From the NCBI GenBank assembly GCA_947488865.1, contig CANLCB010000005.1, positions 1-46,464 of the forward strand: a stretch of DNA of 46,464 bases. Direction: 5' to 3'. Made by a program: the position numbers and the translations under genes. This document shows, piece after piece, positions 1 through 46,464 of the stretch. Source of the DNA: Deltaproteobacteria bacterium (lineage in GTDB: Bacteria; Bdellovibrionota_C; UBA2361; OMII01). Position 1 is the first letter of the stretch; every line of letters begins with the position of its first letter. The notes beneath the pieces were generated by a model. It worked only from the letters and a program-made list of their open reading frames with translations. It was not told the origin of the DNA and ran no database searches.

Positions 1-383
1 ATTGGAACCTGGCGGGAATAGAATTTGGTAGGAACATCGAGAGTCTCGAATTCAACTTGAATCTGCGTCCGGATGTAACTTCCACCAGAGAGATTTACCA
101 GGAACGTCTCAAAAGGAACGATCGCGCCCAGTGGCTCCTCGCCCTCCTCAAGCTCCTCAGCTTCCTCAAAGCCCTCTGGCTTATTGTGAGGCTCAGCAGC
201 AAGTTCTGGCTTAATCTCAGAAACCTCTTTTGGCTCTTCTTTCATGAGGAAGTAACCAGCCGGCACACCGATCAATACAAGCAATGCGACGACACCGCCT
301 ATAGCGATGAGTGTCCGCTTGTTCTTCGAGGGGGCCTCTGGTGCCGCGACCTCTGGAGCTTCTTGCTTTTCTTGCTCAGCCAT
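1..383 (-). CDS. fliL: Flagellar basal body-associated protein FliL (partial, C-terminus off window)
   Basis: My own minus-strand translation begins MAEQEKQEAPEV at 383 and stays open to the window edge, so about 127 N-terminal residues are visible. It shows a Pro/Ala/Glu-rich cytoplasmic tail, one transmembrane segment (about residues 26-46, TLIAIGGVVALLVLIG), an acidic linker (EEAEELEEGEE) and the start of the periplasmic domain (PFETFLVNLSGG, QVEFET). This is the usual FliL architecture. FliL surrounds and stabilises the flagellar stator in the inner membrane. It is the last visible gene of the motA-stator operon, starting 8 bp after the upstream stop; a GAGGG lies inside the end of the upstream gene. 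It is missing from the ORF track because it is truncated. Confidence 0.85.
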   Translation of the reverse strand, partial: MAEQEKQEAPEVAAPEAPSKNKRTLIAIGGVVALLVLIGVPAGYFLMKEEPKEVSEIKPELAAEPHNKPEGFEEAEELEEGEEPLGAIVPFETFLVNLSGGSYIRTQIQVEFETLDVPTKFYSRQVP

Positions 384-391
384 CTTAAAAA

Positions 392-952
392 TTAAACCCT
401 CGACACTCGAATTCCGCCCACCGGAGACTCACTGACCGGCCGCAGAAAATCCGCTTCATTACACTCTCCAAACACTTCAATCTGCACCGTTACTGGATCA
501 CCAAGATCACGATGAAGAAGCTGCCCTATGCGTTCAATAAATCGCGCTCGATCTATCGACCGGTCACAAACGACTATCGAGGCAAGCACCGCGGTACCTC
601 GAAGGGGGCGCAACTCTTCCTCCATCCGCCACCCGTGAGGTTCTCTCGTTCTGTCAGAGAGGGACTCCCACTCATCGGCAAAAATCGGAAGCTCTACGAG
701 AGGATCGGATCCCCTCAGGGAAGGTTCGGAAGCAAGGGTGATGCCATTCTGTGGATTGGCCGCATTCTGAGCGCTAAATGCTCGCCCTGATTGAAGATGC
801 CCTTGCTCTTTCAGTCGGTCCCACGGCGTCAAAACTAAGAAGAAACACAGTAAAAGTGTCAAAAGATCGCCAAAGCTGATGTACCACACCACCGAACCTG
901 GTGCCCCATCATGCTGAGCCATCATTTGTCTATTGGAGGATAACGGTGTCAT
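392..952 (-). CDS. MotB-like stator subunit, N-terminal type, lacking a canonical OmpA domain
   Basis: This 186-residue protein has a short cytoplasmic N-terminus and one transmembrane helix, WYISFGDLLTLLLCFFLVL (about residues 23-41). That matches the MotB/PomB consensus, including the ion-carrying aspartate (D29 here; D32 in E. coli MotB). The rest is about 145 periplasmic residues without a recognisable peptidoglycan-binding OmpA motif, although the last 70 residues could form a degenerate beta-alpha-beta unit. The start has an excellent GAGGAGG site six bases upstream and overlaps the previous gene by 23 bp, suggesting translational coupling. It lies between the 168-residue OmpA-like gene and fliL. 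Inferred role: the proton- or sodium-channel subunit partnering the MotA homologue. Full-length MotB is usually 250-310 residues, so it is clearly short. Confidence 0.7.
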   Translation of the reverse strand: MTPLSSNRQMMAQHDGAPGSVVWYISFGDLLTLLLCFFLVLTPWDRLKEQGHLQSGRAFSAQNAANPQNGITLASEPSLRGSDPLVELPIFADEWESLSDRTREPHGWRMEEELRPLRGTAVLASIVVCDRSIDRARFIERIGQLLHRDLGDPVTVQIEVFGECNEADFLRPVSESPVGGIRVSRV

Positions 953-1436
953 CGAATGCCTCCTCTAAATAAATTTTTATCGTTCCCGGACTCTCGGATC
1001 GGCCATACACCAAATATCGAATCGCCGCCGAGGAGATACCTTCGGCTTTAAAGTATCGCTCCAAAGAAGCAACCTCTCGCATCGCCCAGGACACGCCCGC
1101 ATCTCCTGGCCGAGACGAAATCTCGGTCGTCGGAATAGCGATAACGATCTTAAGATCATGCTCTTTGAGAACGGTTGCCAACGCTTTTAGCTCCGCCTGG
1201 TTTGGAACTACACTCCCCTCGTCAGTAAAAACTTGTGATAAGGTAATGCTTCCCAATCCATGCGCTTGCGGAGCGTTGTTCTTGCGCAGAGCGTCGCGAT
1301 TTCCAGTATGTGACGCTCTCTGAAACGCGCCGAGAGTAAACACAAGTACAATCAGCAGCACGGCTACATACTGAGTGTAAAACGCCTTCAAAATGCGCCG
1401 ATTACATCCAGATTGTGCGACGGTAGAGACGCTCAC
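930..1436 (-). CDS. Single-pass protein with OmpA/MotB-like periplasmic domain
   Basis: This 168-residue protein starts at GTG with AAGGGG four bases upstream. It has a short basic N-terminus, one membrane helix (about 22-39, YVAVLLIVLVFTLGAF), then a periplasmic region patterned like an OmpA-like fold: FTDEGSVVPNQAELKALATVL, then a beta strand (KIVIAIPT), a helix (REVASLERYFKAEGIS) and IRYLVYG. The usual OmpA diaminopimelate-binding Asp and Arg and the NxxLSxxRA motif are not evident. It sits between motA and the MotB-like gene with tight spacing (8 bp after motA, 23 bp overlap downstream), so it probably belongs to the stator complex. It may supply part of the anchoring domain missing from its neighbour; that is inference. 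It could also be a second MotB paralogue. Confidence 0.6.
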   Translation of the reverse strand: MSVSTVAQSGCNRRILKAFYTQYVAVLLIVLVFTLGAFQRASHTGNRDALRKNNAPQAHGLGSITLSQVFTDEGSVVPNQAELKALATVLKEHDLKIVIAIPTTEISSRPGDAGVSWAMREVASLERYFKAEGISSAAIRYLVYGRSESPGTIKIYLEEAFDDTVILQ

Positions 1437-1444
1437 AAATCCCC

Positions 1445-2266
1445 TTAATTATTGGCCGCCACAGAGACAAAGCTTTGCAATCGCTGCTCCAACAACAACG
1501 GGCTCTCAGACCGAGCGACACTCAACAGGCCCTCAAGAGTTATGTCTTTCGCTATCTCTCGCTCGTGAGCGACCACTCTCAATTTTCCAGCCATCGGGAA
1601 GAAGAGAAGGTTGGCCGCGACAGACCCGTACAAAGTCGCCACAAGAGCGAGTGACATCGCTGGCCCCACAGCAGCCGCGTCTTGAAGCGATGACAGCATG
1701 TGAATCAGTCCAATAAGAGTTCCAATGAGTCCCATTGCCGGAGCAAAGTTGCCCATGGTTTCCCATACCTGCACCGACCTCCAGACCTGGTCGTTCGAGG
1801 TGCGCATCTCCTTTTGAAGAATACGGTTAATCTCGTCAGCGTTTTGCCCATCAACCGTTAATTGGAGACCAAGCCGAAGAAAGGGATCAGTCTCTAAAGC
1901 GGCCTCGTCTTCGAGAATGAGCACACCATTCTCTTTGACTCGACGGGAAAGCATTACGACATACCCCATTCGCTCTAAGGGGCCCTCATTAGGTTGAAAC
2001 AAAACCCCTCTGGCCGCGGCAAGCGCGTTACGAATGTCGCGAGTTGAAAACTGAATGAGCGTTGAAGAGAGCGTACCGCCTAAAACAAGGAACATCCCCT
2101 CTAAACTGATAAAGGTAAGAGGTTTCCCTCCCATCAGAGCGCCGAACAACACGAGCCCCGCGGATAAACAGAGTCCTGTAATCACCGAGGTCTGCATCGG
2201 CGGGCGCTCGTCGTTCCCTAATCGCGTCCGCGCAAATCGCATGTTTTCGTTCGAAACTTCGTTCAT
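1445..2266 (-). CDS. motA: MotA-like flagellar stator / proton channel protein
   Basis: This 273-residue membrane protein of the MotA/TolQ/ExbB family has two N-terminal helices (VITGLCLSAGLVLFGALM; ISLEGMFLVLGGTLSSTLI), a large cytoplasmic loop with charged residues, and two C-terminal helices carrying the family prolines: ETMGNFAPAMGLIGTLIGL and VGPAMSLALVATLYGSVAANLLFFPMA. E. coli MotA is 295 residues. The cytoplasmic loop is expected to contact FliG. The ATG at 2266 has GGGAG five bases upstream. It is first in an operon with two MotB-like genes and fliL, which identifies it as a flagellar stator rather than TolQ or ExbB. Confidence 0.88.
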   Translation of the reverse strand: MNEVSNENMRFARTRLGNDERPPMQTSVITGLCLSAGLVLFGALMGGKPLTFISLEGMFLVLGGTLSSTLIQFSTRDIRNALAAARGVLFQPNEGPLERMGYVVMLSRRVKENGVLILEDEAALETDPFLRLGLQLTVDGQNADEINRILQKEMRTSNDQVWRSVQVWETMGNFAPAMGLIGTLIGLIHMLSSLQDAAAVGPAMSLALVATLYGSVAANLLFFPMAGKLRVVAHEREIAKDITLEGLLSVARSESPLLLEQRLQSFVSVAANN

Positions 2267-2561
2267 ATCGCTCCCTTCGAAGAGTCCTCTCGGTAGGCAT
2301 TGGTGTCATGCAACCAACACGCCGAGAGATACGCATATGGCCTTGTCCACCCGCTGATGTCGGGCTTTTTGGCACACTCCTCGCCTACGGTATTCAGATG
2401 AGCGAAACAGACCTGAAGGTTGCACCTATTTTTTCGGCTAGTTATCTACGCTCAGGGATGCCAATAGGTTGGCACGGCCGAACTAGCAAAACGACATCTC
2501 AAACCAGTGGCGTCAACGAGTTGGCTGTTCCGACAACAAGGAACGCCCTCTTCAAAAAAGG
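2267..2561. other. Intergenic region upstream of motA
   Basis: This 295-bp gap lies between motA and the next minus-strand gene. The track ORFs here (2028-2375 minus, 2308-2598 plus) are not convincing: they have no hydrophobic or domain pattern and they overlap motA or the secreted-protein gene. The region presumably carries the motA promoter. I see no clear sigma-70 or sigma-28 site that I would defend. Confidence 0.4.
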
Positions 2562-3269
2562 TCAGTTGCCCTGCCCGTGGGAAACTCCGATCTCCTGATA
2601 AATGTCGACCTTGCTGGTATGAAGCTCCTCAAGAAACTGCTTGAAAGAAGAGAGCGAAGAACGTGAAGTTCCCCCTCCCCCGAATCGGGAGCCGAGGTTG
2701 TTGTGCTGAGCCATGAGCTCCGCGACAGTGTTGGAGCATTGAACGTACCGTGGACGTTCCTGAGAATTGAACGCCGCTAACTTTAGGCCGTTAGAAACCG
2801 ATAGTAAAAACTTAGCTCGCTCATCCAACGCAGAACGTAACCACTCTTTCCAAAATCGTTTCATGGTGGAACATCCCGCAACACCATTCGACAAAGAGGT
2901 CTCCAAATCGGAATCTAAAATGGTGTCAAGAACGAATGGGCACGTTCCTCGCTGGGCTACGCAATACAGATAGGCCACGGACAGATAGGACAAATCTGCT
3001 GGGGTTAACTCTTCAGGAACCCCCTTTCCCCCATCCACCGCGATTTTATCAACGCTCGCTACCCATCTTCGCAAATCTTCGAGACTCTGGAGCTGGGGAT
3101 TACTCTCCGATTCCTTTACATCGGCGTATTCAATACTACCCACTAGAGCTCCGCTTGGCTTATTGCCCGCCTGAGAGTTCGATACCTCTTGAGCATATGC
3201 CCCCGGGCCCTGGACCAAGCCAACGAACAAGATTAAGAACAATTGAGCCCAAAACATGACTTTTTTCAC
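2562..3269 (-). CDS. Secreted protein of unknown function
   Basis: The protein is about 235 residues with a signal peptide (VKKVMFWAQLFLILFVGLVQGPGAYA, probable cleavage before QE). I chose the GTG that gives the KK-hydrophobic N-terminus and has GAGGGAG just upstream; the track start at 3317 is a TTG without a good site, and an ATG at 3257 is also possible. The mature part has paired cysteines (YLYCVAQRGTCPF, AGCSTMKRFW, VQCSNTV), consistent with disulfides in the periplasm. It is mostly helical and ends in a Gly/Ser-rich stretch and a charged helix. I do not recognise the family. It follows no obvious operon partner. Confidence 0.65.
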   Translation of the reverse strand: MKKVMFWAQLFLILFVGLVQGPGAYAQEVSNSQAGNKPSGALVGSIEYADVKESESNPQLQSLEDLRRWVASVDKIAVDGGKGVPEELTPADLSYLSVAYLYCVAQRGTCPFVLDTILDSDLETSLSNGVAGCSTMKRFWKEWLRSALDERAKFLLSVSNGLKLAAFNSQERPRYVQCSNTVAELMAQHNNLGSRFGGGGTSRSSLSSFKQFLEELHTSKVDIYQEIGVSHGQGN

Positions 3270-3436
3270 GCTCCCTCGTACAACCAGAATCGGCACATTT
3301 CCCGTTTTTCTATTCAAAACAAGCCTAATAAGCTCACGCTAATCTCCGCCCCTCAACCATGCAGCCTCCCTTTTTTGATCTTATTTTTGCGCGCCCTTTC
3401 GTACAGCTATAAGCCAGTTACGCCGACACCTTAGGC

Positions 3437-3664
3437 ATGAAGGCAAATATTGGATCAGCACTAGCTAACATCGCGCATGGATTCGCGGCTTCATACTCGA
3501 CAGCCCTCAGCACATTACGAGGGATATCCCGAGATAAGAGCGACGAACCCACCAAACCTATGGTCAATACCGCTATCAGTGGGCCGGTAGCTCAAGCTAT
3601 CAACAAGGCACCTGAGTTTAGCGACGACCTGAAAGAGGGGTCGTCGATGCATCTAGTCGCTTAA
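3437..3664 (+). CDS. Possible small protein, 75 aa
   Basis: This ATG-started ORF of 75 residues (MKANIGSALANIAHGF...) fills an otherwise empty stretch between two minus-strand genes. Its composition is protein-like, with an amphipathic N-terminal helix and a hydrophilic remainder. The ribosome-binding site is weak. A small hairpin (AAGGCC..GGCTTT plus T-rich tail) begins about 10 bp after the stop and could terminate it, but that hairpin lies against the end of the convergent lipoprotein gene. There is no recognisable domain. It could be spurious. Confidence 0.35.
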   Translation: MKANIGSALANIAHGFAASYSTALSTLRGISRDKSDEPTKPMVNTAISGPVAQAINKAPEFSDDLKEGSSMHLVA

Positions 3665-3684
3665 AATTTGGTTAAGAAGGCCTG

Positions 3685-4275
3685 TTAGGGCTTTCTTCGA
3701 TATACCAATTTGAGGGTGTAAAAACGCTCGCCATTGGGCGCCGCGTCAAGCATCCGCACCTCGTACTCATTCGGCGAGACGATAGCAATCTGGGTGTGGG
3801 TCTCCTTGGGGCGTCCCAACAACGGGTCGTAAACCTCACCATAGAGGTCGAAGATATTTGTCGCCGGCGAAAACTCTCCCCGAGACACCGCCATAGCGGT
3901 TGTTAGAGAATCCATCCACATCGTGGAGAAGAGTTTCGCCCCTCGGTCATACCCCATCAATCCAAGACCTTCGTACCCCTCTCCATGAAATCGTTCTTCA
4001 AGGAATCGATCGCCAAGAATCCATGAGGTATGAGACGACCCCTTCGAACGATCTGGAACAGCGCTCGGAGCGCTGAGAGAGGTAATCTCGACATCCCAGT
4101 CGCCAACCAACCCGTTCAAGATTTTATGAGACGGTCCAGGCTTACCTAGCGCAAGCCAATCCTCTGGCGTGAGATCTCTAGGATGGATCCCCTCAACATA
4201 CAAAGAGCCTCGACGAGAGAGACATCCACTAAAAACTAAGACAAGCACCAACAACAGAGGGATAAATTTCTTCAT
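3685..4275 (-). CDS. DUF1579-like lipoprotein
   Basis: The protein is 196 residues from the ATG at 4275, which has GGAG seven bases upstream; the track start four codons earlier is a TTG. It has a lipoprotein signal, MKKFIPLLLVLVLVFSGC, with the lipid-modified Cys at residue 18. The mature domain shows the DUF1579 pattern: a GDWDVEI motif, GDRFLEERFHGE, then GLMGYDRGAKLFSTMWMDS and a C-terminal YTLKLVYRR strand. It is probably a beta-barrel-like small-molecule-binding or structural fold in the envelope; the family has no firmly established function. The neighbouring VanY-like peptidase reads in the same direction about 30 bp upstream, so the two may be cotranscribed. Confidence 0.75.
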   Translation of the reverse strand: MKKFIPLLLVLVLVFSGCLSRRGSLYVEGIHPRDLTPEDWLALGKPGPSHKILNGLVGDWDVEITSLSAPSAVPDRSKGSSHTSWILGDRFLEERFHGEGYEGLGLMGYDRGAKLFSTMWMDSLTTAMAVSRGEFSPATNIFDLYGEVYDPLLGRPKETHTQIAIVSPNEYEVRMLDAAPNGERFYTLKLVYRRKP

Positions 4276-4305
4276 GTGTAACTCCAAACGCCCCCCTCAA
4301 GAATC

Positions 4306-4845
4306 TTACTTCGACGAAAACTTCCAATGCCAAGGCTCATACACGAGATTATGAGGATTAGAGCGGGGAAAACTTTCCGTAAATCCAAACTTCCCCGCGT
4401 TAGCTACCAACCACTGATAGGCGGAGGTTTTCTCGAATTCCTCCTCTCCAGGTGGACATCCGACGGTAGTAATATCAATTGCTTCCCCAGTGTGATGCTC
4501 GGAGAATCCAGGGGCGGCAAGAGAGCGGAGAATATCAGCTATGGCGATTCCCTTCGCTAACTTCCCGGCGATAATTCCCTGTTGATACACATAGGAGCGA
4601 AAACCAGAGAATGGCTGCAAATCGACCCCCTCGCCACAAGCGGCGGTTCGTAACGCGCCCCATGCCGCGGTCGCCGCTGCGGTCAATACAAGAGGCCGGC
4701 CGGCTCCATCAAGTTGAGCGACTACCAACGATGAAAGCTCTACCTCTTGATAAAAGGGAAGTCCCGTCTTTTCTTGATAATCAGAGGGAATCCCAAGGTC
4801 AGAGTGAATGCGAGCGAGAATCGGGTGATTTTTAACAGACGTCAT
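4306..4845 (-). CDS. D-alanyl-D-alanine carboxypeptidase, VanY/M15B family
   Basis: The zinc peptidase motifs are visible near the C-terminus: SEHHTGEAIDI (the family SxHxxGxAxD, zinc His and Asp) and EPWHWKF (second zinc His). FSGFRSYVYQQ upstream matches the conserved R-S-Y-Q segment of M15B enzymes. The family removes the terminal D-Ala from peptidoglycan stem peptides. At about 179 residues the protein is essentially just the catalytic domain. No strong signal peptide is seen, so it is either cytoplasmic or exported by another route. I prefer the ATG at 4845; an earlier ATG at 4869 would add MKGGTRET, and its codons form the AAAGGAGGG that looks like the ribosome-binding site for the second ATG. 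Confidence 0.85.
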   Translation of the reverse strand: MTSVKNHPILARIHSDLGIPSDYQEKTGLPFYQEVELSSLVVAQLDGAGRPLVLTAAATAAWGALRTAACGEGVDLQPFSGFRSYVYQQGIIAGKLAKGIAIADILRSLAAPGFSEHHTGEAIDITTVGCPPGEEEFEKTSAYQWLVANAGKFGFTESFPRSNPHNLVYEPWHWKFSSK

Positions 4846-4964
4846 CGTTTCTCTAGTCCCTCCTTTCATCGGTTTTTCTCATTCCCCCCTCAGTATGTCG
4901 TGAACGAGGCATTAGCGACAACCATAAGGTTTTCACAGCCATAGGCGGTAAAAAACGAACAGCC

Positions 4965-5018
4965 CTAGTGCGACTTGGTGAATTGTGAGGAGAGAAAAAT
5001 TTCCAACAGCCGCACTAG
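4965..5018. repeat. Inverted repeat CTAGTGCG...CGCACTAG
   Basis: A perfect 8-bp inverted repeat (4965-4972 and 5011-5018), separated by 38 bases, lies in the 277-bp gap between cpaB and the VanY-like gene. It could be a transcript hairpin or a protein-binding site. It has no T-run on either side, so it is not a standard terminator. Confidence 0.35.
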
Positions 5019-5122
5019 CGTACAGAGGAATTGGACACCACAAGTGTAGTTCACGCCATAGTTAAGGGGAAAGGGTAAATAAGGGAAAGCCAGGAAGCTC
5101 AAGATTACAGACTTGGCTAAAG

Positions 5123-6019
5123 TTACTCTTGAACTCTCTGTCCGTTCTCAAAGGTAAGAAGCTCTTCCTTTCCCGTTTTCCTATCTCGAACCTTCACGCT
5201 CACGGTTCGACGACTAGCGGCTTGAAGCTTAGTACCAGAATTGAAGAGGGCGCCCTCCCCTATTGGACCGGCCGCTTTTGCGAGACCTGCGTCCTCCGAG
5301 CCGCGTAGCACAAGAGCCAAACGGCCATTAAGAGCAGCAAGGCGCACACGCATCGCGTCTCGAACTGACAGTAGTAATGTCACCGTCTGAGGAACTTCTT
5401 CGTCTTTTGTCTTCCCGTCGACAGTCGCGCCTTCCGCCTTCTTATTCGCGGATAGTACTTTCGCATTAGGAGCGACGACATATGCCATCTGAGCACCTAA
5501 ATCGCGAGTTACCCAAATAACGTCAACTCGAGCGCCGGGCTGAGCCCATCCCTCTACGCTACTAATCGCGTCCACAGAAATAGCTATCGCCCGGTACCCT
5601 GGAGGAATACTCGCTGTTAACGCATTTACAGGTTGAAGACTTGTAAGGAAATCTCGATGAACAGGCTGCCCGACAACCAACACTCCTCGACTATACAGTC
5701 CCTTGACCTCCTCAAAGTCACGAATAATCTCGGGACCAACTAGAACTTCCGGTTTCTTTACGCGATGGAAGAGACGAGGCTCTAGCGTCGCTCCAGGAGG
5801 GATGGACTCTATTGGAACGATTACTTCTACCATTCCTGGCTCAATGATGTTTTGTGGGGCGGTAACTGTCGAGGCAGTGCCTTGCTCACTTGAAAAATGA
5901 ATAGAGGCGATTATCCCCGCGAGCGAGATGGACATGATCAGCGCGCCAAGCCCAACCTTCATAAGCTGAGCGTTCGATCTGCGTCTATGACTTCGAGCGA
6001 ATGTGTTATTCTGAAGCAT
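5123..6019 (-). CDS. cpaB: Flp/Tad pilus assembly protein CpaB (RcpC)
   Basis: This is about 298 residues from the ATG at 6019; a GTG seven codons earlier is the alternative, and neither has a clear ribosome-binding site. It has a single N-terminal membrane anchor (VGLGALIMSISLAGIIASI), then a SAF-like domain (VEVIVPIESIPPGATLEPRLF, VVGQPVHRDFL, NALTASIPPGYRAIAISV) and the CpaB/RcpC core (VEGWAQPGARVDVIWVTRD, TVTLLLSVRDAMRVRLAALNGRLALVLR). CpaB acts in the periplasm with the CpaC secretin in Tad pilus assembly. No other tad genes are visible next to it, so it is an orphan within this window. Confidence 0.85.
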   Translation of the reverse strand: MLQNNTFARSHRRRSNAQLMKVGLGALIMSISLAGIIASIHFSSEQGTASTVTAPQNIIEPGMVEVIVPIESIPPGATLEPRLFHRVKKPEVLVGPEIIRDFEEVKGLYSRGVLVVGQPVHRDFLTSLQPVNALTASIPPGYRAIAISVDAISSVEGWAQPGARVDVIWVTRDLGAQMAYVVAPNAKVLSANKKAEGATVDGKTKDEEVPQTVTLLLSVRDAMRVRLAALNGRLALVLRGSEDAGLAKAAGPIGEGALFNSGTKLQAASRRTVSVKVRDRKTGKEELLTFENGQRVQE

Positions 6020-6246
6020 ATCTGCGCGAGTAGGAAGCACCGTATCTCAAGTATATCTCACAGAGATGTGAGGTTACCGATAACGAGAGCTACCATAGGA
6101 GTTCCTCCTACATAACTATCGGCATGAATACCCAAGATGCTTCAGCGTTTTTTTAGAGAGGGACAACCCATTGAAAGAACAAGGGTAATATCCCCGCTGA
6201 TAAATCCAGTTCCGTCATTGCAGGCCGGTTGTGCAACCTAGTGGTC

Positions 6247-7047
6247 CTACGGAGTCTTCCGCAAGAGATTGATCTGCCCCATCAATAAAACCAACGCGGT
6301 TTCCACGCGGACAACTCTCGATCCCAATCCAACCACCTCAAAGCCACAGGAACGAAAGGCGGAGACCTCGTCGTCGCTCCATCCTCGCTCAGGTCCGATC
6401 GCCAGAATGAGTGGAGCTGCGCGTACCCGCGGCGCGTCAGCTACTACTAATTCGTGTCCTTGAGGATGCGCGACCATTGAAAGGGCTTGCCCACTATAGG
6501 TGGCGATAGAAGGATAATGATTCTTCAAGAAGTATGAAAACGTTCGGTGAACCTTAATTTCAGGAGAAATAGTCTCCCATACTTGCTCAAGCGCTTTTAC
6601 AGTCTCATCGCGCAGAGACTCATCCTCAAGCGCGTGAGAGCTCAAGTAACTTTTCTCCCCCAACTCGCTACGCACGAAATGCACAGAGCGAGCACCCAAC
6701 ATCACAGCGGCTTGAATTACCTTCTTTACTGTCTGTGGTCGAGGCACTCCCATTATGAGATCAATTGGAAGCGGAGGACTGGCCTCTTCGAAAAACCGAG
6801 TCTCTAGGACAACACGGTCACGCGTGGCGGATTCAATGAGCGCTTCTCCCTTTGCCCCACCGAGTATTCCTATACGAACGGACTCTCCAGCGCGCGCCTC
6901 ATGGGTCTCGTAAGCATACAATGCGCGAGAACCCACCAATTCAGCTCGCGATTGAGAGATACACTCTTCAGGCAACAGTATTAAAGAATTCACTTTAGTC
7001 CTTGACGGAGGGATGTTCCTCACCACGATCGCATGAGAGCCTTGCAT
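6247..7047 (-). CDS. rsmE: 16S rRNA m3U1498 methyltransferase RsmE
   Basis: This 266-residue SPOUT-class methyltransferase has an N-terminal PUA-like domain (about 1-85) and a C-terminal trefoil-knot domain. The knot motifs are ILAIGPERGWSDDEV (family IGPEGG; the second Gly is Arg here) and LGSRVVRVETALVLL (family LG.R.LR.ETA). VPRPQTVKKVIQAAVMLGARSVHFVRSE matches the family core for SAM and helix packing. It methylates N3 of U1498 in 16S rRNA within assembled 30S subunits. The start follows the track. It is separate from cpaB (about 230 bp gap). Confidence 0.9.
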   Translation of the reverse strand: MQGSHAIVVRNIPPSRTKVNSLILLPEECISQSRAELVGSRALYAYETHEARAGESVRIGILGGAKGEALIESATRDRVVLETRFFEEASPPLPIDLIMGVPRPQTVKKVIQAAVMLGARSVHFVRSELGEKSYLSSHALEDESLRDETVKALEQVWETISPEIKVHRTFSYFLKNHYPSIATYSGQALSMVAHPQGHELVVADAPRVRAAPLILAIGPERGWSDDEVSAFRSCGFEVVGLGSRVVRVETALVLLMGQINLLRKTP

Positions 7048-7397
7048 GAATCAAATACTCGAGAAATCATGGATAACACAGTGTATTTTTTGTAGACTTT
7101 CCGACCAAGGCGGCGAACAAAGCCTTCGGTTCGAGCACTTTGAAACTGAACAGAAAACAAATTGGAGACAACGACAAAACAGCCACGACGTCGAGAACCC
7201 TTCTTCGAGACCTCGGAGATACGAGTGTCCCACGGAGTATTGACGACCGCGAATGCCTTTCCTCTGATGAATCTTTTTGATGTGTCGGATCCTCCGAAGC
7301 CTTGGCGAAGGGAGAAGCAAGATTCTCTGAATGCTTGGTAGGAAAGGTTTTTTCACCTATGTGTAGTATAAGCGCCTCTAGTAGAAATAAGGACCCA
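7048..7397. other. Intergenic region between rsmE and cysE
   Basis: This 350-bp region separates divergent genes. It contains antisense and alternative-frame ORFs (7051-7356 and 7067-7480 minus) that I reject as shadows, plus a short palindrome at 7292-7314 described separately. It presumably carries both promoters. I see no strong consensus promoter. Confidence 0.4.
7292..7314. repeat. Short REP-like palindrome
   Basis: CTCCGAAGCC-TT-GGCGAAGGGAG folds as a hairpin with GCC/GGC and CTCC/GGGAG stems around a GAA/GAA internal loop. Similar CCGAAGCCTTGGCGAAGG strings occur as dispersed palindromes in many environmental bacterial genomes. That is my recollection, not a search result. I see only one copy in this window. 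Confidence 0.3.
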
Positions 7398-8183
7398 ATG
7401 ACTGACAAAATACTCTCAGCCGTAGACCAGCTTCTTGCCCTAAGAGCCGCGGAAAATAACTCTGTGCCCCATCCCTCCAAGGCGCCTCATTTCGTTCACG
7501 CGACACTAGCAGCCTTATTTCCGCAACTCGCCCTCAGGTCGGCCACTACCCGAGAGAACCTGCTGGAACTGGTGACAACAGCGTCATCCGCTCTCCACGA
7601 GCTTAGCGTTCCTGTAATCCCCAACCGCTCAGAACTCGGAACATTACAAGACAAGTTCATAGACGAACTCCCCAAATTCTACTCCCTATTAAAAGAGGAT
7701 GCGGAAGCGCTTTTCCGAGGAGATCCGGCAGCCCGAAGCGTCGACGAAGTAATTGTATCGTATCCCGGCTTCATGGCTATTGCCGTCTATCGCCTGGCCC
7801 ATTGGCTTTATAAAAACCAGATAGCCATTGTGCCGCGAATGATCTCAGAGTACGCGCACATGCTCACGGGTGTTGACATACATCCCGGGGCGACGATCGG
7901 TCGCTCGTTCGTCATCGATCATGGAACCGGTATTGTTATTGGAGAAACAACCATCATCCATGACAACGTAAAAGTTTACCAAGGCGTAACACTAGGTGCC
8001 TTAAGCGTCGACAAATCGATGGCGGACATTAAACGTCATCCAACAATAGAGAGAGATTGTATCATTTACGCCAACGCGACAATTCTTGGAGGGGCGACAA
8101 CCATTGGGGCGGGAAGCGTTATTGGGGGCAACGTGTGGTTAACCGAAAGCGTGCCACCCGGCTCTCGAGTCTACCACCGATAA
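7398..8183 (+). CDS. cysE: Serine O-acetyltransferase CysE/EpsC type
   Basis: This is 261 residues from the ATG at 7398, preceded by AAGGA; the longer track start adds 32 residues with no homology-like content. The N-terminal helical domain (about 1-150, with SYPGFMAIAVYRLAHWLY) is followed by the left-handed beta-helix hexapeptide repeats: DIHPGATIGRSFVIDHGTGIVIGET, the GVTLGALS loop, RHPTIERDCIIYANATILGG and VIGGNVWLTESVPPGS. The catalytic histidines are visible in IHPGA and DHGTG. It transfers acetyl from acetyl-CoA to L-serine, the first step of cysteine synthesis. The last 45 bp overlap the end of the convergent methyltransferase gene. Confidence 0.93.
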   Translation: MTDKILSAVDQLLALRAAENNSVPHPSKAPHFVHATLAALFPQLALRSATTRENLLELVTTASSALHELSVPVIPNRSELGTLQDKFIDELPKFYSLLKEDAEALFRGDPAARSVDEVIVSYPGFMAIAVYRLAHWLYKNQIAIVPRMISEYAHMLTGVDIHPGATIGRSFVIDHGTGIVIGETTIIHDNVKVYQGVTLGALSVDKSMADIKRHPTIERDCIIYANATILGGATTIGAGSVIGGNVWLTESVPPGSRVYHR

Positions 8184-10847
8184 TTGGGCCGCGCCCTCTA
8201 AGCCCCACCGATGGATAAAGGAACTTTCCGCCCCCCCTTTCACAATAAGCGGACGCTGAAAAAACATCTTATCATGAATTTTTAGGAAACGATGTCGCAA
8301 CCATTCTCTAAGAGGAAGATCGAGCTCTTCCTCTAGTGCATGGCAAGAGCTCTCTAGGACTCCTTGCACAAGCTCATCAAGAGAACATTCAGAGACACGC
8401 AATCCCTTGAAATTGGCAGAATTCGACCACCAGTGATGCCCAAACACTCCCAAAATACACTCGGTCAAATGCACATACAGCAATCGGCTCTGAAGCTCAC
8501 GTTTGATTCCACGGTCCTCCGAACACATATCGCTAAGAGCAATCCAAACGTCTACCGGATGGAGCTGTGTTATCCAGCACAACGCTTCCAGGGGCAACAT
8601 TCCGGGGAGCGTCGACTCAGTTCTAGAGGCGGAGAGCCTTCCCCGCAACCCAGCGAGCACTAGATCTTTCACTCGCTGCCTGTCGGCTTTTGCCTCATGA
8701 GCGCAAGGCATCTCCAAAAGTTTGTTTCGCAAGGAACCTCTAGTCCCGCGCCAGAACTGCGACTCTGCGTCATTAAGCAATCGCTTGCTCCAAGAAACCG
8801 GAGGAGCGAGCCGCGATGAAATCTCCGTTCGCTCGTTATCACAAGCCTTCGCGGCATCGAGTGATTGAAGTTCAAGACGCCCCTCGATCATGAGAAGAAG
8901 CGCTTGAGCGCGCCAATAGTCAATCACATCGAGCTTAGCGCCTGGAGCGAAAGTGACTTCCGTTGGATCCCGCGACACGATCGATTTCTTCAGCTCCACC
9001 GCCTCTCGTACCAACTCGGCATCCAAGGCGCTTAAGTCGTGAGGGATGGGGAGTTGCCGCATTACCCCCTCAGGGAGTTGAGCCTTCCCTCCTACAGCTC
9101 GAACAGCTAGAGAACCCAATCGAGAATTTAGAAATGCTATTAAACGAATGTCTTCGACAAACACACCCGACGCCGACGCTCGGCCAAAGCTCCAACCAGC
9201 GTCCTTTTGTCGCAATCCGAGAGCGCCATTGGCAAACCATGTGTATGTCCATCCCGGGCGTTCAAACCACTCCTCAACGCCGATACCCGACTTAGGATCC
9301 GCTCGAAACCGACTCTCTCCGCGCCCCCAATCAATGAGGTATCGATTAAAACCGTACCAACGACCATAGCCTCCCCCTTTCGCGTGCACTTTGAAGCGCG
9401 CATGGTCAGGCGGAACCTCCCAATAGTGACGAACAAATTGCCGGTCATCGCTGGTCTGTAAGCCAACCACGACAGAGGCCATGTCACGAACCAGCCTCCG
9501 CTGATCCAGCAACCCTATCGGAAGCTGCCCTTGCAAAAGGAACGCTCTCGAAGAGCCCTTGGCAAGAACCTCCTCCTGCTTGATACAGATAGAGGAGCGT
9601 CCTTCGTCCGCGCTAAGTCGCGTATTCGAGAGAGCCTCGGCCTTCTTCTCGAAATCTTTCAAAGATGCGTATGAAAGGTGACGAAATGTATGTTGAGCAG
9701 AAGGAGGCTTGAGCACCGCCGATAAAAGCACTACACCTACGCCATCATGAAGTCCGGCAAGAGAACTGAAAGCTCTCCTCCCCAGCTCACAAATCACATC
9801 GAGAGATAAGAGCCTGTAAAGTCCCTCGAATCCCTGGCCGCCTGTTCGCAGAGGCTCATACCCCTTCAAGCGAAGCCATTTATCCACTGTAACAAGCCCT
9901 ACCGCGCCACCCGAATTAAGAAGTTCCACGCACCGCTGCATGAACGCGGCGCAAATATCGAGAGAGGTCGCGGGGTAATGCGTGTCGAGAAAATCACGCA
10001 CCTCTTTGGACAACTTTCGCCGTCCTATGTACGGGGGATTAGTAAGGACGCAGTCATACCTTCGCCGTAAAACCGGACACGCGTCATCACGATCGAGGGT
10101 ACCCAGCGTAGCGCCACACATCTGTATATTATGCAGAAGCGTTGCGACCACTGAGCGCTCAATCACACCATCGATCCGCCCTACCTCCAAGACTAGAATA
10201 GCTCTCGCTAATTCCACGGCACCCGAGTCAATGTCGCACCCAAAAAGATGAGACATGCTTTGCGCCGCAGAGCGACTTTCGTCAACTCGGTTAAAATACC
10301 GAAGAAGAGCGACCAGGAAATGCCCTGCCCCACAAGCTGGATCTAAAACGTCAACCTGCCCTTCACTTACCGCGCTCCTCGCGAGGGGCACGCAATGTTC
10401 ACATAGAAACGAAGTCATGTACTCTTCAGTGAATAACTGCGTCGCCGCGGCAACAGAATATGCCGCGGACCGCTCTTCGTCCTTGCGATTAATCGCCCAC
10501 GTGCTCAAATCCCGAGCCGCTTCATTCCAAAATTGATATGCCCATCCAATTAACAATGGGTCTCGACTACAAGCGTCGCTAACCTCATCAGAGACCCACA
10601 CAACAGAACACGCAGGCTGCTCTTCCTTTATCTCTTCGAGCATATCCGGAGCGACGACTCGAAAAACTCCTATCGCCTCCGAGCGTTGCATCGACAACCC
10701 CCTCGCGGCAGTGCGCAGAATGAGCTCAGAAAAATAGAAATTTCTGGATAGATGTTCAGGCTGCCCGTCGCCTGATGCGAGCCGTCGGGCGGCACGAGTC
10801 GCCTTACGCACCAGCCTTCTTAATTCCTCAAATTCCTCCCGAAGCAT
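8139..10847 (-). CDS. PglX/BrxX-like N6-adenine DNA methyltransferase (orphan)
   Basis: The protein is about 902 residues from the ATG at 10847 (AAGG upstream); the track start at 10868 is a TTG. Motifs are present in order: ATQLFTEEYMTSFL (like the FTP.wiv.f segment), SAM-binding motif I DVLDPACGAGHFLVALL, FGCDIDSGAVELARA, and catalytic motif IV TNPPYIGRRKLSKEV, followed by SLDICAAFMQRCVELLNSGGAVGLVTVDKWLRLKGYEPLR, which closely resembles PglX/Eco57I-family enzymes. The C-terminal half (about 450-900) is probably target recognition. I see no N-terminal PD-(D/E)XK nuclease motif, arguing against a self-contained type IIG enzyme. No brxA/B/C or pglZ genes are nearby, so it is either solitary or part of an unrecognised system. 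Confidence 0.8.
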   Translation of the reverse strand: MLREEFEELRRLVRKATRAARRLASGDGQPEHLSRNFYFSELILRTAARGLSMQRSEAIGVFRVVAPDMLEEIKEEQPACSVVWVSDEVSDACSRDPLLIGWAYQFWNEAARDLSTWAINRKDEERSAAYSVAAATQLFTEEYMTSFLCEHCVPLARSAVSEGQVDVLDPACGAGHFLVALLRYFNRVDESRSAAQSMSHLFGCDIDSGAVELARAILVLEVGRIDGVIERSVVATLLHNIQMCGATLGTLDRDDACPVLRRRYDCVLTNPPYIGRRKLSKEVRDFLDTHYPATSLDICAAFMQRCVELLNSGGAVGLVTVDKWLRLKGYEPLRTGGQGFEGLYRLLSLDVICELGRRAFSSLAGLHDGVGVVLLSAVLKPPSAQHTFRHLSYASLKDFEKKAEALSNTRLSADEGRSSICIKQEEVLAKGSSRAFLLQGQLPIGLLDQRRLVRDMASVVVGLQTSDDRQFVRHYWEVPPDHARFKVHAKGGGYGRWYGFNRYLIDWGRGESRFRADPKSGIGVEEWFERPGWTYTWFANGALGLRQKDAGWSFGRASASGVFVEDIRLIAFLNSRLGSLAVRAVGGKAQLPEGVMRQLPIPHDLSALDAELVREAVELKKSIVSRDPTEVTFAPGAKLDVIDYWRAQALLLMIEGRLELQSLDAAKACDNERTEISSRLAPPVSWSKRLLNDAESQFWRGTRGSLRNKLLEMPCAHEAKADRQRVKDLVLAGLRGRLSASRTESTLPGMLPLEALCWITQLHPVDVWIALSDMCSEDRGIKRELQSRLLYVHLTECILGVFGHHWWSNSANFKGLRVSECSLDELVQGVLESSCHALEEELDLPLREWLRHRFLKIHDKMFFQRPLIVKGGAESSFIHRWGLEGAAQLSVVDSRAGWHAFG

Positions 10848-11069
10848 ATGGATTGGTACCTTAAGCAATCAGAACTACATATCTAGAATTACAAACATCG
10901 AACAGCCCACAAATTCGAATATCCCCAAGCCTTTGCACCGCTCCTCCGGAAATTGAATTCAGACCGCTCTTCAGTTTTTGACGCCCCCGGTCGCCCCCCA
11001 CGCTAGCTAGACCCCTTGAATCATTAAACATGTGTACTTCTGAGACCTTCAGGGAGATAGGCTCATAGT

Positions 11070-11099
11070 TTGACTTCCGACCGACGCGGTTGGTAGTGT
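11070..11099 (+). promoter_or_regulatory. Candidate sigma-70 promoter for the sigma-4-like gene
   Basis: TTGACT at 11070-11075, an 18-base spacer, then TAGTGT at 11094-11099. This lies about 30 bp before the ATG at 11131. The -35 matches 5 of 6 and the -10 matches 3 or 4 of 6; a candidate only. Confidence 0.35.
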
Positions 11100-11130
11100 G
11101 AGCAATAGATGTAACTCTTAAGTTCTCACG

Positions 11131-11574
11131 ATGGCTCTTCGACAGCGAGCGTCATTACGACGCACACAAGCGAGCGATAACCGGGATCTCAAATCGAGAT
11201 CGGTAAATCGCTCTTCCCGAAAGCCTCGTAGCTCTAAATCCCAAGCAAACATTAAGCTAGTTCCGAGAGACCCCTCTCTTGAAGCGTTTCTAGACCCAAA
11301 CAAAGAGTTCGATTCCCCTCTTTCTATACCAGTGGATCGACCAGAAGCCGCTCCATCGAAAGTTGAAGTCGCTGTGCGGACACTCGGAGAACTAGAGTCG
11401 GCAGTGCTAACCGCTCTCTTTCCACCGGCGGGCGGCCCCCCGGCGACCCTTGAAGAAGTCTCCGAAGAGTTAGGAATGAGTATCGCTGAAGTTCGGAATA
11501 TCGCCGACGAGGCGCTTCGAGGACTTCGAGGCGGACGCACTTCAGCTCAACGCCTTAGCAAGGCTTGGAATTAA
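11131..11574 (+). CDS. Small protein with sigma-70 region-4-like helix-turn-helix
   Basis: This 147-residue protein has a very basic, low-complexity N-terminal half (many R/S/K, about 1-45), a linker, and a C-terminal domain (about 85-133) reading LGELESAVLTALFPPAGG..ATLEEVSEELGMSIAEVRNIADEALRGLR. This matches the sigma-70 region 4 pattern, in which region 4 contacts the -35 element (L..re..vl.lrf....tleEia..lg.s...Vr.i...AL..LR). Regions 2 and 3 are absent, so it is not a sigma factor. It could be a DNA-binding regulator or an RNA polymerase-interacting adaptor. No operon partner: the next gene is convergent. Confidence 0.65.
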   Translation: MALRQRASLRRTQASDNRDLKSRSVNRSSRKPRSSKSQANIKLVPRDPSLEAFLDPNKEFDSPLSIPVDRPEAAPSKVEVAVRTLGELESAVLTALFPPAGGPPATLEEVSEELGMSIAEVRNIADEALRGLRGGRTSAQRLSKAWN

Positions 11575-11591
11575 AACGCTCCGTTACATTT

Positions 11592-11924
11592 TCACTTGCA
11601 GTCTTGCGGACAAGTAGCCGGTGTTTCGGGGCATGGACAGCCAAGCGCCATACATACGATCTCTTCACATGTTCCATTACCGCAGGTATCTTTGCAGGAC
11701 TTCTGTGCTCTCTTAGAAGCGCCCTCATCTTGAATAAAGCGCATGCCGTCCGAAGTAATACACTGGCCGGGATAACTTTTAAGCACCTTACCCCCACCCG
11801 AAACACATTCCTGATAGTTGAGCGGCTTACGCGGCTCCTCTGGAGGACTGGCGTAGGAAGAGCATCCAAAAGAGCAGATGCCAATGATACATGCGAAAAT
11901 CCCGTAGCGCGCTGACCTCACCAT
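11592..11924 (-). CDS. Cysteine-rich lipoprotein
   Basis: This 110-residue protein starts at ATG with GGGAGGG upstream. The lipoprotein signal (GIFACIIGICSFGC, lipid Cys 21) is followed by two small modules. Module one is ECVSGGGKVLKSYPGQCITSDGMRFIQ, a pattern seen in short secreted proteins. Module two is KDTCGNGTCEEIVCMALGCPCPETPATCPQDC, similar to the CGNGxCE...CPxDC motif of extracellular proteins. Nine cysteines in the second module suggest disulfides or metal binding outside the cytoplasm. Function unknown. The next minus-strand gene upstream also encodes an exported Cys protein, 34 bp away, so they may be an operon. Confidence 0.75.
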   Translation of the reverse strand: MVRSARYGIFACIIGICSFGCSSYASPPEEPRKPLNYQECVSGGGKVLKSYPGQCITSDGMRFIQDEGASKRAQKSCKDTCGNGTCEEIVCMALGCPCPETPATCPQDCK

Positions 11925-11958
11925 ATAACCCTCCCAAATCGAATTACCTAACTATACC

Positions 11959-12285
11959 TTACAGATCAAGGTGCCGCACTGGGCGAAGGGAGGACAGGGC
12001 GAGAACCAACAACATGCGGGCTCGAGCACGCGCCGATATTTTTTCGAAGTCTCCCGAAAAGCGACACTTTTCGAAGAAGGTCGCCGCCCGATGGTTACAC
12101 CCCTTCTGTTGAGGATGACGAAGACAATACTTAGCTGAGTCCCGCGCGAATTCCCTACCGGAACCGTAAGAACGACAAACCTTTTTCCAAGGGGCCTCGG
12201 GAACGCCGTTCTCAGCGTAGGCAGACGCCAAGCCTGCCGCCAACAGGATAACGATCATAAGCCCGAAGTGTTTGAGGATCCTCAT
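11959..12285 (-). CDS. Small exported protein, 108 aa
   Basis: The ATG at 12285 has a textbook GGAGGTGA site four bases upstream. The signal peptide (MRILKHFGLMIVILLAAGLASAYA) ends in a good AYA cleavage site. The mature protein is about 84 residues with four cysteines (KVCRSY, KYCLRH, KGCNHR, EKCRF) and a basic C-terminal region. Unknown family; probably a periplasmic disulfide-stabilised protein, upstream of and possibly cotranscribed with the Cys-rich lipoprotein. Confidence 0.7.
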   Translation of the reverse strand: MRILKHFGLMIVILLAAGLASAYAENGVPEAPWKKVCRSYGSGREFARDSAKYCLRHPQQKGCNHRAATFFEKCRFSGDFEKISARARARMLLVLALSSLRPVRHLDL

Positions 12286-12525
12286 AGCATCACCTCCATC
12301 AAGGAGCTCCTCGGAGCTCTGTCCCCATGACCGACCTGCACAGTTACTACTGTAAAGAAACGGCTTTTACATGAAGCCTCTTGAGGTATAGGCCCCCAAT
12401 TTTGTTCAAGAAGGCTTAGCAAATCAAAACTATTGGCTTATTTTGTGAGCACCTGTGAACGCAACTTCATAGAATAGGAATATCCACCATGAAGAGGTTC
12501 GTTACGAGCTACTCGTAAAGCACCT

Positions 12526-14055
12526 CTACAACGAGCAGTCTGGAGAAGTAAGAGATCCTTGCTGAGACCGGAAATAATCAGCCCGAACAAACAACGCGAA
12601 GTCCTCATCTTTGGAACCGGCCGAGAAAATCTCACACCAATCAGGCGAAAGAAGAAGAAGAGAAACGAACGGACTACCCTGCCGCCACATGATCGTGCCG
12701 GGATTTACTTTAGAAATGAAATCAGACCACTGAGCTCTTCCCGAAAAACTCGCGCGATACATCTGCCATATCTCGTCCGGATTTACATTAGTGCGCCCAT
12801 CAATCGCGACCTTTTGAAGAGGGTTGCCATCTTTGTCACTAAATCGATACATCAAATATCCCCCTGCCCCAAACTCGTTGAGAATGGGCATCGGAAGATG
12901 CTTGTCTACTATGAAATCAACGGCTCGTTGCGGGACCATGCTTACATGAAGAGGTATAGCCCGTATGCGCTGAATGTTGATGACTGACACGCACGCCATA
13001 AAAAATACAATCGTCATGCCGGTCTTTGACTGAAGGCTCATGAAATTAGCCCTAGCCAAAAGTAGTCCCTCGGCGAAATTGTCGTGAACGCTGGTTCGAT
13101 GAGCCGCTCCGCTAATCCGCCACCACGCGGAGAAGAGCATCACCCATACAATCGCGGCAAACGGAATAAATTTAACAGCGGTGAACCCGGCTAAAAGCAT
13201 CCCCGCCCCCAGAATTCCTCGAGCCAGCGGCGGAAGCGCTCGCGTTGTATACGACACCACCAAAACCAAGAAGACTAAAAGTAACACGAACACCGCGGAG
13301 AATTGCAGAATAGTCGCGGGCTGAAATTCAGCGATGAGCTGATATTTAAGAGGATGGCCACCTTTCTCAAAGAACGTGAGCCACTCTCCTCCAAAATAAG
13401 GAGTCCACAGGGTTCCAACGAAAAACGCGGTGGCGCTAAGAACAGCTCGCCGAAACGAAACTTCAGATTTGCTGTTCTGCAAACTCCACAATCCAATCGC
13501 GACGAGACCAAGAGCTGCGGTCAGGTGAGTGTTAGCCCAGGCACATCCCAGCAAAGAGAGCGCCAGAAGTCGTTTTTTGGATATCCCCTTGTCCGCTATC
13601 TCGTCAGCGACAAAAATCGCTAGAGCGAAAAAGATCCACACAAAAACTTGGGGGCGAAGAGTGAAATTGTTGTAACACGCCACCGCGGCATAGAGACCAA
13701 AGAGCGCCCCGATAAAGTTATCGCGCGCGAGGCGGCCACACACGTACTGTAAGCACCCCGTAAGTATGACGCCCAAAAACAACTGAGCGTAAGCTAAGCC
13801 CGTCGCTCCCCATGCGTTGTCGATCGCGGCGAATAAGACCTCAACACTCCAGGAGTACGCCCTCCAGAGCTTCTCATCAGAAAACATATTCCAATAATCA
13901 ACCCTAGGAACCGCATGATGAGAGATAATCCATCGCCCAACGGTGATGTGCCACCATAAGTCTGGGTCGGCGATCGGAAGTGAGATGTACGAACCAACCA
14001 CAACCGCCACAAACAGCCACAACAATAATTGCGTGAGTTTAGAGTCTCTAATCAT
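12526..14055 (-). CDS. Polytopic membrane protein, GT-C glycosyltransferase-like
   Basis: This 509-residue protein has about ten or eleven membrane segments. Near the N-terminus, just after helix one, is DPDLWWHITVGRWIISHHAVPRVDYW, a motif shared by a group of uncharacterised GT-C-like membrane proteins in which the acidic DPD loop lies at the extracytoplasmic face. It continues with W..YSWSVEVLFA, and ends with a soluble domain of about 130 residues (LPMPILNEFGAGGYLMYRFSD, VAIDGRTNVNPDEIWQMY). Probably transfers a sugar from a lipid-linked donor, but the catalytic assignment is inference. It stands alone between purC and the small exported genes. Confidence 0.6.
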   Translation of the reverse strand: MIRDSKLTQLLLWLFVAVVVGSYISLPIADPDLWWHITVGRWIISHHAVPRVDYWNMFSDEKLWRAYSWSVEVLFAAIDNAWGATGLAYAQLFLGVILTGCLQYVCGRLARDNFIGALFGLYAAVACYNNFTLRPQVFVWIFFALAIFVADEIADKGISKKRLLALSLLGCAWANTHLTAALGLVAIGLWSLQNSKSEVSFRRAVLSATAFFVGTLWTPYFGGEWLTFFEKGGHPLKYQLIAEFQPATILQFSAVFVLLLVFLVLVVSYTTRALPPLARGILGAGMLLAGFTAVKFIPFAAIVWVMLFSAWWRISGAAHRTSVHDNFAEGLLLARANFMSLQSKTGMTIVFFMACVSVINIQRIRAIPLHVSMVPQRAVDFIVDKHLPMPILNEFGAGGYLMYRFSDKDGNPLQKVAIDGRTNVNPDEIWQMYRASFSGRAQWSDFISKVNPGTIMWRQGSPFVSLLLLSPDWCEIFSAGSKDEDFALFVRADYFRSQQGSLTSPDCSL

Positions 14056-14340
14056 GAACTAATCAGTCCTACATATTGTCAGATGGCGCGAACATATGGC
14101 GTGGCACAACACTCGCGGTAATCAGTCGTCATATTACTAGATCGGAGCTCTCCCGACGCCTCAAGAGAAAAAAACGACTGTACCGCGCGAGAAAAAGCTC
14201 GCAATAAAGGCTATGAATATCCGAAAAACGAGCTAGGGACTCGAAAAGATTTATTTTTTGCGCAACCGCTACAGCCTCAACGAGCACTCATGCCACTCCA
14301 AATAGAGCTCCCCAGCGGTCAAACAGGTTTTGGATAGAGC

Positions 14341-15276
14341 CTACGCGTTGAAATACGCTCGCAAGTTATGTTCAATTCTCGCGTGAGGGGGCGAGGTATC
14401 AATCTGACATTCGGTACCGGTGATCCGCTCAAAGCTCTTAATGTAATGAGTAACAAGCTCTGCCCTGTAGGCTTCGGGGATAGAGGGAACAGGCCCATCC
14501 CCCTTAAATCCTCGCTCCATCAACCAACGACGAATCGGTTCTTTGTCCAGCATCTCTGGAGCCTCTCCGTCTCGCAATCGTTGCTCATAGGATTCCGCTA
14601 CCCAAAATCGCGAAGAATCGAGCGTGTGAATCTCATCCGCCAAAACGACTCGTCCATCGACAATACCAAACTCGTACTTCGTATCCGCGAAAAGGAGCCC
14701 CCGCCCCATCACGTCCTTGGAAGCCATAGCGAAAAGAGCCAAGGCGTGCGAGCGGACCTGTTCCCATACCTCGGGTTGAACAATTCCTTTGTCGACAATC
14801 TCTCGCTCTGAAATGGGAACGTCATGTCTTCCCATCGGCTCCTTTGTGGACGGCGTGATGATGGGCTCAGACAGCTGCTGGAACTCGCGCATACCAGACG
14901 GGAGGCGCACTCCACTTACTGGGCTACCCGCCGAGTAATCTCTCCACGCGCTTCCTGCCAAATACCCACGCACTACTACCTCTACGGGAATAATGGCGGC
15001 CTCCTTTCCAATCATCACACATGGGTCCGGTACCGCGACCACATGATTTTCCACAATCGAAGATGAACGCTCGAACCAATAGTTCGCAAGCTTGGTCAAC
15101 ACCTGCCCCTTGCCGGGAACAGTCGTGATGTTCCGATCAAAGGCGCTCAATCTATCCGTGGCTATTAAGACTCTCAAACCGTTGCGGACATAACTATCCC
15201 GCACCTTCCCCACGTACCGAGAGCCCAACCATTCGAAATGAGTTTCTGATAAAGATTCTGGAAGAGATACGGCCAT
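14341..15276 (-). CDS. purC: SAICAR synthetase (phosphoribosylaminoimidazole-succinocarboxamide synthase)
   Basis: This 311-residue, long (yeast-type) PurC makes SAICAR from CAIR, aspartate and ATP in purine synthesis. The motifs are clear: GKVRDSYV (ATP loop), RLSAFDRNI, VPGKGQVLTKLANYWF, VEVVVRGYLAGSAWRDY, the substrate-binding STKEPMGRHDVPIS, LLFADTKYEFGI and LADEIHTLDSSRFW. The ATG at 15276 has AAGGAG six bases upstream. The gene starts 25 bp after the preceding membrane-protein gene, so the two probably share a transcript. No other pur genes lie in the window. Confidence 0.95.
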   Translation of the reverse strand: MAVSLPESLSETHFEWLGSRYVGKVRDSYVRNGLRVLIATDRLSAFDRNITTVPGKGQVLTKLANYWFERSSSIVENHVVAVPDPCVMIGKEAAIIPVEVVVRGYLAGSAWRDYSAGSPVSGVRLPSGMREFQQLSEPIITPSTKEPMGRHDVPISEREIVDKGIVQPEVWEQVRSHALALFAMASKDVMGRGLLFADTKYEFGIVDGRVVLADEIHTLDSSRFWVAESYEQRLRDGEAPEMLDKEPIRRWLMERGFKGDGPVPSIPEAYRAELVTHYIKSFERITGTECQIDTSPPHARIEHNLRAYFNA

Positions 15277-15301
15277 TCAAAGCTCCTTAAGGTGCGATAC
15301 G

Positions 15302-16471
15302 CTAACGCCTCGGTCTATCGAAATGAAACGCGACGATATTCGACTCAATAGCGCTCCAAACCTGATTACATGAGGCAAATGAACCTGACGCGTTTTGTAA
15401 AGAACGCGCCGAAAGAAGTAAAGAACGCGCCGCTGTCCGATGGGCCTTAAGATCCAGCGACACCTCGGCATACGCCATGAGAGCAATCGCCTGATTATTT
15501 AACAACGCGGCCTCAAGCGTTGGATTATCACCAGCACGAAGATTGGCGCGGGCGGACTTGAAGGAAGCAAGCGCGCACAAGAGGTCCCCTCCTTCGAGCG
15601 TAGAAGCGGCGAGCGCCTGTGAAAGGTGATAGGTTCCGGACATCCAAACAGGTAACGCTCTGTGAGCGTTCGAACTCCAACGAGTTCGCAGCGCCGCGAC
15701 GCTTCGAACGGCGCGGTCAAATTCGATATCTTCACGCGAAGAACGCACTATTTCGGAGAACTGCCCAATCGGCCCAAGCATTCCAGTTACAAATTCCGCG
15801 GTAGTCGAATTGGCTCCAGAAGAAACTCCCACCCACGGAACTCCCACGATCAAGAAGACATCCTGAATTTTGCGGCGGTTCAAGAGCTGCTGTCCTACAC
15901 TCCCCTGAGGCAACCGAGAGAGAGAAAAAGGCTCAGGGACTCGCATGGAAAGATTAAGCCAGCGCTCTCCTCCCCACACAAGGGCTCCAGCATTCTGTTG
16001 AGACATTAAAAATTCGCGGGCCTGCTCGGCCGAGCTGACTACCTTCTCTTGAGTAACTATCTGAGTAGCCCCTCCTGGGCCGTATGCCTTGCGGAGCTTG
16101 TCGCGAATAATAACAGTTTCACTGCCTAGTGGGTCGTCTTTCATCCGAGCGACAACAAGAGCTCCCGGCGAAACGCCCATATTCGAATACTGAAGGACAG
16201 CTCCCGAAAGCGCGGCGAGCGCGGCAATTCCGATGATGACCTTCGGAAGTCGAACGGAACTGATAATGAGCCTTGACAGACCGAACAGGACAACAGGTAA
16301 AACGACGAGTTGAGCCAAAATTCGCGCCTGCGAACCACCCCCACAAACAACAGCGAGAATAGAGCCTACGGCACAGGTAGCGTAGGTCATTATAAGAGGA
16401 TTGGACGCAAAACGAGTTCGAGAGAACATGGCGACTAAACTTACCACCTCACAGCGAGGGAAGCGAGGCAT
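15302..16471 (-). CDS. Membrane protein with helical C-terminal domain, unknown function
   Basis: The protein is up to 389 residues. I keep the ATG at 16471, which has GGAGGA about ten bases upstream; an ATG at 16429 is a reasonable alternative. Three hydrophobic helices lie near the N-terminus (TYATCAVGSILAVV, LAQLVVLPVVLFGLS, IIGIAALAALSGAV), followed by a periplasmic alpha/beta region resembling a ligand-binding or receptor-like fold (VIIRDKLRKAYGP, EQAREFLMSQQNAGALVWG) and a helical, TPR-like C-terminus (ALLNNQAIALMAYAEVSLDLKAHRTAARSLL). A 21-base tandem repeat in the last 150 bp encodes repeated ARSL residues. No recognised family. Immediately upstream of purC. Confidence 0.6.
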   Translation of the reverse strand: MPRFPRCEVVSLVAMFSRTRFASNPLIMTYATCAVGSILAVVCGGGSQARILAQLVVLPVVLFGLSRLIISSVRLPKVIIGIAALAALSGAVLQYSNMGVSPGALVVARMKDDPLGSETVIIRDKLRKAYGPGGATQIVTQEKVVSSAEQAREFLMSQQNAGALVWGGERWLNLSMRVPEPFSLSRLPQGSVGQQLLNRRKIQDVFLIVGVPWVGVSSGANSTTAEFVTGMLGPIGQFSEIVRSSREDIEFDRAVRSVAALRTRWSSNAHRALPVWMSGTYHLSQALAASTLEGGDLLCALASFKSARANLRAGDNPTLEAALLNNQAIALMAYAEVSLDLKAHRTAARSLLLSARSLQNASGSFASCNQVWSAIESNIVAFHFDRPRR

Positions 16472-16609
16472 AACCCCCGCTCTCCTCCGTTCAGAAGGCT
16501 CTCTTTGCTGCGAGCAACAAAAACGTAAAAAATTCCGTCACATGAGGCGCTTACGGATGAAAGCCTTCGCAACGAGCGGAATAGCGACGTATTCCTAACG
16601 CGTCGCTCG

Positions 16610-17050
16610 TTACTCTTCTCCGCAGCAGTCCTCTGAGGAGTCCTCGATCCCAAAATGGTCTTTTAAGAACGCGACAAGGTCGAGGCTGCTATTGGGGTCC
16701 AGCATCTCCTGCAGATCTTTTCCGCTCATCTGAAGATACTGAACGCCGTGCGATTTCAATAAACCGGGCAATCGACTCTGCCGTTCAAGCTGTTCGACCT
16801 CAATGTACTGAGAGAAATCTGGCGCGAACTCAACCACCATCTTGGGGTCATCTTCGCGATCTACAACAGTGAAGAGACACTTATTACGTTCTGCCCACTC
16901 ACGAGTTTCAGCGTCACATACCTGAGGGCTTCCCGACAAATCCCCACCACAAACGGCGCGCACACTCATACTGAACAGGACCCGGTCCTCGCCAAAAAAG
17001 CCCGTTAACAGGCGAAACAATTGAGCCTCAGGTAGAGACATCTCATCCAT
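16610..17050 (-). CDS. DUF2726-like protein, possible degenerate PD-(D/E)XK fold
   Basis: This 146-residue cytoplasmic protein is patterned like DUF2726: EAQLFRLLTGFFGEDRVLFSMSVRAV, then CLFTVVDREDDPKMVVEF strands, a helix (EQLERQSRLPGLLKSHGV) and QYLQMSG. In DUF2726 the vDF...d..t..p.lviE strands hold a restriction-endonuclease-like core. Here VDREDDPKMVVEF keeps an acidic pair but not a clear ExK. The acidic C-terminus ends EDCCGEE. It is divergent from def, with no operon partner. Function unknown; the fold assignment is by pattern only. Confidence 0.45.
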   Translation of the reverse strand: MDEMSLPEAQLFRLLTGFFGEDRVLFSMSVRAVCGGDLSGSPQVCDAETREWAERNKCLFTVVDREDDPKMVVEFAPDFSQYIEVEQLERQSRLPGLLKSHGVQYLQMSGKDLQEMLDPNSSLDLVAFLKDHFGIEDSSEDCCGEE

Positions 17051-17164
17051 ACTTTTAGTATCGCAGATGCTTGCCTACGGAACAAACCAGAAGATAAAAA
17101 GCCAAGAAAAATCAACTTCGGGACAGAAGTGACAGACGACTCGAAGTTTGTTCTACTAATAGGT

Positions 17165-17722
17165 ATGGCGCTACTTGAAGTAAGAATTATTCCCGACCCC
17201 ATCTTAAGGACCCCAACGCAAAAGGTGGAAATATTTGACCAAAAGCTACACACATTTCTCGACGATATGTACGAGACGATGGTCCACGCGGTTGGCATAG
17301 GCCTTGCAGCCCCCCAGGTCGGTAGCGTCCAAAGGCTCGCTATCATGGACTTGAGCATCGAGGACGTTCCAGCGCCGATCATCACCTCCCTCAGTGGAAA
17401 GGATCCTCAATCGCACATTCATAAACAACGGCTTGAGATGATTAACCCTGTGCGCATTAAAGAGGGAAAGATGGTTTCATCTGATGAGGGGTGCTTAAGC
17501 ATTCCCGATTATCGCGACTCTATTAAGAGGCACGAAACCGTAACGATTACCGCTCATGACCGTTACGGAAACGCTTTTCAATGCGAAGCTGCAGCGCTTA
17601 CAGCTTTCTGCATACAACACGAGATGGACCATCTTGATGGCATCCTGTTCACGGATCACCTGAGCCGCTTAAAGACTCAACTTTTCAAGCGGTGGTGCGT
17701 TAAGAACGGCTATACAGAATAG
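17165..17722 (+). CDS. def: Peptide deformylase
   Basis: This is 185 residues from the ATG at 17165. The track GTG at 17129 adds twelve residues before the conserved start MALLEVRIIPDPILR and has no binding site. All three deformylase motifs are present: GIGLAAPQVG (about 45-54), EGCLSIP with the metal-binding Cys, and QHEMDHLDG with the metal-binding His pair and catalytic Glu. It removes the formyl group from new N-terminal Met, using Fe2+. fmt follows after 15 bp in the classic def-fmt operon. Confidence 0.95.
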   Translation: MALLEVRIIPDPILRTPTQKVEIFDQKLHTFLDDMYETMVHAVGIGLAAPQVGSVQRLAIMDLSIEDVPAPIITSLSGKDPQSHIHKQRLEMINPVRIKEGKMVSSDEGCLSIPDYRDSIKRHETVTITAHDRYGNAFQCEAAALTAFCIQHEMDHLDGILFTDHLSRLKTQLFKRWCVKNGYTE

Positions 17723-17737
17723 GATAGACAAATCGTC

Positions 17738-18691
17738 ATGAAAGTTCTGTTCTTCGGCACACCCGATTTTTCTGTTCCAACACTTGAGGCGCTCATCCAT
17801 ATGCCCGGTGTTGAGGTGGGCGCTGCATTGACCCAACCTGATCGCCCCGCGGGACGAGGGGGGAAAATCGCGATGTCGCCGATCAAGCAACTAGCGCTCT
17901 CGCGTGATATTCCAGTCTTTCAGCCTGTGTCGCTTCGCAAAGAGTTCAGCGGACTCTCTCAAACTCTCCAGGCATACGGGCCGTTCGACATCGGTATCGT
18001 CATCGCGTTCGGACAAATATTACCCAAAGAAGTACTTAACTTCCCGAAGCATGGATGCGTCAACGTCCACGCCTCTATTCTTCCTCGATGGAGAGGAGCA
18101 GCGCCCATACAACGAGCGATTCAAGCGGGCGATTCTGAGACAGGCGTATGCTTAATGCGCATGGACGAAGGGCTCGACACAGGAGCCGTGTTCTCCTGCG
18201 CGAAAACACCTATCACTTCTGGCGATACCGGAAGCTCGCTCCATGACACGCTCGCGAAACTAGGAGCAGAAACCCTTGCGCGAGATTTGAGTGCCATTAT
18301 CGATGGAACTCTTCAAGCGATTCCCCAACCCTCTGAGGGCGTCACATACGCTTCCAAGATAACGACTGGAGAGTGTCGGATCGATTGGAGTAGCGACGCC
18401 CACCAGATTGCGCTCAACATTAGAGCCTTCTCGCCCTTTCCTGGGTGCTTCACGACATGGCGAGGGAAACGACTTAAAGTCCTCTTCGCTCAAGACTCCC
18501 GAAGGCCATCCGCTAGCTCAGCGACTCCAGGCGAGGTTATTTACGCCCAAGGAGAGCGCGTTGAGATCGCCTGCGGACATGGAACGTCCCTCTCTGTAAC
18601 CGACCTACAACTTGAGGGTAAAAAGCGAATGGGAACGGCTGAGTTTCTTCGAGGGAACGTACTCGCGACTGGAGACCACTTCAATACTTAA
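17738..18691 (+). CDS. fmt: Methionyl-tRNA formyltransferase
   Basis: This 317-residue protein begins MKVLFFGTPDFSVPTLEAL. It has a Rossmann-like N-terminal formyltransferase domain with the signature CVNVHASILPRWRGAAPIQRAI (Asn, His and the SLLP-type loop) and DEGLDTGAV, then a C-terminal OB-like domain (about 210-317, ISPFPGCFTTWRGKRLK type). It formylates Met-tRNAfMet with 10-formyl-THF. Cotranscribed with def. The last four bases overlap the end of the convergent Cas4-like gene. Confidence 0.95.
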   Translation: MKVLFFGTPDFSVPTLEALIHMPGVEVGAALTQPDRPAGRGGKIAMSPIKQLALSRDIPVFQPVSLRKEFSGLSQTLQAYGPFDIGIVIAFGQILPKEVLNFPKHGCVNVHASILPRWRGAAPIQRAIQAGDSETGVCLMRMDEGLDTGAVFSCAKTPITSGDTGSSLHDTLAKLGAETLARDLSAIIDGTLQAIPQPSEGVTYASKITTGECRIDWSSDAHQIALNIRAFSPFPGCFTTWRGKRLKVLFAQDSRRPSASSATPGEVIYAQGERVEIACGHGTSLSVTDLQLEGKKRMGTAEFLRGNVLATGDHFNT

Positions 18692-19536
18692 CCGGGGGTA
18701 CCTGGCGGGCGCTCATCAACACGCGCCGAACATCTGTGCCGCACATCACATTTCCTACATTTACTCGGATGAGGTTGAGGTTTTGCCGGACTACCATTCA
18801 AAATACGGCGCATATCCGAAAGAAGAGAGGTCACCCACTGTTGCTTGCGCTCCTGATTCTCAATTTTAACGCGACGACAATTCTCTCCTAAGAGCAAATA
18901 GCCATGAGGAGGACGCACTCCCTCAAACTCCTCCACGAGACGCATATACACGAGAAGCTGAGCCACATACCGATCTCGCAACTTCTTCGCCAAAGGCTTC
19001 CTCTCGACAGGAAGAATAAAATCACCCTCTCGAAGAATCGCGTCCGGCTTACCGGCCAGCCCCTGCTTTACTGAGATGTATTCCCGAGACGGCAATATGG
19101 AACTCCCCTCAATCGCCACCGCGATCTCAGATAACGCGAATCCAGAATCTCGGTGTCGACGACGCGCGGCTTTTAAAAAAGATCTGATTACAAGAAGGGA
19201 CGCTGCCATTAGAACTACTAACTGAAGACCATGACTTTGAACGGACACAAAAAAGATATCATCCAATCTCTCCTTGGGGGACTGAATGAGGAGAAAGAAA
19301 ACTCCCGCCGAGCAAAGGAGCACAGCTAGGTACCGAATCCATTTCGTAAGAAGCAGCGATTCCTCAAAAAGGGTAGACCACGATTTATGGAGCTGTTTTC
19401 CAAGCTCCACTGAGGACTCCATTTTGGTATCCTCCCTATCAATCCATTTCAGCTTCCATGAGAGTGGACAGACTGAAAAAGCCCCCACCTCCCCCGCTGA
19501 TATAATGTGTTGCCCCTCTGGGCCTCTTGTTGCCAT
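18688..19536 (-). CDS. Cas4/RecB-like Fe-S nuclease with two inserted transmembrane helices
   Basis: This 282-residue protein has the Cas4-family landmarks in order: ISAGEVGAFSVCPLSWKLKWI with Cys23, a GKQLH motif (H50), GKPDAIL (D165), LPVERK (E178-x-K180), the QLLVY segment (Q193xxxY197) and a C-terminal CRKCDVRHRC (Cys260, 263, 269). Four Cys suit a [4Fe-4S] cluster; D/ExK/Q is the PD-(D/E)XK catalytic set. Unusually, two hydrophobic helices (about 67-85 and 103-121) sit between the H50 motif and the catalytic strands, joined by a short loop. So the nuclease core is probably held at the inner face of the cytoplasmic membrane. The ATG has AGGA six bases upstream. No cas or add genes are adjacent. 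Confidence 0.7.
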   Translation of the reverse strand: MATRGPEGQHIISAGEVGAFSVCPLSWKLKWIDREDTKMESSVELGKQLHKSWSTLFEESLLLTKWIRYLAVLLCSAGVFFLLIQSPKERLDDIFFVSVQSHGLQLVVLMAASLLVIRSFLKAARRRHRDSGFALSEIAVAIEGSSILPSREYISVKQGLAGKPDAILREGDFILPVERKPLAKKLRDRYVAQLLVYMRLVEEFEGVRPPHGYLLLGENCRRVKIENQERKQQWVTSLLSDMRRILNGSPAKPQPHPSKCRKCDVRHRCSARVDERPPGTPG

Positions 19537-19608
19537 GGACTATCCTCGCCTAGGCAGTATGCATTGAAAGCGAAAGGCTGGTAATCAGAGAATCGCGCTT
19601 GAGGATAA

Positions 19609-20136
19609 CTATCGAGGCCCTATGACGATATCCTTAGCTGCACGATAGCACTTGCGCGCCTTACGTTGGATGAGCGTAAAGAGTTCCTTGCAGACATCCT
19701 GCAAAGCCTCTTTGTCAGACCGCCCTAACAACACCTGCGGAGGAGAACTCTCCTCTGGATACTCAACGATCGGTTCGGCAAGGTGCACCGAACTAATGTG
19801 TGGCATGTGAGCCGTCTCGAGAGCGAATTGCACCTCCGGCGCCTGGTGATGGGTTAGTCGCCAAAAAGCGTAACGCCCGCACGCGCTCGTAAAGGTGCAT
19901 TGTACGTGGAACCTGCCAGACTCAGCGTCGAATCCAACCTTCACCCTAAAATCATGGATATCTTCGAGAAGAAAGTTCGCCTCGAAAGATTTAATCCAGC
20001 TACGACGAGCTCGATAAGCGGATACCTCATCAAGGTAAATTCCCTCCAAAACCAAGCGTTCAGAGTCGTACCAGAGCCCCAAACTCACCGTTGGAAAGTG
20101 AGAACCCGTTGAATGTTCCAATCCAGTTTGCTGCAT
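19609..20136 (-). CDS. Conserved-looking cytoplasmic protein, unknown
   Basis: This is 175 residues from the ATG at 20136. The track start at 20160 is a TTG directly after the T-run of a terminator, so I prefer the ATG, though neither has a clear ribosome-binding site. It has alternating strand patterns (TVSLGLWYDSERLVLEGIYLDEV, FRVKVGFDAESGRFHVQCTF), an aromatic stretch (GRYAFWRLTHHQ) and a C-terminal basic helix (LIQRKARKCYRAAKDIV). No signal or membrane helix. I do not recognise the family. It sits immediately downstream of the structured RNA element at 20159-20366, which may control it or be independent. Confidence 0.55.
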   Translation of the reverse strand: MQQTGLEHSTGSHFPTVSLGLWYDSERLVLEGIYLDEVSAYRARRSWIKSFEANFLLEDIHDFRVKVGFDAESGRFHVQCTFTSACGRYAFWRLTHHQAPEVQFALETAHMPHISSVHLAEPIVEYPEESSPPQVLLGRSDKEALQDVCKELFTLIQRKARKCYRAAKDIVIGPR

Positions 20137-20158
20137 AGAGTCGAATCGCACGTTGAAC

Positions 20159-20192
20159 AAAAAAAGAGGTCCCCCTTTTTAGGGGGGGACCT
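20159..20192 (-). terminator. Rho-independent terminator of the structured RNA
   Basis: On the minus strand AGGTCCCCC (20192-20184) pairs with GGGGGACCT (20175-20167), with an eight-base CCTAAAAA loop, and is followed within two bases by a run of Ts (20165-20159). It is a textbook intrinsic terminator for transcription towards lower coordinates. It stands about 25 bp before the ATG of the 175-residue protein, so it either ends a separate RNA or acts as an attenuator. Confidence 0.75.
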
Positions 20193-20366
20193 GTCGGAAT
20201 CCTCTAAACATCGGGCCCACACTCTTGACACCACCCGACGCTAGAAGCTGATTCCTCAGTGCCACTCATGGGCACTACCAACTTAAGTTTTACTATCGGA
20301 GACGGCGTGCAAAAGCTTAACAATTGCCCGCCAATCCCCAGCCCTAGCACCACCAGGGACCGATAG
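20159..20366 (-). ncRNA. Candidate structured ncRNA or leader/riboswitch, minus strand
   Basis: The region folds into stacked perfect stems on the minus strand. CTATCGG pairs with CCGATAG (plus 20360-20366 with 20293-20299), enclosing GGCGGGCAA/TTGCACGCC (20324-20332 with 20304-20312). Next come AGTGCC/GGCACT (20271-20276 with 20258-20263) and GGAATC/GATTCC (20250-20255 with 20196-20201), the latter enclosing CGTCGGG/CCCGATG (20234-20240 with 20209-20215). Last is a terminator hairpin with a T7 tail. No credible ORF covers it. I checked for tmRNA, RNase P, SRP, and common riboswitch signatures (cobalamin, TPP, FMN, SAM) and found none. 6S RNA cannot be excluded by eye. I see no confident promoter. 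Confidence 0.5.
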
Positions 20367-20693
20367 AAGTAATGTTTTTAAGCGGTTACAATTTATGTGA
20401 CACCTTGTCCGGGTTCTGATATGCTCCCAATGGTTTCAGCCATTTAGGAGCTCTACCTGACACCTCGCACAGAATAATAAGCGGCGTGGAAGCTCCCGTG
20501 GTGAAGTATCGATGTGAAGCGGACAGATACACGAGTTTCGAAACTCTTGTGCAGTATAAAGCTCTGACGACTCACTCGACTTCCTCGCCACTCACACGGC
20601 GCGCCTAAGCGTTAGCGAAGAAGTTGCCGTATGAACAAATCTCCTTAATGGCGTAAGTAATGATTTATCATTTAACGTAGGAAATAATCTCGT
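20367..20693. other. Non-coding region with further hairpins
   Basis: There is no convincing ORF in this 327-bp stretch. It contains GCTCCC-AATGG-tttcag-CCATT-TAGGAGC (about 20424-20453), CACGAGTTTCGAAACTCTTGTG (about 20531-20552, with a 2-base bulge) and a TGACACCT direct repeat (about 20398 and 20458). Near the downstream gene is a near-palindrome AATGATTTATCATT (about 20658-20671). It may hold leader structures for the RG-rich gene and the promoter of the minus-strand RNA. Confidence 0.4.
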
Positions 20694-21383
20694 ATGAACA
20701 GAGGCAATCACAGGCACTCTAACCGAGGCGGACGCGGACGCGGTCGTTCAAACCGAGGTCGCGGCGGAGATAGACACTCACGTCGTCACCCACGACAGAG
20801 CGCCGAGAGCGGCAATCAAAGAGAGCGTATCTCTATCGAAAGTGGCGATCTGGTTCTCATCGATCAATTCATGCTCGCCAACGGGCAGTTTATCGATAAA
20901 ATGGCCGCAGTAATCGACGAAGAGGCGGAGATCAAGAATCAAGTTATTCGCGAGTACGGCGGAAAAGTAATCTCGGTAACGCGAGGAACCTACAGGATCG
21001 AGCGCGATCCATTCGCCTACACGATCGTAGTTCACCCTGAAGGCGACGATCTCACAGCCCCAGAGGCGGTTAAAGAAGCTAGCGAGCTCCTCGGTGAAGT
21101 AAATATCGACACCCGATGCCTCGCCATGCTCGACCGTGAGCTTCTCGATGATAACGCTCTCCTTGAGCGATATCAGCAGCTCTGGTTCAGCGGACAGGAC
21201 AAGACGGCCCGAGATCTTCTCCGTGATAACGGTGGAGCGGTTCGTTATGGATTCCGTCGCGATGGCGATGAATTGGGCGTTTACCAAGTTCCCGGCGAGG
21301 ATGTTATCTGCCTCTGGCCGAAGAACATGGAAGCCATGGCGAGCGCTGAAGAGTCTCTCGATCAGGCCGCTCAGGAAGCTTAA
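20694..21383 (+). CDS. RG-rich (RGG-box-like) protein of unknown function
   Basis: In this 229-residue protein the first 36 residues are almost entirely Arg, Gly, Asn, His and Ser (GGRGRGRSNRGRGG), like eukaryotic RGG boxes and the basic tails of some bacterial RNA-binding proteins. Residues about 45-229 form an acidic soluble domain: GDLVLIDQFMLANGQFI, NQVIREYGGKVISVTRGTYRI, CLAMLDRELLDDNALLERYQQLWF, ARDLLRDNGGAVRYGFRRDGDELGVYQV and ICLWP. I do not recognise the domain. The tail suggests nucleic-acid binding (inference). The start is the first ATG, with AGGA eleven bases upstream. A strong terminator follows about 50 bp after the stop, so it is probably monocistronic. Confidence 0.65.
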   Translation: MNRGNHRHSNRGGRGRGRSNRGRGGDRHSRRHPRQSAESGNQRERISIESGDLVLIDQFMLANGQFIDKMAAVIDEEAEIKNQVIREYGGKVISVTRGTYRIERDPFAYTIVVHPEGDDLTAPEAVKEASELLGEVNIDTRCLAMLDRELLDDNALLERYQQLWFSGQDKTARDLLRDNGGAVRYGFRRDGDELGVYQVPGEDVICLWPKNMEAMASAEESLDQAAQEA

Positions 21384-21433
21384 GGAAAGGCAAGCTGGTT
21401 AAAGACAACCAAGCCTAACCTCGTTACACTAAG

Positions 21434-21466
21434 AGGAGCGTGTGGCAACACACGCTCCTTTTTTTT
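21434..21466 (+). terminator. Strong rho-independent terminator
   Basis: AGGAGCGTGTG-gcaa-CACACGCTCCT is a perfect 11-bp stem with a four-base loop, followed by seven Ts. It ends the RG-rich gene. The track start of the next ORF (GTG at 21440) lies inside this stem, which argues for the later ATG at 21482. Confidence 0.9.
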
Positions 21467-21481
21467 GATATCGCCTCCCCC

Positions 21482-22234
21482 ATGGTACTAGGACTTCTCG
21501 AAAAAAGACTGACATTCAAGCCAACCCGCGTTGAGCATAATGGCTTGAAGGGGTTCGCTCATGAGCGGGTTCGCTTCGGTCACGAATTTGGACTCGATCT
21601 TGACGGGGCATTTTCAGACCAAGGATCAAAATCCGTCGTACTATTCCTCCACGGAAACCGACACAACATCAGTCGATTCCGCGAACACTACGATCTGTTC
21701 TCAAAGTTAGCGCAATCATTCTTCACGTTCGATTATCCTGGCTACGGCATAAGCGCGGGGGCGCCGTCTGAATCAGCCGTCTACGCAAGCGCTCGCGCCG
21801 CGTATGACTTCCTCATCTCAACTAAGGGTTTTGCCCCTCATCAGATGATCGTTTACGGATGCTCGATGGGCGGGGCCGTGGCCGTTGACCTCTCCACGAC
21901 TCATTCAATCGCCGGACTAATCACCGAAGCGACATTCACCAACTCCAGAGAGATGGCGAAACATCTGTATCCGTACCTTCCGCTGTGGCCATTCCTTCCG
22001 ATTAGATTTCGCAACGATGAGAAGATCAGAAAAGTGCGCTCGCCGGTTCTTATGATTCACGGCGAAAAAGACCCAGTAGTCCCCGTTTCAATGGCCACCC
22101 AACTGCTCAACGCAACTCAAGGAAATGGACGATTAATAGTTGTAGAGGAAGCGGATCACATCAGCTGCCTCACCCACGGCGAGGCACAACTCAAAAACGT
22201 GATTCAGGAATTTATTAATGCTGTTTCCGCTTAG
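21482..22234 (+). CDS. Alpha/beta hydrolase, BEM46/S33-like
   Basis: This is 250 residues from the ATG at 21482. The catalytic triad is visible: nucleophile elbow YGCSMGGA (Ser; GxSxG), acid in MIHGEKDPVVP (Asp) and the His in EEADHISCL. The oxyanion loop is LFLHGNRHNISRF. FDYPGYGISAGAPSE is typical of BEM46/YfhR-type serine hydrolases and peptidases. Substrate unknown. No clear signal peptide, though the N-terminus may sit at the membrane. It has no good ribosome-binding site at this ATG. It converges on the following small membrane-protein gene. Confidence 0.85.
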   Translation: MVLGLLEKRLTFKPTRVEHNGLKGFAHERVRFGHEFGLDLDGAFSDQGSKSVVLFLHGNRHNISRFREHYDLFSKLAQSFFTFDYPGYGISAGAPSESAVYASARAAYDFLISTKGFAPHQMIVYGCSMGGAVAVDLSTTHSIAGLITEATFTNSREMAKHLYPYLPLWPFLPIRFRNDEKIRKVRSPVLMIHGEKDPVVPVSMATQLLNATQGNGRLIVVEEADHISCLTHGEAQLKNVIQEFINAVSA

Positions 22235-22240
22235 TAATGG

Positions 22241-22687
22241 CTAGCGGTACTCGACCACCGCTCGGCGCTCCCGAACCCAATCATGCTGATCAGAGTCAGC
22301 AGCAACCCATCGAATCGCGAACGCGAGCAGTATCATCCCCCCGAACAGCACGACGGGAATCAGATATCGCTCAAACGGCTGGGAAACCTTATCCCCTCCA
22401 ACGACGGAGGCGACGCCGTGCACAATAGCGCCACGACTTAAAAGACTGGCAGTGGGAGCATCTTTTCGCTCAGCTCTAGCGGACCCGTATTCAGGAGAAT
22501 CGCTATAAGCATAGTCGATCCCCCTGCTCTCGCGGACTTTCTTAGAAGGTAGATTTCGGCCGCCCATGACGAAACTTGTTCTGCCAGAAGCTTGCCGCCC
22601 CCGGGAACTGTCCTGATATGTGCTCACCGGACGCCGTGCTGAGCCCCCATCACCAAATGCTAGAGACGTACTTTTATCTGACGACAT
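22241..22687 (-). CDS. Tail-anchored membrane protein, unknown
   Basis: This 148-residue protein has a long polar N-terminal region rich in Ser, Gly and Arg (likely disordered), then a single C-terminal membrane helix (LIPVVLFGGMILLAFAIRWVA, about 109-129) and a short charged tail (HDWVRERRAVVEYR). AAGGA lies upstream of the ATG. It follows mltD and a doubtful 68-residue ORF in the same direction, so it may be in the mltD transcript. No known domain. Confidence 0.55.
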   Translation of the reverse strand: MSSDKSTSLAFGDGGSARRPVSTYQDSSRGRQASGRTSFVMGGRNLPSKKVRESRGIDYAYSDSPEYGSARAERKDAPTASLLSRGAIVHGVASVVGGDKVSQPFERYLIPVVLFGGMILLAFAIRWVAADSDQHDWVRERRAVVEYR

Positions 22688-22880
22688 TCGCGTTCCATCC
22701 TTGGCAACGAGCGCGACTTAGTAAACATTCCAGCGCTCGGTGAGCTATTGTGACAGCTTCGCCCAAACTAACATAGCGCCCCCATTCGTCCGATATAAGG
22801 CATAGTGCCTTCAGAGAGTTACCTTGCAAGAGCCCTACGAGGTTCTCGTACAACACACCACCGGCTACGAGATACGCCAC
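22674..22880 (-). CDS. Doubtful 68-aa ORF between mltD and the tail-anchored protein
   Basis: This ORF has a GTG start directly after the mltD stop codon and overlaps the next gene by 14 bp, which would suit translational coupling. The protein (MAYLVAGGVLYENLVGLL...) has a plausible helix-rich composition and no membrane helix. There is no ribosome-binding site and no recognisable family. It is the only ORF that explains the 193-bp gap here. Confidence 0.3.
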   Translation of the reverse strand: MAYLVAGGVLYENLVGLLQGNSLKALCLISDEWGRYVSLGEAVTIAHRALECLLSRARCQGWNANVVR

Positions 22881-24503
22881 CTAGGGGATAGTAAGAATCT
22901 GGCCAGCGTTAACCCGAGTTCCCTTCATTCGATTGACGCGCTTAAGATTTGTTACTGAACATTTATATCGCTGAGCGATCGTAAAGAGCGTTTCTCCACT
23001 ACGAACCTTGTGCTTTACAGTCGTAGGCTTGCTTTGACTTACTCTCTTTGTCGAGCCCTTCGAGCTAGTCCTAATTATCGGCGCCTTTGTCCCCGAGCTC
23101 TCGACCACAGCTAGCGACGGATCGGAAACAGGGTCGTCGGCGGAGGGTAGCGGCGAAGCACTCACGTCATCAGAGGGTACGTTGTACGCCTGAACAGTTT
23201 TGCGGCTCGAGTCGGCCCGTTTAGCTGAGCGCACAACTCCTACGGGATACTGTCCCGCGACCTCCACAACTCGAGAATGAAGAGGCTCAGGAGTTTCCAA
23301 CTTCACCATTCTCTCATTGACCTGAACCGGAACTTGCAAAACATATCCGGCTGGAATCGCAGCTCGCCCCTTCCAGACTGGATCCAACAACGCGTAGTTA
23401 GCCTCTTTGAGAGCCTCTACAGAAAGTCCTAACTGCCTAGCGGCGTGCGCCGTAGACATGGGAGCTCGCACTGGATACGACGCTACTCGCAACGGAGGTT
23501 GTACCGGAATTTCCGGAAAATACCGATCATGATCCTCGAATATCTCAACAGCGGCCAAAAATTCCGGATAGAAATTGGTTGACGCAAAACCGAAATACCG
23601 TTCAGTTGGATGCTCTACGATTTCCGCGATATTGTCCGTTCCTGCTTGACGAACCTTAGACCGCACTCCTCCTACGCCGTGGTTATAAGAGGTAATCGCC
23701 AAGGGCCACGCCCCTAGAGATTGGTAAGCGGAACGAAGATACTCGGCTGCCGCTCGAGTTGCTTTCAAAGGATCTCGTCGCTCATCAACATATCGCCCTA
23801 CAAGCAACCGATGAGAGCGTGCGGTACGAGGCATAAACTGCCAAATCCCCGCGGCGCCGACGCTGCTATAGGCAGTGTAGTCGAATGAAGATTCAATAAA
23901 CGGGATGCGAGTAAGCTCCTTGGGAAGACCGAACTCCTCCACGAAGATCTTTTCCATCGCCGGAAGATACCGCCATGCGCGCATCATTGCTTGACCGTAG
24001 CGCTCTCGGATTCCTGTTTGCGTTCGAATCAGGTCCTCATCAATGATACGTCGATATGAACGGGCTTCAGCGGGAAGCTGCTCCATCTTCTCAATGAAAC
24101 TTCTCTGGAAGGCGGTACGAGCCTCCTCTCCCGCGATCAAAGCGGATATCTGCTGACGCATCGACGCGATAGTTTCCCGCTCAACACGGTCTCTGTGTCG
24201 CTCAAGCTCGATCGGCCCCATAACTTGAGCCTCCGCCGAGAAATCCAGGACTCCAAAAATCACTTGGGGAAATTCTCGGTGATGAACCACCACCTGCTTA
24301 TTTCCATACTTCGAGAAGACATCCTTCCAAAAGTCGACGCGCCCCCTGAGTTTAGGATCGACTGCGAAAGGTCCCTGCCCGACAGAAGACGCACTCGCTC
24401 GATAACTGGCGTGAGACCCAAAACCAGGGTTAGCCTTCGCGTCAGTAGCGAGAGCGCCAAAGACCACGGGGAAAGCGATAATAAAGACAGAACGAAGAGA
24501 CAT
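22881..24503 (-). CDS. mltD: Membrane-bound lytic murein transglycosylase D-like
   Basis: This 540-residue protein has a signal peptide (MSLRSVFIIAFPVVFGALATDAKA), and an SLT catalytic domain at about 180-330 with the catalytic Glu in RIPFIESSFDYTAYSSVGAAGIWQFMP and the family motifs SYNHGVGGV and NFYPEFLAA. A C-terminal LysM domain (about 495-540, KVRSGETLFTIAQRYKCSVTNLKRVN) binds peptidoglycan. A Ser/Pro-rich linker joins them; one further LysM-like segment (PMSTAHAARQLGLSVEALKEANYAL) may be degenerate. It cleaves glycan strands to 1,6-anhydro-muropeptides in the periplasm. E. coli MltD is 452 residues with two LysM domains. Confidence 0.92.
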   Translation of the reverse strand: MSLRSVFIIAFPVVFGALATDAKANPGFGSHASYRASASSVGQGPFAVDPKLRGRVDFWKDVFSKYGNKQVVVHHREFPQVIFGVLDFSAEAQVMGPIELERHRDRVERETIASMRQQISALIAGEEARTAFQRSFIEKMEQLPAEARSYRRIIDEDLIRTQTGIRERYGQAMMRAWRYLPAMEKIFVEEFGLPKELTRIPFIESSFDYTAYSSVGAAGIWQFMPRTARSHRLLVGRYVDERRDPLKATRAAAEYLRSAYQSLGAWPLAITSYNHGVGGVRSKVRQAGTDNIAEIVEHPTERYFGFASTNFYPEFLAAVEIFEDHDRYFPEIPVQPPLRVASYPVRAPMSTAHAARQLGLSVEALKEANYALLDPVWKGRAAIPAGYVLQVPVQVNERMVKLETPEPLHSRVVEVAGQYPVGVVRSAKRADSSRKTVQAYNVPSDDVSASPLPSADDPVSDPSLAVVESSGTKAPIIRTSSKGSTKRVSQSKPTTVKHKVRSGETLFTIAQRYKCSVTNLKRVNRMKGTRVNAGQILTIP

Positions 24504-24658
24504 GACTCGGCGACGCGAACTTTGATTGTTGGTAAACGCGTCCCTGATACAGCAGACGCAACACCTTTAAAGTGACACGGTATGTCACCACGCACAACCG
24601 AAAGTCGTGGTTCTCAGCTCAAAAAATCTGAACAAAAGTAAGGAATCGGAGAACCGAC

Positions 24659-24988
24659 TTACTTCGATGTGCAACGAGCGGCATCAAGCTCGGAATCGCT
24701 GAGCGAAGTCGTCTGTTCGGCGTTGAGCGCAACGAAATCCTTGAGGTTATCTGGAACACCAGAATCCTCGAAAATCGCTTCTACTGGGCACTCAGTCTCG
24801 CAAGCGCCGCAATGAATACACTCATCAGGATTGATCATGAGCATGCCCTCATCGTCACCCTTTGGAGCACGAGCGTACTTATCGTTATATTCTTTCTTCT
24901 TGATGTTGTAGAAACAGTCTACCGGGCAAACCTCTACGCAAGAACGATCCTTGGTGCCCAAACAATTAAGAGTGACAACGTAAGCCAT
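24659..24988 (-). CDS. Two-cluster (7Fe/8Fe) ferredoxin
   Basis: This is 109 residues from the ATG at 24988 (GGGG just upstream; the track start is a TTG three codons earlier). The second cluster is standard: [12 protein letters not shown]. The first reads [18 protein letters not shown]. Relative to typical 7Fe ferredoxins ([17 protein letters not shown]) the second Cys position is Thr, as seen in 3Fe-4S versions, and there is an extra residue. It is therefore likely to carry one [3Fe-4S] and one [4Fe-4S] cluster. An insertion ([20 protein letters not shown]) separates them. Low-potential electron carrier in the cytoplasm; partner not identifiable from the neighbours. Confidence 0.9.
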
Positions 24989-25081
24989 GATCCCCAACCC
25001 GTACGAAAAAAACTATTTACGGCTGGGATGTTACACAATTCACGGGGTATTAAAAAGACCGGTGAAGAGTGCGGCAGGCAT

Positions 25082-25115
25082 AAAAAAGGGCGACCCCCGC
25101 TACTAAGGGCCGCCC
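25082..25115 (-). terminator. Rho-independent terminator, minus strand
   Basis: On the minus strand GGGCGGCCC (25115-25107) pairs with GGGTCGCCC (25096-25088, one G-T wobble) and is followed by TTTTTT (25087-25082). It would end a transcript coming from the xseA/xseB direction. It lies 24 bp after the stop of the doubtful small ORF at 25140. Confidence 0.75.
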
Positions 25116-25139
25116 GTGCAGAAGGATACAGTCGTATCA

Positions 25140-25265
25140 CTATTTTCTAATTTCGGCAGGTTCCAGGAAACCACAACGAATGGGCTCGCTTTTGTTGGGA
25201 AGCCAGCTATTTAAAAGTGGCTTAAGTACCTGGGGATCCTTATCGACGGGATAAAAAACATCCAA
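25140..25265 (-). CDS. Doubtful 41-aa ORF upstream of a terminator
   Basis: From a TTG at 25265 the minus strand reads MDVFYPVDKDPQVLKPLLNS..., a protein-like 41 residues ending 24 bp before an intrinsic terminator. The frame stays open further upstream through the antisense of tRNA-Cys (the track ORF to 25412), so no true start is evident. The tRNA promoter lies just upstream on the opposite strand. It may be a gene remnant or chance. Confidence 0.2.
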   Translation of the reverse strand: MDVFYPVDKDPQVLKPLLNSWLPNKSEPIRCGFLEPAEIRK

Positions 25266-25279
25266 GTGCCCGTCAGTTA

Positions 25280-25308
25280 TTGATATTTTCCCCTCTCCGG
25301 GGTAGAAA
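25280..25308 (+). promoter_or_regulatory. Sigma-70 promoter of tRNA-Cys
   Basis: TTGATA at 25280-25285, a 17-base spacer, then TAGAAA at 25303-25308. This is about 20 bp before the tRNA 5' end, the expected placement for a short-leader tRNA transcript. Confidence 0.55.
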
Positions 25309-25328
25309 CAACCTTCCAGAGTTCTTCT

Positions 25329-25402
25329 GGCCCGATCGCCAAGTTGGCTAAGGCAACGGTTTGCAAAACCGTCATTCGCCGGTTCGAATCCGGCTCGGGC
25401 CT
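25329..25402 (+). tRNA. tRNA-Cys (anticodon GCA)
   Basis: This is a 74-nt cloverleaf read by eye: acceptor GGCCCGA/TCGGGCC, D-arm GCC..GGC, anticodon arm ACGGT-TTGCAAA-ACCGT with anticodon GCA, variable CATTC and T-arm GCCGG-TTCGAAT-CCGGC. The discriminator is T (U in RNA), the known Cys identity base. CCA is not encoded (TGC follows). It lies on the opposite strand to xseB/xseA. Confidence 0.97.
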
Positions 25403-25438
25403 TGCGTTTCACTCTCCTAGGTGCCGTCGTAGGGCTTT

Positions 25439-25696
25439 CTATGCCTGGTTGAGCACTCGGAGCTTCTCCTCAGCTCCACTTAGCAACTTACGAAGCTGTT
25501 GAATAAGATGCGTTCCCTTCTCATAGGAACCAATCGCTCTGTCGAGAGGAAGACTTCCACTCTCAACAGAGACCACTACCTCCTCAAGAAGTTTTAGCGC
25601 TTGCTCGAAGCTAAGCTCGCTAACTTGCGCCGCTGAAATATCACCACTCAAAAGTCCTTCGAGTGTTACCGTTACGTCCTTTCCTGCCTTTGCCAT
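25439..25696 (-). CDS. xseB: Exodeoxyribonuclease VII small subunit
   Basis: This 85-residue protein has the XseB core SFEQALKLLEEVVVSVESGSLPLDRAIGSYEKGTHLIQQLRKLLSGAEEKL, a helical hairpin. It binds XseA; the complex degrades single-stranded DNA in both directions into acid-soluble oligonucleotides. The ATG is four bases after the xseA stop, and its ribosome-binding site (AAGGAG) overlaps the xseA stop region, so the pair are translationally coupled. The extra N-terminal 25 residues are longer than in E. coli XseB. Confidence 0.93.
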   Translation of the reverse strand: MAKAGKDVTVTLEGLLSGDISAAQVSELSFEQALKLLEEVVVSVESGSLPLDRAIGSYEKGTHLIQQLRKLLSGAEEKLRVLNQA

Positions 25697-25700
25697 ATCT

Positions 25701-27125
25701 CTACTTCTCCTTTGAACGGCCAGTAACCGTTCCCAAAACTAGTCCATCCACAACTTGAATTTCCAGAGCGTCCCCGTCAGAGGTCTCGGTAATAGAACGA
25801 ACAGGCTCCCCACCGACTCGAACGATACTGTAGCCACGTTCCAACACCTTTTTCGGATTGAGAGAGTCGAGACGAAGCCCGAGGCTCGTCACCTGCCCCT
25901 TCGCGTCCTCGACCCCTCGCTTGGCGCCTACGAGAAGACGCCCCTCTAGCGTATCAACCGTCGCTCGAAGTTTTTCTGTTTTCTCTGTCGGTATCGCCCG
26001 TCGCAAACGCTCTCGAAACTGAGACACCATCGTATTGAGACGATCTACCGACGCCATTCCTGTTCTGAACAGGCGCCCGTGGAACAGCTCTATTTTTCCG
26101 CGGAGTAGTTCAATTACTTTATCTGGGCGAATGCTCGCTAGTTTCGCCTCCGCCGCTTTGATACGAAGCTTCCCCTCAGCGACAATTGCCAACGCACGCG
26201 CATCCAAGCGAAGCGATAGCTCATCGATGCGTTGAATCATCGGCTGTAACCACCGATCGAAATCTCTTAGGCGACGCTCAAACTCACTTACCCGCTGAAG
26301 CAAGTCGGTCACCTTAGGCACCACCATCTCCGCGGCCGCTGTCGGCGTTGGAGCGCGAACATCCGCCGCGAGATCACAGAGGGTAGTATCTGTTTCATGA
26401 CCAACTCCGGACACCACTGGCACGGAGGCGGCGAATACCGCTTTCACAACGGCTTCCTCGTTGAAGGCCCACAGGTCCTCAAGCGAACCTCCACCTCGAG
26501 CAACGATGATGACATCCACCAGCTTCGACTCATCCAATCGACGAATGGTCGCCGCGATCTCCTGCGCGGCCCCATCTCCCTGCACCCTCGTTTCGGCGAG
26601 GTACACCACCATAGCGGGGTAACGCTCTCGAATTTTAACCATCATGTCGTGCAAAACAGCCCCCGACTTCGAGGTAACAAGACCTACGGCCTTCGGCAAA
26701 AACGGCAATGGACGCTTCCGCTCAGCGGAGAAAAATCCTTCGCGCTGTAGCTTGTCTTTGAGCTCAAGAAACTGCCGTTGTAACTCGCCTTCTCCGTCTT
26801 CTAGGAGACGGTTAACTACTATCTGAAATCGGCCACTTTGAGCGTACACATTGGGCCGACCGTGGCACCGCACCGCCATGCCCGCGACAGGCTTACATTT
26901 GAGCATCCGCACCATGCCAGCCCACATGACGCAAGAGAGCTGAGCCCCCTGATCTTTCACGGTAAAATAGAGGTGCCCGCTCTGAGCGTAGGTAATCTGG
27001 GAAATCTCGCCATGAAAAAGAAGCTGCGGAAACTGAACTTCAAAGATATCGTTTATTATGCGTGTCGCGTCTGTGACCGATAGGTAGAGGTCGGCTGCTT
27101 GTGATGTCGTCGCGCTTTTCTGCAT
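25701..27125 (-). CDS. xseA: Exodeoxyribonuclease VII large subunit
   Basis: This 474-residue protein has an N-terminal OB-fold (about 1-115, with GHLYFTVKDQGAQLSCVMW, the family signature), a catalytic domain (PKAVGLVTSKSGAVLHDM, VIIVARGGGSLEDLWAFNEEAVVKAVFAASVPVVSGVGHETDTTLCDLAADVRAPTPTAAAE) and a coiled-coil C-terminal region ending with the DPKKVLERGYSIV-type motif (SLNPKKVLERGYSIVRV). Nuclease subunit acting on single-stranded DNA ends in repair and recombination. Operon with xseB. Confidence 0.95.
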   Translation of the reverse strand: MQKSATTSQAADLYLSVTDATRIINDIFEVQFPQLLFHGEISQITYAQSGHLYFTVKDQGAQLSCVMWAGMVRMLKCKPVAGMAVRCHGRPNVYAQSGRFQIVVNRLLEDGEGELQRQFLELKDKLQREGFFSAERKRPLPFLPKAVGLVTSKSGAVLHDMMVKIRERYPAMVVYLAETRVQGDGAAQEIAATIRRLDESKLVDVIIVARGGGSLEDLWAFNEEAVVKAVFAASVPVVSGVGHETDTTLCDLAADVRAPTPTAAAEMVVPKVTDLLQRVSEFERRLRDFDRWLQPMIQRIDELSLRLDARALAIVAEGKLRIKAAEAKLASIRPDKVIELLRGKIELFHGRLFRTGMASVDRLNTMVSQFRERLRRAIPTEKTEKLRATVDTLEGRLLVGAKRGVEDAKGQVTSLGLRLDSLNPKKVLERGYSIVRVGGEPVRSITETSDGDALEIQVVDGLVLGTVTGRSKEK

Positions 27126-27152
27126 ACAGTTTGTATCGGGAATCGATTACTG

Positions 27153-28031
27153 GTGAAGGTACTACTACAAAAGATAAAGTCCAGCCAATCTTCTCCGCGC
27201 GCCCGGCGAGGGCCACATACGCGAACTCATGCGTTATGGACCATTCTGATAGCCTCTCTGATCCTCGATCCTATCCTTCGAACATGGGTAACTCCTCGAC
27301 TACCAGAAGAAGTCGCTATAACCCTTGGGACTTTATGCGCTATCTCCATCCTACCGTTCATCGCGCAACGCTCCCTACATGTTACCCTCTCTAAATTGAG
27401 AAACTTTCACCTTAGAACCCTGCAAGGATCAACCTCCATCCTTCCGCTCTTCGTGGTCGGCTTTGTCGTTCTCGGCGTCTTTTTAAAACTGGCCATCCTT
27501 TTTAATCTTCCGAAAGCGGCGGCAGCCCTCGCCCTCGCCGTGATAGTGCCACCGGTCATCAAGCAAATTAAAACGATTAAAGCCGATTCCGTCGCGGAGC
27601 GGGAATTACTATCCAAAAATCCTTGGGCGAAAGTTCAAAGATGGGAACAGCAACTCATTATTTTTGTCGCCCTGCCCCTCGTCCTCGCTCGCCTTATCGG
27701 GGTGTGCGGAGTCTTCATAGCCCCCACAACAACCGATGAATGGACTCCAGCAATTTTTACAGCCACAAGCGGGCTCTTCCTCGCGATACTAAAACCAGAC
27801 AGAAGCTTCTTTATGGGGATGTGTCAAAAATGCAAACATCCCGTCCCTATTGTCTTTCAAGATGTCGGTAGCTGCCTGCACTGCGATGAGCGCCTTCGCC
27901 TCTCTTATCACGCGTGGGTGCATGGCCTATTATTTGACCACTCGAAGGCACAAAAGTCAGAGCAGCCTCCCAAAAAGGCAAAGGGCAAAAGGCTTCAAAC
28001 CACCACAAAGACAGAAGCACTAAAAAAGTGA
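27153..28031 (+). CDS. Multi-pass membrane protein with C-terminal zinc ribbon
   Basis: This is a 292-residue protein from a GTG. It has a basic N-terminus and about five or six hydrophobic segments (ILIASLILDPIL, ITLGTLCAISILPFIA, LPLFVVGFVVLGVFLKLAILF, AAAALALAVIVPPVI, LIIFVALPLVLARLIGVCGVFI, FTATSGLFLAIL), then a cytoplasmic zinc-ribbon-like CQKCKHPVP...GSCLHC and a Lys-rich tail. No family recognised. Divergent from xseA. It ends one base before the stop of the convergent 883-residue gene. It could be a membrane-anchored nucleic-acid or regulator-binding protein (inference from the zinc ribbon and basic tail). Confidence 0.55.
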   Translation: MKVLLQKIKSSQSSPRARRGPHTRTHALWTILIASLILDPILRTWVTPRLPEEVAITLGTLCAISILPFIAQRSLHVTLSKLRNFHLRTLQGSTSILPLFVVGFVVLGVFLKLAILFNLPKAAAALALAVIVPPVIKQIKTIKADSVAERELLSKNPWAKVQRWEQQLIIFVALPLVLARLIGVCGVFIAPTTTDEWTPAIFTATSGLFLAILKPDRSFFMGMCQKCKHPVPIVFQDVGSCLHCDERLRLSYHAWVHGLLFDHSKAQKSEQPPKKAKGKRLQTTTKTEALKK

Positions 28032-30683
28032 CTATTTTCGGAACCAGGAGAAAAGCCCCTTCGAGGTTGGCTTATCCTCATGGAGCTCGTCGTTCGCCGT
28101 CAGGAGTTCACTCGCCGAAAGAACACTGATGCTCTGCTCTATAGCGCTTCGAGAATCTACATTCTCGGCATCCGCAAGGATACCAATCGCGCGAACATCC
28201 TGACGAACGGAATGAAGGGTCTCTCCATACGCGGAAACCAACGAGAACTCCACTTTGAGATTCTCAACCGAACTTCCTGAAAGCGTGTGCTCGAACTCAA
28301 CCGGAATTTGGCTAAGTCCCATCTGCTGGCGAACCCAAGCGGCGCTCTGCTGAGACGCCAAGCGGTGCTTGAACATCTTCTCTGGTGATTCAGTTCCTCG
28401 TATGAGAGAAGCGACCACGGTAACTCCTTCCTCTAGATATCGACCATGAGGAATGTTTACGAGCGCCCGACATGAAAGCCGAGGTGTTTGAACGTAGGTG
28501 TGCGCCACGATATCTACAATTCGCGGAGCGGGCATACCAACTTCAACTATCTGTCGTCCAGCGCCAGATAGCGGTCGCACAAAGAACTCTTTGGATTCGG
28601 AAACAAGGATCTCACCCGTCAACGAGAGAGCGCGCACACGAGCGAAAAGTCGAATTTTCGCGTTCACGCGTTGAGCTTCGGGCCCAAAATACCACCCTAG
28701 TAGCTCCTCACGCTTGAAGTTAGCTACTATCGAATGCTCTGCGAATCCTGAGTGCCCTTCGACACAAACGCCTCGGGTTACTGGCTTGAAGCTCATCCCC
28801 AAAACATCCGTGAAGGCCTGCAACAAAAGATGCCCATCCTCGCGCTCAATAGCAATTTCTACTCGATACGGAGAGAACAGCTCTCCCACTCGACCAGCGG
28901 CAAGCTCAGCGAGCTGCTTCGAGGAATTGCGAGGACAGAAAGTTGCTTGAACCCTCACGCCCTCATCGCCCCCGAACAACCAAGCAGAATCTACTTCAAT
29001 AGACTCAAGCTCTATAGTGCTAGCGAGTGATTGTCCTGCCTTACTACCGGACTCAGAAGCCTCCTCTCCTGAAATCGCGAGCGACACAACGCCCATATCT
29101 CCGCATAGAATGCGGTCGTCCGACGAAACGATAACCACTTCGCATGTCAGATTATGGGAACCGGGCTGTAAGAGTAAAAATTCTACCGGAATATCAATGT
29201 TGAGTCCCCGATAATGAGACCACGCTCCCTTTGGATGCAGGATACGTCGATAGCGATATGACGACACTGACTCGACGGGAACGTTTAACTCCGACGCTAC
29301 ATACGGAATTCCGAGCGAAGAAAGCTCAACAATCTCTCCCTTTTCATCGATAAACCGACACTCAAGGAGCACGCTTTCACCCGCATGCATGAAAAGTGAA
29401 AGATCAAACAGCACAGAAATAGTGCGGCGCTCCCAACCTGCCACCACTTTGTAGGCTGAGGAGACGGTCAATTCAGAAATCTTGTCTCCCGACACTACAT
29501 CATGCGGCCACATACCTACGGAATGTGGCGCTGGCACATGAGCACCCACCAATTCTTGCCGAGGAACACAGATACTCTCTGGGCGCGAGGCAGACACTAT
29601 CTCACGGCCATCGTTATCAACCACGGACACCACTAACTCAACATCGCAACGTCCAGACGGAAGATCGAGCGCGGCATAGGGAACGAACGCTCTAATATCA
29701 TCAATTACAAGGCGCTGCGCGTTGGGCCGTATCGGAACGAGGGAGCAGAAAGGCGCGTCATCAGGAACAACCTCAAATACCTCCGATCCTCCAGGATCGG
29801 TCCAGCTTCCCCACTCCTTGCGAACGGACGCGGCGCTGCCGTTATACTTTACGGACACACGAAGCCAGAGCGGTTGACCATCGTGACCAACCAGACGAAG
29901 ACCACATGTTACAAAACAGCCCTTAGCTCCGAAAACTTGGTGATCATGAAGCACTTCAAATCCGAAGAGCGCGTCCTGCTCCTCCTGATCGAAGCTCTGC
30001 CCGGTTTCAATCACAAGGCCTTGAGAGAAAGCATCGATCTCCAGCCCCGCCAGGCTCATCTTACGACGAACGTACCACTTGAGAAGCATCGTAAGCTCAT
30101 CAAGCTCGCGACTGATGTCATAGTCCCACGCACCACGCGTTTCACTCTTAGCGGCACCAGTGCGAAGAGCCTCTCGCTCATTCGCCGCTACCGCGGTAAG
30201 AGCGCTCTGCGCTCGGCGAACAAGCCCACTCACGATGGAAGCCTCAACGGAACCGGCGTACAAGGTGTTTAAAAGCAACGGAGCGTTAGGCTCCAGAGAG
30301 AATAAACCTGTCTCGCGATGCGTAACTTGTCGAACGATAGCGAGGACCAACTCAGCGACTTTCGAAACCGCTTGAGCGCTCGTTCGACGGGCGCGGGCTC
30401 GGTATTTCCCGGCTCTGCGAATGTCTTCTTCCAGAGGCGCTATGAACTTTTGAAGCGACTCAGATCGATCACCGATAAATCGACGAACGTCAGCGACACT
30501 TAGCGAACGGCTCTCTCGCAAAGCGGGAGCTCGAGAGAGCTTTCCATTTCCGTTTGAAACGATAGCACTCTTCGCGACTTTGAGTGGAGAGGCGCTCTCC
30601 CCGTTCGGGGCTTCAATCACCTCTCGAAGGGCGATCTCTTTCTCTACAACGTTCATTTCTTCCGGCAGGCTACTACGGTACAT
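28032..30683 (-). CDS. Large soluble protein with repeated beta-sandwich-like domains
   Basis: This 883-residue protein has no signal peptide or membrane helix. Residues 1-235 are helical (RRFIGDRSESLQKFIAPLEEDIRRAGKYRARARR; WDYDISRELDELTMLLKWYVRRKM). After that come at least two similar units of about 150 residues. Each has a stranded core with an IPY/LP-G-D signature: DIRAFVPYAALDLPSGRCDVELVVSVVDNDGREIV, and LNIDIPVEFLLLQPGSHNLTCEVVIVSSDDRIL. A third beta-rich unit and a final one (VKAFLVA..; VVASLIRGTESPEK) follow. It ends in an amphipathic KGLFSWFRK tail that could bind membrane or a partner. Family unknown to me. Confidence 0.65.
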   Translation of the reverse strand: MYRSSLPEEMNVVEKEIALREVIEAPNGESASPLKVAKSAIVSNGNGKLSRAPALRESRSLSVADVRRFIGDRSESLQKFIAPLEEDIRRAGKYRARARRTSAQAVSKVAELVLAIVRQVTHRETGLFSLEPNAPLLLNTLYAGSVEASIVSGLVRRAQSALTAVAANEREALRTGAAKSETRGAWDYDISRELDELTMLLKWYVRRKMSLAGLEIDAFSQGLVIETGQSFDQEEQDALFGFEVLHDHQVFGAKGCFVTCGLRLVGHDGQPLWLRVSVKYNGSAASVRKEWGSWTDPGGSEVFEVVPDDAPFCSLVPIRPNAQRLVIDDIRAFVPYAALDLPSGRCDVELVVSVVDNDGREIVSASRPESICVPRQELVGAHVPAPHSVGMWPHDVVSGDKISELTVSSAYKVVAGWERRTISVLFDLSLFMHAGESVLLECRFIDEKGEIVELSSLGIPYVASELNVPVESVSSYRYRRILHPKGAWSHYRGLNIDIPVEFLLLQPGSHNLTCEVVIVSSDDRILCGDMGVVSLAISGEEASESGSKAGQSLASTIELESIEVDSAWLFGGDEGVRVQATFCPRNSSKQLAELAAGRVGELFSPYRVEIAIEREDGHLLLQAFTDVLGMSFKPVTRGVCVEGHSGFAEHSIVANFKREELLGWYFGPEAQRVNAKIRLFARVRALSLTGEILVSESKEFFVRPLSGAGRQIVEVGMPAPRIVDIVAHTYVQTPRLSCRALVNIPHGRYLEEGVTVVASLIRGTESPEKMFKHRLASQQSAAWVRQQMGLSQIPVEFEHTLSGSSVENLKVEFSLVSAYGETLHSVRQDVRAIGILADAENVDSRSAIEQSISVLSASELLTANDELHEDKPTSKGLFSWFRK

Positions 30684-30715
30684 ACTTCAAGAATTCAGCG
30701 CTCAACGGTCATGCG

Positions 30716-30735
30716 CGGGCTATCGTGATAGCCCG
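30716..30735. repeat. Perfect palindrome CGGGCTATCGTGATAGCCCG
   Basis: Two 9-bp arms with a GT centre lie in the 353-bp gap between the 883-residue gene and pdhC, 33 bp upstream of the former. It could be a repressor site for the minus-strand gene, or a short hairpin. The remaining gap to 30965 shows no ORF I believe (tracks 30580-30774 are shadows of the N-terminal coding region). Confidence 0.45.
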
Positions 30736-30965
30736 ATTGAACAAGGTCCGCCAGTCCCCCGAATAGCAAAATGATACTCAAGGCAACCAAGGGACTAATT
30801 ACCCAGTCTTTTCAGCCACTTCTCTCTTGCAATGGGTAGCGTGATACAACAAACTGCAGCCGTAGTAGAGAGAAATTCCCGAACAAAGCGAACTAGCCTT
30901 CTACCTCACTTCCCGACGAACTTTCAACCCACGTTGCGAGGCTGAGTGAACGAATAGTTAGCGGT

Positions 30966-30995
30966 TTGTACAATTGTCTCAAGGTGGACTATAAA
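30966..30995 (+). promoter_or_regulatory. Sigma-70 promoter for pdhC-lipA
   Basis: TTGTAC (30966-30971), an 18-base spacer, TATAAA (30990-30995). The ATG at 31037 follows at about 40 bp, with GAGAGGA as ribosome-binding site. Good -10 match (5 of 6), moderate -35. Confidence 0.5.
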
Positions 30996-31036
30996 TCGGG
31001 GCTCGAAAGAACCTTTTTAGGATAGAGAGGATATCC

Positions 31037-32317
31037 ATGGCTACCGATGTGAAGATGCCGCAACTGAGCGATACTATGAGTTCGGGTAAGATCCTTACCT
31101 GGAAAAAGAAAGAAGGTGATCAAGTTTCCCGCGGCGACATCCTGGCTGAAGTCGAAACCGACAAAGCAAATCTGGAGATCGAATCGTTCTTTAATGGAAC
31201 GCTCCTGAAAATTCTCGTTCCAGCGTCATCGACAGCCAAAGTCGGAGAGATAATCGCTGTTATCGGCGCTGCTGGAGAATCTGTAGCTGCAGGACCAGCA
31301 ACAACAACGGCCGCGACTCCTCCTCCAGCCGCTCCGAAAGCAGCCGCACCAGCTCCACAGGCAGCTCCGGTGACTGCACAGACCACGCCTCTCAGCGTTG
31401 TTTCAAATGGGGAGCGAATCAAAGCGAGCCCTCTCGCGAAACGCGTAGCTGAGCAGCTTCAAGTGAACCTTTCCTCAGTTCAAGGTTCGGGCCCTCACGG
31501 CAGAATTATTCGCCGCGATGTTGAAGCTGCGGCTGGTGGCTCCGCCGCTCCTGCTTACCAACCAGTTTCTACGCCCGCTCCTGTTCAACATGTGGCACCT
31601 GCTCCGCAGATGCCTGCCGTTAACGCAGGTCAAGCCGCTGGAACCTTTACTCCACTTTCAAAAATGCGCGAGACAATCGCTCGCCGTATGCAGGAGAGCG
31701 TCAACACCTCCCCTCACTTCTATGTAACAACAACCGTCAACATGGGAGAGGCAATTCGACTTCGCGAAGCCCTCAAAGAGAAGCCTGAATACAAGGGAAT
31801 CAGCATGAATCACCTTGTTATCAAAGCTGCCGCTTACGGACTCAAGCATGAGCCTCGTGTAAACGCCGCGATGAAAAACGATCAGCTCTATCAGCCAGCG
31901 CAGATCAACATTGGAGTCATTACCGCTATTCCTGACGGACTGCTTATCCCAGTCCTTAAGGAAGTTGACGCGATGACTCTCAAAGACGTCGTCTTCGAGG
32001 CTCGCGCCGCTATCGAGCGCGCTCGTGCGGGCCGACCAAGCTCAACAGATCTCTCCGGTGGAACATTCAGCATCTCAAACATGGGAATGTTTGACGTAGA
32101 GAACTTCACCGCGATTATCAATCCAGGTCAGGGCGGAATCCTCGCCGTTAGCGCGACTCAGCAACAACCAGTCGTTCAGAACGGCCAGATCGTGGTAGGA
32201 TCTCTGATGAAGGCAACCGTATCCGTAGACCACCGCATCATTGACGGAGTTATGGCGAGCACCTTCTTGAAGCACTTCAAGGAAGCGCTTGAGATGCCAG
32301 CCCTCCTCATGGCGTAA
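31037..32317 (+). CDS. pdhC: Dihydrolipoamide acetyltransferase, E2 of pyruvate dehydrogenase
   Basis: This 426-residue protein has one N-terminal lipoyl domain (about 1-76) with the lipoylated Lys in EVETDKANLEIES, an Ala/Pro-rich hinge, a peripheral subunit-binding domain (about 130-165, KASPLAKRVAEQLQVNLSSVQGSGPHGRIIRRDV), a second Pro/Ala linker, and the catalytic acetyltransferase domain ending with SVDHRIIDGVMASTFLKHF (the DHRxxDG active-site His and Asp). It transfers acetyl from lipoamide to CoA. lipA, which makes the lipoyl cofactor, follows after 35 bp. E1 and E3 genes are not in the window. The 2-oxoglutarate E2 is the alternative, but DHRIIDG and the PSBD favour PDH. Confidence 0.9.
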   Translation: MATDVKMPQLSDTMSSGKILTWKKKEGDQVSRGDILAEVETDKANLEIESFFNGTLLKILVPASSTAKVGEIIAVIGAAGESVAAGPATTTAATPPPAAPKAAAPAPQAAPVTAQTTPLSVVSNGERIKASPLAKRVAEQLQVNLSSVQGSGPHGRIIRRDVEAAAGGSAAPAYQPVSTPAPVQHVAPAPQMPAVNAGQAAGTFTPLSKMRETIARRMQESVNTSPHFYVTTTVNMGEAIRLREALKEKPEYKGISMNHLVIKAAAYGLKHEPRVNAAMKNDQLYQPAQINIGVITAIPDGLLIPVLKEVDAMTLKDVVFEARAAIERARAGRPSSTDLSGGTFSISNMGMFDVENFTAIINPGQGGILAVSATQQQPVVQNGQIVVGSLMKATVSVDHRIIDGVMASTFLKHFKEALEMPALLMA

Positions 32318-32352
32318 CTATTCACGAAGGTGTGGAGTAAGAGGTCACTCGT

Positions 32353-33255
32353 ATGGCAGTAGAAGTTCCTCGTAACGCTCAAAATCTCGTCAAGCCGTCA
32401 TGGCTTAAGGTAAGAGCTCCTGGCTCTCCGGAGTACCTTGAGACGAAGAAGATCGTTAAGACTCTCAAGCTCCACACCGTGTGCGAAGAAGCGCAGTGCC
32501 CCAACATCGGAGAGTGCTGGTCTCACCACACCGCCACCTTCATGATCATGGGTGAGCTCTGCACACGAAAATGTCATTTCTGCTCCGTTAAGAAAGGAAC
32601 TTCAGAGACTCTCCAAGCTCTCGATCCTTTCGAGCCAGAGCGTGTGGGTTTAGCGGTAAAAGAGCTTGGCCTTAAGCATGCCGTTATTACGTCTGTGGAC
32701 AGAGATGATGTCGCCGACAACGGCGCCTCGCACTTCCTAAAGACCATCAAGGCAATTCGGACACACGCGCCTGGATGCAAAATTGAGCTCTTAATTCCCG
32801 ACCTGAAGGGCACCAGAAAAGACCTCGAAACTATTCTCAGCGCCAAAGTCGATGTGCTCAACCATAACATTGAGACGGTTCCTCGTTTGTACAAGAAAGT
32901 GCGACCTGGAGCTGGATACATTCGCTCCCTCTCAATTCATCGATGGGCCAAGGAAATCGATCCTTCTGTGATAACAAAGACCGGTATCATGGTTGGGCTC
33001 GGTGAAACGAAAGAAGAAGTCCTCGCGGTGATGGACGATCTTCGAGCTACTGGGATCGATGTTATGACCATCGGCCAGTACCTCCGCCCCTCTCAAAAAC
33101 AGCTTCCGGTTCGTGAGTTTATCACTCCAGAGGAGTTCAAAGAGTACGAGACTGAGGGCATGAAGCGCGGCTTTAAGTTTGTCGAGTCTGGACCTTTCGT
33201 GCGTAGCTCCTATCATGCCTGGAAGCACACCGCCGATGTAGCGGTTCGAGAGTAA
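32353..33255 (+). CDS. lipA: Lipoyl synthase
   Basis: This 300-residue radical-SAM enzyme inserts two sulfurs into octanoyl-lipoyl domains. It has both cluster motifs: the auxiliary [4Fe-4S] ligands in CEEAQCPNIGECW and the radical-SAM CTRKCHFC. Also typical are TSVDRDDVADNGASHF, NIETVPRLYKKVRPGAGY, KTGIMVGLGE, and the C-terminal GPFVRSSYHA with the conserved RSSY. The ATG has GAGGT upstream. It is cotranscribed with pdhC, whose product is a substrate, and is followed four bases later by an RsmI-like gene. Confidence 0.97.
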   Translation: MAVEVPRNAQNLVKPSWLKVRAPGSPEYLETKKIVKTLKLHTVCEEAQCPNIGECWSHHTATFMIMGELCTRKCHFCSVKKGTSETLQALDPFEPERVGLAVKELGLKHAVITSVDRDDVADNGASHFLKTIKAIRTHAPGCKIELLIPDLKGTRKDLETILSAKVDVLNHNIETVPRLYKKVRPGAGYIRSLSIHRWAKEIDPSVITKTGIMVGLGETKEEVLAVMDDLRATGIDVMTIGQYLRPSQKQLPVREFITPEEFKEYETEGMKRGFKFVESGPFVRSSYHAWKHTADVAVRE

Positions 33256-33259
33256 CACT

Positions 33260-33985
33260 ATGAGCAAGCCCGCCTCCGGCGACTTAGGAGCGGTCTACCT
33301 CATTCCCAATACACTGGGAGAGACATCTCTAGACTCATCCCTCCCCCCTGTCATCACCCAACTGGTTGGTCGAATTAATCACTTCGTGGTCGAAGACGAA
33401 AAGAGCGCTCGCCGTTTTATTAAACAGTTATGCCCTGAGCGAGTCATTCGCGAACTCAACATTCGTCTTCTCAACGAACACACCAAACACGAAGAGCTTG
33501 AAACACTCGCAGTCCCCCTGAAAGAAGGGCACGATATCGGGGTAATTTCCGAGGCAGGATGTCCTGCCATAGCGGATCCTGGAGCCGACCTCGTCCGTTT
33601 GGCGCACCAGATAGGAGCTCCGGTACGCCCCCTCGTCGGACCGTGCTCAATGATACTGGCTCTCATGGCGTCAGGGATGAATGGCCAGCGATGGAGATTT
33701 CTTGGCTATCCTCCTATTGAGGATCAGGCTCGAAAGGATTTCTTCCGATCTATCGAAAAGGACATATACTCCTCGAACGAGACCCAGATCGTCATGGATA
33801 CTCCTTATCGGAGCCAAAAGCTTTTCGACGAACTGCTGTCAACGTTGCGCCCGGAAACACGCCTGTGTGTCGCTTCAGCCCTTACAACCGACCATGAATC
33901 CATTCAATCGCTCTTGGTGAAACAGTGGCGCTCACTGAGCCCCAGCATCGCGAAGGTCCCCACGCTGTTTGTCCTGGGACGATAA
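33260..33985 (+). CDS. RsmI-like tetrapyrrole-methylase-family methyltransferase
   Basis: This 241-residue protein of the SAM-dependent tetrapyrrole methylase fold (RsmI relatives) has DIGVISEAGCPAIADPGADLVRLAHQIGAPVRPLVGPCSMILALMASGM as the core SAM-binding and substrate segments, matching the RsmI GtPgisDPG...pGpsa..aAl..SG pattern. The N-terminal GAVYLIPNTLGE and FVVEDEKSARRFIK match a short subgroup in which the N-terminal motif is divergent. RsmI 2'-O-methylates C1402 of 16S rRNA; whether this paralogue does the same is uncertain. Four bases after lipA, so the same operon. Confidence 0.75.
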   Translation: MSKPASGDLGAVYLIPNTLGETSLDSSLPPVITQLVGRINHFVVEDEKSARRFIKQLCPERVIRELNIRLLNEHTKHEELETLAVPLKEGHDIGVISEAGCPAIADPGADLVRLAHQIGAPVRPLVGPCSMILALMASGMNGQRWRFLGYPPIEDQARKDFFRSIEKDIYSSNETQIVMDTPYRSQKLFDELLSTLRPETRLCVASALTTDHESIQSLLVKQWRSLSPSIAKVPTLFVLGR

Positions 33986-34026
33986 CTCGCCCGCTCTCGG
34001 GTCCTGCCGAGCGCCCCTAAGGATAG

Positions 34027-34060
34027 CGTAAGATAATTAATTGGTTATCTTGCGTTTCTT
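34027..34060 (+). terminator. Rho-independent terminator after the pdhC-lipA operon
   Basis: CGTAAGATAA (34027-34036) pairs with TTATCTTGCG (34045-34054, one G-T wobble) around a ttaattgg loop, followed by TTTCTTC. It ends transcription about 42 bp after the RsmI-like gene and separates it from the TamB-Omp85 gene. Confidence 0.7.
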
Positions 34061-34240
34061 CATCTTCCGAGGGTTCCAGTTTCCCTTGAGAGATAGTAAA
34101 AAAGCCCTCATGGGTAGATCACCACATCTTGTCTCATGCGCTGCTCTCGCAATAAGAGTTGGCGCGCGAAGCTACATGAGCTTCCGATGTCTTAAGACAA
34201 CTGTTCTCCCATCACTAGAAGGCGAGAGAACTCGAACCTC

Positions 34241-37200
34241 ATGAGGAGAATACCCGGCAACGTTCTAGCTCTGGTAGGGCTCGTTCTCGGGCTATCGGTC
34301 GGACTTGGAGTTGTCCTTCTAAAAAAATATCTCGTTCAGGAAATCGTCCAGGCTCTTGAAGAAGAGTTGGTGATTGCGTGTCCGAACTGCAAACTGAACT
34401 ACGAGACCTTCACTATCAATTTCCTCTCTCTTTCTGGTCAAGCAACCAACATAACGATGGAAGAAGAGGGAGTGCCTCGAATCTCCTTCCCTGAGATCTC
34501 AGCCACGTTTAGCATACAGGAAATCCTAGCCCAGAAGGTGTACCTCGAAACGTTAGTGTTGAGTGATGGACAGGTCGATGGAGTCGGCCCCGACTCGGTG
34601 ATGTTTCGATTTATAGACCAACTCACGAAACCGCTTCCACCGGAGCAACAAAACAAACCGCGCTGGCGAGCAATCCTTAACACCCTTGAAATAAAAAATG
34701 CTTCTATCAGGGAATCTTTTGGCGGTAGCGAACTAACAGGCGCGGATGTCGGGCTCTTTGTGAAACGAATCGGAGAACACTTCGTGCTTCTTCCGAGCAT
34801 TGAAGATCTCAGATATCGCTCGTTTCTCAATCCAGAAAAAACCGAGGTCAAAGAGCTGCCTTTAGGTCGAGTATCTGGCTCAGTGGTAATCGAAGAAGGT
34901 CGAACCCTCTTCAATTCCCTACGACTAGGCAGAGACGATTCTGTCTTTGAGATGAAAGCGTCCGCCGACTCCCTCAATAATGACGCGCTCTCAGGATCCG
35001 CCGCCTACCAACTCAATACTCAATACATCGGGCTACCTGACTGGCTGATTGGTTTGGTCGCTGGAACGGGCACCGTACAAGGAAGCCTTGGAAGTCCTAT
35101 CATTACTGGCTCCCTGGAAAACGCGTCACAAACTCCTATTACGTTGGCTTTTCCCAACGCTTCACCCGTGACCCTCTCATCGCTTCACGGCGAAATGACC
35201 GTAGATGTGAATCATGGAGACCCTGTAGTTACCCTGAAAAACATCGCCGGTTCTGGAGACAAGTCCTCTCTGATCAGCACCAAACCCCTCGTGTTCTCTG
35301 ACGAGGGACTTCGAGCAGGTTTCGAGATCGCGCTTCCGCAATTTTCGTATGGGCCATTCTCGATCGCTAACGGAAAAGCTCGTCTTTCCATCAAACCTTC
35401 GGGCAACGACACGATTACCGAGATTCAGGTAGACGCCGGTGACTTAATCGTTCAAGGAACCTCACTTGGACCATCCAAACTCTCGTTAACCATCAAGCCA
35501 GATACCGTCGATGTGGTCGCGGATTCAAACGACCCTCGGCTTGGGTCGTTTCACTGGGACGGCTCGATTCTTCTGAATCGACCGGAGCCATTCTTAAAGA
35601 ACGGCAAGCTGGTACTGACAAACTATCAATACCCTCTCTCAATGCCGGTAGATCCAGCTCGCCTAAGCCCAGTTCAAGTATCAACAACAATGCCACTTTC
35701 TGGCCCCCTCGATCTGGGCAGACTATCTGGTGAAGGGCTCACCACCATAGCGTTTCCAAGCTTGCGAGGAGGCATCCCCCTAAGCGGCAAGACATCGCTG
35801 AAGGATGGAATTCTCAACGTAGCGCTCCCCACCTCTGCGTATAGAGGTTCAGTTAATCTCAAGCTTGATCTGACAAAAACCTTTGAGGGAAAACTTTCGG
35901 TCCAGTTACCGCGCGTACCCCTCTCACAATTTTTGGAAAACGCGGACTGTGGGTTGATCGACGCCGCCCTCGATTACTCGTTTACTCTCTCATCACCGTT
36001 GGGCGGGTCCGGAAATCTCTCGCTTCATGACTTCCACGTCGGCTGCGCCCCTTATGTCATGCAGGTCCCGAGGAACTCCGTACTTCCAATCACAGATGGC
36101 GCGTTGAGATTTAAAAACATGACGTTGAGCGGTGGCAACACCGCGCTGGAGCTTAATGGAAGCTTCGGAATCGGGCCGGGGGCGGATATCTCTTTAACCG
36201 GAGGGCTTCACCTGAGCTCTCTTCTGCCCCTTCTCCCCTCCGTTGACAATCTACAAGGCCTGCTTTCAACCAAGATGTCTCTCAAGGGGCCGCTCTCAAA
36301 CCTCACCTACAGCGGTACCGCCGAGCTATCCAATGGTGAGATTGCGGTCGAATCACCTGACATTGGCGCGCATGACGTTAATGGCCGATTTGTTCTTGAG
36401 GGTAACGCCATACGAGTTGACAACCTGAAAGGTTCCCTTAATAACGGAACATTCTCCATTAACGGCACCCTTCTTCCATTTAATCTTCCAGACTCAAAAC
36501 TAACGGCCAACCTTAAAGAGGTTACGGTCGAACCTATTCAGGACGCCTCTATCACCTTCTCTGGCGACCTCGCTTTAGGCATGAGCCAACAGAAGCACCA
36601 GACCCTCTCTGGAAACATCACCATAGACTTCGCGGAGATCTCCAAAGATTTCGATCTCAACCGAATTCTTATGCAGACCATTAAGGGCTACTTCCTGCCC
36701 ACTCGCATACAACCTCAGGTTAGCTCAAAGCCGGTGGCGGTTGATCTTGATGTCTCCTTCAAGGCTCCACGAAACATCTTCGTCATCACGCCTTTCTTTA
36801 GCGCGGAGCTCAACACCAATATTCACGCGGGAGGCACAACTACAGATCCAGCCCTAACAGGGTCGATGCAGCTACTCAGTGGCTGGGTGGGATTGAAAGG
36901 AAATAGGTTCGACGTAACCGCTGGCAGCTTAACCTTTAAACCTGGCTCGCTTACCCCTCACCTAGAAATCGCGAGCGAGGGAGTGTTGAGAGCTCCAAGC
37001 GGCGAAAGCATCCTCGTTCTTCTCGAGGCGTCCGGACCATTAACAGCTCCGCGCATTACGCTCTCCTCAGATCGAGGACTATCCCAGGAAGAACTACTGC
37101 TACTCATCACCTCTTCTCGCTCACTGACCGGCAGAACCCTGGCGAATCAGGTCGGAACCCAATTCGGTGATGATAAACGATTCTTCCTATCACCAGACTC

Positions 37201-39964
37201 CTTCAGTAGCTTCGAGGCCTTTTTTTCGAACCTTACCAAGATCGACACACTCTCGTTTGAACCAACATACAACCAATATACTGGTCTTGTAGAACCAGCC
37301 ATCGTCGCACGAAAAAACCTCACTCCACGCTTTGCGCTGGTCGGAAACAGCCTCTTCAGTAGCGTGAGTAACTCAAAGGCTGGGGTGGTGTACAACCTCA
37401 CTCCCTCTCTCGATATTAACGGATTCATCCAATCGGTCAGCACGCAACAGAATCCAATCGCGAGCTCTGACCTTACCTACACGATTTTAAGCGAACAGCC
37501 TTCACTCGTTGACATCACCGTGACTGGACTAGCTGCTCTTGATGAGCAAGATATTTTAATCGCGGCGCGTCTCGGCAGAGACTCCCGAATCCTCCCGGAT
37601 AAGGAAGGTCTTTCAATGATACGTCGAGATATTGTGGCGTCTCTTAACGACCAAGGGTTCTTAGCGGCAGACGCCACCCTGTCATGCGCGAAGGCTGCTC
37701 GTTATTGCCAGGAGTTACTCATCAACGTCTCTGAGGGCCCACGATTCACTATTAGCTCCGTCGTGCTAGAGGGAAGCACTCTTCCAGCTCAAATTGATCA
37801 CCTAGCTTCTCACATCACATCTATAGGCAGCTACGCGACAGGAAAGCTTCTCGCGGAAACTGAGCGACAACTCGTTCTCGCTCTTCGCAATGAGGGATAC
37901 ATCTCCGCCAGAGTCATTCCCTCGTACCGCCGCACCCAATCACCAGACTCCGTGGCGCTCGTTATCGCGAGCGATATCCGAGAACCAATCTCCTTTGTAT
38001 TCAAGGGAAACACGGTCTTCACCTCCGAGCAATTTCTTGACTCCATCGACCTCTTCAAGCGGAAGCGTCCGTTCGGTAACAATACCATCAAGCTACTGAT
38101 GGATAACATTGAGCATATGTATCAAGCGGCGGGATACCTCTTCGCGCAAGTGACGTTCACCGAAGATCGGTCAAACCTTGAGCGCCTTGTGTACGTCATC
38201 TCAATCGCCGAAGAGACCCAAACTCAAGTTAAGAGTCTCACTATTCGAGGCAACGACTCAGTCCCTCTCCGTAAGATAAAAGACGATATGCGAACCATGG
38301 GCTTTGCCGATCAGCTACCGCTGTTGCACCCGAACTTCGCGGTGCCAACGCAGCTCGACACCTTGAAAGGCATATTACTCACTGTCTTCCAACAAGAAGG
38401 CTATCCAGAGGTAAGCGTAGATTACACTATTAGCCCAGTAAAGGATGAGGACGCTCTTGAGATTGTGTTCACGGTGACAGAAGGCCCTGCCGTGCAAGCA
38501 TCGCACATTACGCTCTCAAAATTTCCTGATGGCATCAAAGCGCCGGAGCCTCCAACCATGCCCGCTTCACTGCCTAGTGTGAATCAATACGTTGAACAGT
38601 TGCTCGACACCTTGCAAAGTGAAGGATACCTTTTTCCCAGCATTACAGCCGAACCCGCTCTTGACTCATCAGGCATTCTACTCACAATATCAACGGGACC
38701 TCGCTCACATATCGGCTCGGTAACCTTTGAGGGGATCTCGGAAATCGAAGAGCCTGTCGCGCGAAAGTACTGCGCGCTTAAGAGCGGAAATCCTTATCGC
38801 CTTGAGGACGTCAACGCCACCAAGCGGGAGCTTCTCCGCTCAGGACTCTTCTCTAGAGTTGAGGTCGTAGCGACCGATGGCAAGCTTGCATCCCCTCAAG
38901 AGGACATCACGGTGCGCATTGTAGAACGTCCTCTACAAACCCTCGAAGTCGGAACAGGCGCCAACTCGGAGTTCGGAGTTCACGTATTCGGAGAAGCTGT
39001 AGACAAATCTCTCTTTTCTGACGGACGTAGCCTCTCCACTCGTATCGACACCTATTTTGATCAAGCGCAGGTCAATCCCACTGGCTCAAGCGCTATCAGT
39101 CAAGGTTTCGCGAATCTGCGCTATCTCGATCCGTTCTTTATGGACTCCGACTACTCACTGACCGAGGAAGTACGATTCCAAAGACAAGAACTCACCACCC
39201 AAGAATTTAACCTCGATCGACTCACGTTCGCCTCATACCTCTTCCGACAGTTTGACGCGGGGGTCACCGTGACAGGAGGTCACTCCCTCACGTTTGACAA
39301 CCTTCAGGATGTGACACCCGGGGCGATCATCACTCCTCTTGACGAAGGCCATGTTCGACTGAGCTTCCTCTCAGGAACCATTAAGCTTGATCGACGAAAC
39401 GATCCTCTCAGCCCACAACAGGGATACACCTTTACCCTTGAGCCCCGTCTATCCGCTCAAGAGATTGGCTCTGAGGCTAATTTCGGAGCGATCCTCGCCC
39501 GTTCTACCGGAATAGTTCCCCTTGATATGCTCTCTCCCCGCTTATCGCTCGGCCTCGGTCTTTCCGGAGGCATCGGGCAACCGTGGGGCGACACTGTCGA
39601 GATTCCGATTACTCAAAGATTCTACCTCGGAGGTCGTACCACGGTGCGTGGCTTTAAAGAGAATTCTCTCGGACCTAAGGGCAGTGACGGGGCGGTCATT
39701 GGAGGTGACACGCTTGTAAACGAAAAGAATCAGCTTCAATACCTTTTAACAGACTCCATCAGCTCCCATGTGTTCATGGATATCGGAACCGTCTACCTCC
39801 GACACCAAAGCATGAGACTCTCTGACCTTCGCTACAGTACCGGCGTCGGGTTCCAATACCTATCCCCAATTGGCCCAATCGGGTTCGACGTCGGACATCC
39901 ACTGGATCGGCAAGAAGGCGAAGATAACTTTCGTTTTCATTTCTCCGTGGGAAGCGCGTTTTAA
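34241..39964 (+). CDS. TamB-like (DUF490) protein fused to TamA/BamA-like Omp85
   Basis: This is a single 1907-residue ORF. Residues about 5-30 form an uncleaved-looking membrane anchor (GNVLALVGLVLGLSVGLGVVLLKK). About 35-820 is repetitive beta-rich AsmA/TamB-type material. About 820-1085 is DUF490-like, with GTTTDPALTGSMQLLSGWVGLKGNRFDVTAGSLTF and LSQEELLLLITS. From about 1088 there are roughly six POTRA-like units (e.g. ISSVVLEGSTLP, ISFVFKGNTVFTSEQFLDSIDLF, VKSLTIRGNDSVPLRKI, IGSVTFEGISEIEEPV). About 1567-1907 is an Omp85 barrel with the loop-6 VRGF motif and the expected C-terminal Phe. TamB moves phospholipids and helps outer-membrane assembly with TamA, normally as two proteins. Here one chain would be anchored in the inner membrane and end in the outer membrane. 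ATG at 34241; weak ribosome-binding site. Confidence 0.9.
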   Translation: MRRIPGNVLALVGLVLGLSVGLGVVLLKKYLVQEIVQALEEELVIACPNCKLNYETFTINFLSLSGQATNITMEEEGVPRISFPEISATFSIQEILAQKVYLETLVLSDGQVDGVGPDSVMFRFIDQLTKPLPPEQQNKPRWRAILNTLEIKNASIRESFGGSELTGADVGLFVKRIGEHFVLLPSIEDLRYRSFLNPEKTEVKELPLGRVSGSVVIEEGRTLFNSLRLGRDDSVFEMKASADSLNNDALSGSAAYQLNTQYIGLPDWLIGLVAGTGTVQGSLGSPIITGSLENASQTPITLAFPNASPVTLSSLHGEMTVDVNHGDPVVTLKNIAGSGDKSSLISTKPLVFSDEGLRAGFEIALPQFSYGPFSIANGKARLSIKPSGNDTITEIQVDAGDLIVQGTSLGPSKLSLTIKPDTVDVVADSNDPRLGSFHWDGSILLNRPEPFLKNGKLVLTNYQYPLSMPVDPARLSPVQVSTTMPLSGPLDLGRLSGEGLTTIAFPSLRGGIPLSGKTSLKDGILNVALPTSAYRGSVNLKLDLTKTFEGKLSVQLPRVPLSQFLENADCGLIDAALDYSFTLSSPLGGSGNLSLHDFHVGCAPYVMQVPRNSVLPITDGALRFKNMTLSGGNTALELNGSFGIGPGADISLTGGLHLSSLLPLLPSVDNLQGLLSTKMSLKGPLSNLTYSGTAELSNGEIAVESPDIGAHDVNGRFVLEGNAIRVDNLKGSLNNGTFSINGTLLPFNLPDSKLTANLKEVTVEPIQDASITFSGDLALGMSQQKHQTLSGNITIDFAEISKDFDLNRILMQTIKGYFLPTRIQPQVSSKPVAVDLDVSFKAPRNIFVITPFFSAELNTNIHAGGTTTDPALTGSMQLLSGWVGLKGNRFDVTAGSLTFKPGSLTPHLEIASEGVLRAPSGESILVLLEASGPLTAPRITLSSDRGLSQEELLLLITSSRSLTGRTLANQVGTQFGDDKRFFLSPDSFSSFEAFFSNLTKIDTLSFEPTYNQYTGLVEPAIVARKNLTPRFALVGNSLFSSVSNSKAGVVYNLTPSLDINGFIQSVSTQQNPIASSDLTYTILSEQPSLVDITVTGLAALDEQDILIAARLGRDSRILPDKEGLSMIRRDIVASLNDQGFLAADATLSCAKAARYCQELLINVSEGPRFTISSVVLEGSTLPAQIDHLASHITSIGSYATGKLLAETERQLVLALRNEGYISARVIPSYRRTQSPDSVALVIASDIREPISFVFKGNTVFTSEQFLDSIDLFKRKRPFGNNTIKLLMDNIEHMYQAAGYLFAQVTFTEDRSNLERLVYVISIAEETQTQVKSLTIRGNDSVPLRKIKDDMRTMGFADQLPLLHPNFAVPTQLDTLKGILLTVFQQEGYPEVSVDYTISPVKDEDALEIVFTVTEGPAVQASHITLSKFPDGIKAPEPPTMPASLPSVNQYVEQLLDTLQSEGYLFPSITAEPALDSSGILLTISTGPRSHIGSVTFEGISEIEEPVARKYCALKSGNPYRLEDVNATKRELLRSGLFSRVEVVATDGKLASPQEDITVRIVERPLQTLEVGTGANSEFGVHVFGEAVDKSLFSDGRSLSTRIDTYFDQAQVNPTGSSAISQGFANLRYLDPFFMDSDYSLTEEVRFQRQELTTQEFNLDRLTFASYLFRQFDAGVTVTGGHSLTFDNLQDVTPGAIITPLDEGHVRLSFLSGTIKLDRRNDPLSPQQGYTFTLEPRLSAQEIGSEANFGAILARSTGIVPLDMLSPRLSLGLGLSGGIGQPWGDTVEIPITQRFYLGGRTTVRGFKENSLGPKGSDGAVIGGDTLVNEKNQLQYLLTDSISSHVFMDIGTVYLRHQSMRLSDLRYSTGVGFQYLSPIGPIGFDVGHPLDRQEGEDNFRFHFSVGSAF

Positions 39965-40124
39965 AAACACCTCGCAAGGCCCTCAAACCTCAAACAGCAA
40001 GTTCTATCGACGATCACCCCTTCTCTCACCTGCCTATTTGCCGCGTCTCGTTTTTGTTCGTATCCTAGGAGGACCGATCCTAACGAAGACGGCATCATTT
40101 CTTTGTCTCATTTAGGTAGTCAGT

Positions 40125-41144
40125 ATGAGCACCACACGACCAATTACCGAACAAACTGTTAACCGCGCGTCCCTTATCGCCATGGCGGCGATCGTCACCT
40201 CCATCGTCGGATTCGGCCTAGGAACTCCCTTCATCACAATTCTGTTCGGCTACCTGACGCTACACTATCTGGGAAAGATATTGCCTAAACGATGGGCAAT
40301 CGTTGTTTTCTGCATTCTTGTCCTTATCTTGTTTTATTTATTCGTGCACTTTTTGCGCGAGGCGGTAGGCGCTCTTCCACTCGCCGCAAGCAAGGCTGTT
40401 CCAACGCTTTTAGATTTTGCTGACGCGTGGGGATTTCACGCGCCATTCGATGATCCTCAAGGATTGAAAACGTACGTGCTTCAAACCGTTAATTCTCAAC
40501 TCCACTTCGTGGCCCGATTCGCTCAATTTTTTACCAAAGAGTTCGTATATGTGATCATAGCGCTTGTCGCCACATGCGGGATCTTCTCAACAGGTCACGT
40601 TGACTTAGGGGGAGGCACCTACGCGATCCCTAACAATATGTATTCAGTGTTCACGGGGAAGCTTTCGGAGCGTTTCACCAATCTGTTCAAGAGCTTCCAC
40701 ACAGTGATGGGAGCTCAAGTAGTCATTTCAGCGGTGAACACTCTTTTTACGGGAATTTTTGTATACAGCTTATCCTTGTTCGGCACACCCATGCCGTACT
40801 CATTCGTTATTATCGTGGTAACTTTTCTCTGTGGACTGCTGCCCATCATCGGAAACTTGATTAGCAACACAGTAATATTTGGTATCGGGCTCACCCAGTC
40901 AGTTCAGCTGGGAATTATCTCTCTCACCTATCTGATCGTTCTCCACAAATTCGAGTATTTCCTTAATAGCAGAATCATCGGAGGCAGGATCAAGAATCCA
41001 ATGTGGCTAACCCTCCTGAGCCTCCTAATCGGAGAGCGCTTAGCTGGCATACCGGGAATGATTTTAGCGCCCGTTCTCCTCAATTATATGAAGATTGAGG
41101 GGGCTAAGGTGGAGATTGAGGCATCGACTCCATCCGCACGATAA
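40125..41144 (+). CDS. AI-2E family transporter / PerM-like permease
   Basis: This 339-residue protein has about eight membrane helices: two or three N-terminal helices, a periplasmic or soluble loop (VPTLLDFADAWGFHAPFDDP), then the family core KSFHTVMGAQVVISAVNTLFTGIFVYSLSLFGTPMPYSFVIIVVTFLCGLLPIIGNLISNTVI, with the typical PxIG motif, and LIGERLAGIPGMILAPVLLNYMK. These are the conserved features of PF01594. Substrates differ among members (AI-2, Na+/H+ exchange or unknown). It follows the TamB fusion gene by 160 bp. Confidence 0.88.
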   Translation: MSTTRPITEQTVNRASLIAMAAIVTSIVGFGLGTPFITILFGYLTLHYLGKILPKRWAIVVFCILVLILFYLFVHFLREAVGALPLAASKAVPTLLDFADAWGFHAPFDDPQGLKTYVLQTVNSQLHFVARFAQFFTKEFVYVIIALVATCGIFSTGHVDLGGGTYAIPNNMYSVFTGKLSERFTNLFKSFHTVMGAQVVISAVNTLFTGIFVYSLSLFGTPMPYSFVIIVVTFLCGLLPIIGNLISNTVIFGIGLTQSVQLGIISLTYLIVLHKFEYFLNSRIIGGRIKNPMWLTLLSLLIGERLAGIPGMILAPVLLNYMKIEGAKVEIEASTPSAR

Positions 41145-41242
41145 GGAGCTGTTTTTATTACAGTATCGCCTTTTCCAAGCAGGCTTTGGGGAGCATTTCT
41201 CATGCAAATAAGAGGCTCCACAAAAAAATACTGAAAACCTTC

Positions 41243-41375
41243 AAACCACCCCTGCATCATACAAAATACGTTTCGAGCTATCGCTGAAGTATGCCTGGGG
41301 GGTCTTCCCCTGTTCATACGGAAGAAAGGGCGCTCGGGTGGTTTTAGAGATAAGGAAAAGTTCTCTGGGGTAATT
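41243..41375 (+). promoter_or_regulatory. Structured 5' leader, possible cis-regulatory RNA
   Basis: An outer stem AAACCACCC/GGGTGGTTT (41243-41251 with 41336-41344) encloses a nested hairpin (GTATG-cct-GGGG-ggtctt-CCCC-tgtt-CATAC, about 41290-41318). A second hairpin, AGAG-ataaggaaaagtt-CTCT, follows right before the GGGG-TAATT-ATG of the 362-residue gene and could mask the ribosome-binding site. No known riboswitch signature recognised. Confidence 0.4.
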
Positions 41376-42464
41376 ATGTTTAGTACAATCGTAACTGATG
41401 ATACTGGATCAAAGTTAGCGGTTCTTGAGAAGGTTAAGTGTCTCAATGACATCAACTCGACCACCGACATTATCGTGGTCAGCACTGATGCTCAGCCTTC
41501 CGAGTTCACCACTGGCATGTGGGTCCAAGCTCCTACCATGGTAGAGGGACTCCTCAAAGCTGGGTCACTCGCCGCTAGCAAGCGCATTCTCGTCATGAGC
41601 TCCGCGGTCTCTTTTGAGCCAGCGGATCTTGCTCGACTCATCGCTGAGTTGGACACACGAGAGATTCGCGAGCAGACAATCGTGGTTCCCACCTCGGAAG
41701 AGGGACTCGCGGGAATCCCGGATATGTCAGCTAGCCAAATTTTCAACTCTATCAGCAAAACTGATATGTGGCCTCTCGTCTTCGTAGCTACCAGCCGATT
41801 CGCGTTAAGCGCGATGGGCGAGGAAGACGCGAAGTCTGTTACGGAGCTTCTCAGTCAGGCCATCATCCGCTCAGTAGCTGATGGTGACACAATTCGTCTC
41901 TCGACGATGATTACGACTGGCATTACATCATCGGCTCTTGAGTCGCTTGCTGAGATGTCAGATGACGCTCGTTCGCGAATGCTGAAGGCGACGGTTGATG
42001 CTTTCAACATCGAGGAGCTGTTCCCTAATCATAACTGGGTGTCGTACAGCCAAGAGAGCGCGGCCGCTTCGTACCACTCCATCGCGGCGCTGTTCCTCCG
42101 CTTCGGAGACGCTGAAGCCGCGGCTGAGTGTCTTGATTGTAGCGAGCGTCTTGAGGAAAGCCCTCGATACTTCGCTCTTCAAGGACTCATCCACAAGCAA
42201 AAAGGAGAGACGCTCGGCGCTGTAGCGAGTTTCGTATCCAGCTTGCAGTGCTACGAGGCTCGTAAGGTGAACAATGGGAAGCATTATATCACCTTCAAGC
42301 CAAGCAACCTTGAGGTAGTGAACTCTCGCCTTGTCGACGGACTTAACGCTCTCAACAAGCGTGACAACGACAGCGCGCTCAGTCACTTCTCGGAAGCTGT
42401 GTTCAATTTCGACCCGTTCTACGCGGAGCATGGTGTTCTCTCTTCGGAGAAGAGCAGACCATAG
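41376..42464 (+). CDS. GT-A-like N-terminal plus TPR-like C-terminal protein
   Basis: This is a 362-residue cytoplasmic protein. The N-terminal half (about 1-190) has the alternating alpha/beta look of a glycosyltransferase-like or nucleotide-binding fold (DIIVVSTDA, RILVMSSAVSFEPADLARLIAELDT, EQTIVVPTSEEG, WPLVFVATSRFALSAMG) but no DxD motif. From about 225 it has TPR-like helix pairs (YHSIAALFLRFGDAEAAAECLDCSERLEESPRYFALQGLIHKQKGETLGAVASFVSSLQCYEAR; RLVDGLNALNKRDNDSALSHFSEAVFNFDPFYAE). Probably a scaffold; family not recognised. A structured leader precedes it and a terminator follows, so it is monocistronic. Confidence 0.6.
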   Translation: MFSTIVTDDTGSKLAVLEKVKCLNDINSTTDIIVVSTDAQPSEFTTGMWVQAPTMVEGLLKAGSLAASKRILVMSSAVSFEPADLARLIAELDTREIREQTIVVPTSEEGLAGIPDMSASQIFNSISKTDMWPLVFVATSRFALSAMGEEDAKSVTELLSQAIIRSVADGDTIRLSTMITTGITSSALESLAEMSDDARSRMLKATVDAFNIEELFPNHNWVSYSQESAAASYHSIAALFLRFGDAEAAAECLDCSERLEESPRYFALQGLIHKQKGETLGAVASFVSSLQCYEARKVNNGKHYITFKPSNLEVVNSRLVDGLNALNKRDNDSALSHFSEAVFNFDPFYAEHGVLSSEKSRP

Positions 42465-42512
42465 CACCTCTGTAGAGGTCGGTAGTACCCGAGCACAAAC
42501 CCTATCTCAAGC

Positions 42513-42556
42513 GAGCCCGATGGACACTTAATTGGTGACCATCGGGCTCTGCTTTT
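42513..42556 (+). terminator. Rho-independent terminator
   Basis: GAGCCCGATGG (42513-42523) pairs perfectly with CCATCGGGCTC (42539-42549) around a 15-base loop; TGCTTTTG follows. The T-tract is modest. It ends the 362-residue gene's transcript. Confidence 0.75.
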
Positions 42557-42617
42557 GTAGGCTCCCTTAAGGAGGAGTGGCTAGAGGCCCCCTCATTATC
42601 GCGATACTTCAAGAACT

Positions 42618-44579
42618 ATGCTCTCTCTGCCTCCCCTATCCCCAATGGAGCGACTCTCTTTAGTGTCGTACACCACCGTTGGTCTGAGCCTCATCACAGG
42701 GGCGTGGCTCGCATACTCTCCACAACACCGAAATTCCCGAGACTCTTACATCTGCGTGGGACTTAGTCTTCTAGCACTGTCTTTGGGCCTCTCGGCCCTC
42801 GATCTCCAGCTCTATGCGGCCGTGGCAGGCATCCTCGCCCTCATTCTTGGCTACTCCGGAAAAACGGCCACGCCTCGTCTCCAAACAGTTACGAATTCAT
42901 CCTACACCCGAACGCTGGCGATCTCCGTTATTACAATAACCTCCGCGCTACTTTTTCATCGACTTGATACGTACTCACCGAAACCTCTCGTATGGGAGGC
43001 GGTAGTTATAGAAAATATCGTATCGCCTTCCGACTCGCCCACTGAACTACTACATTCCTTTACATCTCGTCTCCTCTGGAGTGAGGGACTTCTAAGCGAA
43101 GGGCATCGCTCTCTCCTGTATGGATATCCTGTTGCGGAGCTACTTCCCCGCTTTCCGTCGATGTTTGTAGACAGACTACCTGCGGCAATCATTACCGTCG
43201 CAAGCATTATCGCGCTCTACGGATTCCTGCGTTCGTATTCGTCACCGATAATCGCGACGATATCAGTGGGCGTACTGGGGCTAAACGAACTGACTCTAAT
43301 ATTTGGTCGAACCGGTGGCTCCATCGCTGGAACGCTCTTCTCTTTAATCATCGCTCTCTGGGCTTATCATCGGTGTTTACGCGTTCCAACTAAACACAAC
43401 GCGATAGTAGTGGCGCTCTGTCTGTTTGTAGCGACCTTGGGATACGCCCCTGCTCGCCTGGTAGTTGTGTACTTAACTCTCCTACTCTTCGGAGGAGTAG
43501 CATTACACAAGGAAGCCAGCTCCCGTGCGAAGATTGGTACGCTAACCACCTTCATAGCAACCGCGGCAATCTGCGTTATCCCTCAATTCATGCAAGGCTC
43601 TTACTGGCTTTTCGCGTCAGCCCGGCTGGAGCACTTACCGGGGATGTTCATGACGGGTTATTGGCCAGACCACATGTTGGACCATTGGAATGAGGTGGCC
43701 TCCAGCGTTAAACCTATTTCGATGGAAGAGGTTGCGTCGTTTTCCAAAACACTCGTCGAAAGCGTCACGCTCCCCAATCTTGCGACCGTCCTCTCTCCGT
43801 ACGCGCCCGAAGACCGGGGAGCTCTCCCATTTTTTGGGGACCCCTTATTCCTAAAAATATTCGCTCCGGCTCTATTTCCCTTTCTGGTGCTGGGAATGTT
43901 TACTTTAAGAAACTCCCAACATCGACATTTGAATTATACTCTTTGGATATACACTCTGGGACTCCTTCCTTTCTTGTTACTCACCAATCGCGTTGATTCA
44001 TATAGAGCCTCACCGCTTATTATTCCGTGTTCGATATGGATCTCATTTGGAATCGCGCAAGCGCTAGAGCTACTTACCGACCTTCCGTTCCGCCGAAGTA
44101 TAGTCGCACTCTGTGTGGCTGGGGCGATGTATATTTCGGTAGTGCCGCGGATACACGATCTAAGCCGCTCTGACACCAAACCATTACGCAGCAAACAGGT
44201 ACTTGAGGAGTTGAACGGCCTACTCGCACAGCCTCCAGTTATCGGAGTGGAGTCCGCTGATTTTAGGGTACGAGCGGAGATGTTGCTTGATTCACTCGCG
44301 CGACAGAAGAGAGACCTTCTTATCGCCAAAGAGTTTCTGGATAAAGACGATTACGTGGCCCTAGCTCGGAGAAGGGACGGTGAGCATCAAGCGGTAATAG
44401 AACGCCTTAAGGCAATAATCTATAGGGGAACGCCGATGGTTTTGGGACCTACCACCCGCTTTCAAGGAGCAGCAGATAGTTTCACCAAACGCGGACTCTC
44501 TGTAAAAACGCTGCATTTACGGGAGCTGGACGTATACCTCATTACATCGCCCTCGAGTTCGCTAGAGGTCACGAGATAG
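42618..44579 (+). CDS. Polytopic membrane protein, GT-C/ArnT-like
   Basis: This 653-residue protein has about eleven or twelve hydrophobic segments in the first 480 residues, followed by a soluble domain of about 160 residues. The loop after the third or fourth helix (FHRLDTYSPKPLVWEAVVIENIVSPSD) and the later DRLPAAIITVASIIALYGFLRSY resemble dolichyl-phosphate mannosyltransferase-like GT-C enzymes, which use polyprenyl-phosphate sugars on the outer face of the membrane. A canonical acidic motif pair is not obvious, so substrate and activity are inferred from fold only. The ATG at 42618 has no strong ribosome-binding site. Not in an operon with the previous gene (terminator between them). Confidence 0.55.
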   Translation: MLSLPPLSPMERLSLVSYTTVGLSLITGAWLAYSPQHRNSRDSYICVGLSLLALSLGLSALDLQLYAAVAGILALILGYSGKTATPRLQTVTNSSYTRTLAISVITITSALLFHRLDTYSPKPLVWEAVVIENIVSPSDSPTELLHSFTSRLLWSEGLLSEGHRSLLYGYPVAELLPRFPSMFVDRLPAAIITVASIIALYGFLRSYSSPIIATISVGVLGLNELTLIFGRTGGSIAGTLFSLIIALWAYHRCLRVPTKHNAIVVALCLFVATLGYAPARLVVVYLTLLLFGGVALHKEASSRAKIGTLTTFIATAAICVIPQFMQGSYWLFASARLEHLPGMFMTGYWPDHMLDHWNEVASSVKPISMEEVASFSKTLVESVTLPNLATVLSPYAPEDRGALPFFGDPLFLKIFAPALFPFLVLGMFTLRNSQHRHLNYTLWIYTLGLLPFLLLTNRVDSYRASPLIIPCSIWISFGIAQALELLTDLPFRRSIVALCVAGAMYISVVPRIHDLSRSDTKPLRSKQVLEELNGLLAQPPVIGVESADFRVRAEMLLDSLARQKRDLLIAKEFLDKDDYVALARRRDGEHQAVIERLKAIIYRGTPMVLGPTTRFQGAADSFTKRGLSVKTLHLRELDVYLITSPSSSLEVTR

Positions 44580-44665
44580 AGGCCGCATGGCAAGTACTGA
44601 GAACTGTTCCGCTGGATACCGACGCGTTCGACATCAATCCCCAGCGGACCATTCAGTGAATACGA

Positions 44666-44974
44666 CTACATCACAGTTCGCCCTTCAGATTCCCTGCGGC
44701 GGCCGAATATGCCCTCTTCCCTCTCGAATCCTTCTTGGCTCTTTACATAAAGGCCAAGAAGCAAAAGGGTTGGAGCCCATTCTCCTACAAACAAGGCATC
44801 CTGCTTCCGTCCCACTATACGCAAAAGAAGCGATGCTCCTACAGAGAGAGCGGCTCCCGCGACAAGAGTTCGTGGAGACATTCGCTCCACTCGCTCTCTA
44901 ATACCACGACTCACACGTTCAACGTCCTGCTTGATGTCCTGAACATCTCTTCCTGCTATTTGCTGGCCTTCCAT
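44666..44974 (-). CDS. Small membrane protein, divergent from the DUF892 gene
   Basis: This is 102 residues from the ATG at 44974, chosen because AAGGAGA lies six bases upstream; the track start at 45115 adds 47 residues with no site. It has a charged N-terminal helix (AGRDVQDIKQDVERVSRGIRERVERM), two hydrophobic stretches (LVAGAALSVGASLLLRIV and WAPTLLLLGLYV) and a charged tail. The pattern is like the small membrane proteins that accompany stress-response loci. Function unknown. Confidence 0.6.
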   Translation of the reverse strand: MEGQQIAGRDVQDIKQDVERVSRGIRERVERMSPRTLVAGAALSVGASLLLRIVGRKQDALFVGEWAPTLLLLGLYVKSQEGFEREEGIFGRRRESEGRTVM

Positions 44975-45206
44975 AAGTCTCTCCTTAAATGGGGTTTTGG
45001 CGAGTATTGCCAAGCGCTCCCTAAAAAAACCATGAGGCATCTCAGGGGCACACCCGCGTCCCCATGTATACAACCACCAAGCTCGAGCTGACCGACGGTA
45101 ATTCAACTCATACACTTCATATAGCTCGCGGGCATAGGCTCGCGTCGATTATCCAATCCAGCCGCCGCTGGATCGTACGGCGTAAACCACAGAATAAGGA
45201 GCCCTC

Positions 45207-45740
45207 ATGAAACAAGGATCTACACAACTTAATACGTTGAACGAAGCGCTTGAAAGTCAACTCAATGACATATACGACGCGGAGAAACAGTTAGTGCAGA
45301 AGCTACCTCAGGTGGCGCAAGCCGTCTCGAGCGCGTCCGTCCGCAAGGCCATTGAGAATCACCTTGCAGAGACCCGCCAGCAGATCAATCGACTTGACCA
45401 GGTGTTCGACCTTTTGGATTCAAGCCCTCAAACGAAGACATGCACAGCTATGCGCGGAATCCTTCAGGAGGCAGATGAGGTACTGTCGTCAACCGGAAAT
45501 CAAAAGGTGAAAGATGCCGTTATCATCGGAGCCTTACAAAGAGTAGAGCATTACGAGATTGCCGCGTATGGAACTGTGTGCGCGTTCGCCGATGAGCTCG
45601 ACCTCGATGACGTAGCTAATCTTCTTGAGGAAACCCTTGAGGAGGAGAAGGACGCAGACAAGGAACTGACGCGGTTAGCTGAGGGTGGCATCTTCCGCGA
45701 AAGCATCAACGCCGAAGCTCGCCCCGAACGTCGAGTGTAG
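45207..45740 (+). CDS. DUF892/YciE-type ferritin-like protein
   Basis: This 177-residue four-helix-bundle protein shows the family pattern: LESQLNDIYDAEKQLVQKLP, ENHLAETRQQINRLDQVFDLL, VEHYEIAAYGTVCAFAD and LLEETLEEEKDADKELTRLAEG. These glutamates and histidines are the expected ligands of a ferritin-like di-iron site. Members are commonly induced by stress and stationary phase. Good AAGGAG-CCCTC-ATG start. Divergent from the small membrane-protein gene, 232 bp apart, so the two may share regulation. Confidence 0.9.
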   Translation: MKQGSTQLNTLNEALESQLNDIYDAEKQLVQKLPQVAQAVSSASVRKAIENHLAETRQQINRLDQVFDLLDSSPQTKTCTAMRGILQEADEVLSSTGNQKVKDAVIIGALQRVEHYEIAAYGTVCAFADELDLDDVANLLEETLEEEKDADKELTRLAEGGIFRESINAEARPERRV

Positions 45741-45752
45741 CGTTGAACGGGT

Positions 45753-45774
45753 GGAGAGGGAGGCCTCCCTCTTC
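45753..45774. terminator. Palindrome GGAGAGGGAGGCCTCCCTCT, possible terminator
   Basis: An 11-bp inverted repeat with no spacer lies 12 bp after the DUF892 stop, followed by TTCCCCCC and no T-run. It may fold as a hairpin, but it is weak as an intrinsic terminator. Confidence 0.4.
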
Positions 45775-45926
45775 CCCCCGCACGCCGCACAGGGTTCCCA
45801 GACCAGTCTGAAACGATACCAGCAGGATGCCTTCTTAGGGCTCCGGCTCTGAGACCGTGTGCCTCAAACATGATGTGCTTGATTAGGTTTTTTGCTCACT
45901 GATGAGCGTTCATGGGCGGATTTTGC

Positions 45927-46271
45927 ATGAAATCCTACCTGAGCTACTCACTCGAGCTGGCTATTTTGAGCGTCAGCGTAACAGCTCGCCTCACTTGTTG
46001 CGCATCGCGTTGGCAGACGACGACAACGACTAAAGTAACCTCCAACGACTCCGATTGAGCCCGCTATGGCGCGACAGATGAGGATACAGTTGTTCGCCGA
46101 ACGGAGACCTCACCGAGAGAGAGTAGTTCTTCGGACCAAGGCTTATTCGCGATTGTCGGGGATATTATTGCTTTGCCGTTTAGAGCTGTCGGAGCCCTTT
46201 TTAGCGCGCTTTTTTCAAAGCAAATCGATGATAGAATCAACTTTCTCAAGCTACACACCTCGGCTTTTTAA
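45927..46271 (+). pseudogene. Lipoprotein-like ORF interrupted by an in-frame TGA
   Basis: My reading from ATG 45927 gives MKSYLSYSLELAILSVSVTA..., a signal-like segment with LTCCASRWQTTTTTK, resembling a lipoprotein start. It meets TGA at 46056-46058 and then continues in the same frame for 71 residues: ARYGATDEDTVV..., SSDQGLFAIVGDIIALPFRAVGALFSALF, and ends with TAA at 46269-46271. Downstream of the TGA no ATG, GTG or early TTG starts the second part. The two halves together look like one small envelope protein. A nonsense mutation, sequence error or recoding are possible. The track ORFs on both strands here (46064-46258, 46066-46413) are shadows of this frame. Confidence 0.45.
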
Positions 46272-46464
46272 CGCAGCGGAAGCGGATGTCCGAAGTGAGG
46301 CTCTCCCCGTTCATCCCAAGACCACTGTTGCGCCCGAACTTCTCTATGCCACCCCGCGCCTTTTCCTTTTGCGACATGATAAAGTATCCAATTATTTTGA
46401 TGAATATCGGTAAAAAAGGAGGAGTGCCCCGGCGCGAATATCGGCTCATCAAATTCCGGCCTAC
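46272..46464. other. Right-edge region, no firm gene
   Basis: No supported gene. At 46424 a GTG follows AAAAGGAGGA with only one or two bases spacing and reads VPRREYRLIKFRP to the edge; it could be the start of a gene running out of the window, but the spacing is poor. The minus ORF 46246-46452 is not convincing. Confidence 0.25.

Follow-up and report, generated by a model that had tools for sequence, protein, structure and literature searches.

The window, by which we mean the whole 46,464-nucleotide stretch of DNA analysed here, carries at 18688..19536 on the reverse strand an intact open reading frame (ATG at 19536, stop at 18688) for a stand-alone protein of 282 residues, without a helicase domain of the AddB or RecB type. 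The gene lies tail-to-tail with fmt, with which it overlaps by 4 nt; def and a pair of uncharacterised genes are its other neighbours, and neither cas nor addAB nor phage genes adjoin it, as the earlier note had already remarked. Profile searches place the product in the Cas4-like nucleases: it matches Pfam PDDEXK_1 at 1.4e-12 (residues 12-269 against profile positions 2-246 of 247) and Pfam Cas_Cas4 at 5.1e-12, scores 46.6 against PF01930 (curated cut-off 22.7) and reaches 67 bits with NCBIfam TIGR00372 'cas4' (cut-off 65), while the nearest solved sequence is that of the type I-C Cas4 8d3l (E 4.6e-6), with the N-terminal Cys/Trp/His part aligned too. Using the list of RecB-type features in PMC4176176, the alignment and residue table assign Cys23, W27 and H50 to an N-terminal Cas4 part (residues 1-63; 19348..19536, reverse strand), and profiles, alignment, AlphaFold and Foldseek delimit a nuclease core (residues 132-270; 18727..19143, reverse strand) with P164-D165, E178-R-K180, Q193-x3-Y197 and Cys260/263/269. 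Cys23, H50, D165, E178/K180, Q193, Y197 and the three C-terminal cysteines align with all homologues in the window's order, where D165, E178/K180 and Q193/Y197 are present in the window protein and in all complete copies, and the four Cas4-type cysteines, one N-terminal (Cys23) and three C-terminal (Cys260, Cys263, Cys269), are invariant in every complete copy. The gene is kept in 12/12 genomes of the genus, where nonsynonymous changes are much scarcer than synonymous ones (pN 0.18, pS 0.85). By motif and profile the window protein is thus classed as Cas4/PDDEXK_1-type, and by context as a solo-Cas4, in agreement with the earlier proposal of a Cas4-type Fe-S nuclease with all its named landmarks.

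Between the N-terminal part and the core lie two hydrophobic helices. The first covers residues 66-84 (19285..19341, reverse strand; Kyte-Doolittle (KD) peak 2.12) and forms the outer part of an AlphaFold helix at 41-84; the second covers about 94-118 (19183..19257, reverse strand; KD 1.66 at 94-112), falls within an AlphaFold helix at 91-130 and is followed by the basic stretch KAARRRHR. They are joined by residues 85-91 (19264..19284, reverse strand; AlphaFold loop 85-90), a loop predicted to lie outside the membrane and the position at which the gene is broken in split relatives. The earlier note had thus rightly pointed to two hydrophobic helices, although hydropathy shifts them slightly from its 67-85 and 103-121. 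Of 55 relatives, 47 have two such segments above a strict threshold, whereas ordinary soluble Cas4 proteins recovered by the same searches and analysed alike peak at KD 0.8-1.1; the spacing from Cys1 to the catalytic Asp is 142 residues in the window protein against 56-67 in these controls. An ordinary Cas4 has no hydrophobic helix between its His and Asp, where the window protein has two (between H50 and D165). The relatives carry 3-9 Lys/Arg in the 30 flanking residues, the outer flanks being basic and the short connecting loops holding few, a pattern of membrane-length helices with basic flanks that marks a membrane protein as far as sequence can tell. Because the outer flanks are basic and the connecting loops are not, the simplest predicted topology is a hairpin in the membrane whose two ends face the cytosol.

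The AlphaFold model, computed from a 42-row alignment (pLDDT 91.8, pTM 0.87), shows a closed nuclease core from which helices of 44 and 40 residues project, joined by the short loop at 85-90. The core thus closes in the presence of the hairpin, a point that the earlier note had wished to see checked in such a model; the prospect it raised of buried core helices is not borne out, as the helices project and coincide with the tail of the N-half and the anchor of the C-half in split relatives. Foldseek matches the model to Dna2, Cas4, AdnAB and ACE1, with Dna2 5ean on top (3e-8) and Cas4 8d3l reaching a TM-score of 0.69 by target, N-terminal part included.

In about half of the phylum, in four further lineages and on Bacillus subtilis plasmids, a pair of adjacent genes takes the place of this one. 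The phylum copies divide into 18 split and 22 fused; G027, which looks frameshifted, and G044, which spans a contig break, were left unclassified and stand outside this count. The search matches in other families of the order are two pieces in different frames. The N-half (~85-120 residues) holds an FxVCPxAW motif, Cys1, the His and a C-terminal hydrophobic tail, its soluble part aligning with residues 1-63 of the window protein, and the C-half (about 170-235 residues) begins with a hydrophobic anchor and continues with GRPDA, ERK, QLLVY and three cysteines (Cys2-4). Together the halves tile single profiles, PDDEXK_1 at positions 1-43 and 122-246 and the Cas4 profile PDLC00943 at 2-48 and 62-178 and at 1-44 and 61-179. 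With dN/dS of 0.05-0.19 for N-halves and 0.04-0.13 for C-halves, both halves are, by this measure, under purifying selection.

Beyond the phylum, two genes are the sole form in every lineage examined. In a second, large phylum, perhaps Chloroflexota to judge by its size and by what is published on solo-Cas4, the N-half adjoins the C-half in 34 of 39 genomes and lies ~0.7-0.9 kb upstream of it on the same strand in 2 more; in none are the two fused. The pair is also found in G355, G142 and G150/G286, and B. subtilis plasmids carry it as well; on NRS6116_2, one of these, the N-half is annotated 'hypothetical protein' (WP_144625283.1) and the C-half 'Dna2/Cas4 domain-containing protein' (WP_144625286.1). 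One B. subtilis plasmid row (L167:1309-5682) reads DinG-like helicase, small gene, N-half, C-half, hfq-like gene and thermonuclease-family lipoprotein. A further candidate relative, G001:C111 (L087), was set aside as a different protein, RNase_H_2 plus PDDEXK_1.

Within the window's phylum the gene is near-universal, single-copy and vertically inherited, being present in 41 of 46 genomes and in 19 of the 20 good ones; genomes without it are mostly incomplete. A tree of 55 rows requires six changes between split and fused, five of them forced by starred branches; the outgroup is split throughout, and the window's genus forms one fused clade (100/100) amid split rows. This is most simply read as an ancestral split form with several fusions, for which the evidence is moderate because the root relies on an outgroup whose rows are long-branched. 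The window's genus is probably a fused derivative, joined through the outside loop. The earlier description of two helices inserted in the core therefore holds as to the hairpin itself, which is present, but the single-protein state of the window's genus is probably secondary, two genes being the commonest arrangement.

The gene neighbourhood is constant across the genus and order. Upstream of the nuclease and likewise on the reverse strand, a gene at 19609..20160 is separated from its start by 72 nt; it is conserved in this place at 19 loci of the order, whether the nuclease there is split or fused, and carries the motif CxRYAFWRxTxxQAxEaQ. It has no family above cut-off (RWD at E 0.035 is below that of Pfam), and its AlphaFold model (pLDDT 82.8), a small alpha-beta fold, has no confident fold match in the PDB; lacking both, it was dropped as a functional clue. 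A divergent neighbour (20694..21383, forward strand), likewise conserved across the order, combines an Arg/Gly-rich N-terminus with a conserved domain of ~150 residues and has no family match. Housekeeping genes (rseP, nadK-recN, fmt) flank the nuclease in most genomes; outside the window's order the pair follows rseP or precedes nadK and recN. A CRISPR association was rejected, as Cas1 occurs in 9 of the 46 phylum genomes against 41 for this gene, none was found in the window's genome and no cas genes lie nearby; a phage or viral origin was rejected as well, the C-half query having no match in phage records and a viral-contig scan returning no relative.

Elsewhere in the window, two reverse-strand genes beside purC (12526-14055 and 15302-16471) are conserved in the genus and have no Pfam or NCBIfam match at the thresholds used; the first holds many hydrophobic stretches. 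For an Eco57I/PglX-like DNA methyltransferase of 909 residues (8139-10868, reverse strand), four further genomes of the genus have homologues at the corresponding position. At 34241-39964 (forward strand), a 1907-residue open reading frame unites in one polypeptide a TamB domain (residues 728-1081, E 1e-27), POTRA domains and a TamA/BamA-like barrel, the Omp85/BamA match (E 8e-42) extending to residue 1907.

We favour, as probable though well short of assured, a model where the protein is a membrane-tethered solo-Cas4, ancestrally of two subunits stapled in trans by an Fe-S cluster and acting on DNA at the membrane's inner face. Inserted where the N-terminal Cys/His part gives way to the catalytic sheet, the hairpin would hold the nuclease against the cytoplasmic membrane on its inner side. 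In its ancestral and commonest form the enzyme would consist of two subunits from adjacent, often translationally coupled genes, the N-half bringing Cys1, the His and one membrane helix, and the C-half one helix, the PD...ExK...QxxxY residues and Cys2-4. Each half would insert its membrane helix, the helices would pair, and an Fe-S cluster with one ligand from the N-half (Cys1) and three from the C-half would clamp the two into one nuclease; cluster binding would close the RecB-like core on the cytosolic side, and the PD-ExK site would cut DNA there. Such an enzyme would most likely trim DNA, probably as single strands, at its point of contact with the membrane, and a fusion by way of the outside loop would have joined its two genes in the window's genus. 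Nuclease activity, location and topology in the membrane and formation of the cluster in trans are here inferred from what is known of the family of iron-staple nucleases.

As to the setting, DNA uptake is a first guess and remains conjecture. The gene lies 63 nt upstream of comEC at L066 (G022), and at L128 (G355) an operon-like row runs MBL hydrolase, ComEA-like HHH_3 gene, N-half and C-half, the ComEA-like gene overlapping the N-half by 4 nt. Physical linkage to comEC or comEA is confined to these two lineages, and no comEC adjacency appears among the matches listed for the second phylum; these links are suggestive of a role in DNA entry. Co-occurrence with ComEC was abandoned as proof of such a role, since ComEC is near-universal in both phyla (41/46 and 224/251 genomes). 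The fuller proposal is tentative and less likely than not: two single-pass proteins, each holding part of the Fe-S ligands and of the active site, would make up a widespread two-subunit nuclease at the membrane, turned on when the cluster is inserted in trans and then processing incoming DNA.

The enzyme might instead be a membrane-tethered housekeeping exonuclease of repair or replication, similar to Dna2 or AddB and acting on single-stranded stretches of chromosomal DNA near the membrane, a possibility to which we give limited credence. A near-universal, single-copy, vertically inherited gene in constant housekeeping neighbourhoods would suit such a role, as would Dna2 as top fold match and the order N-C-nadK-x-recN in the second phylum; yet that recN linkage is restricted to two related families, most genomes show no adjacent helicase partner, and a strict membrane anchor is left unexplained. 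Of the roles in defence, uptake or repair that the earlier note suggested for a nuclease working at the membrane, uptake finds two suggestive contexts, repair one and defence no specific support.

Not every member of the family retains its active site. All of C-W-H-D-E-K-Q-Y-C-C-C is kept without variation by the window's order, by G031 and by the second copy of G032, and the catalytic set is intact in the other phyla too. Thirteen other lineages of the class have Arg in place of H50 wherever that position is visible (12 lineages) and have mostly lost Q193/Y197, and six of them lack K180 (G030, G032a, G039, G043, G044 and G045). These eroded lineages keep their visible cysteines and the PD (PY in G044), and the four cysteines and W27 are retained in every complete copy. 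G032 holds both kinds, an eroded fused copy and a split, catalytically intact one (L085:9562-10298). Eroded members are probably poor or dead nucleases that retain the cluster site, because mutation of the equivalent residues abolishes Cas4 activity (PMC4176176), although some that keep PD...DxK may still cut. With the active site eroded in 13 lineages, catalysis therefore cannot be the function of every member.

This erosion raises the alternative that the nuclease fold serves as scaffold for an Fe-S protein of the membrane, one conserved to bind or tether DNA or to sense redox state and not to cut. The universal cysteines and W27 set beside the loss of H50 in 12 lineages and of K180 in 6 would accord with it, as would continued constraint on the eroded pair G034/G037 (pN 0.105 against pS 0.86). 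It is nonetheless unlikely for the family as a whole: the intact, invariant catalytic set of the window's order, G031 and the other phyla calls for catalysis to explain it, and several eroded lineages with PD...DxK may have kept their activity.

A membrane-localised defence nuclease degrading incoming phage or plasmid DNA appears improbable, for although the Cas4/RecB fold, a weak similarity to DruK of Druantia, one locus beside a DNA methylase and the place next to a DinG-like helicase on B. subtilis plasmids would be in keeping with it, the window's phylum offers no defence-island context, PADLOC profiles give matches only to Cas4 and DruK, inheritance is vertical with constant gene order, and phage records hold no copy.

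That the split is an artefact, whether of assembly frameshifts or of a programmed ribosomal frameshift yielding one protein, can be given next to no credence as a general cause: many loci do come from draft metagenome assemblies, ATGA overlaps resemble slippage sites and single draft loci such as G027 may be so explained, but the split recurs in single-contig genomes and a finished B. subtilis plasmid, N-halves stop at the same loop in nearly all loci (window residue 84-98, mostly 87), and purifying selection acts on both halves. A programmed frameshift in particular is dismissed because the junctions include overlaps (ATGA or GTGA in about half), small gaps, stops (at least one together with a gap between the open reading frames at several loci, three consecutive in one) and all three relative reading frames.

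If the two-subunit, membrane-tethered nuclease is real, then the bacterial C-halves, annotated widely as 'Dna2/Cas4 domain-containing protein', are each one part of an enzyme whose partner is filed as a hypothetical protein, and a biochemical assay of the C-half alone would miss half of it. The family would offer a natural test of the 'iron staple' idea, as the staple would join two separate proteins, and the B. subtilis plasmid pair makes the enzyme testable in a laboratory organism. It also bears on the question of what solo-Cas4 proteins do, and its eroded lineages raise that of what job the fold performs when unable to cut.

The closest described group is solo-Cas4 itself (PF01930/DUF83, TIGR00372; PMC5704561), with which the window protein shares RecB motifs, a 1+3 arrangement of cysteines, non-CRISPR loci and vertical inheritance; it differs by a membrane hairpin of ~80 residues between His and Asp and by its usual encoding in two genes. 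The Cas4 census of Hudaiberdiev et al. (2017; PMC5704561) reports monophyletic solo-Cas4 in many Chloroflexi, and its text mentions no transmembrane, membrane-bound or split form; nor did a search for split or membrane Cas4 in the literature within reach, which took in few subscription papers, return one. As to the earlier statement that membrane-tethered relatives of Cas4 were unfamiliar, relatives are widespread and in part catalogued as solo-Cas4, although no mention of the membrane and split forms themselves came to light. The type I-C CAS-Cas4 (PDB 8d3l) is the best solved-sequence match and a global fold match that includes the N-terminal part, but it is a soluble single chain of 218 residues without membrane helices that works with Cas1-Cas2. 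CAS-Cas4 is encoded with cas1/cas2, whereas the window gene has no cas genes nearby, and a compact soluble Cas4 chain has ~171-221 residues against 282 with the hairpin insert here, or two chains. Dna2, AddB and AdnAB share the fold, and their cysteines are likewise arranged for a cluster to staple the N- and C-terminal ends ('iron staple'), yet their nuclease domains reside in large soluble helicase-nucleases and the staple joins the ends of one chain rather than two proteins. The Argonaute-associated ACE1 family (PDB 9iab, 9iac) is likewise a Cas4 fold outside CRISPR, but its description holds no membrane hairpin and its gene context is another. TP1, the nucleocapsid protein of TTV1 (PMC4625639), sets a precedent for a Cas4 derivative retained for a non-cutting job, although it is a viral structural protein from an unrelated context. 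Set against these systems, the predicted membrane hairpin and the two-gene form depart from the described Cas4 family.
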